Shown here piece by piece: positions 1 to 64,000 of a DNA stretch of 64,000 nucleotides. Position 1 is the first letter of the stretch. The number at the start of each line of letters is the position of its first letter. A program made the translations under genes and the position numbers. The notes under the pieces were generated by a model, which was given only the letters and a program-made list of their open reading frames with translations, did no database searches and was not told where the DNA came from. This DNA is from Rhodovulum euryhalinum (GTDB taxonomy: Bacteria > Pseudomonadota > Alphaproteobacteria > Rhodobacterales > Rhodobacteraceae), in the NCBI RefSeq assembly GCF_004342445.1, contig NZ_SLWW01000007.1:62001-126000 (forward strand), written 5' to 3'.

Positions 1-2031
1 GACGTGACCGCCAGCGGCGGATCGGCGCTTGCGGCGGGGCCCGCATGGGAGGGCTGGGTCGAGCCCCCCGCCTATACGGCCAAGCCCAGCCTCTACCTGA
101 ACGACATCGACGCAGGCCCCCTGACCGTACCCCATGGCAGCCGCCTGACGCTGCGCCTGTATGGCGAGGTCGGCGCGCTTGAGTTGCGCGAGACGGTTTC
201 GGGCCGGCCGATTGCGGACACTGCCCCCGCAGGCGCCGATGCCATGGCGCAAAGCTTCGAGGTGGTCCGCCCCGGCGAACTTGCCATCGAGGGGCCGGGC
301 GGTCGCAACTGGCAGATCGTGCTGACGCCGGACAGCCCCCCCGAGATCGCGCCTGACGGCCCGCTTGCGGTCGAGGCGAACGGGCAGATGAGCCAGCCAT
401 TTTCGGCCGAGGACGATTATGGCGTTGTCGGGGGCCGGGCGACCATCACGCTGGACGCCGGGGCGGTCGAACGGCGCCACGGCCTGGCCCCCGAGCCCGA
501 CCCGCGCGAGGCCCTGGTGCTCGACCTGCCGATGTCGATCACCGGCGACCGGCGTGCGTTCTCGGAAACGCTGATCGAGAACCTTTCGCAGCACCCATGG
601 GCCGGGCTGCCGGTCCGGATGGTGCTGACCGCCGAGGATGCGCTGGGCCAGCAGGGCGAAAGCGCGCCCGAGGCGATGATCCTGCCCGGCCGGCGTTTTT
701 TCGATCCGCTGGCGCGGGCGGTGATCGAACAGCGGCGTGACCTGCTGTGGGCCCGCGAGAACGGCGCCCGGGTGGCGCGGCTGCTGCGTGCGGTCAGCTT
801 CCGCCCCGACGAGGTCTTCCGCGACGAGGGCGCCTATCTGCAACTGCGCGTCGCGATCCGCAGGCTCGAGGCCGGAGTCGAGGCCGGGCTGACGTCCGAA
901 GCCCAGAACGAGGTCGCCGAGGCGCTGTGGAACATCGCCGTCCTGATCGAGGAGGGAGACCTGTCGGATGCCGCCGAACGGCTGCGCCGCGCGCAGGAGC
1001 GGCTGGCCGAGGCGATGAAGAACGGCGCCACCAACGAGGAAATCGCCGAGTTGATGCAGGAACTGCGCGAGGCGATGCAGGATTACATGCGCCAGCTTGC
1101 CCAGCAGCAGGGCGAGCAGGGCCAGGAACAGGCGCAGAACCAGCAGGACATGCAGGAGATCACCGGCGACCAGCTTCAGCAGATGCTCGACCGTCTGCAG
1201 CAGTTGATGGAAGAGGGCCGCATGGAAGAGGCGCAGCAACTGCTCGAAATGCTGCGCCAGATGATGGAGAACATGCAGATCACCCAAGGCCAGGGTGGCC
1301 AGCAATCGCCCGGCCAGCAGGCGATGGAAGGCCTCGCCGAGACGCTGCGCGAGCAGCAGGGCCTGAGCGACGATGCGTTCCGCGACCTTCAGGAGCAGTT
1401 CAACCCCGGCCAACAGGGCCAACAGGGCCAGCAAGGTCAACAGGGCCAGCAGCAAGGTCAGGGCCAAGGCCAGGGCCAGGGTCAAGGCGAGGGCCAGCAG
1501 CCCGGCGCCGGGGGCCGCGAGGGCGACCTGGGACAGGACCTCGCCGACCGCCAGCGCGCGCTCCGCCGTGAGCTTGACCGCCAGCAGCAGGGGCTACCGG
1601 GGCTTGGCAATTCGCCCGAGGGCGAGGCGGCGCGCGAGGCGCTGGACCGGGCCGGCCGCGCCATGGGCGAGGCCGAGCAGGCGCTGCGGGGCGACGACCT
1701 TGCCGGTGCGCTGGACAGCCAGGCCGAGGCCATGGAAGCCCTCAGGGAAGGCATGCGCAATCTCGGAAAGGCGCTGGCCCAGAACCAGCAGCAGCCGGGA
1801 CAGCAGGGCGAGGGCATGGGTCAGGCCCAGGCCGGCGGCGACAGGCGTGATCCGCTGGGCCGCGACCAGGGCGCGATGGGCCGGGTCGGCACCGATGACG
1901 AGATGCTGCGGGGCGAAGACGTCTACGGGCGGGCCCGCGAATTGCTGGACGAGATACGCCGCCGGTCGGGCGAACAGGAACGGCCCGAGATCGAACTGGA
2001 CTACCTGCGGCGGTTGCTCGACCGGTTCTGA
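1..2031 (+). CDS. TIGR02302/DUF4175-family membrane protein, N-terminus cut by the window
   Basis: The reading frame is open from the first base, so the true start lies outside. Members of this alphaproteobacterial family are usually above 800 residues with N-terminal membrane helices; only the last 676 codons are here. The visible part begins with a beta-rich extracytoplasmic-like region, followed by long amphipathic helices rich in Glu, Gln and Met (about residues 240-430). A Gln/Gly low-complexity tract (about 470-500) and another helical region end the protein. The biochemical role of the family is unknown. It lies alone on the + strand, converging on the zinc-ribbon gene with only 6 bp between stops. 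Family assignment is fairly sure; function is not assigned. Confidence 0.75.
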   Translation, partial: DVTASGGSALAAGPAWEGWVEPPAYTAKPSLYLNDIDAGPLTVPHGSRLTLRLYGEVGALELRETVSGRPIADTAPAGADAMAQSFEVVRPGELAIEGPGGRNWQIVLTPDSPPEIAPDGPLAVEANGQMSQPFSAEDDYGVVGGRATITLDAGAVERRHGLAPEPDPREALVLDLPMSITGDRRAFSETLIENLSQHPWAGLPVRMVLTAEDALGQQGESAPEAMILPGRRFFDPLARAVIEQRRDLLWARENGARVARLLRAVSFRPDEVFRDEGAYLQLRVAIRRLEAGVEAGLTSEAQNEVAEALWNIAVLIEEGDLSDAAERLRRAQERLAEAMKNGATNEEIAELMQELREAMQDYMRQLAQQQGEQGQEQAQNQQDMQEITGDQLQQMLDRLQQLMEEGRMEEAQQLLEMLRQMMENMQITQGQGGQQSPGQQAMEGLAETLREQQGLSDDAFRDLQEQFNPGQQGQQGQQGQQGQQQGQGQGQGQGQGEGQQPGAGGREGDLGQDLADRQRALRRELDRQQQGLPGLGNSPEGEAAREALDRAGRAMGEAEQALRGDDLAGALDSQAEAMEALREGMRNLGKALAQNQQQPGQQGEGMGQAQAGGDRRDPLGRDQGAMGRVGTDDEMLRGEDVYGRARELLDEIRRRSGEQERPEIELDYLRRLLDRF
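1408..1503 (+). repeat. Gln/Gly-coding short tandem repeat
   Basis: Imperfect 9-bp and 6-bp units (variants of GGCCAACAG and GGCCAG/GGTCAG) run through this part of the DUF4175-family gene and encode alternating Gln-Gly. Unit and phase keep the reading frame, so length changes would be tolerated in frame. It is a coding microsatellite-like tract, not a CRISPR: there are no spacers. Confidence 0.7.
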
Positions 2032-2037
2032 TCGGGC

Positions 2038-2868
2038 CTAGCCGTCGCCTTGCAGCGCCCGCGCCACGCCGTCGACCGCCTGCGAAACGGCCGTATTGAT
2101 CCACACCCGCGCCGCGTCGATCGCGCCCACATAGGCGGTCATCGGGCCGTCAAGGGCCGGATCGAGCCCGGCGATGGTGGGGGCAAGCAGGTAGGCCGCC
2201 AGCGCGAGCACCGCGGCCAGAACCACAAGGCCGAACCCCTTGCGAAAGGCGCTGCGCTCTTCGGCCTTCTGGTCCTCGGCGGTCACGATGCTGTCGGCAC
2301 CGCGGTCGGAACTGGCCTTCAGGGTAGAGTTGATCTCTTCGATATCGGGCAGCAGGTCGCGGCGCGGCTCTGCGGATGGGGCAGGCGCGGCCACGGGCCT
2401 TGCGGGGCCGGGCTCGGGCGTGGGGGCAGGGCGCTCGGCCGGGGCGTTGTCGAGGCCAAGGTCGGGCTGGCTGGAAAAGGTCTCGATCGCGGCCTCTTCC
2501 TGGCGTGCGCGCTGCTCGCGTTCGGCCTCCTCCTTCAGGATGCTCAGGACCGATGCATCCAGCGTGCGGCGCGGACCGGCGGCGGAGGCCGCCTCAGGCG
2601 CTGGCGCTTCGTCCTCCTCCGGCTCGGCCTTCGTGTCGCTGCCCGGCGCGGCGGCGGTTTCCTCGTGCCAGCCGACATCCTCGGGCTCGATGGCCGGGGC
2701 GTCCGCACCGGCCGCCTCCGTCCCGGTCGCCGCCGGTGCGCCTGAACCCGCCGGCAACTGGAACCAGGTCTGTCCGCAGTTCGAGCACTGGACGTCGCGC
2801 CCCTCGTCGGGGATGACTGCATCGTCCACCTCGTACTGGGCCTCGCAGTTCGGGCAAATCAATCGCAT
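2038..2868 (-). CDS. zinc-ribbon (MJ0042-type) single-pass membrane protein
   Basis: The start was set at MRLICPNC because the family begins directly with the zinc ribbon; an in-frame ATG 48 bases upstream would add an atypical Arg-rich leader. Residues 1-35 carry two Cys-x2-Cys knuckles (CPNC and CSNC) of the MJ0042 zinc-finger type. A long acidic, Ala/Pro-rich disordered linker follows, with a single hydrophobic segment near residue 200 (VVLAAVLALAAYLL). Such proteins sit next to ftsE in many Rhodobacteraceae, and here it is divergent from ftsE across 164 bp. Its function is not established; a cytoplasmic zinc ribbon tethered to the membrane is what the sequence supports. Confidence 0.8.
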   Translation of the reverse strand: MRLICPNCEAQYEVDDAVIPDEGRDVQCSNCGQTWFQLPAGSGAPAATGTEAAGADAPAIEPEDVGWHEETAAAPGSDTKAEPEEDEAPAPEAASAAGPRRTLDASVLSILKEEAEREQRARQEEAAIETFSSQPDLGLDNAPAERPAPTPEPGPARPVAAPAPSAEPRRDLLPDIEEINSTLKASSDRGADSIVTAEDQKAEERSAFRKGFGLVVLAAVLALAAYLLAPTIAGLDPALDGPMTAYVGAIDAARVWINTAVSQAVDGVARALQGDG

Positions 2869-3032
2869 TCCGCATCCTGCCTCGACCCGTTTCCGGGCAC
2901 GGGCCCTGCTTGTCATTTTGCGGCATGTTGTATCAGCCCCGGCGAAAATTCAAAGGCTTTGACAGCGCATGCGATTGAAACCGGGGCGGGCCTCGGGCAG
3001 AAGGAAAGCCGGTTGACCTGTGGAGCGGCCCT

Positions 3033-3710
3033 GTGATCGAGCTGGAAGACGTGTCCCACAGCTATGGCGGAGCCGAGCTTCTGTCCGGTATCTCCTTGCG
3101 CCTGCAACCGGGCTCATTCCACTTCCTGACCGGGCCCTCGGGCGCGGGCAAGACCACGCTGCTCAAGCTGTGCTATGCCGAACTCAGGCCCAGCCGCGGC
3201 CGGGTGCGCCTTTTTGGCGCAGAGCTTGGCCGGATGGACCGCGATGCGGTGGCCCGCACACGGCGGCGGATCGGCGTGGTGCATCAGGATTGCCAGTTCC
3301 TGGATCATCTGCCCCTGGCCGAGAATGTCAGCCTGCCCTTGCTGGCCGCCGGGCGGGATGTCGCGGCTGAGTCCGAGAACCTGCGCGAGTTGCTGGCCTG
3401 GGTCGGGCTCGAGGCGCAGACTGCCTCGCTGCCGCCGCAACTGTCGGGGGGCGAACGCCAGCGCGCGGCGCTTGCCCGGGCGGTCATCATGTCGCCCGAC
3501 GTGATCCTGGCCGACGAGCCCACCGGAAACGTCGACTGGGAGATGTCGCTCCGCATCCTGCAACTGCTGATCGAACTGAACCGCATGGGCAAGGCGATCC
3601 TGGTGGCGACGCACGACCTGAACCTGATCCGCACGGCCAAGGCCCATGTCGCGGCGCGGGTGCTGCGGATCAAGGCGCGACAGGTGCTTCTGGCGGGGGC
3701 GGATCTGTGA
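3033..3710 (+). CDS. ftsE: cell-division ATP-binding protein FtsE
   Basis: ABC-type ATPase of 225 residues that pairs with FtsX and, in bacteria studied, couples ATP hydrolysis to septal peptidoglycan hydrolase activation. Walker A is GPSGAGKT (about residue 35), the signature is LSGGERQR and Walker B is ILADEPTGNVD, the GNVD ending being typical of FtsE/LolD-type ATPases. Translation starts at GTG with a GGAG ribosome site a few bases upstream. The gene overlaps ftsX by 4 bases (GTGA), indicating coupled translation. Length and synteny fit the family. Confidence 0.93.
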   Translation: MIELEDVSHSYGGAELLSGISLRLQPGSFHFLTGPSGAGKTTLLKLCYAELRPSRGRVRLFGAELGRMDRDAVARTRRRIGVVHQDCQFLDHLPLAENVSLPLLAAGRDVAAESENLRELLAWVGLEAQTASLPPQLSGGERQRAALARAVIMSPDVILADEPTGNVDWEMSLRILQLLIELNRMGKAILVATHDLNLIRTAKAHVAARVLRIKARQVLLAGADL

Positions 3711-4609
3711 GGCGGCTTGCCCTCCTGGCCGCGGTGCTGGCGGGTGATCCGCGCGCCGGCCGGGTGGTGCCGCCCTCGGGCTTCACCGCGCGGCTGACGC
3801 AGTTCAGCGCGGCGGCGATGGCGTTTCTTGCGGTTTTCGCGCTGGCGCTGTCGCTGGCGGCCGGGCGTCTTGCCGATCACTGGGGCGAGGCGCTGGCGCG
3901 GACCGCGACGGTGCGGATCTCGGCGCCCGAAGGCCAGATGGCCGCCCAGACCGATGCGGTGCTCGAAGTGCTGCGCACAACGCCCGGCGTGGCCACCGCC
4001 AGGACGATCCCCGAGGACGAACAGCGCGCCCTGCTGGAGCCCTGGTTCGGCCCGGGCCTGCCCCTGGATACCCTGCCGCTGCCCCGACTTGTCGAGGTCA
4101 CCGAAACCGTCGAGGGCATGGATGCCGAGGCGCTGCGCCTGCGCCTGCAGGGCGAGGCGCCGGGCGCGGTGCTGGACGACCACACGCGCTGGCGCCGCCC
4201 GCTGGTCGAGGCGGCCGGGCGGCTGCGCCTGCTGGGCTGGCTGTCGATCGGGCTGATCGGGGCGGCGATGGCGGCGATGATCGCGCTGTCGGCCAGTTCC
4301 GCGCTTGCCGCCAATGCAAGGGTGATCGAGGTGCTGCGCCTTGTCGGTGCCCGCGACGCCTTCATCGCGCGCGCCTTCGTGCGCCGGTTCACCCGCCGCG
4401 CGCTGGAGGGGGCCATTCTCGGCACCGCGCTGGGGATCGCCGCGGTTGCGCTGTTGCCGCGGTCGGGCGCCGGGTCGGGCATCCTCGCCGGGCTTGGTTT
4501 CCGCGGGCTCGACTGGCTCTTGCCGCTTTGCCTTCCGCCCATCGCCGCCGCCGTGGCCTTCGCCGCCACGCGCCTGACGGCGATGCGCGTCCTCAGGGGA
4601 ATCACGTAG
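3707..4609 (+). CDS. ftsX: cell-division permease FtsX
   Basis: Integral membrane partner of FtsE, 300 residues, starting at a GTG inside the end of ftsE. A hydrophobic segment near residue 40, an extracytoplasmic domain of about 120 residues, then three further hydrophobic segments give the four-helix FtsX topology. The C-terminal region has the FtsX permease sequence VIEVLRLVGARDAFIARAFV. It is followed one base later by the plsC start, so ftsE-ftsX-plsC look like one transcript. Alphaproteobacterial FtsX proteins are divergent, and assignment rests on topology plus position after ftsE. Confidence 0.9.
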   Translation: MRRLALLAAVLAGDPRAGRVVPPSGFTARLTQFSAAAMAFLAVFALALSLAAGRLADHWGEALARTATVRISAPEGQMAAQTDAVLEVLRTTPGVATARTIPEDEQRALLEPWFGPGLPLDTLPLPRLVEVTETVEGMDAEALRLRLQGEAPGAVLDDHTRWRRPLVEAAGRLRLLGWLSIGLIGAAMAAMIALSASSALAANARVIEVLRLVGARDAFIARAFVRRFTRRALEGAILGTALGIAAVALLPRSGAGSGILAGLGFRGLDWLLPLCLPPIAAAVAFAATRLTAMRVLRGIT

Positions 4610-4610
4610 G

Positions 4611-5345
4611 ATGCGAAACGCCGTCCAATACCTGCGCTCGCTGGTTTTCGTCGGGCAGATGTACCTGGCGATGCCGGTCATCGGCCTGCTCTACATGGCG
4701 CCTGCCCTGGTTTCGCGCGCCTGGGCATTCCGCGCCGTGAACCACTACTGCCGCTGGGTCCGCTGGACCGCGGGCTGGATGGTGGGGCTCCGCTCCGAGG
4801 TGCGCGGTGTGCCGCCCACGGGCGAGGTGCTGATCGCCGCCAAGCACCAGTCCTTCTTCGATATCATCCTTCTGGTCAGCGCGGTGCCGCGGCCGCGCTT
4901 CATCATGAAGAAGTCGCTGAGAAGGGCGCCGATCCTCGGCTGGTATGCGATGCGGATCGGCTGCGTGCCGGTGGACCGGGGCAAGCGCGGGCAGGCCATC
5001 GCGGCGATGGTCGACGGCGTGGCGAATGGACGGAAAGAGCCCGGCCAGCTCATCATCTATCCCCAGGGGACGCGCGTCGCGCCGGGGGTCAAGCGGCCCT
5101 TCAAGGTGGGGGCGGGGATCCTCTACGAACAGTTCGCCCACGACTGCATTCCCGCCGCGACCAATGTGGGCGTGTTCTGGCCGCGCACCGGCATCTATCG
5201 CAAGCCGGGCCTTGCCGTGGTCGAATTCCTGCCCAGGATCGCGGCGGGCAAGCCCGTGCCGGCCTTCATGCAGGAACTGGAGCGGGTCGTCGAGGACGCC
5301 TCGAACCGGCTGATGCAAGAGGCGGGATTCCGGCCCGAGGGCTGA
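4611..5345 (+). CDS. plsC: 1-acyl-sn-glycerol-3-phosphate acyltransferase
   Basis: Transfers an acyl chain to lysophosphatidic acid to make phosphatidic acid at the inner membrane. The catalytic HX4D motif is HQSFFD (about residue 79), and the acceptor-binding motif appears as YPQGTR near residue 145. A hydrophobic N-terminus (about residues 15-45) anchors it. Length 244 is normal. It follows ftsX after one base, linking phospholipid synthesis to a cell-division operon, and converges on the DUF4177 gene across a strong hairpin. Confidence 0.9.
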   Translation: MRNAVQYLRSLVFVGQMYLAMPVIGLLYMAPALVSRAWAFRAVNHYCRWVRWTAGWMVGLRSEVRGVPPTGEVLIAAKHQSFFDIILLVSAVPRPRFIMKKSLRRAPILGWYAMRIGCVPVDRGKRGQAIAAMVDGVANGRKEPGQLIIYPQGTRVAPGVKRPFKVGAGILYEQFAHDCIPAATNVGVFWPRTGIYRKPGLAVVEFLPRIAAGKPVPAFMQELERVVEDASNRLMQEAGFRPEG

Positions 5346-5370
5346 GAGGAACCCCGGCGGCGCGGATCCG

Positions 5371-5395
5371 GCGGGCGGCGCGCCTTGCCGCCCGC
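5371..5395. terminator. bidirectional hairpin between plsC and DUF4177 gene
   Basis: A perfect 9-bp stem, GCGGGCGGC with GCCGCCCGC, closes a 7-base loop in the 54-bp gap between two converging genes. There is no T run on either side. The position argues for a shared transcription end; factor-independent termination is unproven. Confidence 0.5.
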
Positions 5396-5399
5396 AGGG

Positions 5400-5798
5400 T
5401 CACTCTGCGGCGGTCGCGTGGGCCGGCATCGCGTGCAGGGTCGGCCGCAGCTTGCGCACCGTGCGCGGCGTGTCGGCGGTGCTGACCCGGCGCGGTTGGA
5501 CCGTGATCTCCAGCGCATCTTCGTAAAGCGGCGCGGCGCGTTCGGCCGCGGCCATCCGGTCAAGCCGGCTTTCCCGGGCGCGGCGGAACACCAGCACGCG
5601 CCGATCCGCCAGCCGCGCAAAGGGCCAGCGCCCGACCCGGCAGGGCAGGGTCTCGGCCCCGGCGAAATCCCAGCCCGCGGCCCCCATCTCGTTCATGATG
5701 TCGGTCAGCGCCGAGGAAAATACCTCGTCCTTGCGCCCCTGTCCGACCCGGCGGACAGCGGTCGGCGCCGGAAGAACCGTGAACTCGTAATGCAGCAT
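5400..5798 (-). CDS. DUF4177-family small protein
   Basis: The start was placed at MLHYEFTVLPAP (132 residues), because the family begins with a short beta strand of the type xYEYxVxxxP; the frame stays open for 35 codons upstream without homologous-looking sequence. The N-terminal 70 residues match the DUF4177 pattern, with the phrase LTDIMNEMGAAGWDFAGAETL resembling the conserved helix that ends in GWE/D. The basic C-terminal half is not conserved in an obvious way. Function unknown. It lies downstream of accA on the same strand, separated by a hairpin. Confidence 0.7.
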   Translation of the reverse strand: MLHYEFTVLPAPTAVRRVGQGRKDEVFSSALTDIMNEMGAAGWDFAGAETLPCRVGRWPFARLADRRVLVFRRARESRLDRMAAAERAAPLYEDALEITVQPRRVSTADTPRTVRKLRPTLHAMPAHATAAE

Positions 5799-5851
5799 CT
5801 TTGAAAACCCCCAATACCCGGCGCCATAAGGGCCTGAAAGGGGCACGCTCG

Positions 5852-5875
5852 GCAAGGCGCCATGTGGCGCCTTGC
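5852..5875. terminator. palindromic hairpin after accA
   Basis: Arms GCAAGGCGCCA and TGGCGCCTTGC form an 11-bp perfect stem with a 2-base centre. It lies 55 bases past the accA stop and about 55 bases before the DUF4177 start on the same strand, so it may separate the two transcripts. No T tract follows on the minus strand, so an operator role is also possible. Confidence 0.4.
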
Positions 5876-5930
5876 GGGCAAAACTGTGTCCACAAAATGG
5901 CAACGCCCGGAGCGGCGGGGCGGGCCCGGC

Positions 5931-6890
5931 TCAGGCGGCCAGCCCGCGGGATCCCATGTCGAGGAATTTCCGCCGCCGCTCGGTGATCAGCGCCGCGCGG
6001 TCCTTGCCCGTCGTTTCCTTCAGCATGACGCGAAGGTTCCGGCCGACCGCCTCGATGGTCTGGTCACGGCCGCGCTGGGCGCCGCCCATCGGTTCGGCGA
6101 TGATCCGGTCGATCACGCCCAGCTTCAGCAGGTCCTGCGCGGTCAGCCGCAGCGCCTCGGCCGCCTCGCGCATCTTCTCGGCATCTTTCCACAGGATCGA
6201 GGCGCAGCCCTCGGGCGAGATCACCGAATAGACCGAATGTTCCAGCATCGCGACCCGGTTCGCCGTTGCGAACGCCACCGCCCCGCCCGAACCGCCCTCG
6301 CCGATGATGACGGACAGCAGCGGCACACCGATCTGGAGGCATTTCTCGGTCGCCCGCGCGATCGCCTCGGCCTGTCCGCGTTCCTCGGCGCCCTTGCCGG
6401 GATAGGCGCCGGGGGTGTCGACCAGCGTGATGACCGGCAGGCCGAAGCGGTCGGCCATGTCCATCAGCCGCACCGCCTTGCGATAGCCCTCGGGGCGGGC
6501 CATGCCGAAATTGCGTTCCAGCCGCGTCTTGGTGTCGAACCCCTTTTCGTGGCCGATCACCACCACCGGCTGATCGTCGAGGCGCGCCAGCCCGCCCATC
6601 ACGGCATTGTCCTCGGCAAAGTTCCGGTCGCCCGCCAGCGGCGTGTATTCCGTGAACAGCGCCTCGATATAGTCCTTGCAGTGGGGCCGGTCCGGGTGCC
6701 GGGCGACCTGGCATTTCCGCCAGGGCGTCAGGCTCTTGTAAAGCTCCTGCAGCATCGTCGCGGCCTTGCGGTCGAGCGCGGTGGCCTCCTGTTCGATATC
6801 CATCTCGGGATTGGCCCGGGCCATTGCCCGAAGTTCCTCGGCCTTGCCCTCGATCTCGGCCAGCGGCTTTTCGAATTCGAGATAGTTCAT
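5931..6890 (-). CDS. accA: acetyl-CoA carboxylase carboxyltransferase subunit alpha
   Basis: Alpha half of the carboxyltransferase that moves CO2 from carboxybiotin to acetyl-CoA, the first step of fatty-acid synthesis. The start at [16 protein letters not shown] (319 residues) matches the usual AccA N-terminus and length; an upstream in-frame ATG would add 35 unrelated residues. The crotonase-fold core shows [13 protein letters not shown] and GEGGSGGA, the glycine-rich acyl-CoA/oxyanion region. The partner accD is not in the window, as is common in this family. Confidence 0.96.
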
Positions 6891-6913
6891 CCCCGGCTCC
6901 TTGCTGCTGGGCG

Positions 6914-6944
6914 CGTATATGACGCCCGGCTGCGCGATTTGCAA
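6914..6944 (-). promoter_or_regulatory. possible accA promoter
   Basis: On the minus strand TTGCAA is followed after 19 bases by TATACG, about 25 bases upstream of the accA start. The -35 and -10 hexamers are recognisable, but the spacing is longer than ideal, so this is a tentative call. Confidence 0.3.
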
Positions 6945-7025
6945 CGGCGCCGGGAGGGGGCAGGCCTGTCTCCGCCGCCGCAGGCCCCGGCGCATTGGCC
7001 GGGGCGCATCGGGCGCGGCGCGGGG

Positions 7026-8114
7026 CTACGCCTGGCCCAGCCGGTAGCCCGGGGTCGAGGCCGAGATCGCGCGTTCGTCTTCGTCCATGTCCTCGGGCAC
7101 GTTCTCGAAGAGCGGCGTCGAGAGATAGCGTTCCCCCGTGTCGGGCAGCATGCACAGGATCACCGCGCCGGGGGCGGCCTTCTCGGCGACCTGCACGGCC
7201 ACCGCAAAGCTCGACCCGCCAGAGATGCCGGTCAGGATGCCTTCATTGCGCGCAAGCTCCTGTGCCCACCTTATGCCGTCCGGCCCGGCCACGGGGATCA
7301 GTTCGTCGTAGAACCCCTTGTCCAGCGCTTCCTGCAGCACCAGCGGGATGAAATCCGGCGTCCAGCCCTGGATCGGGTGCGGCTCGAAGGCCGGATGGCT
7401 TTCGTCGGGTTCGCCGTCTGCGTTGCGCTTCTGCGCGTGCCCCGAGGCGACGAGCCGGGCGTTGGCGGGCTCGCTCAGGATGATCTTCGTTTCGGGCCGC
7501 TCCTTGCGCAGCACCCGCCCGATCCCCGTGACCGTGCCCCCGGTGCCATAGCCGGTGACCACGTAATCCAGCCGCTGCCCCGCGAAATCGCCAAGAATTT
7601 CCCGGGCGGTCGTCGATTCATGGATGTCGGCATTCGCCCCTGTCTCGAACTGGTGGGCCAGGAACCAGCCATTCGCCGCGGCCAGTTCCTGGGCCTTCTT
7701 CACCATCCCCATCGCCTTGTCGGCACGCGGCGTCAGCACCACCCGGGCGCCCAGCATCCGCATCAGCTTGCGCCGTTCCACCGAAAAGCTTTCGGCCATG
7801 GTGATGACCAGCGGATAGCCCTTGGCCGCGCAGACCATGGCCAGCCCGATCCCGGTATTGCCCGAGGTCGCCTCGACCACCGTCTGGCCGGGTTTCAGCG
7901 CGCCCGAGCGTTCCGCCGCCTCGATGATGTTGACCGCGAGGCGGTCCTTGACCGAGGCAGCCGGGTTGAAGGCCTCGGCCTTGACGTAGATCGTCACATG
8001 ATCGGGCCCCAGATTGTTGATCCGGATCGCCGGCGTGTCCCCGATCGTGTCGAGCACGCTGTCGAACAGGCGCCCGCGGCCTGCGGTCGTGCGGATGCTG
8101 CCCTGATCGGCCAT
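7026..8114 (-). CDS. cysK: cysteine synthase family PLP enzyme
   Basis: PLP-dependent beta-replacement enzyme converting O-acetylserine and sulfide to cysteine. The PLP lysine lies in NPAASVKDR (about residue 52), and the phosphate/substrate loop is TSGNTGIG. A glycine-rich PLP loop GTGGTVTG and GISGGSS complete the fold. At 362 residues it is about 45 longer than the classic 310-320 residue CysK, with an extra C-terminal tail after TGERYLST. A cystathionine beta-synthase-like or CysM-like specificity cannot be excluded. It stands alone between accA and mcl1, all on the minus strand. Confidence 0.88.
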   Translation of the reverse strand: MADQGSIRTTAGRGRLFDSVLDTIGDTPAIRINNLGPDHVTIYVKAEAFNPAASVKDRLAVNIIEAAERSGALKPGQTVVEATSGNTGIGLAMVCAAKGYPLVITMAESFSVERRKLMRMLGARVVLTPRADKAMGMVKKAQELAAANGWFLAHQFETGANADIHESTTAREILGDFAGQRLDYVVTGYGTGGTVTGIGRVLRKERPETKIILSEPANARLVASGHAQKRNADGEPDESHPAFEPHPIQGWTPDFIPLVLQEALDKGFYDELIPVAGPDGIRWAQELARNEGILTGISGGSSFAVAVQVAEKAAPGAVILCMLPDTGERYLSTPLFENVPEDMDEDERAISASTPGYRLGQA

Positions 8115-8289
8115 GATCGTCTCCCTTTCCCTGTCGGGCCGCTGCGGCCCCCTCGCATATCGCGCGCGACCATAGCAGATCGGGCGGCGAGCGCACGGGG
8201 GCGGCGGTCATCGCCCGCGACTTAGGGACGGTATCCGGCCCGGGTTCGGTCCTGGCGAAAGAACGTCCCCGGGCAAGGGGCGGAACGAA

Positions 8290-8313
8290 AACGGGGCCCG
8301 CAGGGGCCCCGTT
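8290..8313 (-). terminator. intrinsic terminator of mcl1
   Basis: Arms AACGGGGCCC and GGGCCCCGTT form a 10-bp GC-rich stem with a 4-base loop, 27 bases past the mcl1 stop. Read on the minus strand the stem runs into TTTTCGTT, giving a short T tract as in factor-independent terminators. Confidence 0.7.
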
Positions 8314-8339
8314 GCGAAGATCGTCGGTTTCCCCGCCGG

Positions 8340-9299
8340 TTACTGCGCGGCGATCATCTCGGCCTGCTTCACGATCACCTCGGCCTGCTTGATCGAGGCG
8401 ATGTCGACCAGCCGGCCCTTGTAGACCGTCGCGCCCTGGCCCTCGGCCTTGGCTTTTTCCATGGCGGCCAGGATCTCGCGCGCCTCGGTCACCGCGGCCT
8501 CGGACGGCGTGAACACCTCGTTGGCCAGCGCCACCTGTTTCGGGTGGATCGCCCATTTGCCCACCATGCCCAGAGTGGCCGAGCGCCGCGCCTGCGCATA
8601 GAACCCCTCGTCATCCGAGAAGTCGCCGAACGGCCCGTCGACGGGCAGCACGCCATGGGTGCGGCAGGCGGCGACGATCGCGGCCTGCGCCCAGTGCCAC
8701 GGGTCCGCCCAGTATTTCTGCCCCTCGCGGTGCATGTAGTAGTTTTCCTGCGTCCCCCCGATACCGGTGGTCTGCATCCCCATCGAGGCGGCGAAATCGG
8801 CAGCCCCCAGGGACATTGCCTGAAGCCGGGGCGAGGCGGCGGCGATCTCCTCGACATGGGAAATCCCGGCGGCCGATTCGATGATGACCTCGAACCCGAT
8901 GGGTTTCGTGCGCCCCATCGCACGCTCGACCGAGGTCACCAGCGCGTCGACCGCGTAGATGTCGGCGGCGCAGCCCACCTTGGGGATCATGATCAGGTCC
9001 AGCCGCTCGGACCCGTGCTCCAGCAGGTCCACCACGTCGCGGTACCAGTAGCCCGAATCAAGCCCGTTGATCCGCACGCTGAGGGTCTTCTTGCCCCAGT
9101 CCACGCTGCCGATCGCCTCGATCACGTTCTTGCGCGCCTGCGGTTTGTCGTCGGGCGCCACGGAATCCTCGAGGTCGAGGTTGATCACATCCGCCGCGCT
9201 TGCAGCCATCTTCTCGAAGATCTGCGGGCGCGAGCCCGGGCCGAAGAGCTGGCAGCGGTTGGGGCGGGCGACAGGCGTGGGCTGGATGCGAAAGCTCAT
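8340..9299 (-). CDS. mcl1: L-malyl-CoA / beta-methylmalyl-CoA lyase
   Basis: CitE-like aldolase that in Rhodobacter cleaves beta-methylmalyl-CoA to glyoxylate and propionyl-CoA and malyl-CoA to acetyl-CoA and glyoxylate, a step of the ethylmalonyl-CoA pathway for acetate assimilation. The start at MSFRIQPTPVARPNR (319 residues) is the known family N-terminus. Motifs include RCQLFGPGSRP, the acidic LDLEDSVAPDDK that provides magnesium ligands, the Glu in EVIIESAAG, and GKWAIHP near the C-terminus. It has its own terminator and is divergent from the D-glutamate operon. Confidence 0.93.
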   Translation of the reverse strand: MSFRIQPTPVARPNRCQLFGPGSRPQIFEKMAASAADVINLDLEDSVAPDDKPQARKNVIEAIGSVDWGKKTLSVRINGLDSGYWYRDVVDLLEHGSERLDLIMIPKVGCAADIYAVDALVTSVERAMGRTKPIGFEVIIESAAGISHVEEIAAASPRLQAMSLGAADFAASMGMQTTGIGGTQENYYMHREGQKYWADPWHWAQAAIVAACRTHGVLPVDGPFGDFSDDEGFYAQARRSATLGMVGKWAIHPKQVALANEVFTPSEAAVTEAREILAAMEKAKAEGQGATVYKGRLVDIASIKQAEVIVKQAEMIAAQ

Positions 9300-9480
9300 G
9301 GGTCGGGTCTCCCTGAAAGGATGTGTCCGTTGGATCACGTCCGGGGATAGAATCTTGCGCCGTGCTGGGCAAGCGATTTCGCCGCAGCGCAGCAAGGGAA
9401 ATCACGACTCTCCGGTCTGCGGGCCATTCGCGCCGGATATGTCGTGCATATGGCCCTGAGGGCGTGGAATCTTCGATCAT

Positions 9481-9497
9481 TTCGAGATTTCCTCGAA
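9481..9497. promoter_or_regulatory. candidate operator upstream of the D-glutamate operon
   Basis: An inverted repeat TTCGAG-N5-CTCGAA lies 97 bases before the dgcN start in the 294-bp divergent gap with mcl1. It sits in an AT-richer island compared with its flanks. Its shape (T-N11-A type palindrome) would suit a LysR-like regulator, but no regulator gene is adjacent and nothing proves binding. Nothing else was recognised in the gap. Confidence 0.35.
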
Positions 9498-9593
9498 TTA
9501 TCTTCACACGCGGCCGGCCTTCGATGGCCGGAACGGCAGGACATCCCCGCGGCCGATGCTAGGCTCTGCCCAGCCAAAGACCGGAGTCCCGCG

Positions 9594-10595
9594 ATGATCG
9601 AAACCCCCTACCTTCTTTTCCTCGGCGATGCGCCCGACCCCCTTGCCGCCAAGGTCGCCCAGGGCATCAAGGACTGGCGCCCCGAGAACGCCCTTGCCCA
9701 GTTCCGCATGGAGGGCTGCAAGGCCGACCTGCGCCTGCCCGACATGACGCTGGAAGAGGCGAAGGCGGCGGGCGCCAGGACGCTGGTGATCGGGGTGGCC
9801 AACCGGGGCGGCGTCATCAGCCCCGCGTGGAAGAAGGTGCTGGTGGCGGCGCTGGAAGAGGGCTTCGACCTCGCCTCGGGCCTGCACAACCTGCTGCGCG
9901 ACGAGCCCGACCTGGTGGCCGTCGCCGAGGCCTGCGGGCGGGCCCTGCACGACGTGCGGGTTCCGGAAGTCGACTATCCCATCGCGGATGGCAGGCGCCG
10001 CACCGGCAAGCGCTGCCTCGCGGTCGGCACCGATTGTTCCGTCGGCAAGATGTATACCGCGCTGGCGATGGACCGCGAGATGCAGGCGCGCGGGCTCAAG
10101 GCCACCTTCCGCGCCACCGGCCAGACCGGGATCCTGATCACCGGCGACGGCGTGCCGCTGGACGCGGTGGTGGCCGATTTCATGGCCGGCGCGGTCGAAT
10201 GGCTGACGCCGGACAACGACCCCGACCACTGGGATCTGATCGAGGGGCAGGGCAGCCTGTTCCATGTCTCGTTTTCCGGCGTGACCATGGCGCTGATCCA
10301 TGGTGGCCAGCCCGACGCGCTGATCCTCAGCCACGAACCGACCCGGCCCCATATGCGCGGGCTGCCCGATTACGGCTTGCCCACGCTGGAGGAGTTGCGC
10401 GATCTGTCGCTGACGGTGGCGCGCATCGCGAACCCCGATGTGCAGGTGGTCGGCATCTCGATCAACACCGCCGCGATGGGCGAGGACGAGGCGATGGCCT
10501 GCCTCGCCGGGATCGAGGCGCGGATGGGCCTGCCCACCGTCGATCCATTCCGGCAGGGCGCGGGGCGTCTGGTGGATGCGCTGGCGGCGCTGTAG
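9594..10595 (+). CDS. dgcN: DgcN-like N-acetyltransferase (DUF1611 family)
   Basis: Member of the DUF1611 P-loop family; homologues called DgcN acetylate D-glutamate in a D-glutamate catabolic route reported in marine proteobacteria. The start at MIETPYLLFLG (333 residues) has GGAG just upstream and is preferred over an ATG 150 bases earlier. A nucleotide-binding-like loop is GTDCSVGKM (about residue 143). Other conserved pieces are EGQGSLFHVSFSGVTMALIHG and SHEPTRPHMRG. It is followed after 9 bp by an enolase-superfamily epimerase and then by a D-amino-acid aminotransferase, which strongly supports a D-amino-acid role. The exact acyl donor and substrate are inferred from family naming. Confidence 0.8.
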   Translation: MIETPYLLFLGDAPDPLAAKVAQGIKDWRPENALAQFRMEGCKADLRLPDMTLEEAKAAGARTLVIGVANRGGVISPAWKKVLVAALEEGFDLASGLHNLLRDEPDLVAVAEACGRALHDVRVPEVDYPIADGRRRTGKRCLAVGTDCSVGKMYTALAMDREMQARGLKATFRATGQTGILITGDGVPLDAVVADFMAGAVEWLTPDNDPDHWDLIEGQGSLFHVSFSGVTMALIHGGQPDALILSHEPTRPHMRGLPDYGLPTLEELRDLSLTVARIANPDVQVVGISINTAAMGEDEAMACLAGIEARMGLPTVDPFRQGAGRLVDALAAL

Positions 10596-10604
10596 GCTGG
10601 CCCC

Positions 10605-11570
10605 ATGCAGATCGTCGTCACCCAGGATACATTCCCGCTCGCCGAACCCTTCACCATCTCGCGCGGCTCGAAGACCGAGGCGCGGGTGCTGACCGTGCGC
10701 CTTGCCGCGAACGGTGCGATGGTGTGGGGCGAATGTGTGCCCTATGCCCGCTATGGCGAATCGCCGGACAGCGTGACTGCCCGGATCGAGGCCCTGCCCG
10801 AGACCTTCACCCGCGCCGAGTTGCAGGAGTTGCTGCCCGCGGGCGCCGCGCGCAACGCGGTCGACTGCGCGCTATGGGACCTCGCGGCCAAGCGCGCGGA
10901 CAAGCGGGTTTGGCAACTGGCGGGCCTGCCCACACCGAAACCCGTCATCACGGCCTACACGCTCTCGCTCGACACGCCGGAAAACATGCGCGCGGCGGCG
11001 GCGAAACACGCCCGCCGCCCGCTGTTGAAGATCAAGCTGGGCACCCCCGACGACATGCCCCGGATCGAGGCCGTGCGCGACGGCGCCCCGAACGCCCGGA
11101 TCATCGTCGACGCCAACGAGGGCTGGACTGCCGATATCTACGCCGATCTGGCCCCCCATCTGGTGCGCCTCGGCGTCGAACTGGTGGAACAGCCGCTGCC
11201 CGCTGACGCCGACGACATGCTGGCCGAGATTGCCCGCCCCCTGCCGGTCTGCGCGGATGAATCCTGCCATGACCGCGCCTCGCTGCCCGGGCTGAAGGGC
11301 AAGTATGATCTCGTCAACATCAAGCTCGACAAGACCGGCGGGCTGACCGAGGCGCTGGCGCTGAAGAAGGCGGCGCACGCGCAGGGCTTCGGCATCATGG
11401 TCGGCTGCATGGTGGGCACCAGCCTTGCGATGGGGCCCGCGGTGGTGCTGGCGCAGGGCGCGGCGGTGACGGATCTTGACGGGCCGCTGCTTCTGGCAGA
11501 AGACCGGCCCCATGCGCTGGTCTACGATGCCAAGGGCGTGCACCCGCCCTCGGCCTTCCTGTGGGGCTGA
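10605..11570 (+). CDS. dgcA: DgcA-like N-acetyl-D-glutamate racemase / dipeptide epimerase (enolase superfamily)
   Basis: Muconate-lactonizing-enzyme-type enolase-superfamily protein of 321 residues. The catalytic acid/base KxK is in LLKIKLG (about residues 143-145). Metal ligands are the Asp in IIVDANEGW, the Glu in ELVEQPLP and the Asp in VCADES, and the opposite-face lysine is in VNIKLDKTGG. These features are shared by L-Ala-D/L-Glu epimerases and by DgcA, so annotation by sequence alone is ambiguous. Its position between dgcN and a D-amino-acid aminotransferase favours racemisation of N-acetyl-D-glutamate to N-acetyl-L-glutamate over murein peptide recycling. Confidence 0.78.
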   Translation: MQIVVTQDTFPLAEPFTISRGSKTEARVLTVRLAANGAMVWGECVPYARYGESPDSVTARIEALPETFTRAELQELLPAGAARNAVDCALWDLAAKRADKRVWQLAGLPTPKPVITAYTLSLDTPENMRAAAAKHARRPLLKIKLGTPDDMPRIEAVRDGAPNARIIVDANEGWTADIYADLAPHLVRLGVELVEQPLPADADDMLAEIARPLPVCADESCHDRASLPGLKGKYDLVNIKLDKTGGLTEALALKKAAHAQGFGIMVGCMVGTSLAMGPAVVLAQGAAVTDLDGPLLLAEDRPHALVYDAKGVHPPSAFLWG

Positions 11571-11603
11571 CGCAGGAACCGCGAGAAGGAAAGGACCGCC
11601 GCG

Positions 11604-12464
11604 ATGAGCCGGATCGTCTATGTGAATGGCGAGTATCTCCCCGAGGATCAGGCCAGGGTCTCGATCTTCGATCGCGGCTTCCTGTTCGCCGATGGCGTGT
11701 ATGAGGTCACCAGCGTCCTGGATGGCAAGCTCATTGATTTCCAAGGCCACGCCGCGCGGCTGGAACGCTCGCTGGGCGAACTTGACATGGCCGCGCCGGT
11801 CACGATGGACGAACTGCTGGCGATCCACCGCGACCTGGTGAAGCTGAACAATGTCGAAGAGGGGATGGTCTATCTGCAGATCACCCGCGGCGCCGCGGCC
11901 GACCGCGACTTCGTCTTCCCCGACCCGGCGGCAACCCCCTCGACACTGGTGATGTTCACCCAGTCCAAGGGCCTGATCGACAGCGCCGCGGCAAAGACCG
12001 GCATCAAGGTGATCTCGATCGACGATATCCGCTGGGGCCGGCGCGACATCAAGACGGTGCAACTGCTCTACCCGTCGATGGGCAAGATGATGGCCAAGAA
12101 GGCCGGGGTCGACGACGCCTGGATGGTCGAGGACGGTGTCGTGACCGAGGGCACCTCGAACAACGCCTATATCGTCAAGGGCGGCAAGATCATCACCCGG
12201 CACCTGGGCACCGAGATCCTGCACGGCATCACCCGGGCGGCGGTGCTGAAGATGGCGCGCGAGTCGCAGATGGAGGTGGAAGAGCGCCCCTTCACCATCG
12301 AGGAGGCCAAGGCCGCCGACGAGGCCTTCGTCACCTCGGCCTCGACCTTTGTGACGCCCGTCGTGGCGATCGACGGGGTGGCGCTGGGGGATGGAACCCC
12401 CGGCCCGGTGGCCCGGCGCCTGCGCGAAATCTACATCGACGAAAGCCGCAAGGCGGCGCTCTAG
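11604..12464 (+). CDS. dat: D-amino-acid aminotransferase (PLP fold type IV)
   Basis: Transfers the amino group from D-amino acids such as D-alanine to 2-oxoglutarate, producing D-glutamate. The PLP lysine is in DIKTVQLL (about residue 151), and the Glu that contacts the pyridine nitrogen is in VTEGTSNNA. The N-terminus YVNGEYLPEDQA and the phrase RGFLFADGVYE are typical of D-Ala aminotransferases. It is 286 residues, normal for the family, with a GGAAAGGA ribosome site 9 bases upstream of ATG. As the third gene of the operon its product, D-glutamate, would feed DgcN and DgcA. A branched-chain substrate is less likely given context. Confidence 0.88.
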   Translation: MSRIVYVNGEYLPEDQARVSIFDRGFLFADGVYEVTSVLDGKLIDFQGHAARLERSLGELDMAAPVTMDELLAIHRDLVKLNNVEEGMVYLQITRGAAADRDFVFPDPAATPSTLVMFTQSKGLIDSAAAKTGIKVISIDDIRWGRRDIKTVQLLYPSMGKMMAKKAGVDDAWMVEDGVVTEGTSNNAYIVKGGKIITRHLGTEILHGITRAAVLKMARESQMEVEERPFTIEEAKAADEAFVTSASTFVTPVVAIDGVALGDGTPGPVARRLREIYIDESRKAAL

Positions 12465-12475
12465 GGGCGCGGGCC

Positions 12476-12829
12476 TCAGTCGTCGCGCCCCTCGTTCTCC
12501 TTGCCGGGCGGACGGGGGCGGCGTGTCGGCGGGTCGGTCTGCGGCTGCCCGGACCAGACCACGGGATATTCCAGCCAGCGCTGGATGAAGTTCCACGACT
12601 GGTTATAGCCGTCATGGGGCAGGGTGCAGGCCGAGCAGTCCTTGCGCGTCAGACCGTTCGCGTCGGTGAACACCTCGTAGGGACCGGGACATTCGTAGGC
12701 GATCAGCGGGCAATAGCAGAACAGGCAGTTGAACTCGCGCTTGATGCCCTTGTGGCAGGGCAGGAAGGGGCAGGTCGTGTTCGTGAAGCCCTTGAAGCCC
12801 TCGTTGGTGGTGGTGTCCTTCGGTTGCAT
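12476..12829 (-). CDS. cysteine-rich small-domain protein under B12 riboswitch control
   Basis: A 117-residue protein whose first 75 residues carry eight or more cysteines (CPFLPC, NCLFCYC, YECPG, DCSAC), matching the cysteine-rich small domain family often found near cobalamin genes. It is a probable metal-binding domain of unknown biochemical role. The start at MQPKDTTT was chosen because an AGGAAG ribosome site lies 7 bases upstream; the in-frame ATG seven codons earlier has none. The tail is Pro/Arg-rich and looks disordered. A cobalamin riboswitch lies about 195 bases upstream on the same strand and no other gene intervenes, so expression should fall when adenosylcobalamin is plentiful. 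Confidence 0.85.
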   Translation of the reverse strand: MQPKDTTTNEGFKGFTNTTCPFLPCHKGIKREFNCLFCYCPLIAYECPGPYEVFTDANGLTRKDCSACTLPHDGYNQSWNFIQRWLEYPVVWSGQPQTDPPTRRPRPPGKENEGRDD

Positions 12830-13023
12830 CGGCCGACTTCCTTTCGCCACTTGGATGCCCGCGCCGTCCCGCGCCGCTGCACCCCTGATGCCCGGCCTCC
12901 GCGCGACAGGGCGGCGGCGCCGGATGCAGAACCCCGGGACGGAAAACAGCGGAGGGATGCGCGCCGGGCAACACCGGACCGGCCGCGTCCCGCCTCCGGG
13001 CCCGCCGCCCGAGGTCGGTTCAT

Positions 13024-13182
13024 CGTTCCGGCAGGTCTCCTGGCTTGCGGGTCGTCACCCTGCCGCCCGCCTTCCCGGCACCGGCCGGTGGCTTTCGGGC
13101 GGGGGCTCGCCGCTTACAGTTGCGGGGGCAGCGCCGGGTTCGCACCGGCTTCCCTTTTCACTCCCGGGGGAGCACCTGAACG
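13024..13182 (-). promoter_or_regulatory. cobalamin riboswitch
   Basis: Read on the minus strand this has the ordered hallmarks of the adenosylcobalamin aptamer. They are the start GGTGC, the GGGAAGCCGGTGCGA stretch, the core GCTGCCCCCGCAACTGTAAG, and the 3' B12 box GCCAGGAGACCTGCC. The outer P1 helix can be drawn between CGTTC at the 5' end and GAACG at the 3' end. It precedes the cysteine-rich protein gene. The 190-nt segment between aptamer and start codon is GC-rich and must hold the expression platform, which I did not resolve. Confidence 0.95.
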
Positions 13183-13212
13183 TCGTCCACACCTGACCTC
13201 GCCGGCGCCGTC

Positions 13213-13218
13213 TGTCAA
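13213..13218 (-). promoter_or_regulatory. candidate -35 element for the riboswitch transcript
   Basis: A perfect TTGACA on the minus strand lies about 30 bases upstream of the aptamer, which is where the -35 of its promoter should be. No good -10 hexamer is visible at 16-18 bases. The element is embedded in an inverted repeat, CGTCTGTCA at 13209-13217 with TGACAGACG at 13243-13251. The rest of the gap up to the hydroxylase stop shows nothing else. Confidence 0.4.
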
Positions 13219-13300
13219 GCGGGGCTGCGTTCATAACATGCATGACAGACGCCGGTGGCGCCCCGGCATCACGCCACCCGAACCGCGCCAGGGCAGCGCC

Positions 13301-15541
13301 TCAGGCGAAGCGCACGGATTTGGCCAGCGGCAGCTCGCGCACCCGCTGGCCGGTCGCGGCGAAGATCGCGTTGGCCAGCGCCGGGGCGGCGGGGGGCACC
13401 GGGGGCTCGCCGATGCCGCGGATGGTGTCGGTGGTTTCCAGCCCGCGAACCACGATCTCGGGGCAGGCGGGCAGCCGCATCGCCGGGTAGGTGTCGAAAT
13501 TCTCCTGCTCGGGGCGGCCGTCTGCATAGGTCAGTTCCGACCAGATCGCGTGGGACAGGCCCCAGACCACGCCGCCCTGGACCTGGTTCTCGAAATTCAC
13601 CGGGTCGAGCACGCGCCCCACCTCGGCCGCGACGAAGACCCGGTCGATGCGGATACCCCTGTCGGTCGCGGTCACCTCGACCACCTCTGCGCAGGGCACG
13701 CCGAAGGACAGGGTAAAGGCCAGCCCCCGGCCCCGGCCCGGCCCTAGCGCGCCGCCCCAGCCCGACATCTCGCCCACTGCCTCCAGCACCCGGGCGGAGG
13801 GCGCATGGCTGCACAGCCGCAGCCGTTCGGCCAGCGGATCGGCGCCGGCTTCGTGGATCAGCTCGTCCAGCAGGGATTCGTGGAAGAACCCGTTGGCCGA
13901 TGCCCCCACCGACCGCCAGGAACTGACCGGCACGGTTTCGGCCGCGCGATAGCCGGTGACGCGATAGGCGGGAATCGCGAAGGGCTGGTCCCAGGCGCCC
14001 GCAACGATGGCGGTATCGGCCCCCAGCGCGTTGAACCCCAGCCGCCCCATCTGCGATTCCGAGACGGACGGCGCCGCGATCGACAGGTCCAGCGCCGCGA
14101 CGCGACCCTCTGCCACCCGGCCGCGGCCCCGCGCGATGGCGGCGGGGCGGGGGAAATCGTGGGTCATGTCCTCTTCGCGCGACCAGGTCAGTTTCACCGG
14201 ACGGCCCTCGGCCGCCCAGGCCAGCCGCACCGCCTGGTCGATGAAATCATCCTCCAGCCGCCGCCCGAAACTGCCGCCCATCGGCAGCGCCCGCAGCAGC
14301 ACGCCGTCGCGTGACAGCCCCGACAGCCGCCGCGCGGTCTTGGCCGCAAAGCCCGGGATCTGGGTGCCCGCGCGCACCTCAAGCTGGCCGTTGCGGAACC
14401 AGGCCAGCGCGGTCATCGGCTCCAGCGGCGCATGCGCCAGGAAGGGCACGCGGTAGTCCGCCTCGACATCGGCGCCATCCGCCAGCGCCGCCTCGATATC
14501 GCCCTCGTCCTTCAGACGGCTGTCGCGCGCGTCCTCGTCAAGGGCGGCCGCGATCGACTCGAACAGCGCCCCGGTGGTCGCCGGATAGGGCGCGGGCCCC
14601 CAGTCGAAGCGGATCGCGCGCACCGCCTCGAAGGCCCGCCACGTGCTGTCGGCCAGCACGCCCGCGCCGCCGGGCAGCGGCACGACCCGGACCACGCCCT
14701 TCATCGCCTCGGCCGCGCTGGCGTCCATGGCCACGACCCCGCCGCCCCGCCGCGGGTTGGTGCGCACCGCGGCGAAAAGCATCCCCGGCAGTGCCTGGTC
14801 GATGCCATAGCGTTGCAGGCCGGTCGATTTCGCCACGATGTCGATCCGGCGCATCGGCCTGCCCAGCAGGCGCCACTCGGCCGGATCCTTCAGCCGGACC
14901 TCGCGGGGTTCCAGCAGGCGGCCCGCGGCGGGGGCAAGCTCGACATAGCTCAGCCGGGTGCCGTCGGGCGCGATCACCGCGCCGTCCCCGGTGGTCAGCG
15001 TGTCCTCGGCCACGCCCAGCCGCCGCGCCGCGGCGGTAACCAGTATCGCGCGGGCCGCCGCCCCGGCATGGCGCAGCCGGTCATAGGCATCGGGCACCGT
15101 CGACGACCCGCCGGTGATCTGCAAGGCCATCAGCTTGCTCGCCCATCCGCCGGCCTCGCGCGCGGCCTCGGCCATCCAGCCCTCGTCGGTCGCCGCGAAG
15201 GGCAGGCCCTCGGCCACGATCCGGGCGTTGTAATAGGCCGGGGCGGGCGGGCCCGGATCGGTGCGCACGGCGTCCAGCGCCACGTCCAGTTCCTCGGCGA
15301 TCAGCGCCGCCTGAATCGAGGTGGCGCCCTGGCCCATGTCGGCGCGCGGCGTGATCAGCGTGATGCCGCCCCGGTCGATCAGCACATGGGGCGTCAGCGC
15401 CGCCATGCCGGGCGGCAGATCGTCGGCCAGCGGGCTGACATAGGGCTGGCGCAGAGAATAGATGCCGATCGCAAACCCGCCCGCCACCGTCGCCGCCCCG
15501 ACCAGGAACCCCCGCCGCGCGATCTTGCCCAGACCTGCCAT
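13301..15541 (-). CDS. molybdenum hydroxylase large subunit (isoquinoline 1-oxidoreductase beta-like)
   Basis: Molybdopterin-cytosine-dinucleotide-binding catalytic subunit of the xanthine oxidase family, 746 residues. The N-terminus KIARRGFLVGAATVAGG is a twin-arginine-like signal followed by a hydrophobic stretch, as in IorB-type periplasmic or membrane-associated aldehyde/N-heterocycle dehydrogenases. Cofactor-binding phrases include ADMGQGATSIQ, MGGSFGRR and SWRSVGASANGFFHES, and the C-terminal GIGEPPVPPAAPALANAIF is characteristic. It lies 3 bases after the small 2Fe-2S subunit gene. No electron-accepting cytochrome or cofactor-inserting chaperone gene is adjacent, so physiological substrate and acceptor remain open. 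Confidence 0.85.
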   Translation of the reverse strand: MAGLGKIARRGFLVGAATVAGGFAIGIYSLRQPYVSPLADDLPPGMAALTPHVLIDRGGITLITPRADMGQGATSIQAALIAEELDVALDAVRTDPGPPAPAYYNARIVAEGLPFAATDEGWMAEAAREAGGWASKLMALQITGGSSTVPDAYDRLRHAGAAARAILVTAAARRLGVAEDTLTTGDGAVIAPDGTRLSYVELAPAAGRLLEPREVRLKDPAEWRLLGRPMRRIDIVAKSTGLQRYGIDQALPGMLFAAVRTNPRRGGGVVAMDASAAEAMKGVVRVVPLPGGAGVLADSTWRAFEAVRAIRFDWGPAPYPATTGALFESIAAALDEDARDSRLKDEGDIEAALADGADVEADYRVPFLAHAPLEPMTALAWFRNGQLEVRAGTQIPGFAAKTARRLSGLSRDGVLLRALPMGGSFGRRLEDDFIDQAVRLAWAAEGRPVKLTWSREEDMTHDFPRPAAIARGRGRVAEGRVAALDLSIAAPSVSESQMGRLGFNALGADTAIVAGAWDQPFAIPAYRVTGYRAAETVPVSSWRSVGASANGFFHESLLDELIHEAGADPLAERLRLCSHAPSARVLEAVGEMSGWGGALGPGRGRGLAFTLSFGVPCAEVVEVTATDRGIRIDRVFVAAEVGRVLDPVNFENQVQGGVVWGLSHAIWSELTYADGRPEQENFDTYPAMRLPACPEIVVRGLETTDTIRGIGEPPVPPAAPALANAIFAATGQRVRELPLAKSVRFA

Positions 15542-15544
15542 CGC

Positions 15545-16003
15545 TCAGCCCTCCCTCAGCTTGTCGGCCGCCAGCCGTACCGCCGCGCGGATCCGCGGAT
15601 AGGTGCCACAGCGGCAGAGATTGCCCGCCAGCGCATCGTCGATCTGGTTCTGGCTCGGCGCGGGCACCTCGGCCAGCAGTGCGGCGGCGGCCATGATCTG
15701 GCCCGACTGGCAATAGCCGCATTGCGCGACCTGCGTCTCGATCCAGGCGGCCTGCACGGGATGCGGCGCCGCGGGCGTGCCCAGCCCCTCGATCGTGGTC
15801 ACCGGCGCGTCCACATCGCCTGCCGCGACCTGGCAGGACTGCACCGCGCGGCCCCCCAGATGCACCGTGCAGGCGCCGCACTGGCCGATGCCGCAGCCGT
15901 ATTTCGTGCCCGTCAGCCCGAGGATGTCGCGCAGCACCCACAAGAGCGGCATCTCGGGGTCGACATCGAGATCGTGTTCGGTTCCGTTCACGGTCAGCTT
16001 CAT
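15545..16003 (-). CDS. molybdenum hydroxylase 2Fe-2S small subunit (IorA-like)
   Basis: A 152-residue protein with two 2Fe-2S domains. The plant-type ferredoxin cluster is [14 protein letters not shown] with the fourth Cys in VQSCQ (about residues 41-63). The second cluster is in CGYCQSG and [11 protein letters not shown] (about residues 100-140). Length and motif order match the small subunit of isoquinoline 1-oxidoreductase and related carbon-monoxide-dehydrogenase-family enzymes. It passes electrons from the molybdenum site of the downstream subunit. The pair forms a two-gene operon divergent from pgm. Confidence 0.9.
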
Positions 16004-16212
16004 CTGCGCTGGGCCTCCTGCACGGCGAATCCCCTGGGGCGAACGCGGTTCGCGTGGCGCACCAATCGCCCGGTTTGGCCCCCTTTGGCAACGCCCCGGC
16101 GGACGTGTGCCCGTGAAACCCCGGCCCCGCGGGGCGCGCTTGTGGCGGACGCCCGCATCGCTATGCTGGGCAGCGCCCGCGCGCCGGGCCCACGAATTGC
16201 GGGACAGATAGC

Positions 16213-17844
16213 ATGCAGCGACGGACCATCCAGACCCACCCGATCGAGGGGCAGAAGCCAGGCACCTCGGGGTTGCGCAAGAAGACGCGGGTCTTCATGG
16301 GGCCGCATTACCTGGAAAATTTCGTCCAGGCGATCTGGCTTGCGATCGGCGGCGTCCGCGGCAAGACGCTGGTTCTGGGCGGCGACGGGCGCTATTTCAA
16401 CGACCGCGCCGCGCAGGTGATCCTGCGGATGGCGGCGGCGGGCGGCGCGGCCAAGGTGATCGTCGGGCAGAACGCGCTGCTGTCCACGCCCGCGGCCTCG
16501 AACCTGATCCGCCAGCGCCGGACCGACGGCGGAATCATCCTGTCGGCCAGCCACAATCCCGGCGGCCCGGACGAGGATTTCGGGATCAAGTTCAACTGCG
16601 CCAATGGCGGCCCCGCGCCCGAGGACCTGACCGGCCGCATGTACGAAGAGACGCGGCGGATGACCTCCTACGACATCGTCGAGGCGCAGGATGTCGACCT
16701 GTCGCGGCTGGGGGCGCTGCGGCTGGGCGACACGGTGATCGAGATCGTCGACCCCGTGGCCGACTACGCCTCGCTGATGGCGCGGCTGTTCGATTTCGAG
16801 GCGATCCGCGCGCTGTTCGCGGGGGGCTTCACGCTCCGCTTCGACGCGATGCACGCGGTCACCGGCCCCTATGCCCGGGCGATCCTCGAGGACATGCTGG
16901 GCGCGCCTTCGGGCAGCGTGGTGAACGCCGAGCCGAAACCGGATTTCGGCGGTGGCCATCCCGACCCGAACCCGATCTGGGCGAAATACCTGGTCGATCT
17001 GGTGATGGGGCCGGACGCGCCCGATTTCGCCGCCGCCTCGGACGGGGATGGCGACCGCAACATGATCCTGGGGCGCGGCATCGTGGTGACGCCGTCCGAC
17101 AGCCTTGCTGTGCTGGCCGCCAACGCGCATCTGGCGCCCGGCTACGCGCGCGGGCTGACGGGGGTGGCGCGCTCGATGCCCACCTCGCGCGCGGTCGACC
17201 GGGTGGCCGCGGCGCGCGGGTTGGACCTGTATGAAACGCCGACGGGCTGGAAGTTCTTCGGCACCCTGCTGGACGCGGGCCGCGTGACGCTCTGCGGCGA
17301 GGAAAGCGCGGGCACGGGGTCCGACCATGTGCGCGAGAAGGACGGGCTCTGGGCGGTGCTGCTGTGGCTGAACATCCTTGCGGTGACGGGGCGGTCGGTG
17401 GCCGATACCATGCGCGCCCACTCGCGGGACTTCGGGCGCAACTACTACACCCGCCATGATTACGAAGGGCTGGAGTCGGACGCCGCCGCCGCGATGATGG
17501 CCGCGCTGCGCGCCCGCCTGCCGGACCTGCCGGGCCAGGATTTCGCCGGGCGGCGCGTCGAGACGGCGGACGAGTTCGCCTATGACGATCCGGTGGACGG
17601 TGCGCACAGCGCGGGGCAGGGGATCCGGGTGCATTTTGCGGGCGGGGCGCGGATTGTCTTCCGGCTGTCGGGCACCGGCACCGAGGGCGCGACGCTGCGG
17701 GTCTATCTGGAGGATTACATCTCCGACCCCGCCCGGCTGGAACTGCCGGTCGAGGAGGTGCTGGCCGACATGATCGCCGCCGCCGACGCGATCGCGGAAA
17801 TCCATGCGCGCACCGGCCGCACCGCGCCCGACGTCAGGACGTAG
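16213..17844 (+). CDS. pgm: alpha-D-phosphoglucomutase
   Basis: Interconverts glucose 1-phosphate and glucose 6-phosphate for glycogen and nucleotide-sugar synthesis. The phosphoserine loop is SASHNPGG (about residue 112), the magnesium loop is DGDGDRNMI (about residue 280), the sugar-specificity loop is [12 protein letters not shown] and the phosphate-binding loop is RLSGTGTEG. The length of 543 residues is that of eukaryote-like PGM1 homologues common in alphaproteobacteria. It is transcribed alone. Its 3' flank is a copy of a dispersed three-hairpin element oriented with truA, which converges on it. Confidence 0.95.
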
Positions 17845-17846
17845 CC

Positions 17847-17966
17847 CTCCCGCTCCCGGCCCGCGCGGGGCATGCGCCCCGCTTGTCCGGCGTTGGGCCG
17901 GGCGCGCCCGCTGTGCGGGCGCGTGCCTCCGGCGGGAGTATTTTGGCCAAGAAGAAGACCCGGGGC
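17847..17966 (-). repeat. dispersed intergenic three-hairpin element, copy A
   Basis: A GC-rich element filling the gap between pgm and truA. It matches copy B at about 43091-43212 over roughly 120 bp. Three stems can be drawn: GCGGGGC/GCCCCGC (17865-17882), CCGGC/GCCGG (17887-17901) and CGCGCCCGC/GCGGGCGCG (17903-17923). They are followed by CCTCCGGCGGGAGTATTTTGG and an AAGAAGAAG run. Relative to the gene it follows (truA here, fdxB for copy B) it has the same orientation, starting about 10-40 bases after the stop codon. Confidence 0.75.
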
Positions 17967-17973
17967 GCGCCGT

Positions 17974-18747
17974 TCAGGCCCCGGCGAAGGGATCGCGTCC
18001 ATAGCCCACGGCGGCGAGGTAGAGCCCGTGCGGCGGGCAGACCGGCCCGCAGGCGGCGCGGTCGCGGGCGTCAAGCGCGGCGCGGACCTGTCCGGGCGAC
18101 CAGGCGCCCGCGCCGACCCGTTCCAGCGTGCCGACGATGCTGCGCACCTGGTTGTGCAGGAAGCTGCGGGCGCGGAGGCGGAAGCGGAATTCCTGCCCGC
18201 CGGGAAAGCCGGTCTCCTCGATCTCCAGCGCGTCGATCGTCTTGACCGGCGATTTCGCCTGGCAGATCGAGGCCCGGAAGGTGGTGAAGTCGTGCCGGCC
18301 GACCAGATGTGCCGCGGCCGCGCGCATCGGCGCGAGGTCGAGCGGGTGGGGCACCTGCCAGACCCGGCCCAGTTCCAGCGTCATCGGCGCGCGGCGGGCG
18401 ACGAGGCGGAAGAGATAGCGCCGCTCGATCGCCGAGAACCGGGCGTGGAAGTCGTCCTCCACCCGGGCGCAGTCGATCACCGCCACGGGCGCGGGTTTCA
18501 GGTGGTAGTTCAGCGCCTGCGTCAGCCGGAACGGTTCCCAGTCCTTGCGCAGCTCGCAATGCGCCACCTGGCCCAGCGCATGTACCCCCGCATCGGTCCG
18601 CCCCGCCGCCGCAATCGACGGCACGTCGGCCTCCAGCCGCGCCAGCGCCGCCTCGATGGCGCCCTGCACCGAGGGGCGGTGGGACTGGCGCTGCCAGCCG
18701 GAAAACGGCGTGCCGTCATATTCGATCTTCAGCGCATAGCGGGGCAT
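17974..18747 (-). CDS. truA: tRNA pseudouridine(38-40) synthase
   Basis: Converts uridines 38-40 of tRNA anticodon arms to pseudouridine. The catalytic aspartate sits in [10 protein letters not shown] (about residue 56), the invariant TruA motif. Other conserved pieces are [14 protein letters not shown] at the N-terminus and [13 protein letters not shown] near residue 205. Length of 257 residues is standard. It is divergent from ycjX across 105 bp and followed by the dispersed hairpin element. Confidence 0.96.
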
Positions 18748-18852
18748 GGGCGGGGGTTACCGCGACAATCGTTCCTTGGCAATCGCGCATGCCGGGGCTG
18801 GCGCGGGCGGCCGTGCGTGCTTAACTAGTTCCCAGCCTTGAAAGGAGCGATC

Positions 18853-20283
18853 TTGCGTATCGGAGATCTTGCCGACGGGGTGACGCGCGGGGTGGAGGGG
18901 TTGGCCGCCTCGGTGTCCGAGACCTTTCTCGAGCCGGTGATCCGGCTGGGCGTGACGGGGTTGTCGCGGGCCGGAAAGACCGTCTTCATCACCTCGCTGG
19001 TGGCCAACCTGATCGAGCGCGGGCGAATGCCGCAGTTGCGGGCCGCCGCCTCGGGCGCGATCTCTGCCGCCTATCTGCAACCCCAGCCCGACAACACCGT
19101 GCCGCGGTTTGACTATGAAACGCATCTGGATGCGCTGACGGGGACCAATCCGCACTGGCCCGATTCGACGCGCGCGGTGTCGGAACTGCGGCTGTCGCTC
19201 AAGGTGCGGCCGGGGGGCTTTGGCGGGCTGCTGGGGGCGGTGACGGGCCCGCGGACCATCCATCTCGACATCGTCGACTATCCGGGCGAGTGGCTTCTGG
19301 ATCTGGCGCTGCTCGACAAGGGCTATGCCGACTGGTCGCGCGAGACGCTGGACCGGCTTGACCAGCGCCCCGGCGCCGGCACGTTCCGCGCGGCGCTGGC
19401 CACCGCCGATCCGGCGGCGAAACTGGACGAGCCGACGGCGCAGGCGCTGGCCGCGGCCTTCACCGCGTCGCTGCACGCCGCCCGCGAGGCCGGGTTTTCC
19501 GATTGCACGCCGGGCCGCTTCCTGTTGCCCGGCGAGATGGCCGGATCGCCGGTGCTGACCTTCGCGCCGCTGCCGGCCCCCGCAAGGGCCACCCCCCGCG
19601 GCAGTCTCTGGCGCGAGATGGAGCGGCGTTTCGAGGCCTACAAGGCCGAGGTGGTCAAGCCCTTCTTCCGCGAGCATTTCTCGCGGATCGACCGGCAGGT
19701 GGTGCTGGTCGACGCGCTGGGCGCGATCCATGCCGGCCCCCGCGCGGTCGAGGATCTGCGCCGCGCGATGACCGAGATCCTGGGGGCGTTCCGGCCGGGG
19801 CGCAATGCCTGGCTGGCCTCGCTGCTGCTGGGACGGCGGGTCGAGAAGATCCTGTTCGCCGCGACCAAGGCCGACCATCTGCACCACACCCAGCATGGCC
19901 GGCTGACCGCGATCATGCAGGCGCTGATGCGCGACGCCCGCAGGCGGGCCGATTTCGCCGGGGCCGAGACCGCGGCGATGTCGATTGCCGCCTTGCGCGC
20001 CACGGTGGAGGAAACCCGCAGCCAGGGTGGCGAGAGTTTTGACTGCGTGCGCGGCAGGCTGCTGGACACCGGGCGCGAGGCCGCGCTTTACCCTGGCGAA
20101 CTGCCCGAGGATCCGGCGGTGCTGCTCGACCCCGCGCGCGAGGGCGCCGAGGACTGGCTGGACGCCGAATACGACATCATGCGATTCGCGCCCGCGCGGC
20201 TGACGCTGAAACCGGGTGACGGCCCGCCGCATATCCGGCTGGACAAGGCGGCGGATTTCCTGTTCGGGGACCGTCTCGGATGA
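18853..20283 (+). CDS. ycjX: YcjX-family P-loop ATPase (DUF463)
   Basis: Stress-linked P-loop NTPase of unknown biochemical role, 476 residues. The start is taken as TTG at 18853 because an AAAGGAG ribosome site ends 7 bases before it; a further TTG five codons upstream would place that site inside the gene. The nucleotide loop is GLSRAGKT (about residue 39), with DYPGEW as a likely switch region and TKADHL as the base-recognition motif. It overlaps ycjF by ATGA, and the ycjX-ycjF pair is conserved across proteobacteria. Confidence 0.88.
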   Translation: MRIGDLADGVTRGVEGLAASVSETFLEPVIRLGVTGLSRAGKTVFITSLVANLIERGRMPQLRAAASGAISAAYLQPQPDNTVPRFDYETHLDALTGTNPHWPDSTRAVSELRLSLKVRPGGFGGLLGAVTGPRTIHLDIVDYPGEWLLDLALLDKGYADWSRETLDRLDQRPGAGTFRAALATADPAAKLDEPTAQALAAAFTASLHAAREAGFSDCTPGRFLLPGEMAGSPVLTFAPLPAPARATPRGSLWREMERRFEAYKAEVVKPFFREHFSRIDRQVVLVDALGAIHAGPRAVEDLRRAMTEILGAFRPGRNAWLASLLLGRRVEKILFAATKADHLHHTQHGRLTAIMQALMRDARRRADFAGAETAAMSIAALRATVEETRSQGGESFDCVRGRLLDTGREAALYPGELPEDPAVLLDPAREGAEDWLDAEYDIMRFAPARLTLKPGDGPPHIRLDKAADFLFGDRLG

Positions 20284-21812
20284 CCCGGCGGCCGGTCCTG
20301 TTCGACCTTGGCGGCGACGGCGAAACGCCCCGCAAGGACGAGTCCGGTCCCGGGCGCAGCGACCAGGAGCGGGAACAGGCCGAGCAGGCCCGGCAGGCGC
20401 GGGAACAGGCAGCGCGCGAGGCGGTCGAACGGGCGCAGGCCGAACGCGAAGAGGCCGCGCGCGAGATGGCCGAACGTGCACGGGCTGAGCGGGAGCAGGC
20501 CGAACGGGACCGGCGGGCGCGCGAGGTGGCCGAACGGGAAAAGGCCGAACGGGAACGACTGGCGCGCGAGGCGGCCGAACAGGAAAAGGCCGAGCGGGAA
20601 CGGGCGGCCCGGGACGCCGCTGCCCGGGATCGGGCCGAACGGGAACGGATCGAGCGCGAGCGGGCCGAGGCGGCGCGCAGGGCACAGGAAACGGAAAAGC
20701 GGGAACGGATGGAGATGGAAAAGGCAAGGCGGGACAACGCCGAACGCCGCGCGGCAGAGCGCGCCCAGCCCGAGCGTCCGCCCGCGGATCCCCGTCCGAA
20801 ACCCGCCCGTGCCCCCCGGCTGTTCGACACCGAAGCGCCCGCGCGGGCGGCCCCCCCGTCCCCCGCCGACGCCCCCCCGGTGCCCGAACCCGACACCGTC
20901 CTGCCCCCCGAGGGGCGGGCGATGCAGACGATGGCGATGCTTGCCGCCCGCCCGCCCTCGCGGCTGGCGCGGTTCTTCTGGTCCGCGCTTGCCGCGCTGA
21001 TCGGTTTCGCGGTGTCGCTGGCAGCCTGGGATTTCGTCACCGGCCTGCTGGACCGCAACCCCGTGCTCGGCGGCATCGCTTTGGTGCTGCTCGGGCTTGT
21101 GCTGGCCGCGCTTTCACTGATCGCGCTGCGCGAGATGGCGGCCTTTGCGCGGCTGCGCCGTCTTGACACGCTGCACGCCGAGTCCGACGCGGCGCTGGCC
21201 GCCCATGACCTGACCGCCGCCCGCGCGGTTCTGGACCGGCTGTTCGCGCTTTACGCCCGCCGCGAGGATACAAGCTGGGGGCGCCAGCGGCTGGCCGAGC
21301 GGCGCGATGACATCCTCGATGCCGATGGCCTGCTGGGTCTGGCCGAGCGGGAACTGCTTGCCCCCCTCGATGCCGCCGCCATGCGCGAGATCGAGGCCGC
21401 CGCCCGCACCGTGGCCACGGTCACCGCGATCGTGCCGCTGGCGCTGGCCGATGTGGTGGCGGCGACGGTGGCCAACCTGCGCATGATCCGGCGGATTGCG
21501 GAAATCTATGGCGGGCGCGGCGGGTTCCTGGGCAGCGTCCGGCTGGCCCGCGCGGTGATGACCCACCTTGTCGCCACCGGCGCGGTGGCGGTGGGCGATG
21601 ACATGCTGGGCTCGATCGCGGGCGGGGGCATGCTGTCCCGGCTGTCGCGCCGCTTTGGCGAGGGCATCGTGAACGGCGCGCTGACCGCGCGCGTCGGCGT
21701 TGCCGCGATGGAGGTCTGCCGCCCGCTGCCCTTCCGCGCGCTGAAGCGCCCCTCGGTCGGCGCGCTGGTCAAGCGCGCGCTTGCGGGTCTGTTTTCCAGG
21801 CCCGACACCTGA
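20280..21812 (+). CDS. ycjF: YcjF-family (TIGR01620/DUF697) membrane protein with long charged helix
   Basis: The C-terminal two thirds (about residues 220-510) match YcjF: two adjacent hydrophobic helices near residues 235-290, then a DUF697 region with LALADVVAATVANLRMIRRIAEIYGGR. What is unusual is the N-terminus. Roughly residues 20-165 are almost pure Glu/Arg/Ala/Gln/Lys in short repeats such as EREQAE and AEREKAERE, predicted as a single long alpha helix or coiled coil. A Pro-rich linker joins the two parts. E. coli YcjF lacks so long an extension. Partner of YcjX by gene pair; function unknown. Confidence 0.82.
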   Translation: MTRRPVLFDLGGDGETPRKDESGPGRSDQEREQAEQARQAREQAAREAVERAQAEREEAAREMAERARAEREQAERDRRAREVAEREKAERERLAREAAEQEKAERERAARDAAARDRAERERIERERAEAARRAQETEKRERMEMEKARRDNAERRAAERAQPERPPADPRPKPARAPRLFDTEAPARAAPPSPADAPPVPEPDTVLPPEGRAMQTMAMLAARPPSRLARFFWSALAALIGFAVSLAAWDFVTGLLDRNPVLGGIALVLLGLVLAALSLIALREMAAFARLRRLDTLHAESDAALAAHDLTAARAVLDRLFALYARREDTSWGRQRLAERRDDILDADGLLGLAERELLAPLDAAAMREIEAAARTVATVTAIVPLALADVVAATVANLRMIRRIAEIYGGRGGFLGSVRLARAVMTHLVATGAVAVGDDMLGSIAGGGMLSRLSRRFGEGIVNGALTARVGVAAMEVCRPLPFRALKRPSVGALVKRALAGLFSRPDT

Positions 21813-21831
21813 TCCCGCGGCGCGCCGTCCC

Positions 21832-21860
21832 TTTACGCCCCCGCCCGTGCGGCCTATAAG
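21832..21860 (+). promoter_or_regulatory. promoter of the ileS leader
   Basis: TTTACG and TATAAG are separated by exactly 17 bases, close to the sigma-70 consensus. A start about 7 bases after the -10 would fall at or next to the ATG at 21868, implying a leaderless transcript beginning with a tiny open frame. Confidence 0.6.
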
Positions 21861-21867
21861 CCCGGCC

Positions 21868-21918
21868 ATGACGCACGGCCTTGCGATCATCCTTCGAATT
21901 ACCGGCCCGGCGCTCTGA
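21868..21918 (+). CDS. putative Ile-rich leader peptide for ileS
   Basis: A 16-codon frame, MTHGLAIILRITGPAL, lies 86 bases upstream of ileS, immediately downstream of a good promoter. Three of its 16 codons are Ile (two adjacent) and three are Leu. No ribosome site precedes it, in keeping with translation of a leaderless mRNA, as is known for the trpL leader of Sinorhizobium. Its stop codon lies inside a hairpin (GGCGCTCTG with CAGAGCCGCC, one bulged base, 21909-21931). A ribosome stalled at the Ile codons would sit just before this hairpin, as expected for attenuation sensitive to charged tRNA-Ile. This is inference from sequence only. Confidence 0.5.
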   Translation: MTHGLAIILRITGPAL

Positions 21919-21931
21919 TCCCAGAGCCGCC
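21909..21931 (+). promoter_or_regulatory. hairpin overlapping the leader stop codon
   Basis: GGCGCTCTG pairs with CAGAGCCGCC, with one unpaired C, around a 4-base loop; the leader TGA lies at its apex. A second weaker pairing, GGCGC with GCGCC, lies at about 21940-21964 and precedes CTTTC. A mutually exclusive antiterminator pairing is possible but not demonstrated. Confidence 0.4.
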
Positions 21932-22004
21932 GGGACAAGGCGCTTGATCCCCCGCGCCGCCGCTTTCAGGACATCGCAAGACCCGTATTCCGAGGACTGC
22001 CCCC

Positions 22005-24998
22005 ATGTGCGCCGACATGCCCGACTACAAAGACACGATCTTCCTGCCCGAGACCGATTTCCCGATGCGCGCGGGCCTGCCCGCCCGCGAGCCCGCCTGG
22101 CTGGACCGCTGGGCGCGGATCGGGGTCTATGACCGGCTGCGGGACAAGACGGGGCGGCCGCCCTTCATCCTGCATGACGGCCCGCCCTACGCCAACGGCC
22201 ACCTGCATATCGGCCACGCGCTGAACAAGATCCTCAAGGATTTCATCGTGCGCAGCCAGCAGATGATGGGCAAGGACGCGCGCTATGTGCCCGGCTGGGA
22301 CTGCCACGGCCTGCCGATCGAATGGAAGATCGAGGAACAATACCGCGCCAAGGGGCTGGACAAGGACGAGGTGCCGGTGGTGGCCTTCCGCCAGGAATGT
22401 CGCCGCTTTGCCGAGGGCTGGATCGGGGTGCAGCGCGAGGAGTTCAAGCGCCTCGGCATCACCGGCAACTGGGCCGATCCGTACCTGACGATGGATTTCC
22501 ACGCCGAGGCCGTGATCGCGCAGGAATTCATGAAATTCCTGATGAACGGGGCGCTCTACCAGGGCTCGAAGCCGGTGATGTGGTCGCCGGTGGAAAAGAC
22601 CGCGCTGGCCGAGGCCGAGGTCGAATACCACGACCACCAGAGCCACACGATCTGGGTGAAGTTCCCGGTGGTCGACTGGGAGCTTTATCAATTCAATCCT
22701 GATCTGGACCCAAATGGAGATTGGGCCCGAGAAGAACATGAGCGCGCCGGCGTAACGATACCCTACGACAGCCTAAAAACAGAGCTATCGAAGGCAGCCG
22801 TTGTGATTTGGACGACTACGCCTTGGACCCTCCCTCAGAACAGGGCGGTCGCTTTCAACTATGAAATCTCATACTCGCTCTACGAAGTTCTTGAGACCGG
22901 TGAGAACTCTCAGTCAGCACCTGGCGATCTTGTGATTTTGGCGGATACACGTGCGGCACCTACCTTCGAGCAAGCAAGGGTGACACGGTATTGCAAGGTG
23001 TCACCGTTGACAGATTGGATTGTCAACGGCCTGACCCTTGCCCACCCCTTCCGCGGCATCGAGGGCGGCAATGGCGAATGGGATTTCGACGTGCCGATGC
23101 TGCCGGGCGAGCATGTCACCGATGACGCGGGCACGGGCTTCGTCCATACCGCGCCCAGCCATGGCGATGACGACTACCAGATCGGCCTGAAATACGACCT
23201 GCCGATGACCTACAACGTGCTGGAAGACGGCTCGTTCCGGCCTGACCTGCCGCTCTTCGGCGGGCAGGCGATCCTGACGCCCGAGGGCAAGGAAGGCCCG
23301 GCGAATGTCTCGGTCATCAAGCAACTGGCCTATGCCGGGGCGCTGCTGGCCAAGGGCAAGCTGAAGCACAGCTATCCCCATAGCTGGCGCTCCAAGGCGC
23401 CGCTGATCTACCGCAACACGCCGCAATGGTTCGCCGCCATCGACCACAAGCTGGACGACGGGATGGGCACCTATGGCGACACGATCCGCCAGCGGGCGCT
23501 GACCTCCATCGACCAACTGGTGAAATGGACCCCGCAAACGGGCCGCAACCGCCTCTATTCCATGATCGAGGCCCGCCCCGACTGGGTGCTGTCGCGCCAG
23601 CGCGCCTGGGGCGTGCCGCTGACCTGTTTCGTCAAGCGCGGCGCGAAACCCACCGATCCCGATTTCCTGCTGCGCGACCGGGCGGTGAACGCGCGCATCG
23701 TGGCGGCGTTCGAGGCCGAAGGGGCGGATGCATGGTATGCCGAGGGCGCCAAGGAACGGTTCCTTGGCAACGACCACGACCCCGAGGCCTATGACCAGGT
23801 GATGGACGTGCTGGATGTGTGGTTCGATTCCGGCTCCACCCATGCCTTCGTGCTGCGCGACCGGGCGGACGGGGCGGCGGACGGCATCGCGGATCTGTAT
23901 CTCGAAGGCACCGACCAGCACCGCGGCTGGTTCCATTCCTCGATGCTTCAGGCCTGCGGCACCATCGGCCGGGCGCCTTATCGCGGCGTGCTGACCCATG
24001 GCTTCACGCTCGACGAGAAGGGCAACAAGATGTCCAAATCGCTGGGCAACACCGTCGCCCCCGAGGAAGTGGTCAAGCAATACGGCGCCGACATCCTGCG
24101 GCTGTGGGTGGCGCAGTCGGATTACACCGTCGACCTGCGCATCGGGCCGGAAATCCTGAAAGGCGTGGCCGACAGCTATCGGCGCTTGCGCAACACCATG
24201 CGGTTCCTGCTGGGCAACCTCGCGGGCTTCTCGGAGGCCGAACGCGTCGACCCCGCCGACATGCCCGAACTGGAACGCTGGGTGCTGCACCGCCTCGCCG
24301 AACTGGACGACACCGTGCGGCAGGGCTTCGACGCCTACGACTTCCAGGGGGTGTTCCAGGCGCTGTTCAACTTCGCCACGGTGGACCTTTCGTCCTACTA
24401 TTTCGACATCCGCAAGGACGTGCTTTACTGCGATGCGCCCGACAGCCCGCGCCGCCGCGCCGCGCGCACGGTGCTGGACATCCTGTTCCACCGCCTGACC
24501 ACCTGGCTTGCCCCGATCCTGGTCTTCACGATGGAGGAGGTCTGGCTCGAACGCTTCCCCGGCGAGGACAGTTCCGTCCACCTGCACGACATCCCCGACA
24601 CGCCCGCCGGCTGGCGCGATGACGTGCTGGCGGCGAAATGGGCGGGCGTGCGCCGGGTGCGCCGCGTGGTGACGGCGGCGCTGGAAATCCAGCGCCAGGA
24701 CAAGGTGATCGGCGCCAGCCTCGAGGCCGCGCCGGTGGTGCATGTCGAGGATACCGACGTGCTGGCCGCGCTCCGGACCATCGACTTCGCCGATATCTGC
24801 ATCACCTCGGCCATCGTGACGACCGCCGATCCCTCCCCGAACGAGGCGTTCCGCCTGCCCGAGGTGCCGGGCGTGGGCGTGGTGTTCGAAAAGGCCGACG
24901 GCGGGAAATGCCAGCGCTGCTGGAAGATCCTGCCCGATGTCGGCACCCATGCCCATCCGGGCACCTGCGCGCGCTGCAATGCGGCGCTGGGCGGATAG
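22005..24998 (+). CDS. ileS: isoleucyl-tRNA synthetase
   Basis: Charges tRNA-Ile; 997 residues. The HIGH signature is in GHLHIGHALNK (about residue 68), and KMSKS is in GNKMSKSLGN (about residue 678). The editing domain shows TTTPWTLPQN and GTGFVHTAPSHGDDDY. The C-terminus has a zinc site CQRCWKIL...CARC. Start is the ATG at 22005; MPDYKDT four codons later is an alternative. Codons about 226-340 have strikingly lower GC and many codons rare elsewhere in the window (see the separate feature). The reading frame is intact throughout and all signature motifs are present, so the enzyme should be functional. Confidence 0.96.
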   Translation: MCADMPDYKDTIFLPETDFPMRAGLPAREPAWLDRWARIGVYDRLRDKTGRPPFILHDGPPYANGHLHIGHALNKILKDFIVRSQQMMGKDARYVPGWDCHGLPIEWKIEEQYRAKGLDKDEVPVVAFRQECRRFAEGWIGVQREEFKRLGITGNWADPYLTMDFHAEAVIAQEFMKFLMNGALYQGSKPVMWSPVEKTALAEAEVEYHDHQSHTIWVKFPVVDWELYQFNPDLDPNGDWAREEHERAGVTIPYDSLKTELSKAAVVIWTTTPWTLPQNRAVAFNYEISYSLYEVLETGENSQSAPGDLVILADTRAAPTFEQARVTRYCKVSPLTDWIVNGLTLAHPFRGIEGGNGEWDFDVPMLPGEHVTDDAGTGFVHTAPSHGDDDYQIGLKYDLPMTYNVLEDGSFRPDLPLFGGQAILTPEGKEGPANVSVIKQLAYAGALLAKGKLKHSYPHSWRSKAPLIYRNTPQWFAAIDHKLDDGMGTYGDTIRQRALTSIDQLVKWTPQTGRNRLYSMIEARPDWVLSRQRAWGVPLTCFVKRGAKPTDPDFLLRDRAVNARIVAAFEAEGADAWYAEGAKERFLGNDHDPEAYDQVMDVLDVWFDSGSTHAFVLRDRADGAADGIADLYLEGTDQHRGWFHSSMLQACGTIGRAPYRGVLTHGFTLDEKGNKMSKSLGNTVAPEEVVKQYGADILRLWVAQSDYTVDLRIGPEILKGVADSYRRLRNTMRFLLGNLAGFSEAERVDPADMPELERWVLHRLAELDDTVRQGFDAYDFQGVFQALFNFATVDLSSYYFDIRKDVLYCDAPDSPRRRAARTVLDILFHRLTTWLAPILVFTMEEVWLERFPGEDSSVHLHDIPDTPAGWRDDVLAAKWAGVRRVRRVVTAALEIQRQDKVIGASLEAAPVVHVEDTDVLAALRTIDFADICITSAIVTTADPSPNEAFRLPEVPGVGVVFEKADGGKCQRCWKILPDVGTHAHPGTCARCNAALGG
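22680..23025 (+). other. compositionally foreign patch inside ileS
   Basis: By hand count 22681-23040 holds 188 G+C in 360 bases (52%), while the next 60 bases hold 40 (67%), like most of the window. Codons such as CTA, AAA, ACA, ATA, TCA and AGG cluster here and are avoided on either side. Both edges are abrupt and fall within continuous, in-frame ileS coding sequence. The segment covers part of the CP1 editing domain, including the TTTPWTLPQN motif, and contains an extended stretch between PVVDWELYQ and SKAAVVIW. Allelic replacement by homologous recombination with an ileS from a lower-GC relative is the simplest reading. Confidence 0.8.
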
Positions 24999-25009
24999 AA
25001 CAGCGCCTC

Positions 25010-25039
25010 GCCGGGCTGGCCCCGCAGGGTCGGCCCGGC
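25010..25039. terminator. hairpin between ileS and pcs
   Basis: GCCGGGC pairs with GCCCGGC, with a nested GGCC/GGCC pairing inside, in the 42-bp gap between two converging genes. No T run is present. Called as a shared transcription end from position. Confidence 0.4.
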
Positions 25040-25040
25040 C

Positions 25041-25739
25041 TCAGGCCGCGCCGCGCGGCGGCACCAGTTGCTGAACGATCCCCGCGCCCAGCAGGTAAAT
25101 GCTGGTCACCATCAGCACCGTGTCGATCCAGCCCGCGGCGGCGAAATCGTGCCAGGCGGCCCAGCCCCCCGCCAGCGTCCAGGCCAGCGCCACCGGCAGC
25201 GACAGCCAGCGCCAGCGCGCGGTGCGCACGGGGTGGATGAACTTCAGCGGCAGGAACATCGCCACCGCCAGCACCGCCACCACGGCCAGGATCAACCAGA
25301 ACCCGGGCGCCAGCGCGAACAGCACCAGCACCACCATGTTCCAGCAGCCCGGAAAGCCGCAGAACGACTTGTCCGCGGTCTTCATCCGCGTGTCGGCGAA
25401 GTAGAGAACACTGGTGAAGGTGATGATGATGATCGCGATCCACCCGGTCCAGCCCGGCAGCAGGTCCGAATGGAACAGCGCAAAGGCCGGCACAAAGACA
25501 TAGGTCAGGTAGTCGACGATCAGGTCCATCAACTCGCCGTCGATGATCGCGGCGTTGGTCTTGACGTCATAGCGGCGCGCAAAGGGGCCATCCAGCCCGT
25601 CGACGGCAAAGGCCACGATCAGCCACAGGAACATCACGTCCCAGGCCCCGTTCACCGCGGCCAGCAGCGCCAGCATGGCAAAGACGGCCCCCGTGGCGGT
25701 GAAGAAATGCACGAGATAGGCGCGAAAGGCGGGTGTCAT
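25041..25739 (-). CDS. pcs: phosphatidylcholine synthase
   Basis: Membrane CDP-alcohol phosphotransferase that condenses CDP-diacylglycerol with choline, the one-step route to phosphatidylcholine found in alphaproteobacteria. The modified motif reads DGLDGPFARR, then NAAIIDGELMDLIVDY (about residues 48-82), the Pcs variant of the CDP-alcohol motif. Seven or eight hydrophobic segments span the 232 residues. It stands alone, converging on ileS. Confidence 0.9.
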   Translation of the reverse strand: MTPAFRAYLVHFFTATGAVFAMLALLAAVNGAWDVMFLWLIVAFAVDGLDGPFARRYDVKTNAAIIDGELMDLIVDYLTYVFVPAFALFHSDLLPGWTGWIAIIIITFTSVLYFADTRMKTADKSFCGFPGCWNMVVLVLFALAPGFWLILAVVAVLAVAMFLPLKFIHPVRTARWRWLSLPVALAWTLAGGWAAWHDFAAAGWIDTVLMVTSIYLLGAGIVQQLVPPRGAA

Positions 25740-25789
25740 GAAACCGTCATCAGGGATTCGCGTCCGCCGTGCAATCGCGAATACGGGAC

Positions 25790-26713
25790 TCAGGCCTTGG
25801 GATGCGCCGCCTCGTAGACCGCCATCAGCCGCGCGGTGTCGACCGCCGTATAGGCCTGCGTGGTCGACAGCGAGGCATGGCCCAGCAATTCCTGGATCGC
25901 CCGCAGATCGCCGCCTGCTTCCAGCAGATGCGTGGCAAAGCTGTGGCGCAGCGCATGCGGCGTGGCGGTGGCGGGCAGGCCCAGCAGCGCGCGCACCCGT
26001 TCCATCGACCGGGCTACCAGCCGCGGGTTCAGCGCCCCGCCGCGGGCGCCCCGGAACAGCGGTCCGTCGGGGGCCAGATCAAAGGGACAGACCGCCAGAT
26101 AGGCGTCGACCGCATCGCGCGCGGCGGGCAGCACCGGCACGACCCGCTCCTTGCCGCCCTTGCCGCGGATCACCAGCGTCGCGGGCAGCGGCGCATCGCG
26201 GCCCGTCAGCCCCAGCGCCTCGGAAATCCGTAGTCCGCAACCGTAAAGCAGCGTCACCACCGCCGTGTCGCGCGCCGCGATCCAGGGCTCCCGCGCGCTC
26301 TCGCCCACCATGTCCAGCACCGCGCGCGCGGCGTCCTCGGCCAGCGGGCGGGGCAGCTTGCGGCGGAATTTCGGTGCGCGGACCGACAGCACCGCGGTCG
26401 GCTCGAACCCCTCGCGGCGGCCATACCAGCGAAAGAACCCCTTGACCGCCGACAGTGCCCGGGCCAGCGACCGCGCCCCCAGCCCGCGCCCGCGTTCATG
26501 CGCCATCCAGGCCCGCATGTCGCGCAATTCCAGCCCCGCAAGGCGTGCGGGGCCGGCGGGCGCGCCGTCATAGGTGGCCAGAAAGGCCAGGAACCCGGTC
26601 ACGTCCGCCGCATAGGCCGACAGCGTGTTGGCCGCCGCCGCGTTCAGCGCGCGTTCCTCGGCCAGCCAGTCCGCCAGCGCCGCGCGCGTGGACGGGGCCA
26701 GCGCCAGGCTCAT
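25790..26713 (-). CDS. xerC: tyrosine recombinase XerC
   Basis: Site-specific recombinase that resolves chromosome dimers with XerD. Catalytic residues are visible in order: Arg in CGLRISEAL, Lys in KGGKERVVP, His-x-x-Arg in HALRHSFATH, His in LLGHASLSTTQ and the nucleophile Tyr in QAYTAVD. The N-terminal SAM-like DNA-binding domain covers about residues 10-105. Length of 307 fits XerC. It overlaps the DUF484 gene by ATGA, the same pair order (DUF484-xerC) seen in many proteobacteria. Confidence 0.93.
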   Translation of the reverse strand: MSLALAPSTRAALADWLAEERALNAAAANTLSAYAADVTGFLAFLATYDGAPAGPARLAGLELRDMRAWMAHERGRGLGARSLARALSAVKGFFRWYGRREGFEPTAVLSVRAPKFRRKLPRPLAEDAARAVLDMVGESAREPWIAARDTAVVTLLYGCGLRISEALGLTGRDAPLPATLVIRGKGGKERVVPVLPAARDAVDAYLAVCPFDLAPDGPLFRGARGGALNPRLVARSMERVRALLGLPATATPHALRHSFATHLLEAGGDLRAIQELLGHASLSTTQAYTAVDTARLMAVYEAAHPKA

Positions 26714-27414
26714 TCCAGGAAGCGGCGCATCGCCCGTTCGAACACGCCCGCAAGGAAGGTCAGCAGGTCGGTGCCCTGGTTCGGCGCGAATTGCTGCGGA
26801 TCCTCGGACCCCATCGCCAGCATCCCCGGCAGCCGTCCGGTCCCGAAATCCAGCCGCAGCAGCGCCTCGGACCGGATCGCCCCGGCCTTGTGGCCATACA
26901 GTGCGGAACTTCCCGGCACCTGCTGGCGCAGCGTCACCGTGCGCGCGGTGCGCCCGTGCACGCCACCCGCATAGGCATCGACGAATCCCGCGGGCACGAC
27001 CTGCACCACCTCGCCCAGCGCGGCCAGCCCCGCGTCATCGTCCCGGTGCGATTCCAGCACCAGCCGCAGGCAGTCGATCCGCAGGATCGCCGCCACCTCG
27101 CCCGAAAGCGTCGCGACGAACCCGGCGAAATCCTCGGGTTCCAGCAACAGCAGCGCCGCGCGGTGAATCTGGTTCGTCCCCGCCAGGTTCTCGTAGGCGG
27201 CCGCGATCACCGAGCGGTGGGTTTCCTCCAGCCGGTCCAGCCGGGCTTCCAGCCGCTCCATCGCGATGCCGCGCAGATCGACGATGTTGCCGCCCATCAT
27301 GCGTTCGTTGGCCGCGACCAGCGCGCGCATCACGTCGGGGTCGTCAAGGATCGTGTCGGGATGGGCAATGATCTTCGCGCGAAGATCATCCGCGACGGCG
27401 GGGGAGCTGCTCAT
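26710..27414 (-). CDS. DUF484-family protein
   Basis: A 234-residue GAF-like protein of the DUF484 family, whose genes are usually coupled to xerC. The N-terminal helix includes ADDLRAKIIAHPDTILDDPDVMRALV and a following long helix has the conserved MERLEARLDRLEETHRSVI. The C-terminal half resembles a GAF fold with a Gly/Ser-rich core. No enzymatic motif is seen and the family's function is unknown. Translationally coupled to xerC by a 4-base overlap. Confidence 0.85.
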   Translation of the reverse strand: MSSSPAVADDLRAKIIAHPDTILDDPDVMRALVAANERMMGGNIVDLRGIAMERLEARLDRLEETHRSVIAAAYENLAGTNQIHRAALLLLEPEDFAGFVATLSGEVAAILRIDCLRLVLESHRDDDAGLAALGEVVQVVPAGFVDAYAGGVHGRTARTVTLRQQVPGSSALYGHKAGAIRSEALLRLDFGTGRLPGMLAMGSEDPQQFAPNQGTDLLTFLAGVFERAMRRFLE

Positions 27415-27459
27415 GTCTGCCTCGTGTTTATGGTCGTTTTGCGCGACCTTACACCAAGC

Positions 27460-28113
27460 CTACAGAATTTTCTGCCCCGTTTTTTCCCAATCCGCCAGAA
27501 ACGCGGCCAGCCCCTTCTCGGTCAGCGGGTGGGCTGCCATCTTCTTGAGCACATCGGGCGGCGCGGTCGCCACATCGGCGCCGATCTTCGCCGCCTCGGT
27601 CATGTGGTTGACCGAGCGGATCGAGGCGGCCAGTATCTCGGTTCCAAAGCCGTAGTTGTCGTAGATCGTCCTTATGTCGGCGATCAGGTCCATGCCGTCG
27701 AGATTGATGTCGTCCAGCCGCCCGACGAAGGGCGAGATGAAACTCGCCCCCGCCTTGGCGGCCAACAGCGCCTGCGCGGCCGAGAAACAGAGCGTGACAT
27801 TGACCATGTGCCCCTCGCCCGTCAGCACCTTGCAAGCCTTCAGCCCGTCCCAGGTCAGCGGCACCTTGACCGCGATGTTGGGCGCGATCTGCGCCAGCTT
27901 GCGCCCCTCCTCGATCATCGCCGCCGCCTCGGTCGCCACCACTTCCGCCGAGACCGGGCCCGCGACGATGCCGCAGATTTCCTTCGTCACCTCAAGGATA
28001 TCGCGCCCCGATTTCAGGATCAGCGAGGGGTTGGTGGTCACGCCATCCACCATGCCAAGCTCGTTGAGTTCGCGGATCGCATCCACATCGGCGGTATCGA
28101 CGAAGAATTTCAT
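27460..28113 (-). CDS. fsa: fructose-6-phosphate aldolase / transaldolase
   Basis: Small TIM-barrel transaldolase-family enzyme of 217 residues, the size of the TalC/FSA group. The N-terminus [16 protein letters not shown] and GVTTNPSLI are characteristic. The Schiff-base lysine is in [12 protein letters not shown] (about residue 86). The C-terminal part keeps [15 protein letters not shown]. Sequence alone does not separate transaldolase from fructose-6-phosphate aldolase activity; in Rhodobacteraceae this is often the only transaldolase and probably serves the pentose phosphate pathway. It is divergent from priA. Confidence 0.9.
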
Positions 28114-28202
28114 GGGGCTGCCTTGCGTCCTGGTTCAATTTGTCGCGTCAGTGATACCGGATGGCTGGCGGCTTCGAAAGCCCGTCTTTGGACGGATCAC
28201 CC

Positions 28203-30392
28203 ATGGTTGAGGACTTTGCCGCAGGGGCCCGCGTCGGCGTGCTGACCGCCGAGCCGCTTGACCGGGTGCTCGACTACCTCGCGCCCGAGGGCGGCTGCGG
28301 CATCGGCGATTTCGTCGAGGTGCCGTTGGGGCCGCGCCGCGTCCTGGGCGTGGTCTGGGGGGCGGGCGCGGGCGATTTCGACGCCGCCCGGCTGCGCCCC
28401 GTCGCCCGCGTTCTCGACGCCGCCCCCATGAAGGCCGAGATGCGCGGCTTTCTCGAACGCGCCGCCGATTACACGCTGACGCCGCTGTCCGCGATGCTGC
28501 GGCTGGCGACCCGTGCGCCGTGGCTGGGCGACGCCCCCTCGATGCAAAGGGTCTATCGCCGCGGCCCGGGCCTGCCCGACCGGATGACCGACCCGCGCGC
28601 CCGCGTCCTCGACACGCTTGACGCCTATGGCGGGCTCTGCTTCACGCTTGGGGAACTGGCCGCCGAGGCGGGGGTCTCGACCACGGTGGTCAAGGGCCTG
28701 ATCCCCTCGGGCGCGGTGCTGGAGGAGGACACGCCCCGCGACCGGCCCTATCCCCGGCTTGACCCCGCCCGCCCCGGCATGGCGCTGGCCCCCGACCAGC
28801 AACAGGCCGCCGCCCGGCTGTGTTCCGCCGTCGCCTCGGGCGGCTACGGCACCACGCTGCTCAAGGGGGTCACCGGCTCGGGCAAGACCGAGGTCTACCT
28901 GGCCGCCGTTGCCGAATGTCTGGGGCAGGGCCGGCAGGCGCTGGTCCTGCTGCCGGAAATCGCCCTGACCGCCGAGTTCCTGTCCCGGGTCGAGGCCCGC
29001 TTCGGCGCGCGGCCCGCCGAATGGCATTCCGGCGTCACCATGGTCGAACGCCGCCGGCTGTGGCGGATGGTGGGGCAGGGCGACGCGCAGCTTGTCGTCG
29101 GCGCGCGCTCGGCGCTGTTCCTGCCGTTCCGCGACCTCGGCCTGATCGTCGTCGACGAGGAACATGACAGTTCCTACAAGCAGGAGGAGGGCGCGCTCTA
29201 CAACGCCCGCGACATGGCGGTGCTGCGTGCGTCGCTCTGTTCCGCACAGGTGGTGCTGGCCTCGGCCACGCCCTCGCTGGAAAGCTGGGCCAATGCCGAG
29301 GCGGGCAAATACGCGCGCCTCGACCTGACCTCGCGCTTCGGCGAGGCGGAATTGCCCGAGATGGCCACGATCGACCTGCGCGCCGAGGATCTGCCGCCGG
29401 GGCGCTGGATCTCGCCCACGCTGGCCGGTGCAGTGGCCGCGCGGCTGGCCGCCGGGCAACAGGCGCTGCTGTTTCTCAACCGCCGCGGCTATGCGCCGGT
29501 CACGGTCTGCCGGGCCTGCGGGCACATGATCGCCTGCGACCACTGCGACGCGCGGATGGTGGAACACCGCTTTCTCAAACGTCTCGTCTGCCACCAGTGC
29601 GGCGAAACCCGGCCGATCCCCGAGACCTGCCCCTCTTGCGGGGCGGCGGGCAAGCTGGCGCCGGTGGGGCCCGGCGTCGAACGGCTGGCCGAGGAAACCG
29701 CCGAGCTTTTCCCCGGGGCGCGGGTCGCGGTGCTGTCCTCCGACCTGTTCACCACGGCCCGCGCGCTCAAGACGCAGATCAAGGCGATCGCGGGTGGCGA
29801 GGCCGACATCATCATCGGCACGCAACTGGTGGCCAAGGGGCACAACTTTCCGCTGCTGACGCTGGTGGGCGTGATCGACGCCGATCTGGGGTTGCAAGGC
29901 TCGGACATGCGCGCGGCGGAACGCACCTTTCAACTGATGCGGCAGGTCGCGGGCCGGGCGGGCCGGGGCGCGGCCCGGGGCGTGGCGCTGTTGCAGACCT
30001 TCCAGCCCGACCACCCGGTGATCCGCGCGATCCTGACCGGCGACGAGGAAGGCTTCTGGCGCGCAGAGGCCGCCGAGCGGCGGGCGGCCGGCATGCCGCC
30101 CTATGGCCGGCTGGCGGGCATCATCCTGTCGGCGCCCGAGGCCAAGGCGGCCTTCGACCTCGGCACCCATCTGGCCCGCAACGACGCGGCCCTGCGCCGG
30201 ATCGGCGCGCAGGTCTACGGCCCGGCCCCCGCGCCCATCGCGCGGATCCGCGGCCGGCACCGGGTGCGCCTGCTGGTCAAGGCCGCCAAGGGCGCGCCGT
30301 TGCAGGCCGCGATCCGCGACTGGCTGGCCCCCGTCAAGCTGCCCGCGCAGGTTCGCCTCGCCGTCGACATCGACCCGCAAAGCTTTCTCTGA
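28203..30392 (+). CDS. priA: primosomal protein N' (replication restart helicase)
   Basis: 3'-5' helicase that reloads the replisome at stalled forks; 729 residues from the chosen ATG. An ATG 42 bases earlier is possible, but the family begins close to the VGVLTAEPLDRVLDY strand, so the shorter form is preferred. Walker A is GVTGSGKTEVY (about residue 227), the DEAH-like box is VDEEHDSSYKQEE, and the two zinc ions are held by cysteines in CRACGHMIACDHCDA and CHQCGE...CPSCG. Helicase motif GQQALLFLNRRGYAP precedes them. Stands alone, divergent from the transaldolase gene. Confidence 0.95.
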   Translation: MVEDFAAGARVGVLTAEPLDRVLDYLAPEGGCGIGDFVEVPLGPRRVLGVVWGAGAGDFDAARLRPVARVLDAAPMKAEMRGFLERAADYTLTPLSAMLRLATRAPWLGDAPSMQRVYRRGPGLPDRMTDPRARVLDTLDAYGGLCFTLGELAAEAGVSTTVVKGLIPSGAVLEEDTPRDRPYPRLDPARPGMALAPDQQQAAARLCSAVASGGYGTTLLKGVTGSGKTEVYLAAVAECLGQGRQALVLLPEIALTAEFLSRVEARFGARPAEWHSGVTMVERRRLWRMVGQGDAQLVVGARSALFLPFRDLGLIVVDEEHDSSYKQEEGALYNARDMAVLRASLCSAQVVLASATPSLESWANAEAGKYARLDLTSRFGEAELPEMATIDLRAEDLPPGRWISPTLAGAVAARLAAGQQALLFLNRRGYAPVTVCRACGHMIACDHCDARMVEHRFLKRLVCHQCGETRPIPETCPSCGAAGKLAPVGPGVERLAEETAELFPGARVAVLSSDLFTTARALKTQIKAIAGGEADIIIGTQLVAKGHNFPLLTLVGVIDADLGLQGSDMRAAERTFQLMRQVAGRAGRGAARGVALLQTFQPDHPVIRAILTGDEEGFWRAEAAERRAAGMPPYGRLAGIILSAPEAKAAFDLGTHLARNDAALRRIGAQVYGPAPAPIARIRGRHRVRLLVKAAKGAPLQAAIRDWLAPVKLPAQVRLAVDIDPQSFL

Positions 30393-30512
30393 GCGGGCAG
30401 GCCCCGCGCCCGCAGCCAGAGGCCCCGGCGCGGCGGCGGGGGCAGGGGGCGCCCGGCTGCCGTGCGGCCCGGAAAAAAAGTCCGATGGAATTCCGATTTC
30501 GGAAACGGCGCC

Positions 30513-31577
30513 TCAGGCCGCCTTTGCCGCGCCCCTGGGCTGGTCGATCAGGTAGTCGGTCACCATTCCGCCCACCCACATCGCGACCAGCGCAACCCAC
30601 ATCGTGCCAACGAAAATCGACCCGCCGGTAACGCCTGCACCGATCGAACACCCGCCCGCCAGCATGCCGCCGAACCCCATCAGCGCCGCCCCGATCATCG
30701 CCTTGCGCATGTTCACCTCGGACTCGAACCCCTGGAACTTCAGGTCGCCACAGATCCAGGCCGCCAGGAAGGATCCCAGGAACACGCCGGGCACCAGGCC
30801 GATGTCGAATTCCAGGATCGCCGGGCGTTCCAGGAAGAACATCAAGGTGTTGGCGGATGGGCCGGTGAAAGTCAGGCTTTCGATCTGCATCGGTTCGAAG
30901 CTGACCTGTGCCAGCCCGAAGGTCAGCACCCAGCCCACCGCCACGGCGAATCCGACCCCCGCCCCGAAGAACAGCGTGCGGAACGAGATGCGGTTTCGCT
31001 TGGCCATCCACAGCGCCAGCACCGCAAAGCCGAAGCCCAGCACAAGGCCCGAGATCTCGGGCAGCCGGAACGCCTCGATCAGGTTCACGTTGCGCCCCCC
31101 CGGCGTCACCCAAAGCGCCGCCAGCTTGTCGCGGAGCGGCGAAAGCCAGCCATGCAGGCTCATCTGCGCCAGAACCGCAAAGATCAGCCCCGAGATCACC
31201 GAGCGCAGGTTTCCAGTGGCCGCCAGCACCAGCAAACGGCCGGGACAGCCGCGCGCCAGCACCATGCCCGCGCCGAAGATCAGCCCGCCGATGATCGCCC
31301 CCGACCAGGATCCGGTCACCGCCATCATCCGCGCCTCGTCCGCCCGCATCAGCCCGGCGAGTTCCGCGCCCTGCACCCAGACCAGCGCCGTCGAAAAGCA
31401 CAACAGCCACACCGCCACCCGTGGTCCCATCTGGCCGCGGGCGAACTCGATCGTCGCGGCCCGCAGGCAGAAGGCCGAGCGTTGCGCCGCCACGCCGAAG
31501 ACCATGCCGGTGATCAGCCCGAACAGCGCCGCCGCCGGCGCCTCGCCGATACCTTCCACGACCGCCAGAATGTCCAT
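30513..31577 (-). CDS. YeeE/YedE-family sulfur-compound transporter
   Basis: A multi-pass membrane protein of 354 residues with the two family signatures, GAGMVLARGCPGRLL (about residue 100) and GFGGMLAGGCSIGAGVTGGS (about residue 300). Each contains the conserved Cys thought to relay thiosulfate or other sulfur species in characterised TsuA-type relatives. About nine or ten hydrophobic segments are present. No TusA-like small protein gene is adjacent, although many such transporters have one. It is divergent from an MFS gene. Confidence 0.85.
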   Translation of the reverse strand: MDILAVVEGIGEAPAAALFGLITGMVFGVAAQRSAFCLRAATIEFARGQMGPRVAVWLLCFSTALVWVQGAELAGLMRADEARMMAVTGSWSGAIIGGLIFGAGMVLARGCPGRLLVLAATGNLRSVISGLIFAVLAQMSLHGWLSPLRDKLAALWVTPGGRNVNLIEAFRLPEISGLVLGFGFAVLALWMAKRNRISFRTLFFGAGVGFAVAVGWVLTFGLAQVSFEPMQIESLTFTGPSANTLMFFLERPAILEFDIGLVPGVFLGSFLAAWICGDLKFQGFESEVNMRKAMIGAALMGFGGMLAGGCSIGAGVTGGSIFVGTMWVALVAMWVGGMVTDYLIDQPRGAAKAA

Positions 31578-31717
31578 GACGCGCGTCTCCCGTGCTCCCT
31601 CCGATGGATCTGCCCCGGATCACCCCACCCCGCCTTGATCTGGATCACCGGCGGCCCGGCGCGGCCGGGGCGCGATTCCCGCTCGCCAAGCGTGCCGCGC
31701 GGGGCTATGGGAAGGCG

Positions 31718-32965
31718 ATGACGCTCCTGTTCCGCCTTTCGCCGATGCCGCTCGCCGACGCGGCCGCGCTGCCCTTGTGGCGGCGGCCCGTGGCGCTGTT
31801 GTTCGTCATGGCCTTTGCCATGCCGGTGGCGTTCGCCACGTGGTCGGCGCTTCTGAACAATTTCGTCATCGAGGCGGCGGGCTTTACCGGCGTCGAGATC
31901 GGCTGGCTGCACACGGTGCGGGAAATCCCCGGGTTCCTTGCGGTGGGGGTGATCGCGCTGATCATCTTCATCCGCGAACAGGTGCTGGGCATCGTGTCGC
32001 TGATCATGCTGGGGGTGGCGACCGCGGTGACCGCGTGGTTTCCGTCGCTCGGCGGGCTGCTGGCAGTGACGCTGATCAGTTCGATCGGGTTTCACTATTT
32101 CGAGACGGTGAACCAGTCGCTGCAACTGCAATGGATCGCCAAGGACCGCGCCCCGCAGACGCTGGGCTGGCTGGTCGCCGCCGGGTCGGCCGCCTCGCTC
32201 ATCGCCTACGGACTGCTGGTGGTGACGTGGAAGGCGTTCGATCTGTCGTACAACCTCGTCTACCTCGCGGCGGGGGGCTTCACGGCCGCCGTGGCGCTGT
32301 TCTGCCTGCTGGCCTATCCGCAATTCGAGGCGCCGAACCCGCAGGTCAAGCGTCTGGTGCTGCGCCGCCGCTACTGGCTCTACTACGCGCTGCAGTTCAT
32401 GGCCGGGGCGCGGCGGCAGATCTTCGTGGTCTTCGCGGCCTTCATGATGGTCGAGAGGTTCGGCTTTGAAGTCCATGAAGTCACGGCGCTTTTCCTGATA
32501 AACTTCCTGGCCAACATGGCCTTCGCGCCGCTGATGGGGCGGGCGGTGGCGAAATGGGGGGAACGGCGCGCGCTGGCCTTCGAATATGTCGGGCTGATCG
32601 GCGTGTTCCTCGCCTATGGCGGCATCTACTGGTTCGGCTGGGGCGTCGTGCTGGCCGCCGCGCTTTACGTCATCGACCACCTGTTCTTCGCGCTGGCCTT
32701 CGCGCTGAAGACCTATTTCCAGAAGATCGCGGACCCGGGCGACATCGCCCCCACCGCCGCGGTGGCCTTCACCATCAACCACATCGCCGCCGTGTTCCTG
32801 CCCGCGGCGCTGGGCTATCTGTGGGTCACCTCGCCGGGGGGCGTGTTCGTGCTGGCGGCCACGATGGCGGGGGTGTCACTGATGCTGGCGCTGATGATCC
32901 CGCGCCACCCCGAGCCGGGCAACGAGACGATCTTTTCGGGCCTGGTCGCCACGCCCGCCGAGTAG
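31718..32965 (+). CDS. MFS-type transporter, substrate unknown
   Basis: A 415-residue protein with about twelve hydrophobic segments in two blocks and a central charged loop, as in major facilitator transporters. The start MTLLFRLSP was chosen with an AAGG stretch just upstream; an in-frame ATG 126 bases earlier would add a polar, Pro/Arg-rich leader in the intergenic gap. Conserved-looking phrases include GWLHTVREIPGFLAVG and FEVHEVTALFLINFLANM. No substrate motif is recognised. Upstream neighbour is the divergent YeeE-type transporter; ptsP converges on it. Confidence 0.75.
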   Translation: MTLLFRLSPMPLADAAALPLWRRPVALLFVMAFAMPVAFATWSALLNNFVIEAAGFTGVEIGWLHTVREIPGFLAVGVIALIIFIREQVLGIVSLIMLGVATAVTAWFPSLGGLLAVTLISSIGFHYFETVNQSLQLQWIAKDRAPQTLGWLVAAGSAASLIAYGLLVVTWKAFDLSYNLVYLAAGGFTAAVALFCLLAYPQFEAPNPQVKRLVLRRRYWLYYALQFMAGARRQIFVVFAAFMMVERFGFEVHEVTALFLINFLANMAFAPLMGRAVAKWGERRALAFEYVGLIGVFLAYGGIYWFGWGVVLAAALYVIDHLFFALAFALKTYFQKIADPGDIAPTAAVAFTINHIAAVFLPAALGYLWVTSPGGVFVLAATMAGVSLMLALMIPRHPEPGNETIFSGLVATPAE

Positions 32966-32968
32966 CGG

Positions 32969-35215
32969 CTATTCGCCCCGCCGACGCAGCCAGTCCATCA
33001 CCGCGGGGCGGACCGATTGCGCGCCGCTGGCCCGCGCCGCGTCGATCACCGCGCGGGCCTCGGCCAGATCGCTTTTCCGCAGCATGTGCTTGACCGGACC
33101 GATGGAGGCAGGGCGCATCGACAGCGCGCGGAACCCGATCGCGGTCAGGCACAGCGCCTCGACCGGGCGGCCCGCATCCTCGCCGCAGAACGACAGCGGC
33201 GTGCCGGTATCCTCGCACCGCTTCACGATCTGTTCGAGGAAGGTCAGGAAGCTGACGTTCAGCGTGTCGTAGCGGCGGCGCACGCGTTCGTTCTCGCGGT
33301 CGGCGGCGAAGAAGAACTGTTTCAGGTCGTTGCCGCCGATCGAGATGAAATCGGCCAGTTCGTAGAACTGCCGCGGCGCGAACGCCATGCTGGGGGTCTC
33401 GACCATCGCGCCGATCTCGACCTTTTCGGGAAGGACGCGGCCCAGCCGTTCCTCGCGGTCGAGCTCGTTCAGCAGATGCTCGCGGGCGGCGCGGAACTCG
33501 TCGAGCTGGGCGATCAGCGGGAACATCACCGTCAGTGGCCGCCCGTTCGCCGCCCGGATCAGCGCCTGCAACTGCATCCGCATCATGCCGGGCCGGTCCA
33601 GCCCCACCCGGATCGCCCGCCAGCCGAGCGCGGGGTTCGGTTCCTCCTGCGGCTTCATGTAGGACAGAACCTTGTCGGACCCGATATCGAGCGTGCGGAA
33701 GGCCACGCGCCTGCCCTTGGCGGCGTCGATCACGCGGGCATAAAGCGCGGCCAGTTTGCTGCGGCGGGGCACCTTTGAGCGGACGAGGAACTGCAACTCG
33801 GTGCGGAAAAGCCCCACCCCCTCGGCGCCCGAGCTTTCCAGCGAGGGCAGGTCGGCCATCAGGCCCGCATTCATGGTCAGCGTGATCCGCTGGCCGCACA
33901 GCGTCACCGCGGGTTCCTTGCGGATCGCGGCATAGCGCTTCTGCGCCTTGGCCTGCATCGCGATCTTGTCTTCGAAGGCGGCGCGCACGGTCTCTTCGGG
34001 GCGCAGGTGGACGATGCCCTGCTCGCCATCCAGAAGGATCAGGTTGCCGTTCAGCGCCTCGGTGGTGACGCGGCCCGCCTGGATCACCAGGGGGATCGCC
34101 AGGGCGCGCGCCACGATCGCCGCGTGGCTGCCGACCGACCCCTCTTCCAGCACGATGCCGCGCAAGCTGCGGCCATAGTCCAGCAACTCGCCCGGCCCGA
34201 TATTGCGCGCGATCAGGATCGGGTCGGCCGGGCGTTCGGCGCCGGTGCGCTCGCCCTGACCGGTCAGGATGCGCAGCAGGCGGTTCGACAGGTCGTCCAG
34301 ATCGTGCAGGCGTTCCCGCAGATAGGGGTCGGGCACGGTCTGCATCCGGGCGCGGGCGGCGGACTGTTCCTTTTCCACCGCCGCCTCGGCCGACAGGCCG
34401 CGGGCGATGTCCTCTTCCATCCGCCGCTTCCAGCCGCGGGAATTGGCGAACATCCGATAGGCTTCCAGAACCTGCAACTGGTCCTTGTCGCCCGTGGTTG
34501 CCGAGTTCAGCATCTCGTCGACGGTGACGCGCAGCCGGTCCACGGCCTCTTTCAGCCGCTTCAGTTCGGTCTCGGGGTCGTCGGCGATCGGGTTCGTCAC
34601 CACCACCCGCGGCTCGTGCAACCAGGCATGGCCCACCGCCACGCCCTCTTGCGCGACGGTGCCGCGGATCATCACGGGGCGCTGGTGCAACGCCGCCAGC
34701 GCCTCGCCCTCGCCGACGAAGGCGCCAAGCTCGGTCATCTCGGCCAGCACCATGGCGACGACTTCCAGGGCATAGACCTCGTCGTCGGAATATTGCCGGG
34801 CATGTTTCGACTGGACGACGACCACGCCCAGCCGTTCGCCCAGCCGCTGGATCGGCACGCCCAGGAACGACGAGAAGATCTCCTCGCCGGTCTCGGGCAT
34901 GTAGCGGAAACCGCGTTCCTGCGGCGCGTTGCCGGTGTTGATCGGCCGTGCGGTCTTGGCCACCCGGCCCACCAGGCCCTCGCCCACCCGCAGCCGTGTC
35001 TGGTGCACCGACTCGGGTTTCAGCCCCTCGGTCGCGCACAATTCCAGCGTGTCGGCGTCGCGAAACAGGTAGATCGAGCACACGTCGGTGCCCATCTGCT
35101 CGGCGATGATCGTGGTGATGCGGTCAAGCCGCTCCTGACCGGCGCCGGGCTCGGCAAGGGTGTCGCGCAGGCGGCGAAGCAGCCTGCGGCTTGCGCTTTC
35201 GGTCTGTTCGGGCAT
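32969..35215 (-). CDS. ptsP: PTS-Ntr enzyme I with GAF domain
   Basis: Phosphoenolpyruvate-protein phosphotransferase that starts the nitrogen PTS relay to NPr and EIIA-Ntr. Domain order: GAF (about residues 15-165, the part that senses nitrogen status in E. coli), EI N-terminal helical region, the swivelling phosphohistidine domain with the active His in GSVGSHAAIVAR (about residue 364), then the PEP-binding barrel with TLDIGSDK, FRTELQFL and GGNDLKQFFFAADREN. Length 748 is standard for PtsP. It follows lysC after 11 bp on the same strand, a Rhodobacterales arrangement that probably means co-transcription. Confidence 0.95.
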   Translation of the reverse strand: MPEQTESASRRLLRRLRDTLAEPGAGQERLDRITTIIAEQMGTDVCSIYLFRDADTLELCATEGLKPESVHQTRLRVGEGLVGRVAKTARPINTGNAPQERGFRYMPETGEEIFSSFLGVPIQRLGERLGVVVVQSKHARQYSDDEVYALEVVAMVLAEMTELGAFVGEGEALAALHQRPVMIRGTVAQEGVAVGHAWLHEPRVVVTNPIADDPETELKRLKEAVDRLRVTVDEMLNSATTGDKDQLQVLEAYRMFANSRGWKRRMEEDIARGLSAEAAVEKEQSAARARMQTVPDPYLRERLHDLDDLSNRLLRILTGQGERTGAERPADPILIARNIGPGELLDYGRSLRGIVLEEGSVGSHAAIVARALAIPLVIQAGRVTTEALNGNLILLDGEQGIVHLRPEETVRAAFEDKIAMQAKAQKRYAAIRKEPAVTLCGQRITLTMNAGLMADLPSLESSGAEGVGLFRTELQFLVRSKVPRRSKLAALYARVIDAAKGRRVAFRTLDIGSDKVLSYMKPQEEPNPALGWRAIRVGLDRPGMMRMQLQALIRAANGRPLTVMFPLIAQLDEFRAAREHLLNELDREERLGRVLPEKVEIGAMVETPSMAFAPRQFYELADFISIGGNDLKQFFFAADRENERVRRRYDTLNVSFLTFLEQIVKRCEDTGTPLSFCGEDAGRPVEALCLTAIGFRALSMRPASIGPVKHMLRKSDLAEARAVIDAARASGAQSVRPAVMDWLRRRGE

Positions 35216-35226
35216 CTGCCCCCGCG

Positions 35227-36465
35227 TCAGGCTGCTTTGTCGAGTCCGAACGCATCATGGAGAGCTTGCACCGCAAGTTCCATATATTTCCGGTCGATCA
35301 GCACGGAAATCTTGATCTCAGAGGTTGTGATGACCTTGATGTTTATTCCTTCGGCGGCAAGCGCGTCGAACATGCGCGCGGCGACGCCGGCATGGCTGCG
35401 CATGCCGATTCCGACGACCGACACCTTGGCCACGTCGGTATCGGCGACAAGCCCGTGGAAATTGATCTCTCCGGCCGCCTTGGCCTTCTCCATCGCGTCC
35501 GCGGCCCGGGCCACCTGGTTGACCGGGCAGGAAAAGGTCATGTCGGTGCGCCCTTCCTCGGAGATGTTCTGCACGATCATGTCCACGTTCACGCCCGCCC
35601 GCGACAATGGTCCGAAGATCGCGGCGGCGATGCCGGGGCGGTCGGCCACCGAGATCAGGGTCATCTTGGCTTCGTCGCGGGAATAGGCGACGCCGGAAAC
35701 CACGTTCTGTTCCACAATATCCTCCTCGGCGCAGACGAGCGTGCCGGAATTGTCGTCGGTATCCTCGAAGCTGGACAGCACCCTCAGCTTGACCTTGTAG
35801 CGCATCGCCAGTTCGACCGAGCGGGTCTGCAGCACCTTGGCGCCCAGGCTTGCCAGTTCAAGCATTTCCTCGAAGGCGATGCGGTCCAGCTTGCGGGCCT
35901 TGTCCTCGATCCGCGGGTCGGTGGTATAGACCCCGTCCACGTCGGTATAGATGTCGCAGCGCACCGCGTCGAAGGCGGCGGCAAAGGCCACCGCGGTCGT
36001 GTCCGACCCACCCCGTCCCAGCGTGGTGATCCGCCCCTCGGGACTGATCCCCTGGAACCCCGCGACCACGGCCACGCGCATGCCTTCGGCGAACTTCTGG
36101 TCGATATTGGCGCGCGGGATCTCCTCGATACGCGCGGCGGAATGGGCGCTGGTCGTCTTCAGCGGCACCTGCCAGCCCTGCCAACTGCGGGCGGGCACGT
36201 CCATTTCCTGAAGCGTAAGCGCCATCAGCCCGGCGGTCACGTTCTCGCCCGAGCTGACCACCGCGTCGTATTCGCGGGCGTCGAACAGCGGCGAGGTCTG
36301 CTCGACCCAGCCGACCAGTTCGTTCGTCTTGCCCGACATGGCCGAGACCACGACGATCACGTCGTGGCCGCGTTCGACCTCGCGTCTGACCTTCTCGGCG
36401 GCGTTCCGGATGCGGTCGAGATCGCCGACCGACGTGCCCCCGAATTTCATCACCAAAACCGGCAT
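35227..36465 (-). CDS. lysC: aspartate kinase
   Basis: Phosphorylates aspartate at the entry to lysine, threonine and methionine synthesis. The N-terminal signature is VMKFGGTSVGD, with GRGGSDTTAVA for nucleotide/aspartate binding near residue 150. Two ACT domains occupy about residues 265-410, including TLISVADRPG and VVGIGMRSHAGV, the allosteric parts that bind lysine and/or threonine. Length 412 matches the feedback-regulated monofunctional class. First gene of a lysC-ptsP unit. Confidence 0.95.
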   Translation of the reverse strand: MPVLVMKFGGTSVGDLDRIRNAAEKVRREVERGHDVIVVVSAMSGKTNELVGWVEQTSPLFDAREYDAVVSSGENVTAGLMALTLQEMDVPARSWQGWQVPLKTTSAHSAARIEEIPRANIDQKFAEGMRVAVVAGFQGISPEGRITTLGRGGSDTTAVAFAAAFDAVRCDIYTDVDGVYTTDPRIEDKARKLDRIAFEEMLELASLGAKVLQTRSVELAMRYKVKLRVLSSFEDTDDNSGTLVCAEEDIVEQNVVSGVAYSRDEAKMTLISVADRPGIAAAIFGPLSRAGVNVDMIVQNISEEGRTDMTFSCPVNQVARAADAMEKAKAAGEINFHGLVADTDVAKVSVVGIGMRSHAGVAARMFDALAAEGINIKVITTSEIKISVLIDRKYMELAVQALHDAFGLDKAA

Positions 36466-36592
36466 GTGGCGCCCTTCGCCCCGCGGATATCCGCGCGTTT
36501 CATAAGGGCGCTTCCTGCAAAGGGCAAGCGGCCTCGAAGTGATGCGCGCCGCCGCCCGGAACCGGGGCGCCGGGCAGCGCCGGTCCCGGTCG

Positions 36593-37258
<666 letters not shown>

Positions 37259-37271
37259 GGGCTGCGGTCCT

Positions 37272-37706
37272 TCAGTTGGTCTTGCGTCCGGGCGTGAAGG
37301 GCAGCGGCGCGATCGGCACGCCGTCCTCGATCAGTTGCTTCGCCTCGTCGAGCCGGGCCTCGCCATGGATCGTGCGGTGGGGCGTCAGGCCCGCGTGCAT
37401 GTCGCGCGCCTCCTGGGCGAAGCGGGGGCCCACATAGTCGGACTCCGCCTCGATCCGGCGCCGGAGGTCGGCCAAGGCCTGTTCGGCGGGGCTGGCCGGG
37501 CGCGACAGCGGACGGGTTGACTGCGCCCCTGGGGCGTCGCGCTCGGTGGCGACGGAGGGGGCCATCAGGCCCTTGCCCACCTTCGTGCAACCGCAGACCG
37601 CGCAACTGACCATTCCCGCGGCCAGCAGCGTGTCGAAGGCGTCGGCCGACTGGAACCAGCTTTCGAAGCGGTGACCCTCGGCGCAGTCGAGCGAATAGCG
37701 GATCAT
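37272..37706 (-). CDS. DUF1178-family protein
   Basis: 144 residues from MIRYSLDCAEGHRFESWF, the invariant family start; the open frame continues 161 codons upstream but that part overlaps the divergent glutathione peroxidase gene and is not used. A likely metal site combines DCAEGH with CAVCGC at residues 35-40. The C-terminal helix FAQEARDMHAG and the closing IAPLP motif are also typical. Function unknown; co-directional with the SDR gene. Confidence 0.85.
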   Translation of the reverse strand: MIRYSLDCAEGHRFESWFQSADAFDTLLAAGMVSCAVCGCTKVGKGLMAPSVATERDAPGAQSTRPLSRPASPAEQALADLRRRIEAESDYVGPRFAQEARDMHAGLTPHRTIHGEARLDEAKQLIEDGVPIAPLPFTPGRKTN

Positions 37707-37830
37707 CTGTCGATCATCATGGCAGACCCTTGCCGAACAGATAACCGCTGCGCCGTCGATTGCAACGTCCGGCCGCGTCGCGGTGCGCTTGACGGGGCCG
37801 GGCGGCGGCATATCTGCCAAGAGGTCCACC

Positions 37831-38379
37831 ATGCCAAGAGGCATCGTCCCCATGCGCCTTCTCGCTCCCTTTCTGTCGCTTGCCCTGACCGTGTCGGTCC
37901 CCAGCGCCGCGGCCGCGCAGGGGTTCAGCTTTGCCTCGATCGACGGCGGCGAGATCGCGCTTGACGCGTTCCGCGGGCGGCCGGTGCTGGTGGTCAACAC
38001 CGCGTCGCAATGCGGCTTTACCGGCCAGTACGAAGGCTTGCAGGCATTGCACGAAAAGTACGGGCCCAAGGGGCTTGTCGTGCTGGCCGTGCCGTCCGAC
38101 GATTTCAACCAGGAACTGGCGAGCGCCGAGAAGGTCAAGGAATTCTGCGACGTCAATTTCGGCCTGACGCTTCCGATGACCGAGATCACCCATGTGAAGG
38201 GGGCCGCGGCGCACCCGTTCTATCGCTGGGTCAAGGCCGAGACGGGCTTTGTGCCGGGCTGGAACTTCAACAAGGTGCTGCTGGGCCCCGACGGCCGCGT
38301 CGTGGCCACCTGGGGGTCGTTCACCAAGCCCACCTCGCCCAAGCTGACCGGTCGGATCAAGGCGCTTCTGCCCCGGTGA
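37831..38379 (+). CDS. exported glutathione peroxidase-like thiol peroxidase
   Basis: 182 residues. The start at MPRGIVPMRLL follows an AAGAGG ribosome site; MRLL seven codons later is an alternative. Residues 8-28 form a signal peptide ending in AAAAQG, so the protein is secreted to the periplasm. The peroxidatic residue is a cysteine, not selenocysteine, in NTASQCGFTGQ, and the tetrad partners Gln and Trp lie in VLAVPSDDFNQE and WNFNKVLL. Periplasmic export is less common than cytosolic location in this family. It is divergent from DUF1178 and stands directly upstream of the nifE regulatory region. Confidence 0.87.
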   Translation: MPRGIVPMRLLAPFLSLALTVSVPSAAAAQGFSFASIDGGEIALDAFRGRPVLVVNTASQCGFTGQYEGLQALHEKYGPKGLVVLAVPSDDFNQELASAEKVKEFCDVNFGLTLPMTEITHVKGAAAHPFYRWVKAETGFVPGWNFNKVLLGPDGRVVATWGSFTKPTSPKLTGRIKALLPR

Positions 38380-38493
38380 CTCCCGGGACTGTGCGCGTGA
38401 GGCGGAACGTCGGGCCGGCCATGGCGACCGTCGCCCGGCCCGTTGCACGGTCCTGTCCCGGGTGTGCCGCCCGGGGATCAAGTACCGGCGTCC

Positions 38494-38509
38494 TGTCGGT
38501 CGGGCGACA
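38494..38509 (+). promoter_or_regulatory. NifA upstream activator site 1
   Basis: A TGT-N10-ACA match, the NifA-binding consensus, located about 120 bases upstream of the -24 element of the nifE promoter. Confidence 0.75.
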
Positions 38510-38513
38510 TGTC

Positions 38514-38529
38514 TGTCGGAGACCTGACA
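38514..38529 (+). promoter_or_regulatory. NifA upstream activator site 2
   Basis: A second TGT-N10-ACA match, exactly 20 bases after the first, so the two lie on nearly the same DNA face. Distance to the -24 element is about 100 bases, typical for looping activation. Confidence 0.75.
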
Positions 38530-38614
38530 ATCGCACGACAGAGGCCAGGTGCGTTTCTGCCGGAACCGTGGCAATTCCTTGGAAAGGCGCCGTTTCATCC
38601 CAACCCGCGCGACA

Positions 38615-38630
38615 TGGCACGCTCCATGCT
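38615..38630 (+). promoter_or_regulatory. sigma-54 promoter of nifE operon
   Basis: TGGCACGCTCCATGCT matches the -24/-12 consensus, with GG and GC separated by 10 bases. It lies 32 bases before the nifE start codon and downstream of the tandem NifA sites. Confidence 0.85.
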
Positions 38631-38661
38631 TCCACGTTCGTAGCAACGCGGAGCACGTCCC

Positions 38662-40140
38662 ATGTCCGACGCCCTCAAGACGACCGTCCAGGAGGCCTTC
38701 AGCGAGCCTGCCTGCGCCGCCAACCGCGCCAAAACCGCGGCCGACCGCAAGAAGGGCTGTTCGAAACCCCTGACCCCCGGGGCTGCTGCGGGGGGCTGCG
38801 CCTTTGACGGGGCCAAGATCACCCTGCAACCGATCGTCGACGTGGCGCATCTGGTCCATGCCCCGCTCGCCTGCGAGGGCAATGCCTGGGACAACCGCGG
38901 CTCGGCCTCGTCGGGGCCGATGCTCTACAAGACCGGCTTCACCACCGACCTGACGGAACTCGACATCGTCATGGGCAAGGGTGAGAAGAAGCTCTATGCC
39001 GCGATCCGCGAGATCGTGGAACGGCACCATCCCCCGGCCGTCTTCGTCTATGCCACCTGCGTGACCGCGATGATCGGCGACGACATCGAGGCGGTGTGCA
39101 AGGCCGCGACCGCCGCTTTCGGCACGCCCGCGATCCCGGTGACGGTGCCGGGCTATGCCGGGTCCAAGAACCTCGGCTGCAAGCTGGCGGGCGAGATGAT
39201 GTTCCGCCACGTGATCGGAACGATGGAGCCGGAGCGGACCACCGACTGCGACATCAACATCATCGGCGACTACAACCTGTCGGGCGAGCTGTGGCAGATC
39301 AAGCCGCTGCTAGACCGGCTGGGCATCCGCATCCTTGGCTCGCTGGCCGCAGATGCGCGCTACAAGCAGGTGGCGGTGATGCACCGGGCGCGGGTCAGCA
39401 TGCTGGTCTGTGCGCATGCGCTGATCGGGCTGGCGCGCAAGCTGGAAGAGGATCACGGCATCCCGTTCTTCGAAGGCTCGTTCTACGGCATCGCCGACAC
39501 CTCCGAGGCGTTGCGGACGATGTGCCGGATGCTGGTCGAACGGGGTGCGGCGCCGGACCTTCTCGACCGCTGCGAGGCGCTGATCGCCGAGGAGGAGGCG
39601 AAGGTCAGGGCGGAACTCGAACCCTATCGCGCGCGCGTGCAGGGCAAGCGGGTGCTGCTTTACACCGGCGGGCACAAGAGCTGGTCGGTGGTCTCGGCGT
39701 TGCAGGAACTGGGCGTCGAGGTGGTCGGCACCAGCGTGCGCAAGGCCACCGACAACGACAAGGCAAAGGTGGTCGAGATCATGGGCACCGACGCCCACAT
39801 GTACGAGAACATGGCCCCGCGCGAGATGTACGCCACGTTGCGCGCCTCTGGCGCCGACATCCTGATGTCGGGCGCGCGCAGCCAGTTCGTGGCGCTCAAG
39901 GCGCGGGTGCCTTGGATCGACGTCAACCAGGAAAAGCACGAACCCTATGCCGGCTACATGGGCATGGTGGATCTGGTGCGCGCCATCGACCGGTCGGTGA
40001 ACAACCCGATGTGGGCCGATGTCCGCCGCCCTGCCCCCTGGGACGAACCCCGCGCCTTCGCGGGCATCCGCCCCGCGCCAAAGGGCCGCTGCCCGGTTTC
40101 GGGCCTGTCGAACGACCCCAAGGATTTCGAGGATTGCTGA
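38662..40140 (+). CDS. nifE: nitrogenase FeMo-cofactor scaffold protein NifE
   Basis: With NifN forms the NifEN scaffold on which the NifB-derived cluster matures to FeMo-cofactor. The 492-residue sequence has the NifD-like pattern with cluster cysteines in PLACEGNAWDNR (about residue 72) and YATCVTAMIGDD (about residue 135). The cofactor-site-like HRARVSMLVCA stretch is near residue 245. The N-terminal CSKPLTPGAAAGGCAFDG is typical of NifE. A GGAG ribosome site lies 9 bases before ATG. First gene of an operon running through fdxB, with nifN one base downstream. Confidence 0.96.
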   Translation: MSDALKTTVQEAFSEPACAANRAKTAADRKKGCSKPLTPGAAAGGCAFDGAKITLQPIVDVAHLVHAPLACEGNAWDNRGSASSGPMLYKTGFTTDLTELDIVMGKGEKKLYAAIREIVERHHPPAVFVYATCVTAMIGDDIEAVCKAATAAFGTPAIPVTVPGYAGSKNLGCKLAGEMMFRHVIGTMEPERTTDCDINIIGDYNLSGELWQIKPLLDRLGIRILGSLAADARYKQVAVMHRARVSMLVCAHALIGLARKLEEDHGIPFFEGSFYGIADTSEALRTMCRMLVERGAAPDLLDRCEALIAEEEAKVRAELEPYRARVQGKRVLLYTGGHKSWSVVSALQELGVEVVGTSVRKATDNDKAKVVEIMGTDAHMYENMAPREMYATLRASGADILMSGARSQFVALKARVPWIDVNQEKHEPYAGYMGMVDLVRAIDRSVNNPMWADVRRPAPWDEPRAFAGIRPAPKGRCPVSGLSNDPKDFEDC

Positions 40141-40141
40141 C

Positions 40142-41536
40142 ATGGCCGAACTGATCCGTCCCCGCCGGGCGCTGTCCACCAATCCCCTGAAATCCAGCGC
40201 GCCGCTGGGCGCCGCGATGGCGTTTCTGGGCATCGAGCGGGGCATCCCGCTGTTTCACGGCGCGCAGGGCTGCGCCGCCTTCGCCATGGTGCACATGGTG
40301 CGCCATTTCCGCGAGGCGATCCCGTTGCAGACGACGGCGATGAACGAGGTGACCACGATCCTCGGCGGCGCCGACCAGATCGAAGAGGCGATCGGCAACC
40401 TGATGAAACGGGCAAGCCCCCGGTTCATCGGCATCGCCTCGACCGCGCTGACCGAGACGCGGGGCGAGGACATCGCGGGGGAACTGGCCGACATCATGGC
40501 CCGCCGCCCCGATTTCGCGGGGCTCAAGGTCGTCTATGCCTCGACCCCCGATTTCGAGGGTGCGCTGGAGGATGGCTGGTCAAGGGCGGTGACCGCCATC
40601 ATCGACGCGCTGGTGCCCGATGTCGACCCGATGTTCTGCGACCGTGACCTGCGCCAGGTCAACATCCTGCCCGCCGCCTACCTCACCCCTGCCGAGATCG
40701 ACGAGATCGTGCGGATGATCCGCGCCTTCGGGCTGAAACCCATCGTGCTGCCGGATCTGTCCGCGTCGCTGGACGGGCACCTGGCCGAGGACTGGTCGGG
40801 CGCCTCGCTGGGCGGTACGGCGCTGGACGAGATCCCCGCCATGGCGCGGTCCGCCGTCACCTTCGCCATCGGCGAAAGCATGCGGGCGCCGGCGAACCTG
40901 CTGGCCGAACGTGGCCACATGGCTGTCCAGGTCTTTCCCGCGCTGACCGGCCTCAAGGCGGTGGACGCCTTCGTTTCGGCGCTGATGCGGGTGGCGGGCA
41001 CCGACGATGCGCCCCCCGCGATCAGGCGCGACCGCGCCCGGGCGCAGGACGCCATGCTGGATGCGCATTTCCAGATCGGCGGGCTGAAATACGCGATCGC
41101 CGCCGATCCCGACCTTGCCTATGCGCTGTCTTCGGCCCTGGCGGGCATGGGGGCCGAGGCGGTTTCGGCCGTGACCACCTCGGCCGCCAATCCCATCGTC
41201 GGGGCGATCCCCTGCACGCAGGTTCTCCTCGGCGATCTCGGCGATCTCGAAGAGGGTGCGCGGGCGGGCGGCGCACGGCTTCTGATCAGCCATGCCCATG
41301 GCCGCCACGCGGCCCACGCCCTCGGCCTGCCGCTGCTCCGCGCGGGCTTTCCGGTCAACGACCGGCTGGGCCCGCAGGATGTCTGCCGCGTCGGCTACCG
41401 CGGCACGCGCGCGTTTTTCTTCGAGGTCGCGAATGTCGTCCTCGCCCATCCCCATCACCCGGCGCCCGAGGATTTCGGCGCCGCCCCCATCGAGAGGGAG
41501 TTCGAGCATGACCGCCCGCAGACTGCGCCTCATTGA
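40142..41536 (+). CDS. nifN: nitrogenase FeMo-cofactor scaffold protein NifN
   Basis: NifK-like partner of NifE, 464 residues from ATG one base after the nifE stop (MAELIRPRRALSTNPLKSS). The cluster cysteine is in FHGAQGCAAFAMVH (about residue 43), and the conserved TTAMNEVTTILGG follows. STALTETRGEDIAG is also a NifN/NifK hallmark. The gene's last 29 bases overlap nifX, so translation of the two is likely coupled. Confidence 0.95.
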   Translation: MAELIRPRRALSTNPLKSSAPLGAAMAFLGIERGIPLFHGAQGCAAFAMVHMVRHFREAIPLQTTAMNEVTTILGGADQIEEAIGNLMKRASPRFIGIASTALTETRGEDIAGELADIMARRPDFAGLKVVYASTPDFEGALEDGWSRAVTAIIDALVPDVDPMFCDRDLRQVNILPAAYLTPAEIDEIVRMIRAFGLKPIVLPDLSASLDGHLAEDWSGASLGGTALDEIPAMARSAVTFAIGESMRAPANLLAERGHMAVQVFPALTGLKAVDAFVSALMRVAGTDDAPPAIRRDRARAQDAMLDAHFQIGGLKYAIAADPDLAYALSSALAGMGAEAVSAVTTSAANPIVGAIPCTQVLLGDLGDLEEGARAGGARLLISHAHGRHAAHALGLPLLRAGFPVNDRLGPQDVCRVGYRGTRAFFFEVANVVLAHPHHPAPEDFGAAPIEREFEHDRPQTAPH

Positions 41537-41990
41537 ATCCGAGGGTGCCGTGACCACCGACACCCCGCTGAAGATCGCCATCGCCACCAACGACATGGAG
41601 CATCTGGACGCCCATTTCGGCTCGGCCCGGAAATTCGCGGTCTACGAGGTGACCCCCGGCACCGCGCGGCTGATCGAGGTGCTGGATTTCGGCACCGTGA
41701 CCGACCAGAGCGGGCGCCACGATCCCGCCGACGACCGCATCGCCCCCAAGGTCGAGGCCCTGACGGGCTGTGCGCTGCTCTTCGTTCTGGCGATCGGCGG
41801 GCCCTCGGCGGCCAAGGTGGTGCGCGCGGGGATCCATCCGATCACGCGCAAGGACCCCGAGCCGATCGCCGGCATCCTCGTGCAGGTCCAGGGGATGCTG
41901 GCCGGCAGCCCGCCGCCCTTCCTGCGCAAGGTGCTGGGCCTGCCCCGCGCCGATTTCGCCGACGACTATGCCGAGGATCAGGGCGAATGA
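41508..41990 (+). CDS. nifX: FeMo-cofactor carrier NifX
   Basis: Small protein that binds NifB-co and the VK-cluster during cofactor assembly. The start at 41508 (MTARRLRLIESEG) has GAGAGGGAG upstream and gives 160 residues, the usual size. The dinitrogenase-iron-molybdenum-cofactor-binding domain covers about residues 20-130: KIAIATNDMEHLDAHFGSA, then GCALLFVLAIGGPSAAKVV. It overlaps nifN by 29 bases and the DUF269 gene by 4 (ATGA). Confidence 0.93.
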   Translation: MTARRLRLIESEGAVTTDTPLKIAIATNDMEHLDAHFGSARKFAVYEVTPGTARLIEVLDFGTVTDQSGRHDPADDRIAPKVEALTGCALLFVLAIGGPSAAKVVRAGIHPITRKDPEPIAGILVQVQGMLAGSPPPFLRKVLGLPRADFADDYAEDQGE

Positions 41991-42460
41991 CGACAATGGC
42001 CGACATGCTGCCCCGCGGCGGCGAGATGCCCGCGAGCGATTTCCTCAAGCTCCTGATCTCGGTGATCCGTGCCGAGGACAGCTATGGCAACTGGGAGGGC
42101 AAGGCCGATTCCGACCTGCTGGCCGAGTTCATCGTCACCCCCGAGGAACGCCGCGCGATCCCGATCATCGGCGATCCCGATCCCGACCTGCTCTGGCGCG
42201 TCGAGAAGTTCTACGAGGCGATTGCCCTGCTGCTGGAACGGCGCACCGGTGCCATGGCGGCGCAGATGTCCAGGATCCACCACGAAGGCTTCGGCCGGAT
42301 CGTGCTGATCTCGGGCCGGCTTGTGGTGCTGTCCAAGCATGTCCGCGACATCCACCGCTTCGGCTTCGAAAGCTTCGCAGCCCTTGCCGAGGCCGGCGAG
42401 GCACTGGCGCGCGACGCCGCCGACACGGTCGCCCGCTTTCCCGACGCCGCCCGGGCCTGA
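41987..42460 (+). CDS. NifX-associated nitrogen fixation protein (DUF269)
   Basis: 157 residues of the DUF269 family, nearly always encoded after nifX. Recognisable pieces are FLKLLISVIRAEDSYG, the WEGKAD segment, and IHHEGFGRIVLISGRLVVLSK. It overlaps nifX by ATGA. Its biochemical role is unknown; conserved position implies a part in FeMo-cofactor handling. Confidence 0.9.
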   Translation: MTTMADMLPRGGEMPASDFLKLLISVIRAEDSYGNWEGKADSDLLAEFIVTPEERRAIPIIGDPDPDLLWRVEKFYEAIALLLERRTGAMAAQMSRIHHEGFGRIVLISGRLVVLSKHVRDIHRFGFESFAALAEAGEALARDAADTVARFPDAARA

Positions 42461-42536
42461 CCCGATGTGCCGCGCGGCCCGGCCCCGCGCAAGGACACCC
42501 CACCCCAGCCAACCGTCATGAGCGAGGAAAGAGACC

Positions 42537-42749
42537 GTGATGAGCCTGGAAGAGCTTGAAGCGCACGTGAAGAAGCTGTCGATGCGCGCCACCAACGCCA
42601 AGATGAACCTGCACGACCTGGCCGAGGAACTGCCCACGGACTGGCAGAAAATCCCCGCCGTCGCCGCCGAAACCTACGAGGTTTTCAGGGAACTGATTGC
42701 TGCGCGCAACGACCTGAAGGCCGCGAAACAAGCCGCAGAGGAGGCCTGA
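42537..42749 (+). CDS. CCE_0567-family (DUF683) small nif protein
   Basis: 70-residue helical protein starting MMSLEELEAHVKKLSMRATN. Two predicted helices with the conserved AKMNLHDLAEELP turn match the DUF683/CCE_0567 four-helix-forming family, encoded in many nif clusters between DUF269 and fdxB. A metal-binding role has been proposed for a cyanobacterial member. It lies 76 bp after the DUF269 gene; no sigma-54 site is seen in that gap, so it is presumably read from the nifE promoter. Confidence 0.88.
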   Translation: MMSLEELEAHVKKLSMRATNAKMNLHDLAEELPTDWQKIPAVAAETYEVFRELIAARNDLKAAKQAAEEA

Positions 42750-42752
42750 GCC

Positions 42753-43061
42753 ATGCCCATCACCGGCCTGACCCGCGGCGGTGCAACCTACACGCCCGAA
42801 TTCCTCGTCGCCATCGACATGGCCAAGTGCATCGGCTGCGGCCGCTGCTACAAGGTCTGCGCGCGCAACGTCCTGACCCTCAAGGGCCTGAACGAGGACC
42901 ATGAGCTGGTCGATCTCGACGCCGATGACGACGACGATGATGACGAGATCGAGCGCAAGATCATGGTGATCGCTGACGCCGGCGACTGCATCGGCTGCGG
43001 CGCCTGCGCCCGCGTCTGTCCGTCGGGCTGCCAGACCCACGCCCCCGTCGACGCGCTCTGA
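42753..43061 (+). CDS. fdxB: nif-specific ferredoxin III
   Basis: 102-residue ferredoxin with two 4Fe-4S motifs, CIGCGRCYKVC (about residues 27-37) and CIGCGACARVCPSGC (about 81-95). The separation is larger than in ordinary 2x4Fe-4S ferredoxins, as is usual for FdxB. The linker contains an unbroken run of seven aspartates, DDDDDDD, flanked by more acidic residues. Candidate electron donor for nitrogenase or for cofactor assembly. Last gene of the nifE operon, followed by the dispersed hairpin element. Confidence 0.93.
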   Translation: MPITGLTRGGATYTPEFLVAIDMAKCIGCGRCYKVCARNVLTLKGLNEDHELVDLDADDDDDDDEIERKIMVIADAGDCIGCGACARVCPSGCQTHAPVDAL

Positions 43062-43090
43062 GTCGCGCCCGCACCGCCCGTGGGCGCCGC

Positions 43091-43212
43091 GTGCCCCGGG
43101 CTTCTTCTGGCCCCAAATATCCCCGCCGGAGGCCCCGCGCGCATCAGCGCGCGGCCCGGCCCAACGCCGGGCAAGCGGGGCGCAAGCCCCGCGCGGGCCG
43201 GGGGCGGGAGCG
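43091..43212 (+). repeat. dispersed intergenic three-hairpin element, copy B
   Basis: Lies in the 310-bp gap after fdxB and matches the reverse complement of copy A at 17847-17966. It begins with CTTCTTCTGG, CAAATATCCCCGCCGGAGG, then stems CCGCGCGC/GCGCGCGG (43135-43154), CCGGC/GCCGG and GCGGGGC/GCCCCGC. The first stem has different bases from its counterpart in copy A yet still pairs. The remainder of the gap, 43213-43313, holds only a degenerate NifA site (TGT-N10-CCA at 43233-43248) before the sigma-54 promoter. Confidence 0.75.
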
Positions 43213-43313
43213 CGCGGTGCCATCCGCATCCCTGTCGCAAACCCGCCAAACGCCGCCCGGACAAATCCGACACCGGACCCCGGCCGCCTTGAAAAACAGG
43301 GCGTGGCGGAAGA

Positions 43314-43329
43314 TGGCACGCTTCTTGCT
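43314..43329 (+). promoter_or_regulatory. sigma-54 promoter of iscA-nifUVW
   Basis: TGGCACGCTTCTTGCT is a full match to the -24/-12 consensus, with GG and GC 10 bases apart, 43 bases before the iscA-like start. No perfect TGT-N10-ACA was found upstream; only a one-mismatch candidate at 43233-43248. Confidence 0.88.
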
Positions 43330-43371
43330 TCCTGTCTTGACGGGAAACACGCGACCGACAGGAGACACCCG

Positions 43372-43692
43372 ATGATCCAGATCACCGAAGCCGCCCGGGA
43401 TGCCATCGCCAACGCCATTGCGGGCGCCGGACAGCCCGTCGCGGGGCTGCGCCTCATGGTCCAGTCCGGCGGTTGTGCCGGGCTGCAATACGCCATGGCC
43501 CTGGAACTCACCCGCGAGGCGGACGATGCCGTGGTCGAGGCCGAGGGCGTCACCGTGCTGATCGACCCCGACAGCCAGGGCTACCTCCTGGGCACGACGA
43601 TCGATTTCGTCAGCGGGCTCGAAGGGTCGGGTTTCGTCTTCGACAACCCCAACGCCTCGGCCGGGTGCGGCTGCGGCAAGTCCTTCTGCTGA
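43372..43692 (+). CDS. nif-associated A-type iron-sulfur carrier (IscA/HesB family)
   Basis: 106 residues from ATG with AGGAGA just upstream. The three conserved cysteines of A-type carriers are present: SGGCAGLQY (about residue 35) and the C-terminal GCGCGKSFC. It would deliver iron-sulfur clusters to nitrogenase proteins. Often called IscA-nif or HesB in nif clusters. First gene behind a perfect sigma-54 promoter and 10 bp ahead of nifU. Confidence 0.9.
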   Translation: MIQITEAARDAIANAIAGAGQPVAGLRLMVQSGGCAGLQYAMALELTREADDAVVEAEGVTVLIDPDSQGYLLGTTIDFVSGLEGSGFVFDNPNASAGCGCGKSFC

Positions 43693-43702
43693 GGGGGCGC
43701 CG

Positions 43703-44416
43703 ATGCTCGACTATTCCCCCACGCTGACCGAACATTTCCTGAACCCCAGGAACCGCGGCGCGCTCGACGATGCGAACGCGCTGGGCGAGGCGGGCTCTGT
43801 CCGCACCGGCGACGCGTTCCGGCTGATGCTCCGGATCGAGCGGGGCAGCATCGTGGCCGCCCGGTTCCAGACCACCGGCGGCGGCCCCGAGGTCGCGGCG
43901 GGTTCGGCGCTGACCGAATGTCTGATCGGCAAGTCGCTGGCCGAGGCGCGCACGATCACCGCGGATCATGTTGAAACCGTTCTCGGCGGGCTGCCCGACG
44001 AAGACCGTTCCGCCGCCCGTGTCGCCGCCGGGGCGCTGGATGCCGCCCTGCGCGACCATGCCCAGCCGCCGGCGTTCCGCGCCGCGCAGGGGGCCCGCAC
44101 TGCCGGGCCGCTGGCGATCCAGCCGCTGCGCCCCAGTGTGCCGCGCACCCACGGCGCCGTGCCGGCCCCCGCCGACGAGACCGCCACCGTCGCCCGCGTG
44201 ATCGACGAGATGCGCCCCCGCTTTCTGGCCGATGGCGGCGATGTGGAACTGGTCGACATCGTCGGGCCCCGCGTGCGCGTGGCGCTCAAGGGTGCCTGCG
44301 CGGGCTGCCAGATTGCCGGGCTGACGCTGGGCGGACTTCAGCAGCGGATCGCCGACGCGCTGGGCCGCGCGGTGCTGGTCGTGCCTGCCGCCTCGCCCGC
44401 GGGGGCGGCGCGATGA
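43703..44416 (+). CDS. nifU: NifU-like protein with degenerate scaffold domain and intact Nfu domain
   Basis: 237 residues against about 280-310 for full NifU. The N-terminal IscU-like domain is recognisable ([19 protein letters not shown]), but its three cluster cysteines are missing. GSLSCGDA of typical NifU is GSVRTGDA here, FQTFGCGSAIASSSALTE is [18 protein letters not shown], and the Cys after LPPEK is replaced in [11 protein letters not shown]. The central 2Fe-2S domain of NifU is absent. The C-terminal Nfu domain keeps its cluster motif [10 protein letters not shown] (about residue 193). So it probably acts as an Nfu-type carrier rather than a de novo scaffold. No nifS lies nearby. It overlaps nifV by ATGA. 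Confidence 0.85.
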
Positions 44417-45615
44417 CCATCGCGCCCGTCCCCGGAAGCTTTCGGCCCGACCCCGCGCCGCTGATCTGCGACACCACGCTGCGCGACGGGGAACAGGCGG
44501 CGGGCGTCGCCTTTTCGGCCGCCGAGAAGATCGCGATCGCCGCCGCGCTCGACGCTGTCGGCGTGGCCGAGATCGAGCTTGGCGTGCCCGCCATGGGCGG
44601 GACCGAGATTGCCGCGATGCGCGAGGCGGCGGCGCGGCTGACATCCGCGGCGGGCGTTGCCTGGTGCCGCCTGCGCGAGGGCGACCTGGAACTGGCTGCG
44701 CTGACCGGGCTTGCCCGCCTGCACCTGACCGTGCCCGCCTCGGACCGCCAGCTGATGGGCAAGCTGGGGCGCGACCGCGACTGGGCGCTGGCCGAGCTTG
44801 ACCGGCTGGTGCGGCTTGCCGCGGGCGCGGGCTTTGCCGTTTCGGTCGGGGCCGAGGATGCCTCGCGCGCCGATGTGGGATTTCTCGCGCAGATCGCCGC
44901 GACCGCGGCCGCGGCGGGTGCGATCCGGCTCCGGCTTGCCGACACGCTCGGGCTGATGGACCCGTTCGCGGCCCACACCCTGGTCTCGATCCTGGCGCAG
45001 GGCCCGCTGCCGCTGGAATTTCACGCCCATGACGATCTGGGGCTTGCCACCGCCAACACGCTGGCGGCCGCACGCGGCGGGGCCACGCATCTGTCGGTGA
45101 CGGTCAACGGGCTGGGCGAGCGTGCGGGCAATGCCGCCCTTGAACAGGTCGTTGCGGCGCTTGCGGTGCAGGGGAGGCCAAGCGCGGTCGCGCTTGACCG
45201 GCTCTGCGCGCTGTCCGAGCTTGTCGCGCGGGCGTCGAACCGTCCGCTGCCGCCCACGCGCCCGATCGTCGGCGCGCATGTCTTCAGCCATGAATCCGGC
45301 ATCCATGTCGACGGCCTGATGAAGGACCCCGCGACCTACGAGGCGCCGGACCTTGCACCGGCCCGCTTTGGCCGCGCCCGCGAGATCGTGGTGGGCAAAC
45401 ATTCGGGCCTTGCCGCGCTGGCCGGTGCGCTGGCCGCCGCCGGTCTGCCCGCGGACGACGCCACCGCGCGGGCAGTGCTGCCACTGCTGCGTGACTGGGC
45501 CACCGCCGAGAAACGCGCGGCCACGCCCGCCGATCTGGTTCTTCTCACCGCCCGGGCCCAGGCGCAAAGCCCGCGGCCCGCGGCCGCCGATCTTGCGGAA
45601 AGGAGTCTGCCATGA
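44413..45615 (+). CDS. nifV: homocitrate synthase
   Basis: Condenses acetyl-CoA and 2-oxoglutarate to homocitrate, the organic ligand of FeMo-cofactor. The 400-residue DRE-TIM protein has [17 protein letters not shown] (about residue 20), the histidine pair in [15 protein letters not shown] (metal ligands, about residue 198) and [25 protein letters not shown] near residue 290 is a further family mark. Overlaps nifU and nifW by 4 bases each, so the three are translationally coupled. Confidence 0.95.
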
Positions 45616-45944
45616 CCTGCAACCCCGACCAGGGCGTGCTTGCACAGATGCACGCGCTGTCCTCTGCCGAGGAGATCTTTGCCTTCCTGTCGGTTCCCTA
45701 CGACCAGGCGGTGCTGAACCGCACCCGGTTGCACATCATGAAGCGGATGGGCGACTACCTTGCGAGGGTCGATCTGTCGGGGCTTGACGATGACGGGATC
45801 CTGGGCGAGGCGCGCAAGGCGCTGACGCAGGCCCATGCCGATTTCGAGAATTCCACGCCACGTGCGCAGAAGGCGTTGAAGGTCTTCGCCCAACCCCGCG
45901 GCAACGTGGTTCCGGTGGAAGGGATCCGGCTGGCGACCCGGTGA
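45612..45944 (+). CDS. nifW: nitrogenase-protective protein NifW
   Basis: 110-residue NifW, thought to stabilise MoFe protein against oxygen or assist homocitrate processing. Diagnostic phrases are [35 protein letters not shown] and the C-terminal [18 protein letters not shown]. Starts within the end of nifV. A strong hairpin 33 bases after the stop closes the operon. Confidence 0.93.
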
Positions 45945-45976
45945 TCGGTCTGCCGTGCCGGGCGCCCGGCGGGGGG

Positions 45977-46011
45977 ACCGAAGCTCCGGGCATCGAACCC
46001 GGAGCTTCGGT
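45977..46011 (+). terminator. strong hairpin after nifW
   Basis: Arms ACCGAAGCTCCGGG and CCCGGAGCTTCGGT form a 14-bp perfect stem with a 7-base loop, about 110 bases before rpoN. No T run follows, so it could terminate, attenuate read-through into rpoN, or protect the upstream mRNA 3' end. Confidence 0.6.
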
Positions 46012-46124
46012 GTCGGAGCCGCCGGGGGCGGCCCTCCGCGGCGGACCCGGACGGCGGAAAGGACGATATGCCGCCGTGGCGCATGGCGCGCGCGCGGGCG
46101 GGCGACTCGTGTTAGGCTGATGCC

Positions 46125-47423
46125 ATGGAGATGAACTTCGTCCAGCGTCAGACCCAGGGTCTGGCGATGACTGCCAAGATGCAGGCCTCGCTGCGAATCC
46201 TGCAGATGAGCCATATCGACCTGACGGCGCACCTGGCCGAACAGGCGCTGGAGAACCCGTGCCTCGAAGTGACCCTGCCCGAGGCGTTGCCGCCGCTGCC
46301 CAAGGGCCTTGGCGGCGGTGCGCGCGATCCCGACTGGGATCCGGTCGCCGCGCTGGAGGGCGAGAAGCCCAGTCTTTACGCCCATGTCGGCCGCCAGATC
46401 GCGCTGGCCTTTCCGCATCCGGCGGCGCAGCGCGTGGCGCTGGCCTTCGCCGAGGCGCTGGAGCCAACGGGCTGGCTGGGGGCGTCCGTCGAGACCGTGG
46501 CGCGCGCGGCGGGCGTGCCGGTGCCGGTGGCCGAGTCGGTGCTGGCGCGGCTGCAGCAGTTCGAGCCCGCCGGGCTTTTTGCCCGGAACCTGGCGGAATG
46601 TCTGCGGTTGCAGGCGGCCGACAAGGGGCTTCTGACCTGGGAATTGTCGGTCATTCTCGACAACCTCGCGCTGCTGGCCGAGGGCCGGATCGACGACCTG
46701 GCCGAGCTGTGCGACGGCACGCCGGCGGATGTGCGCGCGGCGCTTGTCGCGATCCGGGGGCTTGATCCCAAGCCGGGGCTGGCCTTCGCGGCCCCGGACA
46801 TGGCCATCCTGCCGCCCGACCTGCGCCTTGCACGGGGCAAGGATGGCTGGCAGGTCGAACTGAACCGCTCGGTCCTGCCTGCGCTGCGCGTGACCGCGGG
46901 GCCGGGGACGGCGGGCGATGCCGCGGCGCGGGCCTGGGTTTCGTCGGCGCGGTCGCGGGCGCGCTGGCTGGTGCGCGCCGTCGAACGGCGGCAGGCGACG
47001 CTGCTGCTGACGGCCGAGTTCCTGGTGCGTCACCAGACGGCGTTCCTCGAGGCCGGGCCCGCGGCGCTGCGCCCGCTCTCGACCGAAGAGGCGGCGGCGG
47101 AACTGGGCCTGCACCCCTCGACCGTCAGCCGTGCGGTCGCGCATCGGATGATCGAGACGCCGCGCGGCACGCTGCCGCTTAAGGCGTTCTTCAGCCGCGC
47201 GTTCACGCCCGGTTCGGGCGCGGACGGGCCGTCGCAGGACGCGTTGATCGCGCTGGTGGGCCGGATCGTCGCCGCCGAGGATCCGGTGCGCCCGCTGAGC
47301 GATGCCGACATCGTCCGCCGGGCCGAGGCCGAAGGCGCGCGGCTGGCCCGGCGCACGGTCGCCAAGTATAGGGACTTGCTGGGAATTCCGTCGTCCTACG
47401 ACCGCCGCGGGCGGGCGGCCTAG
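46125..47423 (+). CDS. rpoN: RNA polymerase sigma-54 factor
   Basis: 432 residues. Region I is the Gln/Leu-rich N-terminus (QTQGLAMTAKMQASLRILQMS) that contacts activators. Region II is short, as in other Rhodobacter RpoN proteins, which run below the 477 residues of E. coli. The helix-turn-helix is around LGLHPSTVSRAVAHRMI (about residue 330), and the RpoN box ARRTVAKYRD near the end reads the -24 element. In R. sphaeroides, which has several rpoN copies, the copy beside the nif genes is dedicated to nitrogen fixation; the same is likely here. It converges on pqqE with stops overlapping by 4 bases. Confidence 0.95.
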   Translation: MEMNFVQRQTQGLAMTAKMQASLRILQMSHIDLTAHLAEQALENPCLEVTLPEALPPLPKGLGGGARDPDWDPVAALEGEKPSLYAHVGRQIALAFPHPAAQRVALAFAEALEPTGWLGASVETVARAAGVPVPVAESVLARLQQFEPAGLFARNLAECLRLQAADKGLLTWELSVILDNLALLAEGRIDDLAELCDGTPADVRAALVAIRGLDPKPGLAFAAPDMAILPPDLRLARGKDGWQVELNRSVLPALRVTAGPGTAGDAAARAWVSSARSRARWLVRAVERRQATLLLTAEFLVRHQTAFLEAGPAALRPLSTEEAAAELGLHPSTVSRAVAHRMIETPRGTLPLKAFFSRAFTPGSGADGPSQDALIALVGRIVAAEDPVRPLSDADIVRRAEAEGARLARRTVAKYRDLLGIPSSYDRRGRAA

Positions 47424-48502
47424 CCTGCGGCCGCCCGGGCGGTGAACGCGGCATCCCCGGCGGCGAAGGCATCGGCGCGGGCCTGCAAGGCGGCGTGGTG
47501 GGGCGAGCGGATGCAGGTCGGATCGGTCGCCGCGGCATCGCCCACCAGCGCCATGGCCTGGCAGCGGCAGCCGCCGAAGTCGACGTTCTTGCGCTCGCAG
47601 GACGCGCAGGGCTCGGGCATCCAGTCGGTGCCGCGATAGGCGTTGAAGGCGCTTCCCTCGTACCAGATCGCGCGCAAGGGCTTGTCCTGCACCCGGTCGA
47701 AGACGAGCCCCGGAATGGTCTGCGCCGCGTGGCAGGGCAGCACCAGCCCGTCGGGCGCCACGTTGAGGCCGGTCGAGCCCCAGCCGCCCATGCATTTCTT
47801 GGGGTAATCCGAGTGGTAATCGGCGGGCACGTAGTCGATCACCAGCGTTCCCTTCAGCCGGGCGCGGGCCTCGGCCACGATGGCGTCCGCCTCGCGGGCC
47901 TGTTCGCGCGTGGGCATCAGCGCGTCGCGGCTGAGCAGCGCCCAGCCGTGGAACTGCACGGTCGCGACCTCGATCCGGCGCGCGCCCATCTCGACGGCCA
48001 TCTCGATCGCGCGGGGCAACTGGTGCAGGTTCTGACGGTGCAGGACCGCGTTCAGGGTCAGTGGAAAGCCGATCTCACCGATCCAGCGGGCCACGTCCAT
48101 CTTGCGCGCGAAACCGCCGCGATAGCCGCCGATCCGGTCGGCCATCTCGGCATCGGTGCCCTGGAGGCTCAGCTGGATATGGTCCAGCCCCGCCGCATCT
48201 AGGTCGTGCAACCGCTTTTCGGTCAGCCCGATCCCCGAGGTGATGAGGTTGGTGTAAAGCCCCGCCTCGCGCGCCGCCACGACAAGGTCGACAAGGTCGC
48301 GCCGGGTCACGGGTTCGCCCCCCGACAGGTGCAGTTGCAAAACCCCCAGGTCGGCCGCCTGCCGGAACAGGTCGGCCCAGGTGGCGGTGTCGAGTTCCGA
48401 GTCCTTGCGGGCAAGCTCCACCGGGTTCGAGCAATAGGGGCAGGAGAGCGGGCAGCGGTGGGTCAGTTCCGCCAGCATCGCGATGGGGGGCTGGATGGTC
48501 AT
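47420..48502 (-). CDS. pqqE: PqqA peptide cyclase (radical SAM)
   Basis: Forms the carbon-carbon bond between the Glu and Tyr side chains of PqqA. The start at 48502 (MTIQPPIAMLAELTH) gives 360 residues. The radical SAM cluster is CPLSCPYCSN (C-x3-C-x2-C, about residues 18-25), with LSGGEP as the SAM motif. The C-terminal SPASM region has CMGGWGSTGLNVAPDG and CASCERKNVDFGGCRC. It overlaps pqqD by ATGA. Last gene of pqqABCDE. Confidence 0.96.
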   Translation of the reverse strand: MTIQPPIAMLAELTHRCPLSCPYCSNPVELARKDSELDTATWADLFRQAADLGVLQLHLSGGEPVTRRDLVDLVVAAREAGLYTNLITSGIGLTEKRLHDLDAAGLDHIQLSLQGTDAEMADRIGGYRGGFARKMDVARWIGEIGFPLTLNAVLHRQNLHQLPRAIEMAVEMGARRIEVATVQFHGWALLSRDALMPTREQAREADAIVAEARARLKGTLVIDYVPADYHSDYPKKCMGGWGSTGLNVAPDGLVLPCHAAQTIPGLVFDRVQDKPLRAIWYEGSAFNAYRGTDWMPEPCASCERKNVDFGGCRCQAMALVGDAAATDPTCIRSPHHAALQARADAFAAGDAAFTARAAAG

Positions 48503-48777
48503 TGGCGGACCTCGAGGAACCGGCGGTCGATCAGCGCGCCGAGAAAACCGCGGCTGTCCGCGGCGATCTCCTCTGGCGGTGCGGCGTATTTCGCGGCGAG
48601 GCCTTCCGTGATCTGGCCGAAACTCCGCTGCCCGTCGATCTCGGACAGGATCGCCACGCCGATCTCGTCCAGCGCCACGGTGCGCTCGGGCGCCAGCAGC
48701 ACCCAGCGCTCGCGCACCCGGTCGAACTGCATCCGCACGCCGCGGGGGATCACGGGAATGTCGTCCGCGCCGATCAT
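48499..48777 (-). CDS. pqqD: PQQ peptide chaperone PqqD
   Basis: 92-residue RiPP recognition element that binds PqqA and presents it to PqqE. The start MIGADDIPVIPRGVR was chosen because it gives the standard size and overlaps the pqqC stop as ATGA; the frame upstream is antisense-free but inside pqqC. Conserved pieces are RERWVLLAPERTVALDEIGVAIL and the C-terminal LIDRRFLEV. Confidence 0.94.
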   Translation of the reverse strand: MIGADDIPVIPRGVRMQFDRVRERWVLLAPERTVALDEIGVAILSEIDGQRSFGQITEGLAAKYAAPPEEIAADSRGFLGALIDRRFLEVRQ

Positions 48778-49523
48778 GATGCCTTCGCCAGCGCAAGCCC
48801 CGTGCCCGGCACCCAGGCGCCCGGCGGGATGCGGGCGGGCTCGACATAGGCGGAATAGAGCGCGTCGAGCTGCGCCCACAGGACATTTGTCTTGAAGATC
48901 AGCGCGTTCGCGGCGGCGTCCTGTTTCTCTGCCGTATCTGCATGGTCCAGCACCCAGGCCAGGCCGAAGGCCACGTCCTTGGGCGCCTCGCTCAGGCGCT
49001 TGCGGAAATAGGACATGCTGACATCGTTGGCGAAATCGTAATTCGCCAACAGCCCCTCGATCCGCTCGGCGTGGATCTTGGGCGCGAACAACTCGGTCAG
49101 CGACGACGCCACCGCCTCCAGCAGGGTCTTGTCGCGGACGAAGCGCACATAGGCATCCACCGCGAATCTCGTCGCCGGCAGGATGCCCGCCTCGGACGCC
49201 ACGTAATCGGGGTCCAGCCCCACGGCTTCCGCCAGTTTTAGCCAGCGCGCGATGCCGCCCTCGTTCTCGGCGGTGCCGTCATGGTCCTCGATGCGCGAGC
49301 GCCAGGCGCGGCGCAGTTTCGGGTCCTCGACGCGGGACATGAAGGCCGCGTCCTTCATCGGGATGCGCGACTGGTAGTAATAGCGGTTGATGACCCAGGC
49401 CCGGACCTGGTCGGGCGTGCAGCGCCCGCCGTGCAGCAGGTGGTGGAACGGGTGCTTGTCGTGGTAGCGCTCGTCGCCGATCCGGCGCAGGCGCGCCTCG
49501 AACTCGTCGCGGGTCTGGGTCAT
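48774..49523 (-). CDS. pqqC: pyrroloquinoline-quinone synthase
   Basis: Cofactor-free oxidase carrying out the last ring closure and oxidation to PQQ. The start MTQTRDEFEARLRRIG (249 residues) is standard and overlaps pqqB by ATGA. Active-site histidines and the family phrase RYHDKHPFHHLLHGG are at residues 20-36, and RYYYQSRIPMKDAA follows. The conserved WVLDHADT is near the C-terminus. Confidence 0.96.
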   Translation of the reverse strand: MTQTRDEFEARLRRIGDERYHDKHPFHHLLHGGRCTPDQVRAWVINRYYYQSRIPMKDAAFMSRVEDPKLRRAWRSRIEDHDGTAENEGGIARWLKLAEAVGLDPDYVASEAGILPATRFAVDAYVRFVRDKTLLEAVASSLTELFAPKIHAERIEGLLANYDFANDVSMSYFRKRLSEAPKDVAFGLAWVLDHADTAEKQDAAANALIFKTNVLWAQLDALYSAYVEPARIPPGAWVPGTGLALAKAS

Positions 49524-50416
49524 GGCGTGATCTCCATTCCGTCCTGTCCGATGATCCACCCGGCCGCCTCGGCCTCGGCCCGTTCGGGGCTTGCCGGGTT
49601 CAGCACCGGGTTGGTGTTGTTCATGTGCACATAGACCTTGCGGCCAACGTTCAGGCCCGCGAAGGCCGCGATCGACCCATCCGGCCCGCTCATCGAGATA
49701 TGGCCCATGCGCTTGCCGGTCTTTTCCCCCAACCCCGCGCGCACCATCTCGTCGTCCTGCCAGAGCGTGCCGTCGAAGAACACCAGCGGCGCACCGTCAA
49801 GCCGCGCGCGGAGGTCGTCGTTCAGCATCGCGCAGCCGGGGATATAGAACGCCGACCCGCCCCCGCCCGAGAGGTGGACGCCCACGGTCTGTTCGCCGAC
49901 CAGATCGGTCTCGACCGTGTCGCCCTCCAGGTACAGCGGCACCTTGCCGGGGACGGGGAACAGGTCCGCCCAGAGGCCGGGGGCCAGTCTGAAGGGAACG
50001 CCCAGGGCCACCGTCTGGCGCGTCACGACCTGCGGGTTGAGGGCCGCGAAGATCGGGTTCTGCGCCAGAACCTCGTGGATGCCGGCGGTGGCGAACAGGG
50101 TAAAGGACTGCATCTCGCGCAGCGTGAGCAGGCCCGCCACATGGTCGATGTCGCCGTTGGTCACAAGGACGGACCGCAGCGGCACCTCGCGCAGGCCGGT
50201 GGGGTGTAGCGCCGCGCAGTCGTTCAGCTGGTGCCGTATGTCGGGCGAGGCGTTCAAAATCGCCCAATCCTGACCGTTCGCGGTGACCGCGAGCGAGGAT
50301 TGTGTCTGCGACGGGATCCGGCCGGCGCGGGCGAGGGTGCAATTCTCGCAGCCGCAGTTCCATTGCGGAAGGCCGCCGCCGGCGCCAGCGCCCAGGATGT
50401 GCGCGCGGAATCCCAT
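49520..50416 (-). CDS. pqqB: PQQ biosynthesis hydroxylase PqqB
   Basis: Metallo-beta-lactamase-fold iron enzyme of 298 residues that hydroxylates the diaminoacid intermediate. The start MGFRAHILGAGAGGGLPQW is the family N-terminus; the frame runs a further 38 codons across pqqA but is not used. Ligand motifs include NCGCENC (zinc), SPDIRHQL and VTNGDIDHVAGLL. Overlaps pqqC by ATGA. Confidence 0.95.
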   Translation of the reverse strand: MGFRAHILGAGAGGGLPQWNCGCENCTLARAGRIPSQTQSSLAVTANGQDWAILNASPDIRHQLNDCAALHPTGLREVPLRSVLVTNGDIDHVAGLLTLREMQSFTLFATAGIHEVLAQNPIFAALNPQVVTRQTVALGVPFRLAPGLWADLFPVPGKVPLYLEGDTVETDLVGEQTVGVHLSGGGGSAFYIPGCAMLNDDLRARLDGAPLVFFDGTLWQDDEMVRAGLGEKTGKRMGHISMSGPDGSIAAFAGLNVGRKVYVHMNNTNPVLNPASPERAEAEAAGWIIGQDGMEITP

Positions 50417-50439
50417 TCTGGCCTCCGCGCGCCCGGCGA

Positions 50440-50535
50440 TCAGAACAGGACGCCGTGATCGTCGCTGTCGGGGCCGTACATGTTGATTTCCATGCCGCAC
50501 TCGATTTCGCGGACGATCGGTTTCTTCCAAGCCAT
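50440..50535 (-). CDS. pqqA: PQQ precursor peptide PqqA
   Basis: A 31-residue peptide that is the substrate of PQQ synthesis. The cross-linked pair Glu16 and Tyr20 sits in the motif EINMY. The peptide starts MAWKKPIVREIECG, and eleven residues follow the Tyr, ending in HGVLF. A GGGAG ribosome site precedes ATG. It opens the pqqABCDE operon, 110 bp after the response-regulator gene. No pqqF protease gene is adjacent. Confidence 0.95.
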   Translation of the reverse strand: MAWKKPIVREIECGMEINMYGPDSDDHGVLF

Positions 50536-50594
50536 GGTCTTTTCTCCCTAAGGTTCCCGAAGGATGCGGGAAGGATCGGCAACGCGGGTCCGCG

Positions 50595-50624
50595 AGTCAA
50601 AAGAATTGTTCTAAGAAATTCTAA
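50595..50624 (-). promoter_or_regulatory. pqqA promoter region with phased direct repeat
   Basis: On the minus strand TTAGAA occurs twice with a 10-base period (50619-50624 and 50609-50614), followed 8 bases later by a -35-like TTGACT (50595-50600). No strong -10 is visible, in keeping with an activated promoter. Tandem hexamers in helical phase next to a -35 are what OmpR-type response regulators bind, and such a regulator is encoded immediately upstream. Confidence 0.5.
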
Positions 50625-50645
50625 AAAACGCTATTGGGCAAAGGT

Positions 50646-51338
50646 TTAGCCTTCGTCCGAAACGAGGGGCTCCAGCACGAAGCCGCGGTTTCGCAGCGTT
50701 CTCAGTTCGAATCCGAACTCTCGGGTGGGCGCGAGCTTGCGCCGCAGATAGCCGATATAGACGTCGACCACGTTCTCGGAACTGGTGCCCTCGCGGGCCC
50801 ACAGCCGCTCGAACAGGTCGGCGCGCGACAGCACCTCGCCGCGATGGGTCCACAACAATTCGAACAGCGCGAATTCGCGCTCGGTCAGCGTGACGCTGCC
50901 GGCCGGGCCAAGCACGGTGCGGGTGGCGGGCTCCAGCCGCGGGGCGGGGGCCGGGTCGGGCCGTCGGGCGCGGCGTTCCTGGACCTTGAGCCGCGTCACC
51001 AGTTCGTCGAAGGCAAAGGGCTTGGCGATGTAGTCGTCCGCGCCCGCGTCCAGCCCGCCCGCGCGATCCTCGACCTCGGACAGCGCGCTCAGCATCAGGA
51101 TCGGGGTGCGGTTGCCCTCGGCGCGGATCTCGCGGACCAGGTCGATGCCGCTGTCGGGGCCGATCATCACGTCGACTATGGCGGCGCACAGCCGTTCCTT
51201 GTGGAAAAGCGCTCGCGCCTCGGCGGCGCGGTGCGCGCGGATCGTGCGATAGCCGTGCAGCGCCAGCCCGCGGGCCAGTGCCGCGGTGATCTCGGGGTCG
51301 TCGTCGACGATCAGGACGGTGTCTCCGGCCTCGGTCAT
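50646..51338 (-). CDS. OmpR-family response regulator
   Basis: 230 residues. The receiver domain (about 5-120) has the acidic pocket DDD, the phosphoacceptor Asp in AIVDVMIGPDSG and the Lys in DDYIAKPF. The C-terminal winged helix (about 135-225) shows LTEREFALFELLWTHRGEVLSRADLFERLW and VDVYIGYLRRKL, standard for OmpR/PhoB types. It lies 9 bp after its sensor kinase gene and 110 bp before pqqA, all on the same strand, so control of PQQ synthesis is the first hypothesis. Confidence 0.92.
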   Translation of the reverse strand: MTEAGDTVLIVDDDPEITAALARGLALHGYRTIRAHRAAEARALFHKERLCAAIVDVMIGPDSGIDLVREIRAEGNRTPILMLSALSEVEDRAGGLDAGADDYIAKPFAFDELVTRLKVQERRARRPDPAPAPRLEPATRTVLGPAGSVTLTEREFALFELLWTHRGEVLSRADLFERLWAREGTSSENVVDVYIGYLRRKLAPTREFGFELRTLRNRGFVLEPLVSDEG

Positions 51339-51347
51339 CTCGGGGCG

Positions 51348-52967
51348 TCACTCCTCCATCAGGGGCAGGCGCAGCGCAACAAGCGTGCCCTGGGCGTCGC
51401 CAAGCCGCGCCGCCCAGGGCACCGGGCTTTCCAGCGCGATCGCGCCGCCCATCTGTTCCACCAGCCATTTCGCCAGCGCAAGCCCGATGCCGAATCCCGC
51501 CGGGCGCGGACCCGCCGCCCCGCGGTGGAACCGGGCAAAGACGCGGCCGACCTCGTCCGGCGGCACGCCGGGGCCGTTGTCGATCACGCGCACGACGCCC
51601 AGTTCCCCCTCGGCGGCGACGCTGACCGCCAGCCGCTCCCCCGCCGCGGCATGGCGTACCGCGTTCTGCACCAGCCCCGCGATCACCTGCCGCAGCCAGT
51701 CGGAATCGCCCCAGACCCGCAGGCCGGGGGCGGCGTCGACCGCGATCGCCAGTCCGGCGGTGTCGATCTCGGGCCGGATGTCGGCCACCGCCTCGGCGGC
51801 CAGGCGGCCCAGATCGCAGGGTTCGCGCGCCAGTTCGATCCGCCCGCTTTCGGACCGCGCCACGCGCAGCATGTCGTCGATCCGCCGGTTCAGGCGCTGG
51901 GCGCGGGCGCGGATCGTCTCGAAGCCTGCGCGTGGATCGCCCGCGCCCTTCATCCCCAGTTCGGACTCGAGCATGATAACCGTCAGCGGCGTGCGCAACT
52001 CATGCCCGATATCTGCGAAGAATCGGCGCCGTTCCTCGTCGGTGCGGGCCAGCGCGGCGTTTGCCGCGCGCAGCGCCTCGGTGCGTTCGGCGATGGTGTC
52101 GTTCAACCGCGCCCATTCGCGTTCCACCTCGGCGCGTCGCTCCGCCAGTGCCCGGGCGGCCCGGTTCGTCTCGGCGAACAGCCGGCCGATCTCGTCGTCA
52201 TGTCCTTCGGGCAGCACCACATCGAACTCTTCGCGCCCGATCCGTTGCGCGGCCTGGCGGGCCAGGTCAAGCCGGCCAAGCTGTGGGCGCACCAGGCCGA
52301 AATGGAACGCCCCGAACATCCCCGCCGCCAGCGCCGAGACGCCCAGCGCCATCAGCGTCAGCCGGCGGCGCAACTCTACGATGCTGGCGAGGATGCCGTC
52401 GCGGATGCGCATCTCGTCGCCAAGGGCGGTGTTCAGCAGGGAATCCACCGTCTGCGAGAAACCCGCGAGATAGGCGCGCGCCTCGTCCTCGCCGGTCCGC
52501 CCCGACAGCAGCCCGTCGCGCGCCGAGGTGAACAGCGCCTCCATCCGGGCAATGGCGATGCTTTGCGTGGCGCGGCGCGACTGTTCGTCCAGATCCTCGG
52601 CACGGGCCTGGGCCACCGCCGCCTCGAGGTCGGCGCGCATCGCTGCAAAGGTGCGTTCCAGCCCGCGTGTCGCCGGCTCCATCCGCGCTGCGCGATCGGC
52701 TGGGGTGCGGCCGGTCCGGACCGCCTCGGCCGAGATCACGATAAAGGCCGAGATCTGGGTGGACAGCACCGAATACCGCGCGATGCGGCGTTCCGCGTTC
52801 AGCGACTCCTCGATATGTTCCGAAACCTGCCACATGCCGGAAAGCGTCAGCGCGCCGGACAGGATCGCGACAAGCCCGATCAGCCCCGCGCCGAGCGCGA
52901 GCCGCGCCTTCAGCGTGGCGAAGACGGGCCCCGAGGGCCCGGCGGCGCTTGCATCGTTCCGGTCCAA
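51348..52967 (-). CDS. membrane sensor histidine kinase
   Basis: 539 residues from a TTG start with a strong GGAGGAAAGG ribosome site. A first membrane helix (about residues 25-48) and a second (about 210-230) bracket a mostly helical periplasmic domain of about 160 residues without recognised ligand motif. A HAMP-like segment follows, then the dimerisation helix with the phospho-His in FADIGHELRTPLTV (about residue 320). The ATPase domain has N-box LVQNAVRHAA, G1 DNGPGVPPDE and G2 GFGIGLALAKW. It is the partner of the response regulator 9 bp downstream. The signal is unknown; alcohol or aldehyde availability would be logical for a pqq-linked system. Confidence 0.9.
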   Translation of the reverse strand: MDRNDASAAGPSGPVFATLKARLALGAGLIGLVAILSGALTLSGMWQVSEHIEESLNAERRIARYSVLSTQISAFIVISAEAVRTGRTPADRAARMEPATRGLERTFAAMRADLEAAVAQARAEDLDEQSRRATQSIAIARMEALFTSARDGLLSGRTGEDEARAYLAGFSQTVDSLLNTALGDEMRIRDGILASIVELRRRLTLMALGVSALAAGMFGAFHFGLVRPQLGRLDLARQAAQRIGREEFDVVLPEGHDDEIGRLFAETNRAARALAERRAEVEREWARLNDTIAERTEALRAANAALARTDEERRRFFADIGHELRTPLTVIMLESELGMKGAGDPRAGFETIRARAQRLNRRIDDMLRVARSESGRIELAREPCDLGRLAAEAVADIRPEIDTAGLAIAVDAAPGLRVWGDSDWLRQVIAGLVQNAVRHAAAGERLAVSVAAEGELGVVRVIDNGPGVPPDEVGRVFARFHRGAAGPRPAGFGIGLALAKWLVEQMGGAIALESPVPWAARLGDAQGTLVALRLPLMEE

Positions 52968-53228
52968 GACCTTTCCTCCCCAAGGGCGATCTTAAGGGGC
53001 AAAGCGGGCAGCGGCTGCAAGACCAAAGGCGCGATTGACAGTCCGGGCCCGGCGCTGGCGGGCGCCTGTCGCAGCGCGCCGCGATCCTGTGACAGTCCGT
53101 CGGGCGCCCGGGCGGGCCGCGTCGTGAAAACGTCACGTCAGGCGCTTAAGCGATTGATCCCGCAGCTCGTCGCCCGCTACTCTGTCGGCGACACGGAAAC
53201 GGTCCAACAAGAATTCGGAGGATTGATC

Positions 53229-54539
53229 ATGAAATCGGGAATCTCGCCGGCCGCACTGTTGTGCGGACTCGTTGCCGCCGGCCCGGTCGCGGCCCAGACC
53301 GAGATCGAGTTCTGGCACGCCTTCACCGGGCGGCTGGGCGAACTGGTCGATGCGCAGGTGGCGGAGTTCAACGCCAGCCAGTCCGACTACATCGTGACCG
53401 CCAGCCACAAGGGCAACTATTCCGAGACGCTGAACGCCGGGATCGCGGCCTTCCGCGCGGGCGAACAGCCCGACATCCTGATGGTGTTCGAGGTCGGCAC
53501 CGCGACGATGATGGCCGCCAAGGGCGCGATCAGGCCGGTTCACGAAGTGATGGCCGAGGCGGGCGCCGACTTCGACCCGGATGCCTTCATCGGTTCGGTC
53601 AAGGGGTACTACACGACGACCGACGGGCAGATGCTGTCGCTGCCGTTCAACTCGTCCACCCCGGTGCTCTGGGTCAACCGCGACGCGCTGAGTGCCGCGG
53701 GCATCGACCCGGACACCGATCTTTCCACCTGGCAGCAGGTGGGTGCCGTGCTCGACCAGCTCAAGGCGGCCGGCAGCACCTGCCCGCTGACCACCGCTTG
53801 GCAGAGCTGGATCCACCTGGAAAACCTCTCGGCCTATCACGACGTGCCCTTCGCCACGCAGGAGAACGGCTTTGCCGGGCTCGACACCGAACTGGCATTC
53901 AATGCGCCCTTGCAGGTCCAGCACATCCAGGCGATGGGCGACTGGGCCCGCGACGGCAAGTTCATCTATGCCGGCCGCCGCAACGAGGGCGGCGCCAACT
54001 TCCGCGCCGGGGAATGTGCGCTCTTCACCGAAAGCTCGGCGGGCTACGCGGGCATCAAGTCCGAGGCGCAGTTCGCCTTCGAGGTGCGCCCGCTGCCCTA
54101 CTGGGAGGGCGTCGAGGGCGCGCCGCAGAACACCATCATCGGCGGCGCCTCGTTGTGGGTCATGGCGGGCCAGACGGCCAAGGAATACAAGGGCGTCGCG
54201 TCCTTCCTGAACTTCCTGTCCAGCCCCGAGATCCAGGCCAGGTGGCACCAGGACACGGGCTATCTGCCGATCACCTCGGCCGCAGGCGACCTGACCCGCG
54301 AACAGGGTTTCTATGACGCCAACCCCGGCACCGACATCGCGGTCAGGCAGATGACCGCGAAAGAGCCCACGGCCAATTCCAAGGGGCTGCGCCTCGGGTC
54401 GTTCGACCAGATCCGCACCATCATCGACGAGGAACTGGAGGGGGTCTGGACCGGTGACAAGACGGCCGAGGCGGCGCTGAACAGCGCGGTGGAGCGGGGC
54501 AACCAGTTGCTGCGCCGCTTCGAACAGGCCAACCGGTAA
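53229..54539 (+). CDS. ugpB: sn-glycerol-3-phosphate-binding protein
   Basis: Periplasmic binding component of the Ugp importer, 436 residues with a signal peptide ending about VAAQT (residue 23). The pattern [24 protein letters not shown], the [20 protein letters not shown] segment and [18 protein letters not shown]-type motif (here [14 protein letters not shown]) are those of UgpB. An AATTCGGAGGA ribosome site precedes ATG. The 261 bp upstream hold one GTGACAG Pho-like half-site but no complete Pho box. A 10-bp hairpin separates it from ugpA. Confidence 0.93.
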
Positions 54540-54546
54540 GCTTTTC

Positions 54547-54571
54547 GCGCCCCGGCTCGGTGCCGGGGCGC
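54547..54571 (+). promoter_or_regulatory. stem-loop between ugpB and ugpA
   Basis: GCGCCCCGGC pairs with GCCGGGGCGC around a 5-base loop, without a T run. Such hairpins after a binding-protein gene commonly protect its mRNA and lower read-through into the permease genes. Confidence 0.6.
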
Positions 54572-54580
54572 ATCCCCGCC

Positions 54581-55462
54581 ATGGAAAAGCGCGTCCGCTT
54601 CAAGGGTATCTGGCTGCCGCTGCTGCTGGTCTTGCCGCAGATCGTCATTACCGCCGTGTTCTTCTTCTACCCGGCGGGGCAGGCGATCTGGCAGTCGCTG
54701 TTCATCCCCGACCCTTTCGGGCTGTCGAAACAGTTCGTTGGGCTGGGTAATTTCGAGTTCCTGCTGTCCGACCGCTATTACCGCGCCTCGTTCATCACGA
54801 CCGCGGTCTTTTCCACGCTGGTCACCGTGGTCTCGATGGGCGTGGCGCTATGGCTTGCCGTCCTGGCCGACCGGTTGATCAAGGGCTCGGGCACCTACCG
54901 CACCCTTCTGATCTGGCCCTACGCCGTCGCGCCTGCCGTCGCGGGCGTTCTGTGGCTCTTCATGTTCAACACCCGCGTGGGCGTGGTGACGTGGTACCTG
55001 GGTCTTCTGGGCTATGACTGGAATCACGTCCTGAACGGGGAAGAGGCGATGGGCCTTGTCGTCATTGCCTCGGCCTGGGGGCGGATCAGCTACAACTTCC
55101 TGTTCTTCCTCGCCGGGCTGCAAGCCATCCCGCGCAGCGTCATCGAGGCCGCCGCCATCGACGGCGCGGCGTTCTGGACGCGCTTTCGCACCATCGTCTT
55201 TCCGCTGCTGTCGCCCACGACCTTCTTCCTGCTGGTCGTCAACATCGTCTATGCCTTCTTCGAGACCTTCGGCGTGATCCACACGATCACCTCGGGCGGG
55301 CCGCAGCAGGCGACCACGATCTTGGTCTACAAGGTCTATGCCGACGGCTTCGTGGGGCAGGATCTGGGGTCCTCGGCGGCGCAATCGGTGATCCTGCTGG
55401 TCGTCGTGTCGATCCTGACCATCGTCCAGTTCAGGTATATCGAACGGCGGGTGCATTACTGA
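54581..55462 (+). CDS. ugpA: glycerol-3-phosphate ABC permease UgpA
   Basis: Inner-membrane permease, 293 residues from ATG at 54581 ([20 protein letters not shown]); a GTG seven codons earlier lies inside the hairpin and is less likely. About six hydrophobic segments are seen. The ATPase-contact EAA loop is [24 protein letters not shown] (about residues 190-213). Its stop shares one base with the ugpE start (TGATG). Confidence 0.92.
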
Positions 55463-56316
55463 TGGCGGACCGGGGCGGCATGGTCGAACGGCGCGGCGCG
55501 GGGCTGTGGCTGACCCATCTGGGCCTGATAGCGGGCGTTCTCTTCATCTTCTTCCCGATCTGGCTGGCCTTCGTCGCCTCGACCGTCACCCAGCCTGAAA
55601 TCGTCCGCCCGCCCATGCCGCTGCTGCCCGGCGACCAGTTCTTCGCGAACTACCGCAAGGCGCTGGTCTCGGGTGTCAACGCCCCCGTCGCGCTGATGCT
55701 GCTCAATTCGGGCGTGATGGCGATCGGCATCGCTGTGGGCAAGATCGTCATCTCGCTGCTGTCGGCCTTTGCCATCGTCTATTTCCGTTTCCCGGGGCGA
55801 CAGATTTTCTTCTGGCTGATCTTCCTCACCCTGATGCTGCCGGTCGAGGTGCGCATCGTGCCCACCTACGAGGTGGTGGCGGGCTTCGGCATGCTCAACA
55901 GCTATTCCGGCCTGATCCTGCCGCTGATCGCGTCGGCCACCGCCACCTTCCTGTTCCGCCAGTTCTTCATGACGGTGCCCGATGAACTCGCCGAGGCCGC
56001 CCGCGTCGACGGCGCCCGCCCGATGCAATTCTTCCGGGACATCCTCCTGCCGATGAGCCGCACGAACATTGCGGCGCTGTTCGTGATTCTCTTCATCTAT
56101 GGCTGGAACCAGTATCTCTGGCCGCTGCTGATCACGACCGACCCCTCGATGAATACCATCGTGATGGGCATCAAGCAGATGTTCCCCAGTGGCGACGACG
56201 TGGCCGACTGGCCGGTGATCATGGCAACCTCGATCCTGGCGATGCTGCCGCCCGTGGTGGTGGTGATCGCCATGCAGCGGCTGTTCATCCGCGGGCTAGT
56301 GGAAAGCGAGAAATAG
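55462..56316 (+). CDS. ugpE: glycerol-3-phosphate ABC permease UgpE
   Basis: Second permease subunit, 284 residues, six hydrophobic segments. The EAA loop is [23 protein letters not shown] (about residues 175-197). Typical UgpE phrases are [24 protein letters not shown] and the C-terminal [13 protein letters not shown]. Directly abutted by ugpC, so ugpBAEC are one operon. Confidence 0.93.
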
Positions 56317-57318
56317 ATGGCGACGGTCAGCCTGGACGGCGTGCGGAAGAGTTTCGGCAAGACCCCGGTGATCCACGGTGTGGACATCGACATCGCGGAC
56401 GGCGAGTTCATCGTGATCGTCGGGCCCTCGGGCTGCGGGAAATCCACGCTTCTGCGCATGGTGGCGGGGCTGGAAACCGTGACCGACGGAGAGGTGCGGA
56501 TCGACGGTGAACGGGTGAACGACAAGGAACCCATGGACCGCGACATCGCCATGGTGTTCCAGAACTACGCGCTTTACCCGCACATGTCGGTCTTCGACAA
56601 CATGGCTTACGGGCTGAAGATCGCGAAGACGCCGAAACCCGAGATCGAGGAGCGGGTCCGGACCGCCGCGACAATGCTGCAACTCGACCCCTACCTGGCG
56701 CGCAAGCCGCGCGAGCTGTCGGGCGGTCAGCGCCAGCGCGTCGCCATGGGCCGCGCCATCGTGCGCAAACCGGCGGTGTTCCTGTTCGACGAGCCGCTCT
56801 CGAACCTCGACGCCAAGCTGCGCGTCCAGATGCGGCTGGAGATCAAGCAGTTGCAGCGGCAGCTCGGCATCACGGCGCTTTACGTCACCCATGACCAGGT
56901 CGAGGCGATGACGCTGGCCGACCGGATGGTGGTGATGAACGCAGGACGCGCCGACCAGATCGGCGCGCCGCTGCAGGTCTATGCCGATCCGCGGACCGAG
57001 TTCGTGGCGGGCTTCATCGGCTCGCCGCCCACGAATTTCATCGACCCCGCCGCATTGGGCGGGCAGGGCGCGCGGATGGGGATAAGGCCCGAACACCTGG
57101 CGCTGTGCCCGCTGCCCGAGGCGCGCGTCGCCGCTAGGGTTCTGGACGCCGAACCCCTGGGCGCCGAGACGCTGATCCACACCCGCCTGCCCTCGGGCTG
57201 CCTGGTCACCGTCCGGCAGGACGGCGCGGCGCCGATCCCCGATGCGGGGGCCGAGGTGGGGCTGTCCTGGCGGGCGGGTGACGAGATGCGGTTCGACGCC
57301 GGGGGCCGGCGGCTTTGA
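56317..57318 (+). CDS. ugpC: glycerol-3-phosphate ABC ATPase UgpC
   Basis: MalK-type ATP-binding subunit of 333 residues. Walker [10 protein letters not shown] (about residue 38), Q-loop [12 protein letters not shown], signature LSGGQRQRV, Walker [12 protein letters not shown] and the switch His in [10 protein letters not shown] are all present. A TOBE-type C-terminal domain (about 240-333) completes it. It starts at the base after the ugpE stop. Specificity for glycerol-3-phosphate is taken from the operon. Confidence 0.93.
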
Positions 57319-57387
57319 CCTGACGCACCGGAACGGGTTTTCTTTGCCGCGCCGATGGGGTTCATTAAGGCGCCAGAGAGGATCCCG

Positions 57388-58314
57388 ATGACGCCAGAGG
57401 CGCGCCCAACGACCCACGATGCCGAGGACGACCCGCGCAACCGGGACATCCTGATCTACGTGAACGGCGCACTGGTGCCGCGCGACCGGGCCGTGGTGTC
57501 GGTCTACGATTCGGGCTTTCTGCTGGGCGACGGCATGTGGGAGGGGATGCGCCTGCACAACGGCAAGTGGGCCTTCTTCGACGCGCACATGGACCGGCTG
57601 TTCGACAGCTGCCGCGCGGTCAGCCTCGATATCGGGATGGACCGGCAGGGGATCCTCGACGCGCTGACCATGACGGCCCGCGCCAACGGCATGACCGACG
57701 ACGTCCATTGCCGGCTGATGGTGACGCGCGGTGTGAAGGTGCGGCCCTTCCAGCACCCGTCGCTGTCGCGCTCGGGGCCGACGCTGGTCATCATCATGGA
57801 ACATTCGAAACCGGCCGACGCGCTGGCCGTCCGCGGCATCCGGCTGGCCACCGTGCCCCAGGTGCGCGGCCTGCCGATGAGCCAGGACGCGAAATACAAC
57901 AGCCATTCCAAGCTGAACTGCGTGATCGCCTGCCTGCAGGCCGAACAGGCCGGTGCCGACGAGGCGCTGATGCTGGACCCGCATGGCTTCGTGAACACCA
58001 CCAACGCCTGCAACTTCTTCATCGTGCGCCGGGGCGAGGTGTGGACCTCGACCGGCGACTATTGCATGAACGGGGTGACCCGGGCCAAGGTGATCGAGAT
58101 CTGCCGCCGCGAGGGGATCCCGGTGTTCGAGCGGAACTTCACTCTTGTCGACGCCTATGCCGCCGACGAGGCCTTTCTGACGGGCACCTTCGGCGCGCAG
58201 ACGCCTGTCGCGCAGATCGACGGCAAACCCATCGGCGACAATGGCGGGCGTGGTCCCGTGATGGACCGGATCGCCGCCCGCTACCGCGACCTCGTGCGGG
58301 AGAACACCGCATGA
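57388..58314 (+). CDS. class-IV PLP aminotransferase lacking the usual pyridine-contacting Glu
   Basis: 308 residues from ATG with an AGAGAGGA ribosome site; an ATG 33 bases upstream is a poorer alternative. It resembles D-amino-acid or branched-chain aminotransferases: IYVNGALVPRDRAVVSVYDSGFLLGDG, and a PLP lysine in YNSHSKLNCV. At the position of the conserved Glu (VTEG in dat of this window) it reads GFVNTTNACNFF, so that acid is missing. This is a recognisable subgroup among alphaproteobacteria and implies altered PLP electronics or substrate. It precedes a dipeptide-type importer, suggesting work on an imported amino acid or amine. Confidence 0.82.
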   Translation: MTPEARPTTHDAEDDPRNRDILIYVNGALVPRDRAVVSVYDSGFLLGDGMWEGMRLHNGKWAFFDAHMDRLFDSCRAVSLDIGMDRQGILDALTMTARANGMTDDVHCRLMVTRGVKVRPFQHPSLSRSGPTLVIIMEHSKPADALAVRGIRLATVPQVRGLPMSQDAKYNSHSKLNCVIACLQAEQAGADEALMLDPHGFVNTTNACNFFIVRRGEVWTSTGDYCMNGVTRAKVIEICRREGIPVFERNFTLVDAYAADEAFLTGTFGAQTPVAQIDGKPIGDNGGRGPVMDRIAARYRDLVRENTA

Positions 58315-58357
58315 GCGCGCCCGAGCCAATTCCGGGCCCCACGCGTCGGGGCGCCGC

Positions 58358-58375
58358 ACCGGGCCGAGGCCCGGT
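58358..58375 (+). promoter_or_regulatory. stem-loop upstream of peptide-binding protein gene
   Basis: ACCGGGC and GCCCGGT pair around CGAG in the 137-bp gap between the aminotransferase and the binding-protein gene. No T run follows. It may be a processing or partial termination signal; the promoter of the importer operon could lie in the same gap but no clear hexamers were found. Confidence 0.4.
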
Positions 58376-58451
58376 CCCAACCACAAGACGCGACCGAGGC
58401 CGCGAGCGGCCAAGAACAGGCACCCCCATCAAGATCCAAAGGGAGATCACG

Positions 58452-60047
58452 ATGAAACTGAGAAATCTGATGGCCACGGCCGGCGTGCTGGCGCTGGTGG
58501 GCACCGGCGCGGCAATGGCGCAGACCCTCGTCTATTGCTCCGAGGGCTCGCCCGAGGGCTTTGACCCGGCGCTCTACACGGCCGGTACCACCTTCGATGC
58601 GTCCTCGCACCCGGTCTACAACCGGTTGATGGAATTCGAGACCGGCACCACCAATGTCGTTCCCGGCCTTGCCGAAAGCGTCGAGGTGTCCGAGGACGGG
58701 CTGGAATACACCTTCAAGCTGCGCGAGGGGGTCAAGTTCCACGCGAATGACAGCTTCACGCCCACGCGCGACTTCAACGCCGACGACGTGATCTTCACGT
58801 TCGAGCGGCAGTGGAAGGCGGACAACCCCTACAACCAGGTTTCGGGCGGCACCTGGGAATACTTCAACGGCATGTCGATGCCCGATCTGATCAAGTCGAT
58901 CGAGAAGGTCGACGACACCACGGTGAAATTCGTGCTGAACCGCCCCGAGGCGCCCTTCATCGCCAACATGGCGATGGATTTCGCCTCGATCCAGTCGAAG
59001 GAATATGCCGACGCGATGCTTGAGGCCGGCACGCCCGAGATGCTGAACCAGAAGCCCGTCGGCACAGGCCCCTTCACGTTCGTTGCCTACCAGAAGGACG
59101 CGGTGATCCGCTATGCGAAGAACCCCGACTACTGGAAGGAAGGGCTGCCCAAGGTCGACAATCTGGTCTTCGCGATCACGCCCGACGCAAGCGTGCGCTA
59201 TCAGAAGCTGAAGGCCGGCGAATGTCACGTCATGCCTTATCCGAACCCCGCCGACGTCCAGGCGATGAAGGACGATCCCGAGATCAACGTCCTGCAGCAG
59301 GAAGGGCTGAACGTGGGCTATCTGGCCTATAACAGCCAGATGCCGCCCTTCGACAATCCGAAGGTGCGCAAGGCCCTGAACATGGCGATCGACAAGCAGG
59401 CGATCATCGACGTGGTGTTCCAGGGCTCGGGCCAGATCGCCAAGAACCCGATCCCGCCGACCATGTGGTCCTATAACGAGGCCGTCGAGGACGATGCCTA
59501 CGATCCCGAGGCGGCCAAGGCCATGCTGGCCGAGGAAGGCGTCACCGACCTGTCGATGAAGGTCTGGGCGATGCCGGTGCAACGGCCCTACAACCCCAAC
59601 GCGCGGCGGATGGCGGAACTGATCCAGGCGGATTTCGCCGAAATCGGTGTCGGTGTCGAGATCGTGTCCTATGAATGGGGCGAGTATCTGGAACGCTCGT
59701 CGGCGGTGGACCGCGACGGCGCGGTGCTGCTGGGCTGGACCGGCGACAACGGCGACCCGGACAACTTCCTCGCCGTGCTGCTGGGCTGCGACGGGGTGGG
59801 CGGATCGAACCGCGCGCAATGGTGCCACCAGCCCTTCGAGGACGTGATCCAGAAGGCCAAGGTCACCGCCGACGTGGCCGAGCGTACCGCGCTTTACGAA
59901 GAGGCGCAGGTCATCTTCAAGGACCAGGCGCCTTGGGCAACGATCGCCCATTCGGTCGTGTTCATGCCGGTGCGCCCCGAGGTCGAGGGCTACAAGGTGC
60001 ACCCGCTGGGCGGACACATCTTCACCGAGGTCGGCCTGGCCGAGTGA
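58452..60047 (+). CDS. dipeptide/oligopeptide ABC importer substrate-binding protein
   Basis: 531-residue DppA-type solute-binding protein (SBP family 5). A signal peptide ends near GAAMAQTLVY (residue 24). The family motif region is VVPGLAESVEVSEDGLEYTFKLREGVKFH (about 62-90). The sequence QTLVYCSEGSPEGFDPALYTAGTT closely follows DppA of E. coli. An AAAGGGAG ribosome site precedes ATG. Substrate is presumably a dipeptide or related amino compound; a peptidase gene follows in the operon. Confidence 0.9.
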   Translation: MKLRNLMATAGVLALVGTGAAMAQTLVYCSEGSPEGFDPALYTAGTTFDASSHPVYNRLMEFETGTTNVVPGLAESVEVSEDGLEYTFKLREGVKFHANDSFTPTRDFNADDVIFTFERQWKADNPYNQVSGGTWEYFNGMSMPDLIKSIEKVDDTTVKFVLNRPEAPFIANMAMDFASIQSKEYADAMLEAGTPEMLNQKPVGTGPFTFVAYQKDAVIRYAKNPDYWKEGLPKVDNLVFAITPDASVRYQKLKAGECHVMPYPNPADVQAMKDDPEINVLQQEGLNVGYLAYNSQMPPFDNPKVRKALNMAIDKQAIIDVVFQGSGQIAKNPIPPTMWSYNEAVEDDAYDPEAAKAMLAEEGVTDLSMKVWAMPVQRPYNPNARRMAELIQADFAEIGVGVEIVSYEWGEYLERSSAVDRDGAVLLGWTGDNGDPDNFLAVLLGCDGVGGSNRAQWCHQPFEDVIQKAKVTADVAERTALYEEAQVIFKDQAPWATIAHSVVFMPVRPEVEGYKVHPLGGHIFTEVGLAE

Positions 60048-60064
60048 CGGCCTGACACAAGTCC

Positions 60065-60091
60065 GGGCGGGGCCAGTCGCTGGCCCCGCCC
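60065..60091 (+). promoter_or_regulatory. strong stem-loop after the binding-protein gene
   Basis: GGGCGGGGCCAG pairs perfectly with CTGGCCCCGCCC (12 bp) around a 3-base loop, then AAGTTTC. It lies between the binding-protein stop and the M24 peptidase start, the same position as the hairpin after ugpB. A partial terminator or 3' stabiliser is likely. Confidence 0.65.
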
Positions 60092-60114
60092 AAGTTTCTG
60101 GGGATTTCAAGGAC

Positions 60115-61212
60115 ATGGCGTCTAGACTGTCGGACTATGCCGGGCTGGCGGCCCGGCTTGGGGTGGATGCGGTCGCGATCGTGCCCGGTCCGAACTTTGC
60201 CCGCATGACGGGCCACAACTTTCACAGCAACGAGCGCCCGCTTGTCCTGGTGATCCCCGCCGAGGGGGCGCCCGCGGCGGTTGTGCCGAACCTCGAACTG
60301 GGCTCCTTCGCCCATCTGGATTTTCCCGGCGCGGTCTTCGACTGGCGCGACCAGGACGGCTATCAGCGCGCCTTCGACGCGCTGGCCCGCCACATGGCGC
60401 TGCAAAGCCTGGCCGTCGAGGGGCAGGTGATGCGCGTTTTCGTGCATCACGCGCTGGCCGCCGCCTGGCCGGGCCTGCGCATCCTCGATGCCGAGCGCGA
60501 CATCTCGGGCCTGCGCCTGTGCAAGTCGCCGGACGAGATCGCCGCGCTGGAACAGGCCATCGCCATTTCCGAACGTGCGCTGGCCCGGGTGCTGGACGGG
60601 GTACGCCCGGGCCAGACCGAGAAACAGGTGGAACAGGCGCTGGTGATTGCGCTGTTCGCCGAGGGGGCCGAGGACCAGTCCTTCGCGCCCATCGTGGCCG
60701 CGGCCGACAATTCCGCGCTGCCCCATGCCCATGCCCGGCCCGATTACGCGATCCGCCCGGGCGATGCACTGCTGCTGGATTTCGGCGCGCGCTGGGGCGG
60801 GTTCTGCGCCGACATCACCCGTACCGTCTTTGTCGGCCACGCGACCGACGAGGCGGCCGAGGTCTACGACACCGTGCTGCGCGCCAATCTGGCGGGCCAT
60901 GCGGTCACGCGCCCGGGCGTCACCGCGCATCAGGTGGACGACGCGGTGATCTCGGTGCTGGAAGCCTCGCCCTTCGCCGACCGCATCCGCACCAAGACCG
61001 GCCACGGGCTGGGCCGCGAGGTGCACGAGGCGCCCTATATCATGCGCGGCAACCATCAGGTTCTGGAACCGGGCATGGTCTTCACCAACGAGCCGGGCCT
61101 CTACCGCATCGGCGGCTTCGGCGTGCGGATCGAGGACGACATTCTGGTGACGGAAACGGGCTGCCGGTCATTGACCAGTTGCCCCCGCGAGTTGATAGTG
61201 ACGGCCGCATGA
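60115..61212 (+). CDS. M24-family Xaa-Pro peptidase
   Basis: 365-residue pita-bread-fold metallopeptidase. Metal ligands are visible in order: Asp in LLLDFGARWGG, Asp in ADITRTVF, His in GHGLGREVHEAP, Glu in TNEPGLY and Glu in VRIEDDILV. The N-terminal creatinase-like domain covers about residues 1-125. Aminopeptidase P or prolidase activity on imported peptides fits its place inside the importer operon, between the binding protein and the permeases (ATGA overlap with the next gene). A creatinase-like role is a less likely alternative. Confidence 0.9.
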   Translation: MASRLSDYAGLAARLGVDAVAIVPGPNFARMTGHNFHSNERPLVLVIPAEGAPAAVVPNLELGSFAHLDFPGAVFDWRDQDGYQRAFDALARHMALQSLAVEGQVMRVFVHHALAAAWPGLRILDAERDISGLRLCKSPDEIAALEQAIAISERALARVLDGVRPGQTEKQVEQALVIALFAEGAEDQSFAPIVAAADNSALPHAHARPDYAIRPGDALLLDFGARWGGFCADITRTVFVGHATDEAAEVYDTVLRANLAGHAVTRPGVTAHQVDDAVISVLEASPFADRIRTKTGHGLGREVHEAPYIMRGNHQVLEPGMVFTNEPGLYRIGGFGVRIEDDILVTETGCRSLTSCPRELIVTAA

Positions 61213-62219
61213 TCCGGTATCTTCTCGCCCGCCTGCTGACCTTCCTGCCCACCTTCCTGGGGGTCACGCTGATTTCCTTTGCCTTCATCCGCGTGCTGCC
61301 GGGCGATCCGATCATCGTGATGGCGGGCGAACGGGGGATGACCGAGGAACGCTATGCCGAACTTTACCGCCAGTTCGGTTTCGACCAGCCCCTGGTGGTG
61401 CAATTCTGGACCTACCTGACGGGCGTGCTTCAGGGCGATCTGGGCACCTCCTACGTCACCAAGCGGCCGGTCTGGGACGAGTTCTTCGCGCTGTTCCCCG
61501 CCACGCTGGAACTGTCGCTTTGCGCGATCATCTTCGCCATCGCGGTCGGCTTGCCCGCAGGTGTGATCGCCGCCGTCAACCGGGGCAAGTTCTTCGACAG
61601 GGCGCTGATGTCCACCGCATTGGTGGGGTATTCCATGCCGATCTTCTGGTGGGCGCTGCTGCTGATCATCATCTTCTCGGGCAACCTGGGCTGGACGCCG
61701 GTCTCTGGGCGGATCGACCTTCTGTACTACTTCCCGCAGGTGACGGGCTTCATGCTGATCGATTCCGCGCTTTCGGGGCAGAATGGCGCCTTTGCCTCGG
61801 CGGTGCGCCACCTGATCCTGCCGACCATCGTGCTGGGCACCATCCCGCTGGCGGTGATCGCACGTCAGACCCGGTCGGCCATGCTTGAGGTGCTGTCCGA
61901 GGACTATATCCGGACGGCGCGCGCCAAGGGTCTGTCGCCGCTTCGGGTCAACGGGCTGCACGCGCTGAGAAATGCCATGATCCCGGTGATTACCGTGATC
62001 GGCCTGTCGGTGGGCACGCTGCTGGCCGGCGCGATCCTGACCGAAACGATCTTCAGTTGGCCGGGCATCGGCAAGTGGATGGTCGATTCCATCTTCCGCC
62101 GCGACTACCCGGTGGTGCAGGGCGGCCTTCTGCTGATCGCGTCGATGGTGATGATCGTGAACCTGACGGTCGACATCCTTTACGGGTTCATCAACCCCAA
62201 GATCAGGGCGCGGAAATGA
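61209..62219 (+). CDS. dipeptide-type ABC permease (DppB-like)
   Basis: 336-residue permease starting MIRYLLARLLTFLPTFLGVT, with the DppB N-terminal pattern RVLPGDPI. Six hydrophobic segments are seen. The EAA-like loop is EDYIRTARAKGLSPLRVNGLHALRNAM (about residues 230-257). Overlaps the peptidase gene and the next permease by ATGA. Confidence 0.92.
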   Translation: MIRYLLARLLTFLPTFLGVTLISFAFIRVLPGDPIIVMAGERGMTEERYAELYRQFGFDQPLVVQFWTYLTGVLQGDLGTSYVTKRPVWDEFFALFPATLELSLCAIIFAIAVGLPAGVIAAVNRGKFFDRALMSTALVGYSMPIFWWALLLIIIFSGNLGWTPVSGRIDLLYYFPQVTGFMLIDSALSGQNGAFASAVRHLILPTIVLGTIPLAVIARQTRSAMLEVLSEDYIRTARAKGLSPLRVNGLHALRNAMIPVITVIGLSVGTLLAGAILTETIFSWPGIGKWMVDSIFRRDYPVVQGGLLLIASMVMIVNLTVDILYGFINPKIRARK

Positions 62220-63097
62220 GCGTGGCGGCGGCGCGGCAAAGCCCCCTGGGCGAATTCTGGTACTATTTCCGCGAGAACCGGGGCGCGGTGATCGGGCTGT
62301 ACATCTTCGCGGTCTTCGTCTTTGTGGCGCTCTTCGCCCCGCTGCTGGCGCCCTACGACCCGACCCAGCAGTTCCGCCAGAGCACCCTTCTGCCCCCCGC
62401 CTGGGCCGTGGGCGGGGACTGGGCCTTTCCGCTGGGCACCGATCCCTTGGGCCGAGACATGCTTTCGCGGCTGATCCACGGCGCGCGGTACTCGTTCTTC
62501 GTGGGTATCGTGGTGGTGGTGGTGGCCGCCTCGGGCGGCATCCTGATCGGGCTGATCGCGGGCTTTGCGCCGAAATGGCTGGACACGCTCATCATGCGGC
62601 TGATGGACGTGATCCTGGCCTTTCCCTCGCTCTTGCTGGCGCTGGTGCTGGTGGCGATCCTGGGGCCGTCGCTGACCAATGCGATGATCGCCATCGCGCT
62701 GGTCCTGCAACCCCATTACGTCCGCCTGACCCGGGCCTCGGTGATGTCGGAACGCACGCGCGATTACGTCGTCTCGTCCCGCGTGGCGGGGGCCAAGTTG
62801 CCGCGGCTGATGTTCATCACCGTGCTGCCCAACTGCCTTGCGCCGATCATCGTGCAGGCGGCGCTGTCATTTTCCACGGCGATCCTGGACGCGGCCGCGC
62901 TGGGCTTTCTCGGCATGGGCGCGCAGCCGCCGACGCCCGAATGGGGTACGATGCTGGCCGAGGCGCGCGAGTTCATCCTGCGCGCCTGGTGGGTCGTCAC
63001 CTTCCCCGGCGTGGCGATCCTGGTGACGGTGCTGGCGATCAACCTGATGGGTGACGGCCTGCGCGACGCGCTTGACCCCAAGCTGAAGCGGAGCTGA
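62216..63097 (+). CDS. dipeptide-type ABC permease (DppC-like)
   Basis: 293 residues starting MSVAAARQSPLGEFW. The N-terminal DppC motif FVALFAPLLAPYDP and GTDPLGRDMLSRLIHGAR are diagnostic. The EAA-like loop is RTRDYVVSSRVAGAKLPRLMFITVLPN. Six hydrophobic segments. It overlaps the DppB-like gene by 4 bases and is followed 3 bases later by the ATPase gene. Confidence 0.92.
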   Translation: MSVAAARQSPLGEFWYYFRENRGAVIGLYIFAVFVFVALFAPLLAPYDPTQQFRQSTLLPPAWAVGGDWAFPLGTDPLGRDMLSRLIHGARYSFFVGIVVVVVAASGGILIGLIAGFAPKWLDTLIMRLMDVILAFPSLLLALVLVAILGPSLTNAMIAIALVLQPHYVRLTRASVMSERTRDYVVSSRVAGAKLPRLMFITVLPNCLAPIIVQAALSFSTAILDAAALGFLGMGAQPPTPEWGTMLAEAREFILRAWWVVTFPGVAILVTVLAINLMGDGLRDALDPKLKRS

Positions 63098-63100
63098 GGC

Positions 63101-64000
63101 ATGGCGCTTCTGTCGATCCGCAACCTTTCGGTCGATTTCGCCACCGCCGCGGGCAGTTTCCGGGCCGTGGACGCGATGGACGTGACCGTGGACCCCGGCG
63201 AGATCCTCGCCATCGTCGGCGAAAGCGGGTCGGGCAAGTCGGTGGCGATGCTGGCGCTGATGGGCCTTCTGCCCTGGACGGCGACGGTCACCGCGGACGA
63301 GATGAGCTTTGACGGGCAGGACCTGCGCGCGATCAGCCCCCGCACCCGCCGGCGGATCGTCGGCAAGGACATCGCGATGATCTTTCAGGAACCGATGTCG
63401 TCGCTGAACCCCTGCTTCACCGTGGGGTTCCAGATCAAGGAGGGGCTGAAGAAGCATCTCGGCCTCGACGCCCGCGCCCGTCAGGCCCGCGCGCTGGAAC
63501 TGATGGAGATGGTGGGCATCCCCGACCCCGCGCGGCGCCTGAACGCCTATCCGCACCAGATGTCGGGGGGGATGAGCCAGCGGGTGATGATCGCCATGGC
63601 GATCGCCTGCCGCCCGCGCCTGCTGATCGCGGACGAACCCACCACCGCGCTGGACGTGACGATCCAGGCCCAGATCCTGGACCTGCTGACCGATCTTCAG
63701 GCCGAAACCGGCATGGCGCTGATCCTGATCACCCACGACATGGGCGTGGTGGCCGAGACCGCGCGCCGGGTCAGCGTGCAATATGCCGGCCAGAAGGTCG
63801 AGGAACAGCAGGTGGGCCCGCTGTTCGCCAGGCCCCACCACCCCTACACCTCGGCCTTGCTGGCCGCGCTGCCGGAACGCGCCACGACGCGCATCCTGCC
63901 CACGATTCCGGGCGTCGTTCCGGGCCAGTTCGACCGACCCAGGGGCTGCCTGTTCGCGCCGCGCTGCGCCTTTGCCGACGAGACTTGCCGAACCACGCCG
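63101..64000 (+). CDS. dipeptide-type ABC ATPase (DppD-like), truncated by the window end
   Basis: Open from ATG at 63101 to the last base, 300 codons, with no stop reached. Walker A is GESGSGKSV (about residue 38), Q-loop [11 protein letters not shown], signature MSGGMSQRV, Walker [17 protein letters not shown] and switch His [11 protein letters not shown]. The C-terminal oligopeptide-transporter extension includes [14 protein letters not shown] and the cysteine-containing [11 protein letters not shown], which in DppD/OppD proteins binds a 4Fe-4S cluster. Only the last few tens of residues should be missing. A DppF-like second ATPase would be expected next. Confidence 0.93.

Follow-up and report, generated by a model that had tools for sequence, protein, structure and literature searches.

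A low-GC segment of ileS in Rhodovulum euryhalinum as a possible version of a hypervariable module, with comparable modules in four further synthetases

Introduction

Mosaic genes such as penA, pbp2x and those of MLST type arise by intragenic homologous recombination. The ileS gene analysed here is like the penA and pbp2x mosaics in that composition and divergence change abruptly within a conserved gene whose frame is retained, and unlike them in that five essential synthetases are involved in one genus, that no donor was found, and that the inserts are partly unrelated rather than homologous alleles. A second comparison is with polymorphic specificity loci that encode recognition or surface structures, the HsdS target domains and the O-antigen genes, with which the synthetase modules share many versions, a GC content below that of the genome, conserved flanks and some sharing across species; here, however, the genes encode housekeeping enzymes, and our comparison covers one genome per species. 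What marks such loci, a conserved site occupied by numerous divergent versions, is found here as well, with 62 families at the ileS site and four inserts in aspS. Finally, the palindromic elements of Rickettsia are in-frame inserts in protein genes. The synthetase inserts likewise lie in frame within protein genes, but the ileS module carries no strong palindrome and its insert has no second copy in the genome.

Synthetases are also attacked in bacterial conflicts, as two papers describe: toxins inactivate them, with HipA acting on GltX, HipT on TrpS, and HipA1 and HipA2 in Caulobacter (PMC8262856), and agrocin 84 acts on LeuRS (PMC5059758). The enzymes attacked there are mostly other synthetases than the five considered here. 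In the portion of the open-access literature covered, no report of repeated module replacement in synthetases was found. Our reading, whose chances we put at about even, is that the ileS segment described below belongs to a hypervariable module as one of its versions, and that modules of five synthetases have repeatedly been swapped in frame for unrelated or strongly diverged versions.

Results

The window (the whole stretch of DNA analysed, 64,000 nucleotides from Rhodovulum euryhalinum) contains an ileS gene whose product exceeds the curated TIGR00392 cut-off of 621 with 781 bits. The features of interest are as follows.

22005..24998, + strand: ileS, isoleucyl-tRNA synthetase, 997 aa (PF00133; TIGR00392)
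22665..23039, + strand: low-GC module, probably replaced, codons 221-345 (GC3 0.56 vs 0.89)
22665..22799, + strand: hypervariable loop, residues 221-265, between IWVKF and VVIWTTTPW; forms a family of its own among the 98 loops of at least 16 aa
22800..23039, + strand: part of the CP1 editing domain, homologous and strongly diverged, residues 266-345
22809..22829, + strand: WTTTPWT, residues 269-275, the T-rich motif for editing, retained
23112..23138, + strand: HVTDDAGTG, residues 370-378, the second motif for editing, which lies outside the low-GC module

Codons 221-345 have a GC content of 0.531 and a GC3 of 0.560, against 0.666 and 0.890 in the remainder of the gene, which bears out the sequence-only reading of a segment at about 52% GC in a gene at about 66%; the reading frame runs unbroken through the segment, again as that reading had it. 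A change-point scan places the dip at codons 224-339 with an LLR of 38.9, the top value among the 798 ORFs tested. The extra residues that had been noticed between PVV and AAVVIW do exist: in the window the loop measures 44 aa, against 13 aa in six of the seven short-loop congeners and 11 aa in the seventh. The low-GC stretch extends beyond these residues to include the homologous stretch after WTTTPWT up to AHPF, which shows 37% and 41% identity to the two sister species measured. Across the 30 low-GC cases in the family, mean GC3 falls directly after xWVxF and rises again at HP[FL].

WTTTPWT and HVTDDAGTG (HVTxxAGTG), which we take to be the editing motifs of IleRS, have identical motif residues (WTTTPWT and HVT..AGTG) in 21 of 21 aligned IleRS sequences. 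AlphaFold gave models that are weak as a whole (mean pLDDT 40 and 49), and we used their local parts alone: the loop is predicted to form two helices (residues 239-247 and 254-262, local pLDDT about 60-85), and part of the IleRS model, itself weak overall, matches the isolated IleRS editing domain 1udz with a TMt of 0.71 and an rmsd of 6.9 Å. To judge from this match, the editing fold seems to be retained.

Comparison with the closest relatives brings out the contrast between the segment and its gene. The window's clade of four species carries four different ileS loops, and in the two pairs measured there the 200 codons downstream of the segment are 96-97% identical. Downstream of the segment dS is 0.21 to the sister L007 and 0.41 to L005, whereas within it synonymous sites are saturated or almost so in both comparisons. 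An old lineage trait, which the sequence-only reading had named as the outcome that would tell against a recent replacement, would be carried by close relatives; this is not what we see, because the segment is absent from all 15 other genomes of the genus. Contrary to expectation, separate trees gave no conflict: with the segment data on their own, the backbone clade is not rejected (AU test, 16 species, p-AU 0.27). The case for replacement is made by branch length, synonymous saturation and GC3, with topology forming no part of it, and these together support a fairly recent replacement by divergent DNA.

A donor of the kind that had been proposed, a distant ileS, was not found. In a family sample of 295 genomes the best-scoring match to the segment has 49% identity and the highest among the matches listed 59%, both at partial coverage, and an order sample of 390 genomes contained no donor either. 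An exact-pattern scan for residues 281-343, a pattern that excludes the loop, over 84,980 species returned one match, by chance, in Proteiniclasticum. Viral contigs hold four IleRS relatives at 37-58% and nothing for the AspRS and HisRS inserts; plasmids hold ten relatives, all below 60%, and nothing in further insert searches; phages hold ten weak IleRS relatives and one further chance match, and nothing for the ValRS insert. No donor is among them.

The ileS site is hypervariable throughout Rhodobacteraceae, where the 98 loops of at least 16 aa make up 62 families, of which 49 have a single member. GC3 is strongly lowered, by a cut-off of 0.15, in 29 of 150 segments, which is not an unbiased frequency because most rows were drawn from the highest-ranked matches (for genus g24, 30 of 100 matching genomes; L183 was omitted and three duplicates were dropped). 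In 40 genomes from other alphaproteobacterial families the loop is short, and two of them have a low-GC segment; these 40 are the best-matching among 126 with a match, and their loops were anchored differently from the Rhodobacteraceae rows. On the segment tree the 30 low-GC rows require 24 state changes, counted with no shuffled control, and therefore few were inherited together; a single donor clade for the low-GC segments, which we considered, was not seen. Could the segments be artefacts of assembly or contamination? Two assemblies do break at the module, one at a scaffold gap and one at a contig end, breaks that would be no more than hints of polymorphism within a species, but low-GC segments recur in many genera, including the assemblies L120, L096 and L108 of two to four contigs, and their edges coincide with the module, so that we find an artefact barely credible.

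We scanned 798 ORFs of at least 200 aa, in 1.264 Mb or 33% of the window's genome, for internal GC3 dips. The four highest LLRs belong to ileS, aspS, hisS and valS, and leuS comes next after three ORFs (LLR 16.8, 14.4 and 13.3) that were set aside, by eye, as reads apparently starting upstream of the true start. The five strongest dips surviving inspection are all in synthetases. The coding filter was trained on the ileS, valS and leuS proteins, the runners-up were inspected by eye, and contigs C5 and C14 had been chosen for their known valS and leuS; on C1, C2, C3, C8 and C10, chosen regardless of content, aspS and hisS rank first. In this sample, whose synthetase census is partial, thrS and glyQ are present and lie outside the 60 strongest dips.

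Within the window's genus, at one genome per species, valS, leuS, aspS and hisS also have modules that occupy the same site and differ in sequence between sister species. The sites lie before DPDVLDTWF in ValRS, before KMSKS in LeuRS, between MGYIFW and AGPLAK in AspRS, and in the region before GLGYYTG in HisRS. GC3 lies more than 0.12 below the rest of the gene, the cut-off for the genus, in 4 of 16 species for ileS, 9 of 15 for valS (G003 left out), 6 of 16 for leuS, 4 of 16 for aspS (empty sites set to zero) and 9 of 16 for hisS. Only two versions are shared between species in conflict with the ileS backbone tree. A hisS insert is common to G000 and G015 at 81% DNA identity, and G012, the sister of G000, has another insert although the N-parts of the two are 93% identical. 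In leuS, the insert of G000 looks by eye like that of G005, and the sisters G011 and G014 carry the short version.

These comparisons change the standing of the original proposal, in which a natural IleRS inhibitor or a change in editing selected, as a single event, the recent replacement of an ileS segment from a distant species. That the replacement appears to be real and recent speaks for this proposal, but valS, leuS, aspS and hisS show the same kind of replacement; AspRS and HisRS are not known to carry a CP1 editing domain. The editing motifs of IleRS are intact, and the donor was not found in the samples searched. We regard this explanation as quite improbable. The accompanying remark that synthetases are seldom mosaic does not hold in the window's genus, where five of them have modules that look replaced.

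The aspS gene bears on another alternative, namely that mobile peptide elements insert in frame with a preference for synthetases, with an effect like that of the Rickettsia elements. Filled and empty sites would be expected of such elements, and aspS has both: the gap between MGYIFW and AGPLAK is 8 residues in 12 of 16 species and is filled, in the window's clade of four, by four unrelated inserts of 54-77 residues with a GC3 of 0.41-0.56. The weak models, moreover, suggest helical peptides. Yet the inserts of sister species are unrelated, no shared ends were seen among those of aspS, and the ileS module has short or distant inverted repeats only. The window's own genome, searched for the ileS insert alone, has no second copy, by which a dispersed repeat is rejected for that insert, and in ileS the homologous part adjoining the loop is replaced too. 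We judge mobile elements improbable.

Taken over 49 inserts, the composition at the three codon positions is 0.64/0.43/0.53 (GC1/2/3). Their 2549 codons contain no in-frame stop, where about 115 would be expected; the two remaining forward frames have 75 and 166. The zero is in part built in, because any gene whose frame is broken would have been overlooked. Codon shuffling gave no convincing signal of RNA structure in the 49 inserts (mean z -0.49, 7 of 49 below -2). Ten inserts of 44-119 aa have no credible domain match in Pfam or PHROGs, and an intein was rejected, the ten lacking a splicing domain in Pfam.

For related inserts rates can be compared. dN/dS is 0.12 in both of the best-measured shared inserts, the ileS loop pair L006/L009 and the hisS pair L380/L381, and lies between 0.12 and 0.64 in the seven pairs of related ileS loops for which dS can be measured; positive selection on residues appears by dN/dS in no measurable related pair, the other pairs being saturated. 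Insert dS is 0.4 to 2.4 times backbone dS in measurable pairs. In one hisS pair and in three pairs of related ileS loops the insert is saturated at synonymous sites and the backbone is not, and therefore not every shared version diverges at an ordinary rate. Such saturated pairs, together with a GC3 near 0.5 and the synonymous saturation between sisters, are what local hypermutation would produce, for example by a diversity-generating retroelement that lets GC3 drift to 0.5. Other shared versions, however, diverge at the ordinary rates just given, the inserts are unrelated and unequal in length, and the window's genome contains no template copy of the ileS insert. Hypermutation is in our view very improbable.

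A further alternative is a neutral account. Foreign DNA, taken up by transformation or delivered by gene transfer agents, which are widespread in Rhodobacterales, would recombine in permissive modules between very conserved blocks and be tolerated, with no attacker involved. The edges of the ileS module at conserved motifs, the measurable pairs without positive selection and the seemingly kept editing fold all agree with such modular turnover. Against it, the strong surviving dips in our sample are confined to synthetases, though many other conserved enzymes have surface loops. Nor are the low-GC versions simply those of low-GC relatives: of their 30 hosts none has a GC3 below 0.65, and in the 11 low-GC hosts seen the ileS loops are all at most 12 aa long. 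On balance we consider purely neutral turnover rather unlikely.

Discussion

How could synthetase modules be swapped repeatedly, as we propose for these five genes? Module versions would arrive by recombination in the conserved flanks, and the donor pool would consist of genes with about 53% GC, so that the modules would be obtained by horizontal exchange from a mid-GC pool. As to why the diversity is kept, we offer a guess, possible if somewhat unlikely: rare surface versions may escape candidate attackers of the synthetases, whether toxins, phage inhibitors or bacteriocins. Put in terms of population genetics, the AT-rich modules of IleRS, ValRS, LeuRS, AspRS and HisRS would be a polymorphism kept by frequency-dependent selection, as phages or competitors recognise synthetase surfaces, a proposal that we rate as unlikely.

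Synthetases are regarded as housekeeping enzymes that change slowly and pass on as a whole, by descent or by transfer, and site-specific turnover of their modules would be unexpected. Such turnover, which is seen in five synthetases of the window's genus and, as regards ileS, extends to many genera of Rhodobacteraceae, would point to a selective agent or to an exchange route, and it calls for caution against the uncritical phylogenetic use of these synthetase genes in this group. If polymorphism that escapes attack were indeed the explanation, housekeeping enzymes would be loci resembling those of immune evasion, and each type of insert would point to an undiscovered attacker.

Results

Our analysis concerns the gene

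ileS, positions 22005-24998, + strand, an ordinary IleRS by family profile matches

in which codons 221-345 have a GC content of 0.531 and a GC3 of 0.560, against 0.666 and 0.890 in the remainder of the gene. The composition of this segment thus bears out the sharp drop in GC, with frame intact, described in the sequence-only reading. WTTTPWT, the core editing motif, sits within the segment. The genome has a single ileS, three further matches being partial and to other synthetases.

The gene is present in all 16 genomes of the genus. The window's clade (L001, the ileS of the window, with L005, L006 and L007) has backbone support of 100/100, and between IWVKF and WTTTPW each of its four species has a different loop. 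Across 200 codons downstream of this segment, L001 shows 97% identity to L005 and 96% to L007 (dS 0.41 and 0.21). Identity drops to 37% and 41% over the 70 residues past the loop; synonymous sites there are at or near saturation, dS being 3.06 against L005 and outside the range of the formula against L007. Branch lengths for L001 and L005 are 1.5 and 1.08 on the segment tree, compared with 0.045 and 0.019 on the backbone tree. An AU test leaves the backbone clade unrejected by the segment tree (p-AU 0.27), the segment being short and its branches long.

We collected 150 distinct ileS from 95 genera of the family, mostly the first entries of match lists, which biases frequencies, and called a segment low-GC when its GC3 lay more than 0.15 under its flanks. 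Such segments occur in 0 of 55 genes with loops of at most 15 residues, in 11 of 40 with 16-29 residues and in 18 of 55 with longer loops. Clustering by similarity sorts the 98 loops of at least 16 residues into 62 groups, 49 of which have one member. Averaged over 30 low-GC cases (these rest on a slightly different flank average), GC3 falls directly after xWVxF and comes back up at HP[FL]; explaining the low-GC state of the 30 rows takes 24 changes if it is mapped on the segment tree, 25 if mapped on that of the backbone. Outside the family we compared 40 genomes from 35 alphaproteobacterial families, those matching best in a longer list. Counted from a fixed anchor, the residues up to WTTTPW number 16-20 in 34 of them and never exceed 26, and the segment is strongly low-GC in two (L219 of G726, GC3 0.66 vs 0.95; L232 of G765, 0.38 vs 0.70), so that low-GC modules may exist at low frequency outside Rhodobacteraceae.

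Seven genera (ileS loci L007, L008, L044, L046, L081, L104, L112-L114, L116, L119, L121, L123, L127 and L135) share a loop family in which GC3 is mostly ordinary and a Cys is conserved (DGCMRTDLL, for example); this family is perhaps an old version that spread. Two assemblies, from a biased sample of genomes lacking the segment, break at the module near residue 221, one at 100 consecutive N and the other where a contig stops (L189/L196 of G047, L195 of G079). Differences between co-existing strains at this place could produce such breaks. A third (L186/L197 of G628; 5 contigs, 79% completeness) has ileS in two open frames split at the CP1 module, which is either a sequencing error or a real break.

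We chose valS and leuS from the same 16 species as controls, and both behave like ileS. With a genus-table cut-off of 0.12, GC3 is low ahead of DPDVLDTWF in valS in 9 of 15 parsed species and ahead of KMSKS in leuS in 6 of 16. A second variable valS stretch in the genus (L245-L260, residues 318-405) has a low-GC version only in the window species among those aligned, about 20 residues longer than the commonest form. We then scanned 1.264 Mb (33%) of the window's genome, with 991 predicted genes, 798 of them of at least 200 residues. Among these 798 the strongest internal GC3 dips are in ileS (LLR 38.9), aspS (36.2), hisS (29.0) and valS (26.9); leuS follows at 12.5, and every remaining gene is below 12. 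Three ORFs ranking between valS and leuS (16.8, 14.4 and 13.3) were set aside, their dips preceding the apparent true start. The scanned third also holds thrS and glyQ, neither among the 60 strongest dips; its synthetase motif census is incomplete, and three of the synthetases served to train the coding filter. Low-GC cells group by species (p 0.001 by a permutation uncorrected for kinship): all five genes in the window species G000 and its sister G012, and none in four other species, one of these lacking valS data.

In aspS, 8 residues separate MGYIFW from AGPLAK in 12 of 16 species; the window's clade of four has 54-77 mutually unrelated residues there, of GC3 0.41-0.56 vs 0.89-0.92. The window species shares its hisS insert with G015, of another clade (DNA identity 81%, flanks 84-85%, in four comparisons), and G012, 93% identical in the hisS N-part, has a different insert. 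By eye, the leuS insert type is common to the window species and G005, the sisters G011 and G014 having the short form.

Across 49 inserts (2549 codons) we count no in-frame stops against about 115 expected, partly by construction since inserts were cut from open frames, and 75 and 166 in the other forward frames. Their GC1/GC2/GC3 is 0.64/0.43/0.53, and we read them as probable genes from a genome of about 53% GC. Where dS can be measured, in seven pairs of related ileS loops, dN/dS lies between 0.12 and 0.64, the value being 0.12 both for L006/L009 and for the hisS inserts L380/L381; in the measurable pairs dS of the insert ranges from 0.4 to 2.4 times that of the backbone. On balance these ratios favour replacement over steady hypermutation; saturation is confined to the insert in three more pairs of related ileS loops and in one pair for hisS, and some inserts may change more quickly.

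Ten inserts searched gave no credible Pfam or PHROGs match and no intein. Structure models are weak overall, with a fair IleRS editing region (block pLDDT mostly 60-90); in Foldseek this region matches 1udz, an isolated editing domain of IleRS (TMt 0.71). The modelled IleRS insert would comprise two helices flanked by two strands, and the AspRS insert helices likewise flanked by two strands (local pLDDT about 64-80). On the tests applied to it, the ileS insert is neither a palindromic element nor a retroelement target.

Discussion

Defined modules of five synthetases differ among close species; they are in frame, low in GC3 and, where measurable, constrained, and in two cases versions are common to separate clades. 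We found no earlier report of such turnover in the literature searched. The modules work much like a mosaic or polymorphic locus, and we do not class them as one because positive selection on residues was not seen in the pairs examined and one genome per species was compared.

We propose that DNA from a mid-GC pool replaces the modules through recombination in their conserved flanks. This pool would not simply be the sampled low-GC relatives, since the 11 low-GC hosts in the sample have ileS loops of at most 12 residues and none of 30 low-GC segments lies in a host with GC3 below 0.65. A donor search across genomes, phages, plasmids and viral contigs found none. Two phage-collection records (H11 and H12, named Acinetobacter phage MD-2021a) hold an annotated ileS, probably bacterial DNA within the record.

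Why would modules be replaced? The main rival is neutral turnover at permissive synthetase modules, and the confinement to synthetases in the genome sample counts against it. Synthetases are attacked in other systems, for example GltX by HipA and TrpS by HipT (PMC8262856); these precedents are not tied to the insert sites described here. Tentatively, module diversity may be selected as an escape from proteins that recognise synthetases.
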